A stretch of 32,225 nucleotides of DNA from Spirochaetales bacterium (GTDB taxonomy: Bacteria; Spirochaetota; Spirochaetia; Sphaerochaetales; Sphaerochaetaceae), in NCBI GenBank assembly GCA_028723145.1, contig JAQYFM010000280.1, positions 1 to 32,225 on the forward strand, given 5' to 3'. The notes under the pieces were generated by a model. It was not told where the DNA came from. It saw only the letters and a list, made by a program, of their open reading frames with translations, and searched no databases. Of the stretch, positions 1-32,225 are shown one piece after another. The translations under genes were made by a program, and so were the position numbers. Each line of letters opens with the position of its first letter. Position 1 is the first letter of the stretch.

Positions 1-848
1 TCAATAGAGTTTTCAGCTTCGAATGAGCAAATTAATTTATTATCTTGGTCCTTTGAAATAGAAATTTCACCATGTACAATATTTCTAAAAGCATTAAGTG
101 CAGATTTTTCCTGTAGCTCAAGCTTTAGAGGTACCATATCTATTGCATCATAGCTATCTTCTTTTTCTTTATCCATTTTAAACGGTTTTAAGTTATCTGG
201 AATTGTGTAAGTTTCATCAAGAAGAGTAGCACTCACAATTTTTGTAATATCGAGAGTGATAATTTCTTTAGTATGTCTAAGACGACCTGTTACAGAGATA
301 GGTTGACGAGTTTTATTTTCATCTCTAAATCCAATAAAGTAAGGTGCAAGTTCTATTTCATCACCATTATTTAATTCAATTCTGACAATCCTACCTGTTA
401 CCCAAGCATCAATTAATACTTCCAAAATAGTATTGTACTTGGAGTTTTTACCTCTATTCTTTTGAACCTCTTGATCAATTTTCTCTGCTACCATTAGCAT
501 GTTATCACTTACTTTTGGAGCATAGGAACGCATGTTCATTGCAATTTTTCTAAGTCCAGAAGCAAGGTGTGGTGATTGTATTTCACTATTATTAATTAAT
601 ATCTCAGCACTAAGGTTAAATGCTAAAGATTCATAAATAGAGAGAGCAATGTTTTCATCATCTTCTTTTTGTCGAATCTTAATTAAATTGTTTTCTTCAT
701 AAACATCGATGTGCTCAGATAGGTCTTCTACATATCTTGATATAGTAGATCTATGTACTCCAAGTCTTCTTGCAATTTCAGCTCTTCTTAATCCTTCTGG
801 ATGGGAACGAAGTAAAAGTTCTAATTGTGCAACTCTTTCACCTTTCAT
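1..848 (-). CDS. HTH/WYL-domain transcriptional regulator, C-terminus truncated by window edge
   Basis: Not in ORF track because no stop lies inside the window. Reverse strand from ATG at 848 reads MKGERVAQLELLLRSHPEGLRRAEIARRLGVHRSTISRYVEDLSEHIDVYEENNLIKIRQ...TILEVLIDAWVTGRIVRIELNNGDEIELAPYFIGF..., open to base 1. N-terminal HTH followed by WYL-like region; GGAG upstream of ATG. Confidence 0.85.
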   Translation of the reverse strand, partial: MKGERVAQLELLLRSHPEGLRRAEIARRLGVHRSTISRYVEDLSEHIDVYEENNLIKIRQKEDDENIALSIYESLAFNLSAEILINNSEIQSPHLASGLRKIAMNMRSYAPKVSDNMLMVAEKIDQEVQKNRGKNSKYNTILEVLIDAWVTGRIVRIELNNGDEIELAPYFIGFRDENKTRQPISVTGRLRHTKEIITLDITKIVSATLLDETYTIPDNLKPFKMDKEKEDSYDAIDMVPLKLELQEKSALNAFRNIVHGEISISKDQDNKLICSFEAENSI

Positions 849-858
849 AAAAAAACTC

Positions 859-916
859 CAACAAAACAAGTATAGCATAATATTGAATTGCAACAATATG
901 CAATTGTTTTGTTGCA
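859..916. promoter_or_regulatory. Inverted-repeat operator in the divergent regulator/slyX promoter region
   Basis: CAACAAAAC (859-867) pairs with GTTTTGTTG (906-914); TGCAACA (889-895) pairs with TGTTGCA (910-916); AACAAT (892-897) pairs with ATTGTT (903-908). Confidence 0.55.
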
Positions 917-948
917 GTAAAATAAAAGTAGATATAGAATTGCTCTAT

Positions 949-1152
949 ATGAATGAAGAATTAGAACAAGTTGAGATTAAAGTATCTTACTTAGAAGCAC
1001 AAGTTGCTGAATTAAATGACGTAGTAATTGAGCAGCAGAAAAATATTGATGCTCTTAATATTAAACTTTTACAGGTAACAAAGAAGTTAGAAGAATTAAT
1101 TGAAGAGGTCGGCTCTCCATCAAGACCTAATAGAAAGCCACCTCACTATTGA
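949..1152 (+). CDS. slyX: SlyX family protein, 67 aa
   Basis: MNEELEQVEIKVSYLEAQVAELNDVVIEQQKNIDALNIKLLQVTKKLEELIEEVGSPSRPNRKPPHY; coiled coil with the typical PPHY C-terminus. The track ORF start (709) overlaps the antisense regulator; ATG 949 is in the same frame and more plausible. Confidence 0.85.
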   Translation: MNEELEQVEIKVSYLEAQVAELNDVVIEQQKNIDALNIKLLQVTKKLEELIEEVGSPSRPNRKPPHY

Positions 1153-1965
1153 TTAAAACTCTTCTCTTTTCTTCCAAGTAGTAACAGCGTCAAAGACATC
1201 TTCTTTGGTGCCATCTTCTTTTATTCTTTCTATTTTAAAATATAATTCAGGTGATGTTTTACTATACTCATCTTCATTTTTAGAAAGAACTGTAACTACA
1301 AGATGATCTTTTCTATATGTTTGTCTTATCCATCTAACATCGATTATAGATGGCTTATAGCTATCCATAAACTCTTCAGGAAGAGAATCAAGAATCCAGT
1401 TAATGTATGAAAGATTATTAACATGGTGGTTTAAATCTGTATCAAGATAGTGAATAACTGGTTCATAAGTTGTAAGAACACACTTTGATGATTCAATTAC
1501 ATCAAGATTATTAGGCATTGAAGCATCAATTTGAAGTTCTTTTGGTGGAGTTTTTAAGATATCAGTAACTTCCTTTGGTCTTAAAGGGCGCCCTTTTACT
1601 GTATCAATTATTGCCCACTTGGTATTTGCAAAGAATAAAGGTTTATTTGTGTTTTTATCTTTTGCTTTTACAATTCTTGGACAATTAAGCCCCATTGGAT
1701 CTTGAGGCCAAGTCTCAACTTCAATTTCATCTTTCCAAGTTGCATAGTGATAAACTTCCATCCTTGAACGTGCTATAACCCAGGTTTTACCACTTTGTTG
1801 AAGGTCTGTTATGCCAACACCTCTTTTATCAGCATGTAAGCCTGCTATCTCTTGAACTAATGATTGGTAAAGTGAAAGTCTTGCTGAACTACAAGAGTCA
1901 GATTCACTTGTCATCACACAGTGGTCTAAATGGCCGATGTTATCATCATTAATATAAAAACTCAT
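1153..1965 (-). CDS. Acyl-ACP thioesterase (FatA/FatB-like)
   Basis: Double hotdog-like sequence with ...SRMEVYHYATWKDEIEVETWP... and ...HYLDTDLNHHVNNLSYINWILDSLP..., typical of bacterial acyl-ACP thioesterases. Confidence 0.85.
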   Translation of the reverse strand: MSFYINDDNIGHLDHCVMTSESDSCSSARLSLYQSLVQEIAGLHADKRGVGITDLQQSGKTWVIARSRMEVYHYATWKDEIEVETWPQDPMGLNCPRIVKAKDKNTNKPLFFANTKWAIIDTVKGRPLRPKEVTDILKTPPKELQIDASMPNNLDVIESSKCVLTTYEPVIHYLDTDLNHHVNNLSYINWILDSLPEEFMDSYKPSIIDVRWIRQTYRKDHLVVTVLSKNEDEYSKTSPELYFKIERIKEDGTKEDVFDAVTTWKKREEF

Positions 1966-2516
1966 TCTGCTACCTCATAAAAACGAACCATAGAACGGCC
2001 ATATTTTCTTTCATCTTTAAAAATAAAGCCTTCTATTTCATTCGGCCATAGTTTTTTTTCTTCTTCAGGGTAGTGGATGATAAAAAGACCATGTTCTTTA
2101 AGCATTTTCCTACTTGCTATCTTTTTTGCAAGCTCAACTTTTCCTTCCATATTAAAAGGAGGGTCTGCATAAATAATGTCATATTTATAGGATGATGTTA
2201 GAACATATCTCATAACATCCATCATAAAAAGATGTTTTTCTTCTTCAACAAAAGATAAATTTTTCTCAATAGTTTCTTTTTTCCCTCTATCCATTTCAAC
2301 TAGGTGGATAGGGCTAGCTCCCCTTGATGCGGCTTCAATAGCTACACATCCACTTCCTGAAAATAAATCGAGAAAAGAAAGACCAGAAAGGTCTCCTAAG
2401 ATTGAAAACAATGATTCTCTCATTCGATCCATTGCAGGCCTAATTACTCCTGGTGGGCATACAACATTTCTTCTACAATATTTTCCGCCTGTGATACGCA
2501 TATTATCCTTCCTCAT
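1962..2516 (-). CDS. rsmD: 16S rRNA (guanine966-N2)-methyltransferase RsmD
   Basis: MRITGGKYCRR...RPAMDRMRESLFSILGD...FLDLFSGSGCVAIEAASRGA...DIIYADPPF; RsmD motifs. Confidence 0.92.
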   Translation of the reverse strand: MRKDNMRITGGKYCRRNVVCPPGVIRPAMDRMRESLFSILGDLSGLSFLDLFSGSGCVAIEAASRGASPIHLVEMDRGKKETIEKNLSFVEEEKHLFMMDVMRYVLTSSYKYDIIYADPPFNMEGKVELAKKIASRKMLKEHGLFIIHYPEEEKKLWPNEIEGFIFKDERKYGRSMVRFYEVAE

Positions 2517-4539
2517 TGATATTGAGTCTTAACATATAGTTTTCTGTGCTAATTAAGCCTCTATCTTTTTCCATTATCTCTAAAGCTTCTTTTTTTGCAA
2601 TCTCTATTAAATCTATATCATTAACAAGGGAAGCATATTTTAGCTTTAAAAATCCAGATTGCTTAGCACCTGCAATTTCTCCTGGACCTCTAATTTCTAA
2701 ATCCTTTTCAGCGATATAAAAGCCATCTGTGCTCTCTTTCATTACTCTTAGCCTTGCCTTTGAATCTTCACTTAGAGAGGCGGAATAAACTAAGAAACAA
2801 TAACTTTGTAAATCACTTCTACCAACACGACCACGAAGCTGGTGGAGTGCAGCTAAGCCAAAACGTTCTGCATGTTCAATAACCATACAAGTTGCCATAG
2901 GAATATCAATACCAACTTCAATTACAGAGGTAGCTACAAGGTAGCTTAATTTTTTATTCCTAAAGTCTGTTAAGATTTGCATCTTTTCTTCTTCAGGGAG
3001 TTTAGAGTGAATTAATGCTGAAGGAACGCCTGGATATTCTTTTTTTAGATATTCAAACATGTTTTTAACATCTCTTAATCCACTATCACCTTCGTCTTCA
3101 ATTCTTGGATAAACAAAGTAGGCTTGGTGAGATCGTTTAAATTCCACAGCTATTGTTTGATACATCTTTTCTCTGTTTTCTTCTTTTACAAGATATGTTG
3201 TAATTGGCTTTCTGCCTTGAGGCATAGTATGAATAGATGATACTTGTAAATCAGAAAACATTGTTAGAGCAAGTGTTCTAGGAATTGGGGTTGCAGTCAT
3301 TAATAGTAGGTGAGGGATTTCACCTTTTGAGGTTAGAGCAAGGCGTTGCTCAACACCAAAGCGGTGTTGCTCATCAATTATTACGTACTTTAAGTTTTTA
3401 AATACAACATCCTTAGAAAATAGAGCATGAGTACCAATTGCTATATCAACCTCACCATTTTTTAAGGCATCTAAAAGATATTTTCTACCTTTCCCTTTTA
3501 CATCACCTGTGATAAAAGCAATCTTTACTCCAAGTGGCTCTAAAAGCTCTGCAGCTTTTTCTGCATGTTGTCTTGCAAGTAGTTCTGTTGGAGCCATAAA
3601 AGCAACTTGACCTTTTTTAGCTATCTCATGCAGACTACTAATCCATGCAATTAATGTCTTTCCTGAACCTACATCACCTTGCAATAATCTATTCATTGAA
3701 CGCTGGGTATCAAGATCTTGTCTTATTTCATTTAAGCTAGATACTTGGTCTTTTGTTAAGGAGAATGGAAGAGAAGAGATGAATTTTTTTTCAAGCTCAG
3801 AAATAGAACTCTTTTTATTATTCTTTTCGTATGTACTTTTGCGCATTAATGCAATTTCCATTAATAATAACTCAGTTAGAGCAAGTGTTCTTCTACTTGC
3901 TTTAACTTCTTCCATAGACCTTGGCATGTGCATAAGTCTTATTGCACTATCGGTGTGCATAAGAGCGTATTTACTATATAACCTTTGTGGAAGCTCATCA
4001 TCAAAGGTGATGTACTTATTTGATAGTATTGTATTTATATCTTTCCTAATTGATTTTTGAGTTAAAGAACCACCCATTGGGTAAATAGGTATAACTCTAC
4101 CTATTCCCGCTTCATCTTGAGTTCTATAAACAGAAAATGAGGATGATTGCCACTCTCCATTGTATTGATTTACATTTGCATTAATAAACCAAACAGAGCC
4201 AGTTTGAAGTGTTTTTTCAAGGAAGCTTCTTCCAAAACAAAGTAAAGATAATTTGGTACCTGAAAGATCCTTTACTATTACTTTTAGCGTTCTTTCATTT
4301 TTTCTCATACCTCCAAAGTACGTATGAGATTGTACAATTATCTTAGTATTTATTGTGTTTTCGCCTTCCTTTAAATCTTTTATTGAGGTTAACTTTGTTC
4401 TATCTTCATATGCTCTTGGAGCAAGAGCTAATAAATCTTTAAATGTATCTACATGAAGCTTTGTGTGGTAATCTGCTGCACGCACCTTACCAACGCCTTG
4501 TAAACGTTCGATAGGAGTTATTAGCTCTGATAAAAACAT
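2503..4539 (-). CDS. recG: ATP-dependent DNA helicase RecG
   Basis: 678 aa; GDVGSGKT, DEQHRFGVEQR, MTATPIPRT, ATSVIEVGIDIPMAT, HQLRGRVGR. Confidence 0.97.
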   Translation of the reverse strand: MFLSELITPIERLQGVGKVRAADYHTKLHVDTFKDLLALAPRAYEDRTKLTSIKDLKEGENTINTKIIVQSHTYFGGMRKNERTLKVIVKDLSGTKLSLLCFGRSFLEKTLQTGSVWFINANVNQYNGEWQSSSFSVYRTQDEAGIGRVIPIYPMGGSLTQKSIRKDINTILSNKYITFDDELPQRLYSKYALMHTDSAIRLMHMPRSMEEVKASRRTLALTELLLMEIALMRKSTYEKNNKKSSISELEKKFISSLPFSLTKDQVSSLNEIRQDLDTQRSMNRLLQGDVGSGKTLIAWISSLHEIAKKGQVAFMAPTELLARQHAEKAAELLEPLGVKIAFITGDVKGKGRKYLLDALKNGEVDIAIGTHALFSKDVVFKNLKYVIIDEQHRFGVEQRLALTSKGEIPHLLLMTATPIPRTLALTMFSDLQVSSIHTMPQGRKPITTYLVKEENREKMYQTIAVEFKRSHQAYFVYPRIEDEGDSGLRDVKNMFEYLKKEYPGVPSALIHSKLPEEEKMQILTDFRNKKLSYLVATSVIEVGIDIPMATCMVIEHAERFGLAALHQLRGRVGRSDLQSYCFLVYSASLSEDSKARLRVMKESTDGFYIAEKDLEIRGPGEIAGAKQSGFLKLKYASLVNDIDLIEIAKKEALEIMEKDRGLISTENYMLRLNINEEG

Positions 4540-5129
4540 TAGAAAGGAATCCTCATTGAATAAGTAATTAATAAACTAAAAATGTAAGAAAGCATTGCAT
4601 AAATACAAATAATCACAATAAGAGTTGTAACTGAAAGGGTTGTATCTTTTACAAGACGTCTTGTAAAGAAAATCTCTCTTACTTTTTTCATCAAAGGGTC
4701 AGCAAGAGTTGCAATTCTAGACAGAGCTAATGAGCCTGTGAAGGCTGCAATAGTTCTAACTATCATGACAATTATTGCAAACATTAAAAAGATCTGTATG
4801 CCATATGACCAAGTATATTGCAAAAGTAAGCTTAATACCCAACCAAATCTAATCGTTCCATATATTGAAAAGAGTTTAAGTAAACTTTGTACTAATGATA
4901 GTACTGCAATTGCAAATATTGGTGATAAATCTAGTATTCCAACACGGAAATGCTTTGATCTAAAAAGATTTAAAAAAGGATCAACAATTAGAGCAAAGTA
5001 ATATGTTAATGAACCCTCTCTTGGAAAAGGATTAATCCAGGAAAGAAAAATTCTTATCCAAATAAAGAAAGAATAAAGAGAGATTAAACGTGCTAGAAAG
5101 TTAGCCATATCGAGCATAAAAGTATTCAT
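4539..5129 (-). CDS. YggT family integral membrane protein (two YggT-like repeats)
   Basis: 196 aa hydrophobic protein; LARLISLYSFFIWIRIFLSWINPFPREG...DPFLNLFR repeated in degenerate form in the C-half. Confidence 0.8.
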   Translation of the reverse strand: MNTFMLDMANFLARLISLYSFFIWIRIFLSWINPFPREGSLTYYFALIVDPFLNLFRSKHFRVGILDLSPIFAIAVLSLVQSLLKLFSIYGTIRFGWVLSLLLQYTWSYGIQIFLMFAIIVMIVRTIAAFTGSLALSRIATLADPLMKKVREIFFTRRLVKDTTLSVTTLIVIICIYAMLSYIFSLLITYSMRIPF

Positions 5130-5144
5130 ACAAATCTCCTCATT

Positions 5145-8100
5145 TTACTCAAACCATGCGGCATTAATTAAAGAATATCCTGACAGGTCCTTTTTAAGTT
5201 CTTTAGAGAAGCTAACAGCATATTCTCTACCAAACCTAATCTTTTCCTTTCTGTTTTCTCCTAGATATGCAAAAACAGGAAGAGAACCACTATGGTCTAC
5301 AAGATAGCTCTTCAAGTCATTAGCTAACATCTCAAAACTTTCGCTATTAGCTTCTTCTTCATTAATCTCAAGCACTAATGAATTAATAGCTTCTGTTTTT
5401 AATTCAGATGGCTCACAAATATCCTTAATAATAAACTGTGGGTTTGTTGGATCCTTTTTATTATCAAAATAACCTACAAAACCATAGATACCATCGAGTG
5501 CTACCTTATCTACTAATTTATCATAATCCTTTGGAAAGGCAACTGCTTCGAAAGTTCCTTGGTAATTGACTAACGTATATGATGCCATTTTTGAACCTGT
5601 TTTAGTCTTAATTACTTTGTAGTTAGCTACTTGGCAAATTAATGAAACATTTCTATTAATTGGTAGTTCTGCAGGTTTTGAAATATCGACCCAAACACAG
5701 CGCTCGATATCTTCTTTATAGTTATCAAGAGGGTGACCAGAAACATAGAAACCTAAATATTCCTTCTCGAGTTCTAACATCTCTCTTTTCGGCCACTCAT
5801 CTATTTCTTTCATTTCATAGGAGCCTAAAGATACTTCATCTCCAAATAGAGATATTTGACCATATGCTGTTGTCTCACGAGAAGATTTTTCATATGCAAT
5901 AGCATCTTCCAAATTAGCAATTAAGGTTGCTCTGTTTATGCCAAGAGAATCGAAGGTACCAGATTTAATTAAAGCTTCAATTGATCTTGAGTTGATATCA
6001 ACTTGACGTGAAAGGAAATCAGTAAAAGACTTATAAGGGCCATTTTTATCCCTTTCCTCGACGATTAATTGAGTTAACGCATCACCTACATTCTTTATTC
6101 CAGACAGTCCATAAACGATGTTACCATCTACAACATTAAAGTGCTTATCTGAATTGTTGATATCAGGTGGAAGTAGCTTAATACCCATAGTATCAGCAAG
6201 CGCTAGATACTCTTTAAACTTCTCAGGGTTATTCATTTCATTAGTGAGGTTGGCCGCTAAGAATTCACTAGGGTAGTTAGCTTTTAAGAATGCAGTTTGA
6301 TAAGCAACGATAGAATAAGCAACCGCATGTGACTTGTTAAAACCATATTGAGCAAATGGTTCTAGCATTTCGAAGATATCAGCAGCATGTTTTGGGTCTC
6401 TACCAAGCTTTTCAGCACCTGCAACGAACTTTACCTTTTCCTCAGCAAGCTTTTCAACTTTCTTTTTACCCATGATACGTCTAAGGATATCTGCTTGACC
6501 AAGAGTGTAGCCAGCAATAATCTGAGCAACTTGCATTACCTGCTCTTGGTATACGATTACACCATAGGTGTTCTTTAATATTGGCTCAAGTTCAGGGTCT
6601 GCATATTCAATTTCCTGAAGACCGTTTTTACATGCTACATATCTATCGATATATTGCATTGGACCTGGACGATAAAGTGCATTGAGAGCAACGAGATCTT
6701 CGATATTGTTTGGTTGAGCATCCTTTAAGATTTTCTGCATACCAGCAGATTCAAACTGGAAGACACACGCACTATCACCACGCTTTAACATGTCAAAGGT
6801 GTTTTTATCAAGTTCATCAATCTTATTGATATCAAAAGTTGGATCTTTTTTATGAATAAGATCTACAGTATGCTTAATCAAGGTAAGGGTTTTTAGACCT
6901 AAAAAGTCCATCTTTACAAGGCCACACTCTTCAATTTGGTCCATAGTGTACTGGGTTGCAACTGAGTGTGATTTTGGATCATAAGAAAGAGGAACGTAGT
7001 CAATTAAAGGAGTTTTACCAATTACAACACCTGCTGCGTGAAGTGAGGTATGACGGTTTCCTCCTTCCAAGATTTCAGCAACATTAAATAGCTCTTCATA
7101 TACTCCACCTCGCTCTTTAATTGCCTGTAGCTTTGGCTCGGCATCGAGTGCTTTTTTAATTGTCATCTTAGGCTCATCTGGAATGAGCTTACAAATTTGG
7201 TTACTCTCATCGTATGGAATATCGAGTGCTCTTGCACAGTCTTTTACAACAGCCTTTGCTTTGAGAGTTCCAAAAGTACAAATTTGACCTACACGATCTT
7301 TACCATAGTGTTCTGTAACATATTGAATTACTTCTCCTCGTCTTTCGAAGCAGAAGTCGATATCAAAGTCAGGCATTGATACTCTTTCTGGGTTTAAAAA
7401 ACGTTCAAAGAGTAGGTTGTACTTAATTGGATCTACATCTGTAATTGTAATTGAATATGCAACAAGCGAGCCTGCACCAGAACCACGTCCAGGACCTACT
7501 GGGATATCATGCATCTTAGCCCAGTGGATGTAGTCACGAACAATTAAGAAGTAACCTTGGAAGTCCATGGTTAGAATGATGTTTAATTCATAATCAAGTC
7601 TTTCCTTTAAAGCAGGAGTTACCTCACCATATCTTTTTTTACAACCATCATAACTTAGCCATACTAAGTATTCTTTAGTATCCTTAAAGCCTTCTGGAAT
7701 TTCATACTCAGGAAGTAGTGGGCCAGGGAATTTAATATCAATATTAACTCTATCAGCAATTTTTCTTGTATTTTCAAGAGCTTCTGGGCACCAGCTAAAT
7801 AACTCGGCCATTTCTTCTTCACTTTTGAAATAGAACTGGTCATTTGGGAATCTCATTCTCTTTTCATCTTGTACTTTAGATCCAGTGCCAATGCATAATA
7901 ATACGTCTTGAGCAATTGCATCACTTCTATTTATGTAGTGAATATCATTTGTACAAACAAGAGGAATATCTAATTCTTTACTTAGCTTATATAACATAGG
8001 ATTAGTCTTCTTTTGTTCTGGAAGACCATGGTCCTGCATTTCAAGATAAAATCTATCTCCAAAAATATCTTTAAACCAAAGAGCTTTTTCTTTAGCAAGT

Positions 8101-8597
8101 TCATATTGGTCTTTAAGTAATAACTGTAATATTTCACCAGCAAGACATGCGGATAGACAAATTAAATCCTCACTATGACTTTTTAATACTTCATCATCAA
8201 TTCTTGGTTTATAGTAGTAGCCTTCTGTGAATGCAATGGTATTTAGCTCCATTAGATGGTGGTAGCCTCTATCGTTCATTGCAAGAAGAACTAGGTGGTA
8301 ATATCTGTTTCCTTCGCTAGTTGGACGTTGGTCTCTTCTGTCTTTAGGGTTTACGTAAAACTCACATCCGATAATTGGCTTAATTCCAGCAGCTTTACAA
8401 GCTTTATAGAACCTTAGAGCACCATACATGTTTCCATGGTCTGTAATTGCAAGTGCATCCATTCCCTCTGCTTGTGCCTTTGCAATATATTTTGCAATTG
8501 GTGCAGCTCCATCTAAGAGAGAAAAGTCTGTGTGGTTATGTAGGTGTACAAATGTTGATTTCTTACTAGGTTCTTCGTTGTTAATAACTTCATCCAT
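5145..8597 (-). CDS. dnaE: DNA polymerase III alpha subunit DnaE
   Basis: 1150 aa; N-terminal PHP (FVHLHNHTDFSLLDGAAPI), PGRGSGAGSLVAY, MPDFDIDFCFERR, ALYRPGPM, QEQVMQ. Confidence 0.98.
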   Translation of the reverse strand: MDEVINNEEPSKKSTFVHLHNHTDFSLLDGAAPIAKYIAKAQAEGMDALAITDHGNMYGALRFYKACKAAGIKPIIGCEFYVNPKDRRDQRPTSEGNRYYHLVLLAMNDRGYHHLMELNTIAFTEGYYYKPRIDDEVLKSHSEDLICLSACLAGEILQLLLKDQYELAKEKALWFKDIFGDRFYLEMQDHGLPEQKKTNPMLYKLSKELDIPLVCTNDIHYINRSDAIAQDVLLCIGTGSKVQDEKRMRFPNDQFYFKSEEEMAELFSWCPEALENTRKIADRVNIDIKFPGPLLPEYEIPEGFKDTKEYLVWLSYDGCKKRYGEVTPALKERLDYELNIILTMDFQGYFLIVRDYIHWAKMHDIPVGPGRGSGAGSLVAYSITITDVDPIKYNLLFERFLNPERVSMPDFDIDFCFERRGEVIQYVTEHYGKDRVGQICTFGTLKAKAVVKDCARALDIPYDESNQICKLIPDEPKMTIKKALDAEPKLQAIKERGGVYEELFNVAEILEGGNRHTSLHAAGVVIGKTPLIDYVPLSYDPKSHSVATQYTMDQIEECGLVKMDFLGLKTLTLIKHTVDLIHKKDPTFDINKIDELDKNTFDMLKRGDSACVFQFESAGMQKILKDAQPNNIEDLVALNALYRPGPMQYIDRYVACKNGLQEIEYADPELEPILKNTYGVIVYQEQVMQVAQIIAGYTLGQADILRRIMGKKKVEKLAEEKVKFVAGAEKLGRDPKHAADIFEMLEPFAQYGFNKSHAVAYSIVAYQTAFLKANYPSEFLAANLTNEMNNPEKFKEYLALADTMGIKLLPPDINNSDKHFNVVDGNIVYGLSGIKNVGDALTQLIVEERDKNGPYKSFTDFLSRQVDINSRSIEALIKSGTFDSLGINRATLIANLEDAIAYEKSSRETTAYGQISLFGDEVSLGSYEMKEIDEWPKREMLELEKEYLGFYVSGHPLDNYKEDIERCVWVDISKPAELPINRNVSLICQVANYKVIKTKTGSKMASYTLVNYQGTFEAVAFPKDYDKLVDKVALDGIYGFVGYFDNKKDPTNPQFIIKDICEPSELKTEAINSLVLEINEEEANSESFEMLANDLKSYLVDHSGSLPVFAYLGENRKEKIRFGREYAVSFSKELKKDLSGYSLINAAWFE

Positions 8598-9012
8598 ATA
8601 AAACTATAATAACATATATAATTATCCCTTGTCACAGTTCTAAAATAAAAGAATAGTTTAAACAAAAAATCTAACACAACAAAATTATGGTGTAGAGGTA
8701 GATATTATATTTATTTATAACAAAATAAATTATTAAGTATTTTGGTCCTAATTTACTGTAAAATATTCAATATCTTAGATATATAATAATTTTGGTTCAA
8801 GTTAATCATTGTACATCAAATGACTAGCTGTACTATTTTGCTACACAAATTTTATAATTTATAAATTTTGAACTAAAAAAATCACGGTTTTTTAGAAATA
8901 AATAGTAAAACAACAGGAAAAATCACAAATAAAACTTTATTTCTGCTTTAAAATTACACTTTTTTAATATCTGTATACGTAATAAAGCAAAAATATTTCG
9001 GAATTATTCATA

Positions 9013-9085
9013 TCGCAAAAAATGCATATAAATAATTTTTTTTACACAAAATTAGAGTAGCGAGTGCTTTGTATACAATTATACT
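9013..9085 (+). promoter_or_regulatory. Putative activator box plus -10 element of the sugar ABC operon
   Basis: TCGCAAAAAATGCA at 9013-9026 and TATACT at 9080-9085; the same 14-mer and the same 67-bp offset occur upstream of the 19563 gene. Confidence 0.6.
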
Positions 9086-9126
9086 AAAAACATAAAAACA
9101 AATTTTCTCATATGGAGGTTTTGAAT

Positions 9127-10404
9127 ATGAAAAAGTTAGGATTATTCCTTATCTTATTAGCAATTATTGTAGCACCAGTATTTGCTAACGGTCAGAATGA
9201 AACACAAAAGGCTACTGGCCCAAGAACTCTCAGCGTTCTTCTTTCAGAAGAGCCATCATCAGGGGATGCTCTCTCTCTTATCCTTGATAAATGGGCTGCT
9301 GAAACAGGTAATAAAGTTGAACGTCTTGTAATTCCTTATGATGATCAGATTACAAAGTTCCCTCTTATGGCAAAGAACAAGGACCTTCCTGATCTCGTAG
9401 CTACAACTCGTCTTACAAGACTCTATCCAGATGAGTTCGTAGATCTCGCAACTGTTATTAACATGGACATCTTCGAGCCTCAGGCAGTAGCAATTATCGG
9501 CCAAGATTATACATCTAAAAAGAATCTTTGTCTCCCACAGCAGTTCACAATCACAAACGTTTACTACAATGCTGATGCATTTGCAAAGGCAGGAATCACA
9601 GTTCCTACAGTAGATAAGCCTTGGACTCTTGATGAGCTTTATGCTAACGCAAAGCTTTTACAGGAGAAGGGTGGTGTTAAGTACGGTATGGCAATGGATG
9701 CTTCACGTGCTCGTTACGATAACATGATTTACATGAATGGTGGTTCTATCACAGTTAAGAATGGTGATTCTTTCGCAGTTAATGTAAACAGCAAGGCTAA
9801 CGTTGAAGCTCTTGAGAAGTTCATCGAATGGAACAACACAGTAATGCCAAAAGCAATTTGGGCAGGTGGTACAAATGATAACCCAGCTGACTACTTCAAA
9901 AATGGTGATGTAGGTATCTACTTCTCAGGTACATGGCAGTACAATGGTTTCTACCAGGATATCAAAGCATTCAATTGGGGTGTTATGCCTTCTCCAGTAG
10001 GTCCTAACGGTCCTAGTGCAATCATGGGTGGTTCAGGTCTTGCAGTACCAGCTAATGCAGATGACAAGGATCTCGCTATTGAATTCTTAAAGTGGTTCTA
10101 TGAAGATTCAGCTAACTTCCAGGAATACCTCAATAACGATAAGGGTCTTTCATCACTCAAGGCTGTAACTTATGCTCCATCAGATGCAAAAGTAGCAGCA
10201 GATTACAAAGTACTCCAGTCTGAAGTTTCTAAGGTTACTGATGCATTCAACGTAGACGAACAGTCTAACTGGAGAAACTACTACGATAACGAGTATAGAG
10301 ATGCTCTCAGACAGGCTGTATATGGTTCTGTAAGTGCTAAGGCTTCTCTCGACGATTTCGCAAACAAGCTTTCTAAGAAATCAGGTTGGCCTCTCGCTAA
10401 GTAA
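9127..10404 (+). CDS. ABC transporter sugar-binding protein with Sec signal peptide
   Basis: MKKLGLFLILLAIIVAPVFANGQNE signal peptide, family 1 extracellular solute-binding sequence. GGAGG at 9115-9119 supports ATG 9127 rather than the track start at 9112. Confidence 0.92.
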   Translation: MKKLGLFLILLAIIVAPVFANGQNETQKATGPRTLSVLLSEEPSSGDALSLILDKWAAETGNKVERLVIPYDDQITKFPLMAKNKDLPDLVATTRLTRLYPDEFVDLATVINMDIFEPQAVAIIGQDYTSKKNLCLPQQFTITNVYYNADAFAKAGITVPTVDKPWTLDELYANAKLLQEKGGVKYGMAMDASRARYDNMIYMNGGSITVKNGDSFAVNVNSKANVEALEKFIEWNNTVMPKAIWAGGTNDNPADYFKNGDVGIYFSGTWQYNGFYQDIKAFNWGVMPSPVGPNGPSAIMGGSGLAVPANADDKDLAIEFLKWFYEDSANFQEYLNNDKGLSSLKAVTYAPSDAKVAADYKVLQSEVSKVTDAFNVDEQSNWRNYYDNEYRDALRQAVYGSVSAKASLDDFANKLSKKSGWPLAK

Positions 10405-10429
10405 TAGTGTAATCGCGTCTCGTAAAATC

Positions 10430-10455
10430 AGCCATCCGGATAAAAACGGATGGCT
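10430..10455 (+). terminator. Intercistronic stem-loop downstream of the solute-binding protein gene
   Basis: AGCCATCCG (10430-10438) and CGGATGGCT (10447-10455) perfect 9-bp stem with 8-nt loop; only a weak T tract follows, so likely attenuation or mRNA stabilisation. Confidence 0.75.
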
Positions 10456-10474
10456 TATTTAAAGGAGGAGTTTA

Positions 10475-11368
10475 ATGACAGCAATAAGAAAAAAGAATAA
10501 CGGAATGAGACATACAAAAGCATTCTGGATGTTCGTCTTACCAAGCCTTGCTCTATTCACAGTATTCTTCTTAATACCACTTGTATTAAGCATTGCTTAT
10601 TCTTTTACTGACTATGATGGTTGGAAAACAATGAATTTTGTAGGTCTCGAAAACTTTATCGAGCTATTTCAAGATAAGAACTTCTACTCTTCTCTTGGAA
10701 GAACCTTCATTTACACACTATTTTCTCTCCCATTTAAAGTTATTATCCCATTATTAATTGCAGCACTTGTTTGTTCTGATAGAGTTGCTTTTAAGAGTTT
10801 CTCAAGAACACTTATCTACATCCCTGTTCTTCTTTCAGCACTCGTTGTAGGTATCACAATTAACTGGATGTTCTCAACTGAGTATGGTCTTGTAAACTTC
10901 ATTATCACTCAGCTTGGAGCAAAGCCTCTTGATTGGGCATTAAATCAGTACCTTGCTACATTTGTAATCAGCTTTGCTTCTAACTGGGCATCAACTGGTT
11001 TCTACATGATCATCTTCATTGGTGGTATTAAGGGTATTAGTAACGATTTATATGAAGCTGCATCAATCGATGGATGTAATACAACACAGACATTCTTTAA
11101 GATTACAGTACCAATGTTAGCACCAACAACATTCCTTGCTGTACTTCTTTCAACAGTTAACCTCTTAAAGGAATATGCTCTTGTTCAAGGTATTACTCAG
11201 GGTGGTCCTGGTGATAAAACAACATTTATTATCCAGTACATCTTTGGTCAAGGCTTTAACCAGATGAGATATGGTTATGCAAGTGCAATCTCATTCATCG
11301 TAATGATAATCTTTGCGTTAATCGCTTTCGTACAATTTAAGATGAGTAATGAAGGAGGAGAAAACTGA
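10475..11368 (+). CDS. ABC sugar transporter permease (MalF/UgpA type)
   Basis: Hydrophobic; AFWMFVLPSLALFTVFFLIPLVLSIAYSFTDYDG...YEAASIDGCNTTQTFFKITVPMLAPT (EAA motif). Confidence 0.93.
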   Translation: MTAIRKKNNGMRHTKAFWMFVLPSLALFTVFFLIPLVLSIAYSFTDYDGWKTMNFVGLENFIELFQDKNFYSSLGRTFIYTLFSLPFKVIIPLLIAALVCSDRVAFKSFSRTLIYIPVLLSALVVGITINWMFSTEYGLVNFIITQLGAKPLDWALNQYLATFVISFASNWASTGFYMIIFIGGIKGISNDLYEAASIDGCNTTQTFFKITVPMLAPTTFLAVLLSTVNLLKEYALVQGITQGGPGDKTTFIIQYIFGQGFNQMRYGYASAISFIVMIIFALIAFVQFKMSNEGGEN

Positions 11369-12195
11369 TGAAAAGCGAAAAGAAAACATCAAAGCTACTC
11401 ACTGCTCTCTCAATTTTGTTAGCTCTTGCTATGATTTTCCCAATCTTCTGGTTGATCTGTTCATCATTCAAGCAGCCTAACGAACTCTTTAAATATCCTT
11501 TAAAGATGTTCTCAAGTGATCCAACAATTAACTACTATAAGAGTGTTCTTGGTAGTGGTTTCATGAACTATGTAAAGAACAGCTTGTTCTTAGCTGTAGT
11601 TGGTACACTTATTACTCTTGTAATTAGTGCTATGTGTGGTTACGCTCTAGCTATTTACCGCTTCGAAATCAAGTATACAAACCTTGTTTTCGCAGTATTC
11701 TTGCTTGGAACCTTGATCCCTGGTGAAACACTTACTGTACCACAGGTATCGGTAATTAGTGCTCTTGGCCTTTACAACAACATTTGGGGTGTAATCCTTC
11801 CAGTTGTAACAACCACAACAGGTATCTTCATGTTCCGTCAGGCATATATGGCAATTCCACTTTCATTTGTTGAAGCTGCACGTATTGATGGATGCCCTGA
11901 ATGGAAGATCTTTACACATGTAATGATGCCTCTTGGTTCATCATCATTTGTAACACTCGCAATCTTCTCATTCATGTGGAGATGGAACGACTACATTCTT
12001 CCAATGCTCATCCTCTCTAATCAGAAGAACTTTACAATCCAGCTTGCTATTAAGAACTACATTGGTAACACTGGTGTTGACTGGTCAAGTATCTTGTCTG
12101 CTTCAGTAATGTCTGTAGTTCCAGTAATTGTAGTATTCGTTATTTTACAGAAATATATCATTGGCGGTGTTTCTGCCGGTGGTGTTAAGGGATGA
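11368..12195 (+). CDS. ABC sugar transporter permease (MalG/UgpE type)
   Basis: FPIFWLICSSFKQPNELF...FVEAARIDGCPEWKIFTHVMMPLG (EAA motif); start abuts the upstream permease stop. Confidence 0.93.
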   Translation: MKSEKKTSKLLTALSILLALAMIFPIFWLICSSFKQPNELFKYPLKMFSSDPTINYYKSVLGSGFMNYVKNSLFLAVVGTLITLVISAMCGYALAIYRFEIKYTNLVFAVFLLGTLIPGETLTVPQVSVISALGLYNNIWGVILPVVTTTTGIFMFRQAYMAIPLSFVEAARIDGCPEWKIFTHVMMPLGSSSFVTLAIFSFMWRWNDYILPMLILSNQKNFTIQLAIKNYIGNTGVDWSSILSASVMSVVPVIVVFVILQKYIIGGVSAGGVKG

Positions 12196-13268
12196 TTATT
12201 ATGGATATTATCGACCAAAAGCTTGATTTATTAATTAAAGGATTTCTTCCTGTTCTTTGTGCAGACCCTGATTTTGATAAAGGTGTACTCGCTTCAGGAA
12301 TTGAAAATAGAGAAAGATATAAATATTGGGAGTGGACTCAAGGTGTAGGACTATTCGGACTTTGGAAGCTCTATGAAAAAACTGGTAAGAAAGAGTATTT
12401 AGATATTTTAACTAACTACTATGACCAGAGAATTAAAGAAGGACTTCCTGGAAAGAATGTTAACACAATGGCTCCTATCTTAGCTCTTTCATTCCTCGCA
12501 GAGCATCTTAAACGTCAAGATTACATGGATGTATGTATTGAGTGGGTTGAATGGCTTTATAACGGTGGTCTTGAGAAGACTAAGGAAGGTGGATATCAAC
12601 ATAGAACTACTGATGATTTCAACGACCAAGAACTTTGGGATGATACACTTATGATGAGCGTACTTCCATTAGCTAACATGGGAAGAATCTTAGGTAGAAA
12701 GGAATATATGGATGAAGCTGAGTACCAGCTCCTATTACATATTGAACACCTTGCTGATCCTATCACTGGTCTTTGGTATCATGGTTACACCTTTAAGGGT
12801 AACCATCACTTTGCAGAGGCTTTCTGGGGTAGAGGTAATTCATGGGCAACTATTGCAATGCCTCTATTTGTTGAAACAATTCCTTTGTCTCCTGCTGTAA
12901 AAAGATACGTATCTACTGTAATAACTAGACAGGTTGAAGCAATTGCTAAGTACCAAGATAAGAGTGGATACTGGCACACATTAATCGACCATGAAGACTC
13001 ATATCTTGAGTCAAGTTGTACCTGTGGTTTTGGTTATGGAATTTTAAAATCCATCCACATGGGTCTTCTTGATGAAAAATATAAAGCTGTTGCTGATAAA
13101 GCACTTCCAGCAGCACTTAATGCTATTGATGAAAATGGTATTGTCCAAATGTGTTCTGGTGGTACTCCAATGGGAAGAGAGAGTCAGGATTTCTATAGAA
13201 ATATTCCTGTTCATCCAATGCCATATGGACAAGCTATGGCAATGCTCTTCCTCATTGAGCAAAAATAA
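12192..13268 (+). CDS. GH105/GH88-like unsaturated uronyl/rhamnogalacturonyl hydrolase
   Basis: YteR-like: YKYWEWTQGVGLFGLWKLYEKTGKKEY, WDDTLMMSVLPLANMGRI, EAFWGRGNSWATIAMPLFVE. No signal peptide. Track start 12192 overlaps the permease stop; internal ATG at 12201 also possible. Confidence 0.82.
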   Translation: MIIMDIIDQKLDLLIKGFLPVLCADPDFDKGVLASGIENRERYKYWEWTQGVGLFGLWKLYEKTGKKEYLDILTNYYDQRIKEGLPGKNVNTMAPILALSFLAEHLKRQDYMDVCIEWVEWLYNGGLEKTKEGGYQHRTTDDFNDQELWDDTLMMSVLPLANMGRILGRKEYMDEAEYQLLLHIEHLADPITGLWYHGYTFKGNHHFAEAFWGRGNSWATIAMPLFVETIPLSPAVKRYVSTVITRQVEAIAKYQDKSGYWHTLIDHEDSYLESSCTCGFGYGILKSIHMGLLDEKYKAVADKALPAALNAIDENGIVQMCSGGTPMGRESQDFYRNIPVHPMPYGQAMAMLFLIEQK

Positions 13269-13270
13269 TA

Positions 13271-13300
13271 AAAAAGGGGACCTTTTGGGGTTCCCTTTTT
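13271..13300 (+). terminator. Stem-loop with T tract between GH105-like and GH38 genes
   Basis: AAAAAGGGGACC (13271-13282) pairs with GGTTCCCTTTTT (13289-13300), including one G-T pair; 6-nt loop. Confidence 0.7.
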
Positions 13301-13313
13301 TAGGAGAATAATC

Positions 13314-16300
13314 ATGATTAGTGATCGCGAGTTTAATAAAATAACAGATAAAATGCTTCAAATGGAGGCAACTTACACAGACTTAATCTTTAAAGAAGTT
13401 GCTTCTTTAGATTGTTCATTCTTTGAGACAGAAGATAACCTTTATTCAGCTATCCCGGAATGTTCTACGAGGATACAAAAAAATGATACTTGGGGAGGAA
13501 ATAAGAAAACTGGTTGGTTTAAAACTAGTTATATTGTCGACTCTACAACTAAAGGGAAAAAATTATTCCTATGTGCTGATACAGGTGCTTTAGAAACACT
13601 TGTATTTGTAAATGGAAAGCCTCATGGAGTACTAGCTAATAAAGTTGTTATTAGAACAAGGGGAAACCACCATGCTTTGATTATCACAGATGGTGTCGAA
13701 GAAGGAACAATCTTTGAGTTTGCCTTAGAAGCTTATTGTTGGCATAACGAAGTTGGAACTCAGCCATTTAAAACTGAGCCAAATGGTCCATTTGATGCTA
13801 ATCATCCTGTTACTTTTAAGAGCGTTACTATTGCACTCAGAGATGAAGAAATAAAAGAATTTGCTTTCTCTTTGAGGGCAATAAATGAAATAGCTCAATT
13901 TACTCGTGATGACTATAAAAGAGCAGAAGCTCAAAACTGTCTTTATGAAATTTATAGGACAGTCTCTCAGGTTCCTTTAGAGTCGGGTGTTGATTACCCT
14001 GCTCTAAAGAAATCTGTTGAGAGTATGAATAAAATATTAAAAAGAAAGAATCACTGTGATTCTTGGCCAACAATGTATGTAAGTGGACACTCACACCTAG
14101 ATACTGCATGGCTTTGGCCTATTAAAGAAACAATTAGAAAGGCAGCAAGAACATACTCTAATGCAATTACTATGATGAAGGAATATCCAGAGTATATTTT
14201 CCTTCAAAGCTCAGCTTGCCATGCTGATATGATGAAAAAGTACTATCCATCAATTTTTAGTGATATTAAAGAGATGGTAGCCCAAGGTAGATGGGAACCA
14301 AATGGTGGTGTATGGATTGAGTGTGATTGTAATGTAACTGGAGCAGAGGCCATGGTTAGACAATTCTTATATGGGCAAAAGTTTACATTAAAAGAATTTA
14401 ATTACAAAAGTGATACCTTCTGGCTTCCTGACACCTTTGGATACTCTCAGTCATTACCACAAATAATGAAGCATAGTGGTGTAAAGAATTTCTGTACAAC
14501 TAAGATGAGTTGGAATGATACTAATGTCTTCCCATATGATACTTTCTATTGGCAGGGAATTGATGGGACTTCTGTACTTGCTAACTTAATTGATATCCAA
14601 ATGGGGCCAACTCCTAAGTGGGCTTATACTGCACTATATGAAAAGAAGAGAGGAACTCGTATCTCTAACTCAAGATATAATGCTTATGGCTATGGTGATG
14701 GAGGTGCAGGTCCTAGTTATGATTTAATAGAAATCGGAAGAATTACAGAGGACATAGAAGGTGTTCCAAGAGTTAAGTACTCTTCTATTTCTTCTTATAT
14801 GGATAGAGTTAGAGAGGAAGCATTTGAAATTCCTCAATATAGAGGTGAACTCTATTTAGAGCTCCATAGAGGTACATTAACAAGTCAAAGTGAAATTAAA
14901 AAAGGAAATCGTAAAGCAGAGGAGGCTCTCCATGCTCTTGATGCGATTATTGCTACAGACTTTGTTAATGCAAAACATCATGATGTTGATATGGAAGGTC
15001 TTTGGAAAAGATTATTGATTAATCAATTCCATGATATTTTACCTGGAACATGTATCGATGAAGTAAATATCAAAGCTGTAAAAGATTTAAAAGATCTAAA
15101 AATTGATGTTGAAAAAGAGATAAATAAAGCTTTAATTTCAGATGGCTCTTTATGTATTTATAACCCATCTCCATTTAAAGCTAAAGACTGTATTGTTGAT
15201 GGCAAAATAGAAGGTTTTGAATCTATTACTACAATAGATGGAATAAAAACTTATATTCCTAATATCAATATTGATTCATATTCTTCTAAAGCTATTTCAG
15301 CTATTGAAAATAATTGTTGTGGAAAAATAAGTGTAGATGGTTTATGTGTTGAAACTCCAACTTTAAGGTTGCGTTTTTCATCCTTAGGTTACATCGAAAG
15401 TTTATTTGATAAAGAGGAACAAAGAGAGGTTGCAAGGTCTTTAGGACTCGATAGAGTCTTTTTAAATGAGGATGTTCCACAAGCTTGGGATAACTGGGAT
15501 GTTGATAAAGATTTAATCGAGAACCTAAAACCTTTTATTGGAGATGTAACAATTGCTCTTAAGGAAACTACAAGATCAACAGTTACCTTTGAGACTATTA
15601 TGAAACTCTCTAATAAGAGCACTTTAACAAAGTTAACAAGAATATATAGCGATAAAAAGCAAATTGATTTCGAAGTATTACTTGACTGGCATGAAAAGCA
15701 TAAGCTATTAAAGGCTGGTTTTGATTTTGATATCAATGCAACAGGTCTTAGAAGTGAAATTCAATTTGGTTCTATTGTAAGACCAGTTTGGAAGACAAAT
15801 ACCTTTGAAGAAGCTAAATTTGAAGTTTCTAATCAGAAGTGGAGTGACTATAGTGAACCAGGCTATGGTGCAGCTATTTTAAATGATTCAAAATATGGTA
15901 TTAATGCGCTTGGAAACTTAGTTTCTCTTACTCTTCAAAAGAGTGGAACTCATCCAGATCCAATGGCAGATGAAGGCATTCATTCCTTTAAATACTCTTT
16001 GCTCCTTCACTCAGGTTTCTCAACAGAGAGTGTAATTAGTAAGGCATATAACTTTAACACAAGCTTAAGAGTATATAATGGATGTGAGAAGGTAGCTCCT
16101 GTAAAGGTTAGTTCATCACATGTTGTTATTGAGAGCTTAAAGGTTTCAGAGGATAATGATTCATTAATTGTACGCTTGTATGAGTGTGAAGGAACTGGTT
16201 GTAATTGTAGCTTAAAGCCAAGTTTTGATTGCACAGCTGAAGAGGTTAACTTCTTAGAAGAAAAGCAGAGTGATTGCAATCTTGATCGCTTACACTTTAA

Positions 16301-16346
16301 GGCATTTGAGATTAAGACAATACGCTTATACCCATTAGGACGATAA
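13314..16346 (+). CDS. GH38 alpha-mannosidase, cytoplasmic
   Basis: 1010 aa; SGHSHLDTAWLWPIKET, GRWEPNGGVWIECDCNVTGAEAMVRQFLYGQKFTLKEF, FWLPDTFGYSQSLPQIMKHSGVKNFCTTKMSWND, QFHDILPGT. No signal peptide; AGGAG precedes ATG. Confidence 0.95.
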   Translation: MISDREFNKITDKMLQMEATYTDLIFKEVASLDCSFFETEDNLYSAIPECSTRIQKNDTWGGNKKTGWFKTSYIVDSTTKGKKLFLCADTGALETLVFVNGKPHGVLANKVVIRTRGNHHALIITDGVEEGTIFEFALEAYCWHNEVGTQPFKTEPNGPFDANHPVTFKSVTIALRDEEIKEFAFSLRAINEIAQFTRDDYKRAEAQNCLYEIYRTVSQVPLESGVDYPALKKSVESMNKILKRKNHCDSWPTMYVSGHSHLDTAWLWPIKETIRKAARTYSNAITMMKEYPEYIFLQSSACHADMMKKYYPSIFSDIKEMVAQGRWEPNGGVWIECDCNVTGAEAMVRQFLYGQKFTLKEFNYKSDTFWLPDTFGYSQSLPQIMKHSGVKNFCTTKMSWNDTNVFPYDTFYWQGIDGTSVLANLIDIQMGPTPKWAYTALYEKKRGTRISNSRYNAYGYGDGGAGPSYDLIEIGRITEDIEGVPRVKYSSISSYMDRVREEAFEIPQYRGELYLELHRGTLTSQSEIKKGNRKAEEALHALDAIIATDFVNAKHHDVDMEGLWKRLLINQFHDILPGTCIDEVNIKAVKDLKDLKIDVEKEINKALISDGSLCIYNPSPFKAKDCIVDGKIEGFESITTIDGIKTYIPNINIDSYSSKAISAIENNCCGKISVDGLCVETPTLRLRFSSLGYIESLFDKEEQREVARSLGLDRVFLNEDVPQAWDNWDVDKDLIENLKPFIGDVTIALKETTRSTVTFETIMKLSNKSTLTKLTRIYSDKKQIDFEVLLDWHEKHKLLKAGFDFDINATGLRSEIQFGSIVRPVWKTNTFEEAKFEVSNQKWSDYSEPGYGAAILNDSKYGINALGNLVSLTLQKSGTHPDPMADEGIHSFKYSLLLHSGFSTESVISKAYNFNTSLRVYNGCEKVAPVKVSSSHVVIESLKVSEDNDSLIVRLYECEGTGCNCSLKPSFDCTAEEVNFLEEKQSDCNLDRLHFKAFEIKTIRLYPLGR

Positions 16347-16347
16347 A

Positions 16348-17496
16348 ATGAAGAATAAAAAATTATATTTTACATGTGCTCTCTTGATGATTTTACTTGG
16401 AACAAGTGATGCACTTAGAGGAATTTTCTCTCCGTTATTTTTAACAGAGTTTGGGCTATCAATGTCCCAAATAAGTATTATTGTATCAGCAAGCTATTTA
16501 GGTAACTTAGTTTGTTTACTATTTGGTGGGGTTATCCTAGATAAGGTTGGTAGTAAAAAAGCAATGGTAGGCTTTGTCATTTTATTAATGGCATCTGAGC
16601 TTTTGCTACTTTTAGGTGCAAAATATGCATTTTTATTATTAGGTTTCTTCTTCTCTTTAGGTCTATCAACACTTTTAAATACTACTATGATTTTCCTCTC
16701 AAGAGAGTTTAGTTTAAAAAATCCATTATTTTACTTAAATATACTCTTCTTCTTACAAGGAATTGGAACTTCATTAAGCCAACTAGTATTAACAAAATTC
16801 TCATCTTCAATAGCAGTATGGAATGGAGTTATTATCTCTCTTGCCGTTTTATTAATACCTATTGCTTTTATTCTATTTACCTCAAAGTTTTCAGATGAAA
16901 AGAAAGCTGATAGCAACCTTAATGAAATTAAAAAGGGAAGAGTAAATAAATTAGCAATAGCACTATTAGCTTTAGCTTTAGCTTTTTACTTAATTGCAGA
17001 GCATGGAGTAACTAACTACATAGTATTGTATGGAACACAGCATTTAGCCCTTGATGCAGGTAAAGTAGGTGTAATGCTATCACTATTTTCCTTTGGTATT
17101 TTAAGTGGTAGATTAATTTTAGCTACCGTTAGTGATAAAATCGGTGGGGCAAAGATGGTATTTATCTGCTTATTAAGTGCCTCAATTGGATATTCAATTG
17201 TCTTTGCTTTTAACTCACTACCTTTACTATTCTTATGTGGCTTTGCAGTTTCAATTGTATACCCAACACTAACAGACCTTTCAAAGAGCTTTGTGCCTAG
17301 CTATATGAGTGCAAGAGCTACTACAATTGTAGTCTCTCTTGCCTCAATTTTAGATATTGGATTTAACTTTGTGTTTGGCTCTGTAATAGAAGCAATTGGC
17401 TATTCAAAGTCAATGGCAATTCTTCCATTAGCACTTTTTATCTCAACAGCAATTATGTTGTCGCTTCTGTTTGTTGGACAGAGAAAGTCTTCCTGA
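16348..17496 (+). CDS. MFS family transporter
   Basis: 12-TM-like hydrophobic protein with GGVILDKVGSKKAMVGFVILL and SGRLILATVSDKIGGAKMVF MFS loop motifs. Confidence 0.85.
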   Translation: MKNKKLYFTCALLMILLGTSDALRGIFSPLFLTEFGLSMSQISIIVSASYLGNLVCLLFGGVILDKVGSKKAMVGFVILLMASELLLLLGAKYAFLLLGFFFSLGLSTLLNTTMIFLSREFSLKNPLFYLNILFFLQGIGTSLSQLVLTKFSSSIAVWNGVIISLAVLLIPIAFILFTSKFSDEKKADSNLNEIKKGRVNKLAIALLALALAFYLIAEHGVTNYIVLYGTQHLALDAGKVGVMLSLFSFGILSGRLILATVSDKIGGAKMVFICLLSASIGYSIVFAFNSLPLLFLCGFAVSIVYPTLTDLSKSFVPSYMSARATTIVVSLASILDIGFNFVFGSVIEAIGYSKSMAILPLALFISTAIMLSLLFVGQRKSS

Positions 17497-19261
17497 TAAA
17501 AGCTAAATCATCTTTTAGAGAATCAATAGGGAGTTCTTCTCGGATCAAAGGAATGTTTACAGTCAATACTCTAGCAATATGAGGATAGATTTTAGCCATT
17601 ACGCCAGTTCCAAGAGGAACTCTTTCTCCTTCAATAATATCTTTAACATGCATTGCCATAAACTTCTTTTCAAAAAGACCTATTACCTCTTCAAAGAAGC
17701 TAAATGTATTATTTGATAAATCATCCTTTAATAGATTAACTGGATCAAAAATAAGCCTTAAATACTCATCATTATTTAATCTTTCAAGAAGCCTTGAAAC
17801 CATCTCTGGAGTATTAATTGTGTGCCTAATTACTGGCTCAATTGCGATAGGTACATCATACTTTCTTGCAATAGGTAAGAGGTGTTCTAGAGCTTCAACA
17901 ACTCTTTCAAATTGTATCTCTCTATTTTCATCACTGCAGTCACTAGTTTCTGTAGCAACACACTTAGCTCCAAGCTCTTTAGCAATTCGAAGCGCTACCT
18001 CAAATTCAGCAATTTGGTTATTCCACTTACTATCATTTAAGGAAGCTATATCGATATAGCAACCAAGAACTGAGATATCTAACCCTTGGTCTTTGATATC
18101 TTCAATATCATCGTAAGTTACCTCTAAATAAGAACGCATGTAAGGAAAACTTTTGTGGATTGCAAGCTGAATAGTTTCTGCGTTGTACTCTTGTAGTTTT
18201 GCTTTTAAATTCATTGGAATTGTTGACCCAAAGTCATGGGCTCTAACACCAACCTTCATAGACCCTCCATTTTTTGTTTTTTGTAGACCTTTAATATATA
18301 AGCGAGGAGGAAATTCTGCAGGAGCAACCTCTTCCTTCTCTGGATTTATCATACCCATTATTAAATTTTTTTTCACAGTATGGCTCTTTCTATAATCACT
18401 TGGGCTAATACCACAAAACTTATGGAAAACTCTATTAAATTGGCTTGTACTCGTAAAACCACATTTTTCAATTATTTCAGAAACAGTATCATCAGAATAA
18501 GCAAGCATTTGAAGTGCATTTCGTATTCTTACAGTTTGTACATAGTTAACAAAATTAATACCTGTAATATCCTTAAAGATATGGGATAGATAAAATGGAC
18601 TAATTGCATGGGTTTCTGCAACAGATTCTAGTGATACATCCTCACTATAATGATGATTTATATAGTCCATTACATAGTAAATCTTTTGTGAATTAGATTC
18701 TATTACCTTATTTTGGTCATAACAGTTTTGATTAATATTTTTATAAATTAACCACAAAAACTCGATAAATGCTGCATAATATGCAACCTGCCAGCGATCT
18801 TGTTTTTGTTTTCCAATTTGGAAGATTTCATTTATTTTACTTACAATTTCAGTTCGAATATTAACAGGAAATCTTATTATTGGTTGCTTTAAAGAAAAGA
18901 TTCCTAGAATTTTATTTAAATCATGCTCTAATCCTGGAATGCCAGCACCAAGATTAAAGTTAATAATTATTCGTTTTTGAGGTAAATTGACCTTAGGATA
19001 TACACTTTTATGGAGTAATCCTGGTTTAAGAAAAACCATATCATAAGCAATTAATTGATTAAATTCCCCATCAACTAGATGAGCTGTTGAGTCCTCTAAT
19101 GGGATAAATATTTCATAAAAGTTATGAAAGTGTTGTATGTTCATATTTACTGGATATGAACGTATATCATAATCAAAATAAATAAATAGAGGATCTATAT
19201 CTCTATTGAACTTAATTTTGAAACCTGGTTTGAAAAATAGAGAATTACTAGCACTATCCAT
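17453..19261 (-). CDS. Fusion of AraC-family regulator (N-terminal cupin-like region plus HTH) and C-terminal sugar-phosphate isomerase/epimerase-like TIM barrel
   Basis: N-part: ...SPFYLSHIFKDITGINFVNYVQTVRIRNALQMLAYSDDTVSEIIEKCGFTSTSQFNRVFHKFCGISPSDYRKS (AraC HTH). C-part: MKVGVRAHDFG...VPIAIEPVIRHTINTPEM...LRLIFDPVNLL...FMAMHVKDI (xylose isomerase-like TIM barrel). Track start 19333 is a TTG; ATG 19261 (MDSASNSLFF) is preferred. Confidence 0.85.
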   Translation of the reverse strand: MDSASNSLFFKPGFKIKFNRDIDPLFIYFDYDIRSYPVNMNIQHFHNFYEIFIPLEDSTAHLVDGEFNQLIAYDMVFLKPGLLHKSVYPKVNLPQKRIIINFNLGAGIPGLEHDLNKILGIFSLKQPIIRFPVNIRTEIVSKINEIFQIGKQKQDRWQVAYYAAFIEFLWLIYKNINQNCYDQNKVIESNSQKIYYVMDYINHHYSEDVSLESVAETHAISPFYLSHIFKDITGINFVNYVQTVRIRNALQMLAYSDDTVSEIIEKCGFTSTSQFNRVFHKFCGISPSDYRKSHTVKKNLIMGMINPEKEEVAPAEFPPRLYIKGLQKTKNGGSMKVGVRAHDFGSTIPMNLKAKLQEYNAETIQLAIHKSFPYMRSYLEVTYDDIEDIKDQGLDISVLGCYIDIASLNDSKWNNQIAEFEVALRIAKELGAKCVATETSDCSDENREIQFERVVEALEHLLPIARKYDVPIAIEPVIRHTINTPEMVSRLLERLNNDEYLRLIFDPVNLLKDDLSNNTFSFFEEVIGLFEKKFMAMHVKDIIEGERVPLGTGVMAKIYPHIARVLTVNIPLIREELPIDSLKDDLAFIRKTFSVQQTEATT

Positions 19262-19281
19262 ACTATAGTGGTATATGGTTT

Positions 19282-19326
19282 TAGCAATAAATGCAACATT
19301 TTTCTTTATTTTTAGCAATAAAAAAG
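19282..19326 (+). promoter_or_regulatory. Pair of direct-repeat operator boxes at the regulator's own promoter
   Basis: TAGCAATAAATGCA (19282-19295, 12/14 match to TCGCAAAAAATGCA) and TAGCAATAAAAAAG (19313-19326), offset 31 bp. Confidence 0.5.
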
Positions 19327-19472
19327 ATGACAAAAATTATTTTTTATTGTTCTGATATCTGGTGATAAACGCTAAATAATCTAAACTAATTAGATTCTTT
19401 TATAAAACAAATTCTTAAAATGTGTAAATAAAATTTCGTAGGCTAAAACTAGTGTTGTTTACTATAATTTTT

Positions 19473-19545
19473 TCGCAAAAAATGCAATACAAAGAGTTAT
19501 TGTTAGCAAGAATAAAGATGAATTTTTCACTAGTGGATATATACT
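19473..19545 (+). promoter_or_regulatory. Operator boxes plus -10 element of the 19563 gene
   Basis: TCGCAAAAAATGCA (19473-19486), TAGCAAGAATAAAG (19504-19517, offset 31 bp), TATACT (19540-19545, offset 67 bp from first box). Confidence 0.6.
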
Positions 19546-19562
19546 GAGTTCGACTGGAGGTA

Positions 19563-22079
19563 ATGATGAATTATCAGAAATTCTCACTTGATCATGGTTA
19601 TATAACAAGATGGCTTGTTTCTGAGGTTAGAAAGCAGGAAGTACATTCCGCTCCTGTTACAATTGACCAAGAACAAAATGTTTGGATTGGTTCTGTTGCA
19701 GCTGCTGAACATGTTAATCCAATTAGAACAGCATTTTTAGAAGATATTAAGAAAAATGGAATAGCTGATCCAGATTTTGAAGATTTCCAACCAGGTGGAA
19801 AGGTAAAGCTTCTCGGTACAACTTTAGGTTTATCTTATAGAGTACCTTTTGGTGATCCTGTTATCGGAAACTCATTTTTCTATTCAACACCACTTTGGAT
19901 AGCTCTTACTGCTGGAACAATTATTTCTTCACCTGACGATAGATGTGTAAAGGTTTTATGTTCTGTTAAAGGTGGTATGTCTCTATATGTAAATGGCAAA
20001 GAGCAGATTTCATTCCGCCCATATGAGAGAAATAATCAAGTTGATAAAGTATTTACTCTTAACCTCAAAAAAGGTGAAAACATTCTTCATGCAGTAATTG
20101 ATGAATTTGCAGAAAGAGATACTGAATGTACTATTGCATTAAGAATTGTAGAAGGTGAAGAGGGCTTAACTCAAATCCTTCCAATGGGTGATAGAGATAC
20201 TGCTTTAATTGATAAAGTTGAGGAAGCAATTAGAACTCTTAGCTTCGAGAAAAATAATTTTACTGAAGGTGATGTAAAAATCTATTGTGCTAATCCTTAT
20301 ACAGATAAGCCTTTTAAAGTTCATTTAAAGGGAGCAACTGAAGAAAATACTTTCTTACAGCTCTACCACGAATGTGATGCAGTTTTTGAAGCAGGAAAGA
20401 ATGAAGCAAATCTTGGACCTGTAGAATCATTCCCTGTTGGTTTTTTAAGATTTAATGTAACAGTTGAAGTTGAAAACTTAGTAATTCACACAATTAGAAC
20501 ATTTGAAAACTTCCCTTATTCTTTCTGTGATAAAGCTGCAAATAGTGTTAAGGAGAGAAAAAACCAAGCTTGGGAGTATCTTGCAAAGTATGGTGAGCAA
20601 AACGCAAATAGAGCAATGGCTCTCTTATTCACTAGAGGAGACAAAAAAGAAATCGATACTATCCTTCGTAGACAAATTGATTTTATCAATAAGAGAAGTG
20701 ACTGTTCAGACTTCTATCTCTCATATTTCCCATTCATGATTAGAAACTTCTCAGACTCTGGATTAATCAGTGAAGAAGTACTTCAAATGATGAAGGATTG
20801 TATTATCAACTTCCGTTACTGGCACGATGAACCAGGTGATGATGCAATGTGGTTCTATAGTGAAAACCATGCATTAATGTTCCATGTTTGTCAGTTAATT
20901 GCTGGTGAGTTATATCCTAATGCAATTTTTACAAATAGTGGTATGACAGGTATCCAGATGCAGGAAAAAGCTCTTGGAATGCTTAAGCCTTGGTTCGAGA
21001 CATTCTTCAAGTGTGGTTTCACAGAGTGGAATAGCCCTCCATATCTTCCAATTGATGCACTTGGCTTTGCATCTTTATATGCACAGACTCAAAATGAAGA
21101 GATGAAGGAGAATGCTAGAAAAGCACTTGATTACATCTTTAAGCTCTTAGCAATTACTTCATTTGATGGTGTATTTAGTACAACAAGTGGAAGAACATAT
21201 CTTAAGGAATTATTTGGTAACCACAGTAACTGTCCTTCATTTATCAACTGGATCGGTTATGGAATTGGTAACCAGAGCCATGCAGGTAAGGGTGTTGTAC
21301 CATTCTGTTTTAGTGATTACGAACCAAAAGAAGAAAACCTTGCACTTCATAAAGTAGAAGAGGGTAAAGCACTTTCTTGGAAGAGTACTCATGGCTACAA
21401 TGGTTATGCTGATATTACAGTTTATAAGACTTCTTCATACCTCCTTTCTGCTGCAAATGATTTTGAAGCAGGTAGAAGAGGCTTCCAAGAGGATGTTGTC
21501 CATGCGGTATTTAGTGCTGATGAGCATGTATTTATTAACCATCCTGGTGAATTTGCTCTCTTTGGACATGCAAGACCATCATACTGGGCTGGAAGTGGTA
21601 CTTTACCAAGAGTAAATCAATACAAAGGTTTTTGCTCAACATTTTATAAGCTTGATGAAAAACATCCTGTTGATTTCACTCATGCTTACTTCCCTGTTAA
21701 GGAGTTTAAGAAAGTATTAGCTAGAGGAAATTGGTATTTCGCTGAGTCAAAGAAGGGTGGTTTAATTGCTATCTATTCTTCAAACGGCATGACATTAACA
21801 ACTGATGGTCCTAATAGCGATAGAGAACTCTTAAGTAACGGTAGATCATGCTTATGGCTCATGAGATGTTCTTCTCTTTATAAGGAAGGTTCATTAGAAG
21901 CATTTGCTGATAAGATTTCAAAGCTTGAAGTAGCTATAAATGATGATGAATGGACCTTTAATGATCCTGAGTATGGCGTTCTTACTGGTGGATTTAAGAA
22001 AACATTATCTGTTAATGGGGTCGCTGAAGTTTATAAAGGTTATGACCCTGTAGGTGAATGCACATTCATTTGTGAATGA
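19563..22079 (+). CDS. Large cytoplasmic protein of unclear family; candidate carbohydrate-active enzyme with beta-sandwich N-part and alpha/alpha-barrel-like middle
   Basis: 838 aa, good SD (GGAGG at 19556-19560). SLDHGYITRWLVSE...VKVLCSVKGGMSLYVNGKEQISFRPYERN...WFYSENHALMFHVCQLIAGELYPN...; no signal peptide; shares promoter architecture with the sugar operon. Confidence 0.65.
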   Translation: MMNYQKFSLDHGYITRWLVSEVRKQEVHSAPVTIDQEQNVWIGSVAAAEHVNPIRTAFLEDIKKNGIADPDFEDFQPGGKVKLLGTTLGLSYRVPFGDPVIGNSFFYSTPLWIALTAGTIISSPDDRCVKVLCSVKGGMSLYVNGKEQISFRPYERNNQVDKVFTLNLKKGENILHAVIDEFAERDTECTIALRIVEGEEGLTQILPMGDRDTALIDKVEEAIRTLSFEKNNFTEGDVKIYCANPYTDKPFKVHLKGATEENTFLQLYHECDAVFEAGKNEANLGPVESFPVGFLRFNVTVEVENLVIHTIRTFENFPYSFCDKAANSVKERKNQAWEYLAKYGEQNANRAMALLFTRGDKKEIDTILRRQIDFINKRSDCSDFYLSYFPFMIRNFSDSGLISEEVLQMMKDCIINFRYWHDEPGDDAMWFYSENHALMFHVCQLIAGELYPNAIFTNSGMTGIQMQEKALGMLKPWFETFFKCGFTEWNSPPYLPIDALGFASLYAQTQNEEMKENARKALDYIFKLLAITSFDGVFSTTSGRTYLKELFGNHSNCPSFINWIGYGIGNQSHAGKGVVPFCFSDYEPKEENLALHKVEEGKALSWKSTHGYNGYADITVYKTSSYLLSAANDFEAGRRGFQEDVVHAVFSADEHVFINHPGEFALFGHARPSYWAGSGTLPRVNQYKGFCSTFYKLDEKHPVDFTHAYFPVKEFKKVLARGNWYFAESKKGGLIAIYSSNGMTLTTDGPNSDRELLSNGRSCLWLMRCSSLYKEGSLEAFADKISKLEVAINDDEWTFNDPEYGVLTGGFKKTLSVNGVAEVYKGYDPVGECTFICE

Positions 22080-22100
22080 TTAATATAGATTATTAAATTA

Positions 22101-22134
22101 AAGCTGGTACCTTTGTTTGGGTATCAGCTTTTTA
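22101..22134. terminator. Terminator between the convergent 838-aa gene and XDH-like operon
   Basis: AAGCTGGTACC (22101-22111) and GGTATCAGCTT (22120-22130), 11-bp stem with one G-T pair, followed by a T run. Confidence 0.8.
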
Positions 22135-22140
22135 TATCAA

Positions 22141-23031
22141 TTACATTGAAAGACTCTTTTGATTTAACTCATCAATCATATTAAGTAGCATGCCTTTAAG
22201 CCTTACCTCTTGTAGCTGGCTAATTTCTCCAAGGTTATCTTTAATATATGTAATAATATATGAAAAGAAGGATGAAATGTGACCTTCATCACAAGGAAAT
22301 TGAAGAGAAGAGAAAATATTATCAATATCACGGCTCTGACAAAAACCTTTGTTAGGAAGTGTTATTATCAATTTACCTAATGAAATATTACTCTGCTCCA
22401 TCTTAGCTACAGCTGCAAGACTTACAGATGTATTTGATTCACTTAAAGGAGATCCTACACAATTAAAATATTGATAATCAAATTGTTGAATAGGAATTCT
22501 TATTCTTGATACTAGAGCATTTGGGGGTAGAGCAAGAGAACCATTTTTATCGTAGATTCTTGATATAGAAAACCACTTTGAGTGCATTCTCTTTTTTAGG
22601 TATCTTACCTCAACATTTGCATCAAGTAACATGAGTGTAGATGCAATAGGAGTTCTAAAAGAAGGTGTACAAAGACAGCCTCCGATAGTAATTCGGTTTC
22701 TAATTAACTTAGTTGCAGTACTATCTAGAGTGTTAATTAAAATCTTAGGAAGAAGTAGTGCTCCAACTGATTGAATTTTACTAAGAGATACCATACTTCC
22801 AAACTCAGCAAATCTATCATTGCGTTGGAAATGCTTTAACTCTTCTATTTTTTGAAGGGAGATAATTTCTACATTTGCAGAAGCAGAAGGATAGAAATTA
22901 GGTTGGCTCATTATATATGTACCACCCGCCCAAAGGAAAGTAATATTGTCTTTGTAGCTAATAATTGTATTTGTATATTCTGCAAGATTTTGTGGCTCAT
23001 GGACATTTGGACTTCTAAGCTCTGCGTACAT
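22141..23031 (-). CDS. FAD-binding subunit of XDH/CO dehydrogenase-type complex (divergent)
   Basis: LWAGGTYIMSQ...VEIISLQKIEEL...FAEFGSMVSLSKIQ...IRNRITIGGCLCTPSFRTPIASTLMLLDANVEVRY resembles the molybdopterin dehydrogenase FAD-binding domain. Confidence 0.8.
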   Translation of the reverse strand: MYAELRSPNVHEPQNLAEYTNTIISYKDNITFLWAGGTYIMSQPNFYPSASANVEIISLQKIEELKHFQRNDRFAEFGSMVSLSKIQSVGALLLPKILINTLDSTATKLIRNRITIGGCLCTPSFRTPIASTLMLLDANVEVRYLKKRMHSKWFSISRIYDKNGSLALPPNALVSRIRIPIQQFDYQYFNCVGSPLSESNTSVSLAAVAKMEQSNISLGKLIITLPNKGFCQSRDIDNIFSSLQFPCDEGHISSFFSYIITYIKDNLGEISQLQEVRLKGMLLNMIDELNQKSLSM

Positions 23032-23509
23032 TTCTCTTTCTCCTGATCACAAGTGCTGCATTTACTATTGCAAGAAAACCTGTTGGGTCTATGCAGTGGC
23101 ATTTTATTAATGAACTTTCTTGTAATACCTCTTGGGTATTGATCGGAAAGTCATTATTTTCATAACGTCTTAAGATATCCTCTATTAGTAGTGTTTGAGA
23201 TGCATAACAATTTTTACAAGGTGAAATACCTGTATTAAAGTATGCTCTTTCAATATCACGGTAGTCACGAGATTTTGAGAAGGAATCGAATGTAATAATA
23301 CTACTATCTTTGAGTGCGAATGCTGGAATTAAGCATGAAAGTACTGCTTTACCATTAAAGAGTACCATACACTTTCCACAATGTTTTCCATTACAGTGGG
23401 TTTTTACAGAGGAGATATCTACACTTTCCATTAATATTAATGAAAGAGGTTTAGTTGAGTTCACTGTAAGTGATAAATCTTTGCCATCAACATTGAATTC
23501 AATTCTCAT
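23015..23509 (-). CDS. [2Fe-2S] iron-sulfur subunit of XDH-type complex
   Basis: First cluster C-x4-C-x2-C-x11-C (CNGKHCGKCMVLFNGKAVLSC); second CKNC...KCHC. 17-bp overlap with the FAD subunit gene. Confidence 0.85.
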   Translation of the reverse strand: MRIEFNVDGKDLSLTVNSTKPLSLILMESVDISSVKTHCNGKHCGKCMVLFNGKAVLSCLIPAFALKDSSIITFDSFSKSRDYRDIERAYFNTGISPCKNCYASQTLLIEDILRRYENNDFPINTQEVLQESSLIKCHCIDPTGFLAIVNAALVIRRKRNVRRA

Positions 23510-23511
23510 CT

Positions 23512-25461
23512 TTATTTCCTCGTTATAGCATTTTGAATCATTACTGCAGAAATAGGTAATGTTACATTTTTAAGTCTAGGAACACACTGTAATACAGAAG
23601 AACTAAATGCAGCTTTAACACAGCCAACAATAGCAGCTGAAATACTTGCAATATTATATGTGTTATCACTTTCAAAGCTAATATTTATTTTAAAAGGTTT
23701 ATTTGGATCTATTGATAATACTGCCCCAGATGTTCTTAAAGCTTCTAAAGCTGCATTATTAATTCTAGACCTTACTTCTTTTTGGTCATATATAGTTGCA
23801 AGACGGGCGTTAATCCAAACCTCTTGGACTACAGGCAAAAATGAAATGTTATCAACTTTAGTTTCAACAATAACAGATACAGTTCCACTTGTTTCAAATT
23901 CACATGGGTTTAACTTATCATCGATATCAACATTTACCGATGTTGGAAGTTGTGCCTTTTTAGCTTTCATTGATAACTTTCTTAAGGCAGGAATTATTTG
24001 TTTTGTAAGTTGACCTAATGATCTTGATAACACATCTGGCCCACTATCTGTTGCAGCAGTATTGTAGTCATAAATTCTTACATCACTATCTCTAAACATC
24101 GTCTCATCATTAATGAGCTGCTTAATAATATCACTAATATTTCCCTTTATAGGAAGAGATGTGTATAGTTCAACTCTGTCGCCTGGACAATAAACTAGTT
24201 GTGCCTTATAGTCTGTCTTTTTTGCAAAGGTTGTTGAAAAGCCAGAAATACCAAAGCCGCCTGCAATACCTATTCCTCTTGTAAATGGAATTAGAGCCAT
24301 AGAACCTCGCTGGCTTTCATAGGAAGACCACTTTCTAGAGAAGTTGCTATCAAGAGCAATTTTCTCGGAAAGCTTAATTTGTGGTGCTAAATCTAGAGAT
24401 GGAAGATAGTCAGTGAATTTTCTTTTATTAGTAGCAAATTGTCTTTTCCAAATTATAGGTGAAATACCTAAAGAAGAAGTAATGTGGTACATCTGTAGTT
24501 CAGATGAGGCAAGTGCATCACTAAAGCCCATATTACCGTAAAATAAAGCAGGAGGATTATTACTACTAATTGTTCTTACTGTAGCCCTAAAGTAACTTAA
24601 TGGATAAGATGGGATTAACCCAGTTAGAGCTTGACGTCTAAATTCACTAGAGGTAAATAAGAAAGCTCCTTCATCTGCTAGGTATACAACCTCTTCTCCA
24701 ACAGGTTTTCCCTCTTCTGTAAGGTATGTAGTGTGTGTAATTGACACAGTAGGAGATGCTGAATATATATTTGTTCTTATTTCAACATTTGCTTTAAGTT
24801 TTAGAGCTGCGTTAGCTACAATACATGCTAATAGGGTTGGCATAATTAAGAACTCATCTTGGTCAGCTGCATAAGGAAGTGGGTGGATAATTACATTTCT
24901 GCTATCACAGCTAATAGAAGAAATAACATTGTCTTTTACCGATTGTGGCCATTGAGTAGGAACGCTTATGTGTAAATTATCATTTTCAAACCAAGCTGAT
25001 ACCTTTACTAAGGTATCATTTTGAGTTAGGCAATAATCATTTCTGTATGTTGATTCAACTTTCTTAAGTGATGAAATATCTGTTTCATATTTATCACCCC
25101 AAAGTAGAGTTTCATCATCTTCTTTTGCACTATCAAAAAGGGTTGCTTCATTACCTAATTCTTCATACTCAATTGTTGTTTCTCTAGCAGCTAGTGATAC
25201 AGCTTCATAGTCGGGCCCAAATATAGCAAGTATTGGTTGACCTTTGAAGGCAACTTCACCCTTTGCAAAGATAGGCATAGTTCCAGAAAATAAAGAAAAT
25301 AAATTCTCACCAAATAAATCGCCTGCACTGATTGTAGTAAATCGCTTATCTAGTGAAGGAAGCTCTATCTTGCTAATTCTAGCTCTATCAACAGAGCTTA
25401 CAATTAGAGTCCCAAAAAAAATACTAACGATGTTTTGACTGTTCTTAACTCGTTCTGCCAT
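23512..25461 (-). CDS. XDH/aldehyde oxidase large (molybdopterin-binding-like) subunit, highly divergent
   Basis: Order and sequence match the family: GEVAFKGQPILAIFGPDYEAVSLAARETTIEYEEL; TAATDSGPDVLSRSLGQ; LSMKAKKAQ. Several cofactor motifs are degenerate. Track start 25479 is TTG; ATG 25461 (MAERVKNSQN) preferred. Confidence 0.75.
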   Translation of the reverse strand: MAERVKNSQNIVSIFFGTLIVSSVDRARISKIELPSLDKRFTTISAGDLFGENLFSLFSGTMPIFAKGEVAFKGQPILAIFGPDYEAVSLAARETTIEYEELGNEATLFDSAKEDDETLLWGDKYETDISSLKKVESTYRNDYCLTQNDTLVKVSAWFENDNLHISVPTQWPQSVKDNVISSISCDSRNVIIHPLPYAADQDEFLIMPTLLACIVANAALKLKANVEIRTNIYSASPTVSITHTTYLTEEGKPVGEEVVYLADEGAFLFTSSEFRRQALTGLIPSYPLSYFRATVRTISSNNPPALFYGNMGFSDALASSELQMYHITSSLGISPIIWKRQFATNKRKFTDYLPSLDLAPQIKLSEKIALDSNFSRKWSSYESQRGSMALIPFTRGIGIAGGFGISGFSTTFAKKTDYKAQLVYCPGDRVELYTSLPIKGNISDIIKQLINDETMFRDSDVRIYDYNTAATDSGPDVLSRSLGQLTKQIIPALRKLSMKAKKAQLPTSVNVDIDDKLNPCEFETSGTVSVIVETKVDNISFLPVVQEVWINARLATIYDQKEVRSRINNAALEALRTSGAVLSIDPNKPFKINISFESDNTYNIASISAAIVGCVKAAFSSSVLQCVPRLKNVTLPISAVMIQNAITRK

Positions 25462-25518
25462 AAGATTAGAATACCACAAAACTTGATTCTTAAAAAGGAA
25501 GAGAGTAATTATGCTTTA

Positions 25519-25547
25519 TTGTTGAGCAATTCTTTTTTTTGTAGAAT
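25519..25547 (+). promoter_or_regulatory. Predicted ligA promoter directly abutting the start codon
   Basis: TTGTTG (25519-25524), 17-bp spacer, TAGAAT (25542-25547), 6 nt, ATG at 25554; no SD. Confidence 0.5.
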
Positions 25548-25553
25548 AAAGCC

Positions 25554-27650
25554 ATGGATATTAAAGCAAGAATGCAAGAGCTGACAAATGAGCTATTAAG
25601 ATATCAAGAAGCTTATTATGTCGAAGGTAAAAGTTTAGTTAGCGATCTTGAATATGATGGTTTATTTGATGAGCTATCAAAGCTTGAAAAAGAGCATCCT
25701 GAATATGCCTCTTCTTCAAGCCCAACTCAAAGAGTTGGATCAGATTTAACCTCTGATTTCCCTGAGGTTAAACATACAATCCCGGTCCTTTCTTTAGATA
25801 AAGCTTACTCAGTTGAAGAAGTATTATCATTTATGGGTAAGTGTGAAGAAAAGGGTAAGGAAAAGCTATCTTTTGTCGAAGAAGAAAAGATTGATGGTAT
25901 TTCAATGGTTCTATATTATGAGGATGGTATTTTAGTTAGAGGCGTTACTAGAGGAAATGGTTCTGTAGGCAACGATGTAACTGCAAATATTAAGACAATT
26001 AATCAAATACCATTAAGATTAAAAGAAAAAGTTAATTTAGTTGTTCGAGGCGAGGTTTATCTTGCTAAAGCAGATTTTCTAAAGTTTAAGGATCTTGATG
26101 GTGCTGCTAATCCAAGAAATTTAGCAGCTGGAAGTGTAAGAAGACAAAAGAGTAGTGAAACAGCGCAAATACCTCTTCAAATATTCATCTATGAAGGCTT
26201 TTGGGAGGATGAAAGTAAAACCCCTCAAGATCATATTTCTATTCTAGCTAAGTTAAAGGAATTAGGATTTAGAATTAATCCTCATCTTGCACTTTTTTCT
26301 TCATCCAAAGAGAAAAGTGAGAATATGCTTAAGACAGCAGGATTAGAAGGAAAAGCATATTCTTTTGATTCTTTAGGCTCCTATATAAAAGATGTAACAC
26401 AAAAACGCCAAGACCTTGAATATGAAATCGATGGAATGGTAACAAAAATAAATGAGCTTGATGTTAGAAAGGAATTAGGATACACCCAGCACCATCCAAG
26501 GTGGGCAATTGCATATAAATTTGAATCTCCTCAAGCTGAAACAATAATTAATGGTATCACAATGCAAGTAGGTAGAACTGGAAGAATTACACCTGTTGCA
26601 GAGCTTAATCCTGTTGCTTTGGGTGGTTCAACTGTAAAAAGAGCTACACTACATAACCAAGAATATATTGATGAATTAGAGATAGCTATAGGTGATAAAG
26701 TTTCCGTTGTTAAAAGAGGTGATGTAATTCCAGCCGTTGAAGAAGTACTTGAGAAAAATGAGGAAGGTAACACTACCTTCAAAATTCCTCATATTTGTCC
26801 ATGCTGTAATACTCCTTTAGAAGAAAAGGGTGCTCATCTATTTTGCCCAAACCCAGAGTGTCCTGACCAGGTTCTAGGTCGAATAGCGTTCTTTGCATCT
26901 CGTGAATGTATGGATATGGAATCTTTTGGACCTAAGTCTGTTGAAGTATTAATAAAGCATGGATTTATAAAAGATATCCCTGATTTATATACCTTTAACT
27001 ATGACAAAATATTAGATGAAAATATTAAAGGTTTAGGAGAAAAGACTGTTAACCAATTTAAGGTTGCTGTAAAAGAAAGTAAAAAGAAACCTTTTAGAGT
27101 TGTATTAACTTCTTTAGGGCTCCCTGAGGTTGGTAAGAAGGGTGCTGAAATATTAATTAAAGGTGGTTTTGACTCAATTGATAAGCTAATTCAAGCTAGT
27201 TTAAATAAGGATATTGAGGCATTCACTAAAATTCCACAAATTGGAGAACAGACAGCTACATTAATCATTAATGCATTAAATGACAAAGTTTTACTTGAGC
27301 GTATTGAAAAATTAAAGTCAGCTGGGCTACAATTCGAGGAAAATCATGAAGAGAATTCACTTGAACAGATTTTTGCTGGTCAAGTTTGGTGTGTAACAGG
27401 TTCTTTTGAACACTACAATCCAAGATCTTTAGCGCTTGCTGAGATAGAGAAAAGAGGTGGTAGAACTACTTCTTCTGTAACTAGCAAAACTACTCATCTG
27501 CTTCTTGGTAAAGGAGGGGGCAGCAAGAGAGCTACCGCTGAAAGTCTTGGAGTAAAATTAGTGGACGAAGGTGAGTTCTTAAAAATGATTGGCGAAGGCG
27601 AGGTGAAAACAGAAAGTGCACCAGAAGATGGTCAACTTTCACTCTTTTAG
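25554..27650 (+). CDS. ligA: NAD-dependent DNA ligase LigA
   Basis: 698 aa; LVSDLEYDGLFDEL, EEKIDGISMVLYYEDG (KxDG), zinc finger CPCCNTPLEEKGAHLFCPNPEC, C-terminal BRCT. Confidence 0.98.
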   Translation: MDIKARMQELTNELLRYQEAYYVEGKSLVSDLEYDGLFDELSKLEKEHPEYASSSSPTQRVGSDLTSDFPEVKHTIPVLSLDKAYSVEEVLSFMGKCEEKGKEKLSFVEEEKIDGISMVLYYEDGILVRGVTRGNGSVGNDVTANIKTINQIPLRLKEKVNLVVRGEVYLAKADFLKFKDLDGAANPRNLAAGSVRRQKSSETAQIPLQIFIYEGFWEDESKTPQDHISILAKLKELGFRINPHLALFSSSKEKSENMLKTAGLEGKAYSFDSLGSYIKDVTQKRQDLEYEIDGMVTKINELDVRKELGYTQHHPRWAIAYKFESPQAETIINGITMQVGRTGRITPVAELNPVALGGSTVKRATLHNQEYIDELEIAIGDKVSVVKRGDVIPAVEEVLEKNEEGNTTFKIPHICPCCNTPLEEKGAHLFCPNPECPDQVLGRIAFFASRECMDMESFGPKSVEVLIKHGFIKDIPDLYTFNYDKILDENIKGLGEKTVNQFKVAVKESKKKPFRVVLTSLGLPEVGKKGAEILIKGGFDSIDKLIQASLNKDIEAFTKIPQIGEQTATLIINALNDKVLLERIEKLKSAGLQFEENHEENSLEQIFAGQVWCVTGSFEHYNPRSLALAEIEKRGGRTTSSVTSKTTHLLLGKGGGSKRATAESLGVKLVDEGEFLKMIGEGEVKTESAPEDGQLSLF

Positions 27651-27667
27651 TAACCGGAGGTGTTTTG

Positions 27668-28966
27668 ATGAACGAATTAGCAAAACAATTAAATGACACA
27701 TTGTCATCATGCGTAGTTTCAGCATTTTTGTCTGAAAAGGGAAAAAAGCTATATTTCCCAAAGGGAATTGTAGCACAGTCACAGGAAGCTGGTGAAAAAG
27801 CAAAGCAATATAATGCGACTGTTGGCCTTGCTAAGAGCAATGGAATTCCAATGCACCTTTCGGATATTCAAAATTTCTTTAAAGAAAATACCTTAAAGCC
27901 AGCTGAAATTTTTAGTTATGCACCAGGTGGTGGTAATAAAGAGTTAAGAGCGATTTGGAAACAGGAGATGATTAAAAAGAATCCTTCTCTTACTGGAAAA
28001 CTTTTCTCAGATCCACTTGTTACTTCAGGATTAACTCATACTATTAGCATGGTTGCTACAATGTTCTTTGATGAAGGTGATGAACTCATCCTTCCAGATC
28101 TTTATTGGGATAACTATGAATTAATCTTTAAAGATTGTACTGGCTGTACAATAAAAGAGTTTAAATTCTTCAAAGATGGGGGATTAAACATTGAAGGACT
28201 AAAGAGTGCACTCCTTTCTTCAAAGGGGAATTGTGCTCGTGTTTTATTAAACTTCCCAAATAACCCAACAGGATATACACCTTCTGAAAAAGAGATGGAA
28301 AGTCTTGCAAATACATTTAAAGAGGTTGCAGAAACAGGAAAAAAGATTCTTGTAATTTCTGATGATGCATATTTTGGACTTTTCTTTGAGCCTGATACAG
28401 CTAAGGAATCATTATTTGCTAAATTAGTTGATTTACATGAAAATATTTTTGCAATTAAAGGTGATGCAGCTACTAAAGAAGAAATGGTTTGGGGCTTCAG
28501 AGTTGGCTTTATCACATATGGTGGTAAGAGCTTAAAGGCAGAACACTTAGATGCTCTTAGTAAGAAAACTCTTGGTGCAATTAGATCTTCTGTATCAAAC
28601 TGTGATATGCCAGGACAATCAATGCTCTTAAAAGCAATAAAAGAAGGTGCTAACTACGACTTAGATAAGCAAAAAACCTTTACTGTCATGTCTGAGCGTT
28701 ATAAAGTTATTAAAGAGGTATTGGAAAACTATAAGTCTTCAACATTACTGAGACCATATCCTTTTAACTCTGGATATTTTATGGCTTTCGATACCCTCGG
28801 TCATAGTGCAGAAGCACTTAGGGTGTACTTATTAGATAAATATCAAGTAGGTACAATTAATATTCAGGATAGGACATTAAGACTTGCATATTGTTCAGTT
28901 GAAAAGGAACAACTTGCTGACTTAGTATCCATCGTCTATAAGGCAGCAGAGGAGATATGGAACTAA
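27668..28966 (+). CDS. Pyridoxal-phosphate aminotransferase class I/II
   Basis: YAPGGGNKELRAIWKQEM, LLNFPNNPTGYTPSEKEME, ISDDAYFGLFFE, FAIKGDAATKEEMVWGFRVGF. GGAGG at 27656-27660 supports ATG 27668. Confidence 0.9.
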   Translation: MNELAKQLNDTLSSCVVSAFLSEKGKKLYFPKGIVAQSQEAGEKAKQYNATVGLAKSNGIPMHLSDIQNFFKENTLKPAEIFSYAPGGGNKELRAIWKQEMIKKNPSLTGKLFSDPLVTSGLTHTISMVATMFFDEGDELILPDLYWDNYELIFKDCTGCTIKEFKFFKDGGLNIEGLKSALLSSKGNCARVLLNFPNNPTGYTPSEKEMESLANTFKEVAETGKKILVISDDAYFGLFFEPDTAKESLFAKLVDLHENIFAIKGDAATKEEMVWGFRVGFITYGGKSLKAEHLDALSKKTLGAIRSSVSNCDMPGQSMLLKAIKEGANYDLDKQKTFTVMSERYKVIKEVLENYKSSTLLRPYPFNSGYFMAFDTLGHSAEALRVYLLDKYQVGTINIQDRTLRLAYCSVEKEQLADLVSIVYKAAEEIWN

Positions 28967-29316
28967 AAACAAAAATCTATTTACTAAATGATGATGGTGA
29001 TAAGTTCATGGGAATTGGAGTTCTATGGCTTTTAAATGAAGTTATGAAAACACAGTCCCTTCATAAAGCGGCAAAGAACTTAGATATCTCTTATACAAAG
29101 GCTTTTAATATGGTAAAGCACCTAGAAAGTGCCCTTGGTAAGGAAGTCCTTTCAAGAAAGAAAGGTGGTGCTAACCGTGAAGGAGCTACTATCACAGAAT
29201 TTGGTAAAGAGTTTTTAAGCCTCTATGACGAGTTTCAAAAACAAGCAAAAGAGTGCATAAATGGTCCATATCAAAACTTTAAAGAAAAATTAAGTCTTTT
29301 AATGGAGGAAAATTAA
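28957..29316 (+). CDS. ModE-type winged-helix DNA-binding protein lacking Mop domains
   Basis: 119 aa: DGDKFMGIGVLWLLNEVMKTQSLHKAAKNLDISYTKAFNMVKHLESALGKEVLSRKKGGANREGATITEFGKEFLSLY matches the ModE N-terminal HTH pattern only. Confidence 0.82.
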   Translation: MELKTKIYLLNDDGDKFMGIGVLWLLNEVMKTQSLHKAAKNLDISYTKAFNMVKHLESALGKEVLSRKKGGANREGATITEFGKEFLSLYDEFQKQAKECINGPYQNFKEKLSLLMEEN

Positions 29317-29318
29317 CC

Positions 29319-30644
29319 ATGGGAAACAGGATGTTTGACTTCGACATCGAGACATTGGGAGCAGCAAAAATTAGTTCTCCTATTAGAATGAGTAGAAACA
29401 ATGGTGATGGCATGGCTGATTACGTATCAGATGCTGATAGAGTTCTATACAGTGTTCAAACTCAGGAAATTGATGGCAAAAGACAGCCACTTCTAGAAGA
29501 TACTATGGAAGAAGCTGGTCCAAGAGAGAAGATTTACTTTAATCCTTCTCATGTACATGCTGCAATTTGTACCTGTGGTGGTATTTGTCCTGGACTTAAT
29601 AACGTAATTAGAGCTGTTGTTAGATGCTTTTGGTATCGCTATGGTGTTAGACGTATTTCTGGTATCCAATATGGTTATCTTGGATTATTAGAAAACTCTC
29701 CATGGCCATTAATTCCACTTGATCCAGATGTAGTTGATGACATCCAAGAAAAGGGTGGTACAATTCTTGGTTCTGCTCGTGGTGGTGGTAAACAGGTCGA
29801 AGAAATTGTTGATTCACTTGAAAGATTAAACATCAATATTCTTATTACTATCGGTGGTGATGGTACATTACGTGGTGCATATGATATTGGTGAAGAAATT
29901 AAGAGAAGAGGACTTAAGATTGCTGTAGTTGGTGTTCCTAAAACTATTGATAACGACTTAAGCTTTATCGACTCTTCTTTCGGTTTTGATACCGCTGTTG
30001 CATCTGCAGTTCCATCTGTAAGAGGTGCACACGTAGAAGCAAGGAACTCAATTAATGGTATTGGTCTTGTTAAAGTAATGGGAAGAGAATCTGGATACAT
30101 CGCAGCACATACATCTCTTGCTCAGAGTGATGTTAATTTCTGCTTAATTCCGGAATCCCCATTTGACCTTGATGGTCCTAATGGTTTACTTGAGCATGTA
30201 AAGAGAAGAATCTTAGAGCGTGGACATGCAGTAATTCTTGTCGCAGAAGGTGCTGGACAAGAGTTTGCTCCACCAACAGGTGAAACTGATGCATCAGGAA
30301 ATATTAAGTACCACGATATCGGTATTTTCCTTAAAGAAAAACTCAAAGAGTACTTTAAAGAAGAAGGTATTCCTACTTCTATTAAGTATATTGATCCTTC
30401 TTATATTATTCGTTCAGCTCCTGCAAATAGCTATGATTCAATTTACTGTGCACGTCTTGGTGCTCATGCTGTTCATGCTGCAATGGCAGGAAAAACACAG
30501 TGTTTAGTAAGTCGTGTAAACAATAAATTCGTTTACCTTCCAATTAAGCAAGCTGTTTCAAAGAGAAGTCATGTCGATATCGAAGGAACTCTTTGGAGAG
30601 ACGTACTTGAAAATACACGTCAGCCTTTCTCAATGAAGAACTAA
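29319..30644 (+). CDS. 6-phosphofructokinase
   Basis: 441 aa; CTCGGICPGLNNVIRAVV, ITIGGDGTLRGA, GVPKTIDNDLSFIDSSFGFDTAV, MGRESGYIA. Confidence 0.95.
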   Translation: MGNRMFDFDIETLGAAKISSPIRMSRNNGDGMADYVSDADRVLYSVQTQEIDGKRQPLLEDTMEEAGPREKIYFNPSHVHAAICTCGGICPGLNNVIRAVVRCFWYRYGVRRISGIQYGYLGLLENSPWPLIPLDPDVVDDIQEKGGTILGSARGGGKQVEEIVDSLERLNINILITIGGDGTLRGAYDIGEEIKRRGLKIAVVGVPKTIDNDLSFIDSSFGFDTAVASAVPSVRGAHVEARNSINGIGLVKVMGRESGYIAAHTSLAQSDVNFCLIPESPFDLDGPNGLLEHVKRRILERGHAVILVAEGAGQEFAPPTGETDASGNIKYHDIGIFLKEKLKEYFKEEGIPTSIKYIDPSYIIRSAPANSYDSIYCARLGAHAVHAAMAGKTQCLVSRVNNKFVYLPIKQAVSKRSHVDIEGTLWRDVLENTRQPFSMKN

Positions 30645-30664
30645 AATAAAATTGCTTAAAAAGT

Positions 30665-30700
30665 AGACCTTCTAATTATTGCTAGTTAGAAGGTCTTTTT
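30665..30700 (+). terminator. Rho-independent terminator downstream of pfk
   Basis: AGACCTTCTAA (30665-30675) and TTAGAAGGTCT (30686-30696) perfect 11-bp stem followed by TTTTT. Confidence 0.9.
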
Positions 30701-30818
30701 AAAACAAAGAGTTTAATGCTAGTTTTTCCTTTGAAATAGGTATTTTATAAATATTAAAAGTACAATAATATTTGAACTGGGTAAATTAAATATTCTAATT
30801 TTAAGCTTTGGGATTTGT

Positions 30819-31613
30819 ATGTCTAAAAATAGAGTTAGATATTATTCAGATGAAAAAAATGATGATTTTGCTCGATTAAATATTAAAACTAAGCCTCTTG
30901 GTGATAATTATAAATATGAGCATGATAATATCGTTTGGAACACATGTTCATGTGTGACCTATCGTTTTATCGCTCAGCCATTAATATTTGTTTTTATTAA
31001 AATAATTCATAAACAGAAGTTTAAAAATAGGAAAGTAATAAGAAAAGTTAAACATTCTGGAGCTTTTATTTATGCAAATCATACTAATTCTATTTTAGAT
31101 GCAGCTGTACCTAATTTAGTTAAACCATCAAAACGAAATTATATTATTGTTAATCCTAATGCAACGAGTATTCCTGGAATTAAAAATCTAGTTGAAATGC
31201 TAGGGGCAATTCCTATTGGTGAAACTCTATCTGAAAACAAAAAAATGGTTAAATGTATTAATCATCATATTAATGATGGTAAATTCGTTACTATTTATCC
31301 TGAAGCTCATATATGGCCTTACTACACTGGTATTCGTGACTACGAAGCTGTTTCTTTTGGCTACCCTTGTTATACAAATACACCTAGTTTTACGATCACA
31401 AATTGTTACCAAAAGAAATTAGTTGGAAAACGACCTAAGGTCGTTAGCTATGTTGATGGACCTTTTTACCCTGATACATCTCTTCCTTTACATGAAAGAA
31501 AAGAAAAACTGAGAAATGAATGTCATTTAGCTATGGAAAGAAGAGCCAAGGAGTGTTCAACATATTCCTATATTAAATATGAGAAAATAGAGAAAACCGA
31601 CTGTCTTAATTGA
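30819..31613 (+). CDS. PlsC-like 1-acylglycerol-3-phosphate acyltransferase family protein
   Basis: GAFIYANHTNSILDAAVP (variant HX4D: NHTNSILD), LGAIPIGE, FVTIYPEAHIWPY. Confidence 0.75.
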   Translation: MSKNRVRYYSDEKNDDFARLNIKTKPLGDNYKYEHDNIVWNTCSCVTYRFIAQPLIFVFIKIIHKQKFKNRKVIRKVKHSGAFIYANHTNSILDAAVPNLVKPSKRNYIIVNPNATSIPGIKNLVEMLGAIPIGETLSENKKMVKCINHHINDGKFVTIYPEAHIWPYYTGIRDYEAVSFGYPCYTNTPSFTITNCYQKKLVGKRPKVVSYVDGPFYPDTSLPLHERKEKLRNECHLAMERRAKECSTYSYIKYEKIEKTDCLN

Positions 31614-31656
31614 AATTACTTCTTCATATGCTAAAATTATAGGAAAAGGAGGAGTA

Positions 31657-32225
31657 ATGTTTACTTCAATTTCAAAGAAGGCCTCGGAAGTTCTATCTCC
31701 GATGCCAAATAAAATAATAGATAAGAAAGGTGAATTTACCTTCTCTCAAGATACAATTGTTTTTGTTGAACCTCAATTTTCTAGCGAGGCAGAGACCTTT
31801 ATCGATCTGCTTTTAGAAGACTTACCATATGAAGGTAAGGGTAGTGGAGAAAATGAGCTTTATATTAAGAAATCAAAAATAAAAGATAAGTTTAATTTGG
31901 AAGTATTACCAAATAAAATCACTGTAAGTGCAAATAATAATGAATTAATTTTCTCAGCTCTGGAGACCCTTCGTTCTTTATTTTTAACATATGGACATAC
32001 TATTCCATGTTGTAAAATTACAGACTGGCCTAAGACAGGATATAGAGGTTTTATGCTTGATTGCGCAAGACACTTTGTTAGTGCAAGAGAGATAAAAAAG
32101 CTTTTGAAGGCAGCTTCCTCAATACATTTAAATTATTTTCATTGGCACCTTACAGATGATCAAGGATGGCGCTTCCCTCTTTCTTTTGATGAAAAGGTTA
32201 ATAAAGAGTCATCTGTTAGAAAAGC
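31657..32225 (+). CDS. GH20 beta-N-acetylhexosaminidase, truncated at window edge
   Basis: Not in ORF track (no stop in window). ATG 31657 after AGGAGG: MFTSISKKASEVLSPMPNKII...DWPKTGYRGFMLDCARHFVSAREIKKLLKAASSIHLNYFHWHLTDDQGWRF..., typical GH20. Confidence 0.9.
   Translation, partial: MFTSISKKASEVLSPMPNKIIDKKGEFTFSQDTIVFVEPQFSSEAETFIDLLLEDLPYEGKGSGENELYIKKSKIKDKFNLEVLPNKITVSANNNELIFSALETLRSLFLTYGHTIPCCKITDWPKTGYRGFMLDCARHFVSAREIKKLLKAASSIHLNYFHWHLTDDQGWRFPLSFDEKVNKESSVRK

Follow-up and report, generated by a model that had tools for sequence, protein, structure and literature searches.

A xanthine dehydrogenase-like complex of Spirochaetia that lacks the molybdenum-cofactor motifs

Hydroxylases of the xanthine oxidase (XO) family, such as xanthine dehydrogenase (XDH), nicotinate dehydrogenase, quinoline 2-oxidoreductase and the CO dehydrogenase CoxLMS, have a common large-subunit fold and consist of three subunits, which carry two [2Fe-2S] clusters and a FAD_binding_5 domain in addition to the molybdenum cofactor (MoCo). 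Orphan molybdoproteins of this family have been reported from genomes without MoCo biosynthesis, and a "Mo-independent form" has been raised as a possibility (PMC6147048). No sequence feature was found that separates these orphans, spirochaetes are not named in the main text of that survey, and the question of whether XO-family proteins in MoCo-less genomes are molybdenum-independent was left open. In Treponema pallidum, TPASS_0079 and TPASS_0081 have been annotated as xanthine dehydrogenase, molybdoprotein binding (PMC4403809). The literature searched, which included few subscription papers, yielded no study of the complex described here.

The DNA analysed, referred to as the window, is a stretch of 32,225 nucleotides from a Spirochaetales bacterium of the family Sphaerochaetaceae. 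Its relevant features are the following.

23512..25461, minus strand: large subunit of the XDH-like complex, an ORF of 649 aa with an ATG start, assigned by Pfam, AlphaFold2 and Foldseek
24847..24876, minus strand: PYAADQDEFL, codons 196-205, replacing GGGFGGKE in the alignment
24523..24549, minus strand: codons 305-313, replacing AFRGFG in the alignment, with Gly309 at the Arg912 position
24136..24159, minus strand: codons 435-442, replacing MGQG in the alignment, with Gly440 at the Gln1040 position
23626..23658, minus strand: codons 602-612, replacing the catalytic segment AKGxGE in the alignment, with Ala609 at the Glu1261 position
23015..23509, minus strand: small subunit for two [2Fe-2S] clusters, 164 aa, matched by NCBIfam XdhC models at 55-60 bits
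22141..23031, minus strand: FAD-binding subunit, 296 aa, with a Pfam FAD_binding_5 match of 69.9 bits and the AGGT and TIGG motifs
25554..27650, plus strand: ligA, NAD-dependent DNA ligase, the divergent neighbour

Positions of the MoCo site (Gly799, Arg912, Gln1040, Glu1261 and others) follow the bovine XDH numbering of the established XDH structures.

The large-subunit frame is intact over its 649 codons, in agreement with the roughly 650 given in an earlier note on this DNA. Pfam matches are weak (MoCoBD_1 at 34 bits, plus Ald_Xan_dh_C). Profile-profile alignment with intact XDH subunits reaches an hhalign probability of 100% (E=9e-47), and the AlphaFold2 model (pLDDT 89) is matched by Foldseek to XDH/AO with a TM of 0.78. 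Xanthine dehydrogenases, aldehyde oxidases and their relatives make up the whole list of the 50 best PDB matches. By homology and predicted fold, ORF 23512-25461 is an XDH large subunit, and the XDH-like fold that the earlier note had supposed appears to be retained.

That note had also read the motifs of the molybdenum site as lost. The window protein was compared by L-INS-i with intact paralogues from its own genome and by profile-profile alignment, and both bear the reading out. The loop GGGFGGK, for which PLPYAADQDEF had been proposed as the replacement, reads PYAADQDEF, so that Asp202 occupies the Gly799 position; FRGFG reads FYGNMG, GQG reads SLPIKGN, and the place of the catalytic glutamate in AKGxGE falls within YNIASISAA, at Ala609. 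The window protein thus lacks the GGGFGG loop of a molybdenum hydroxylase, together with the arginine of FRGFG, the glutamine of GQG and the catalytic glutamate (bovine Glu1261), while the DSGP segment is kept, as had been noted. Chance or misalignment as the source of these differences was rejected after the protein had been aligned with the intact paralogues and with PDB sequences, using L-INS-i, hhalign and HMMs. Of the checks that the earlier note had suggested, structure prediction matched the fold to XDH, and profile alignment restored neither the MoCo contacts nor the catalytic glutamate.

The loss extends well beyond this ORF. Cofactor-site residues were counted in 79 diverse orthologues, 20 of them from outside Sphaerochaetaceae. 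The GGGFGG loop is absent from all 79, the Gly799 position is occupied by Asp in 68, and Arg912 is kept in two; the residues common in either group of these aligned sequences include neither Gln1040 nor Gln1194. Because identical losses recur across the 79 orthologues, they lie far beyond chance. Glutamate at the Glu1261 position is found in 13/79, and 11 of these 13 are from outside Sphaerochaetaceae. A catalytic-type glutamate in 11 of the 20 outside members implies that the loss was stepwise; nearly all Sphaerochaetaceae lack it, as does locus L104 of the Treponema group. Gln767 (TQ) and Ser1080 (in the DSGP segment) are mostly retained. Five other residues, Trp171, Asp202, Glu273, Arg376 and Pro506, are near-invariant in the orthologues, unlike in the intact paralogues. 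In a tree made by a quick method, with some long branches, a supported branch has the Sphaerochaetaceae sequences on one side, and another has the intact paralogues on one side. A very divergent trio in genus g22 (L073, 3551-7028), with an end branch of 2.66, is likewise without the MoCo motifs.

The two partner genes lie on the same strand as the large-subunit gene, nearly touching or overlapping, and the start of the FAD-subunit gene overlaps the end of the small-subunit gene by 17 bases. Both partners have the features of their XO-family counterparts, two [2Fe-2S] clusters and FAD_binding_5. The small subunit matches the FeS subunit of nicotinate dehydrogenase in the PDB (5.7e-12) and has all eight cysteines. 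The glutamine before CxxC, which contacts MoCo in XDH, is a proline in the window protein and in 70 of 83 orthologues. The FAD motifs are kept in nearly all orthologues.

Sequence, structure prediction and genome context together give good support to the view that the trio is a molybdenum-free descendant of the XO family, conserved over much of Spirochaetia. As to what it does, we consider it fairly probable that the large subunit and its partners no longer bind MoCo and pass electrons via FAD and the [2Fe-2S] clusters to a remodelled pocket. Electron transfer is the most likely activity because the FAD and two-cluster Fe-S subunits are kept. Electrons would enter from a soluble donor such as NAD(P)H, run through FAD and the two [2Fe-2S] clusters, and end at a substrate or partner in the vacated, remodelled pocket of the large subunit, for which Trp171, Asp202, Glu273 and Arg376 are candidate residues. 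We infer in this that the proteins assemble into a redox-active complex without bound MoCo, and where electrons enter and leave it.

The main rival to this electron-transfer reading is a pseudoenzyme scaffold, in which no electrons would flow, the XDH architecture would persist as a complex with a structural or regulatory role, and the small-subunit cofactor motifs would be structural or remnants. It is the less likely of the two, though a serious candidate. All eight Fe-S cysteines are retained in 80 of 83 small subunits, which is hard to account for if the clusters are absent, and the kept FAD motifs also speak against a scaffold. The remaining three (L057, L107 and L104) point the other way, as does the loss of the catalytic glutamate in nearly all Sphaerochaetaceae. 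Their Fe-S ligands were lost in separate lineages with the large-subunit frame still open: in L057 (6668-7408, on a 2,227,296-base chromosome) and L107, ligand cysteines are gone while the large subunit is intact, and the L104 small subunit (11240-11734) has lost its first four cysteines, that is, half of them. Such losses beside a kept large subunit argue against a universal redox role, and in these lineages the trio is probably a non-redox pseudo-complex. The earlier note had left the choice between a MoCo-independent relative and a scaffold-type pseudoenzyme. Its first half is supported by the clade-wide loss, by purifying selection and by the lack of MoaA in most hosts; on the second the evidence is divided between the retained Fe-S and FAD motifs and the ligand loss in three lineages.

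Continued binding of MoCo or a related pyranopterin, by way of backbone contacts in a relaxed site, is improbable. The retained DSGP segment and TQ motif, the catalytic-type glutamate of some members and the intact MoCo-type paralogues of the window genome would fit such binding. Against it, the complex has lost the glycine loop and the contacts made by Arg912, Gln1040, Gln1194 and the Gln112 equivalent, aspartate mostly stands at the Gly799 position, and most hosts lack MoaA, as most of those checked lack MoaC or MoeA. A residual binding of pterin or substrate is nevertheless possible in some members, judging from their sequences, because Gln767 and Ser1080 are mostly kept and 11 of the 20 outside members have the glutamate.

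The supply of cofactor was assessed from MoCo biosynthesis genes. Among the 141 Sphaerochaetaceae genomes, MoaA was found in 12 and MoeA_N in two. The absence of MoeA_N alone was not trusted, and a short MoeA-like protein was searched for separately, because Sphaerochaetaceae with MoaA carry such a protein without the MoeA_N domain; it was found in 26/141. Outside the family, 138 sampled genomes of the class have MoCoBD_1, and their best scores form two groups, with none between 1e-66 and 1e-54. Only the degenerate form is present in 103 of these 138, and 91 of the 103 have no MoaA match, however weak. MoaC and MoeA are also missing in most of the MoaA-less hosts checked, and neither these two nor MoaA were found in the L104 genome. 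Three hosts (G354, G489 and G485, with loci L122, L117 and L116) do have MoaC, MoeA and MoaA, the last weak in one of them, and their orthologues have equally lost the MoCo loop, the arginine and the glutamine. Equal losses in hosts with MoCo genes indicate that the loss is a property of the protein family rather than of the host.

The window genome (86% complete) yielded no MoaA, MoaC, MoeA or short MoeA-like protein. Like most Sphaerochaetaceae, it also carries XDH paralogues with intact motifs, so that the absence of MoCo cannot be read from this genome alone. Two of these paralogues, at loci L074 (contig C245) and L075 (contig C51), score 1287 bits with TIGR03311 and 1185 bits with TIGR03313. 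XDH-family enzymes whose scores resemble those of intact MoCo proteins occur in nearly all Sphaerochaetaceae, complete single-contig genomes included. Most Sphaerochaetaceae with intact Se-XDH-type enzymes lack MoaA, MoeA and the short MoeA-like protein alike, and the majority of those examined for MoaC lack it too; where these enzymes would get MoCo is a puzzle.

Orthologue sampling covered Spirochaetota. All 141 Sphaerochaetaceae genomes were matched, 134 of them by a strong orthologue (<1e-30). A scan of other public genome contigs with the single protein as query turned up two matches, one clear and the other weak; a relative that it named as Bullifex porci is 78% identical. A profile built from 46 members matched across the class Spirochaetia, in most of the other families sampled, and had no match in Borreliaceae and some other genomes. 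The order large-FeS-FAD is identical in the Sphaerochaetaceae loci and in 20 loci fetched from other families. Locus L104 lies on a single chromosome of 1,139,633 bases, and its host is apparently T. pallidum, which indicates that one of the more reduced genomes among bacteria has kept a complex of unassigned role.

For the large subunit, dN/dS is 0.04-0.09 (Nei-Gojobori, pairs with estimable dS), and in the sole pair compared with LigA it is 0.083 against 0.060 for LigA. The earlier note had called for this measurement across related genomes, and the values point to strong purifying selection; together with the open frames they agree with its statement that the gene is not a simple pseudogene. 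Neither relaxed selection nor a broken frame was seen. An eroding pseudogene, which graded motif loss and the Fe-S ligand loss of some lineages might suggest, is rejected as very improbable in view of this LigA-like dN/dS, the lack of internal stops in the listed orthologues and the retention of the trio in a reduced genome of 1.14 Mb.

The neighbourhood of the trio differs between groups. Among 32 trio loci of Sphaerochaetaceae, 26 have ligA within the region that was fetched, mostly divergent as in the window. Outside this family, the genes upstream of the trio usually encode a LoaP-type antiterminator, a CapD/PseB-like UDP-GlcNAc 4,6-dehydratase and a PseC-like aminotransferase, whose gene often overlaps that of the large subunit, and dnaE, recognised from its N-terminal sequence, often lies 3' of the trio. 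The trio is perhaps tied to envelope amino-sugar genes, which we regard as a lead, not a result. In Sphaerochaetaceae the amino-sugar genes are not adjacent to the trio, the DegT amino-sugar gene has no high-scoring homologue in the genomes checked (best full-frame match E ~1e-31), and none was found in the window genome. A fixed tie between trio and DegT is weakened by these missing close homologues. More tentatively still, Spirochaetia may have turned a molybdenum hydroxylase into a molybdenum-free flavin/Fe-S enzyme with a new site at Trp171, Asp202, Glu273 and Arg376, which in many families stands behind the genes for LoaP, the UDP-GlcNAc 4,6-dehydratase and the amino-sugar aminotransferase, and perhaps acts in envelope glycan synthesis; we hold this fuller picture to be possible, with the odds against it.

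Three other genes of the window were recorded. Downstream of ligA and an aminotransferase gene, the product of 28957-29316 (119 aa) resembles the DNA-binding domain of ModE (TIGR00637 at 53.7 bits, below the cut-off), and a similar gene occurs in 15 Sphaerochaetaceae loci. The 626-aa protein of 17453-19333 joins an AraC-type HTH to a xylose-isomerase-like TIM barrel. Convergent with the trio, 19563-22079 is an 838-aa ORF that matches nothing in NCBIfam and, above the cut-off, nothing in Pfam.

Set beside the known XO-family hydroxylases, the trio keeps the architecture, and its gene order is also that of a cluster of intact paralogues in the window genome. It differs in that the MoCo loop, the arginine, the glutamine contacts and usually the catalytic glutamate are missing, in the new Trp, Asp, Glu and Arg that are specific to the clade in its large subunit, and in the length of that subunit, about 650 aa against 745-763 aa in the matched XDH/xanthine oxidase large chains. 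The published T. pallidum annotation (PMC4403809) presumes a molybdoprotein, whereas L104 has neither the motifs nor the MoCo genes. Its trio comes after CapD-like and DegT genes, and TPASS_0079 and TPASS_0081 are apparent orthologues, which indicates that in Treponema, and apparently in T. pallidum too, the annotation "xanthine dehydrogenase, molybdoprotein" names the wrong cofactor. The orphan molybdoproteins of the earlier survey (PMC6147048) likewise belong to the XO family and come from genomes without the MoCo pathway, but the spirochaete group shows explicit distinguishing features. One orphan group is now set apart by the residues it has lost, by new near-invariant ones and by its genome context, and this clear separation makes the question of its molybdenum independence directly testable.
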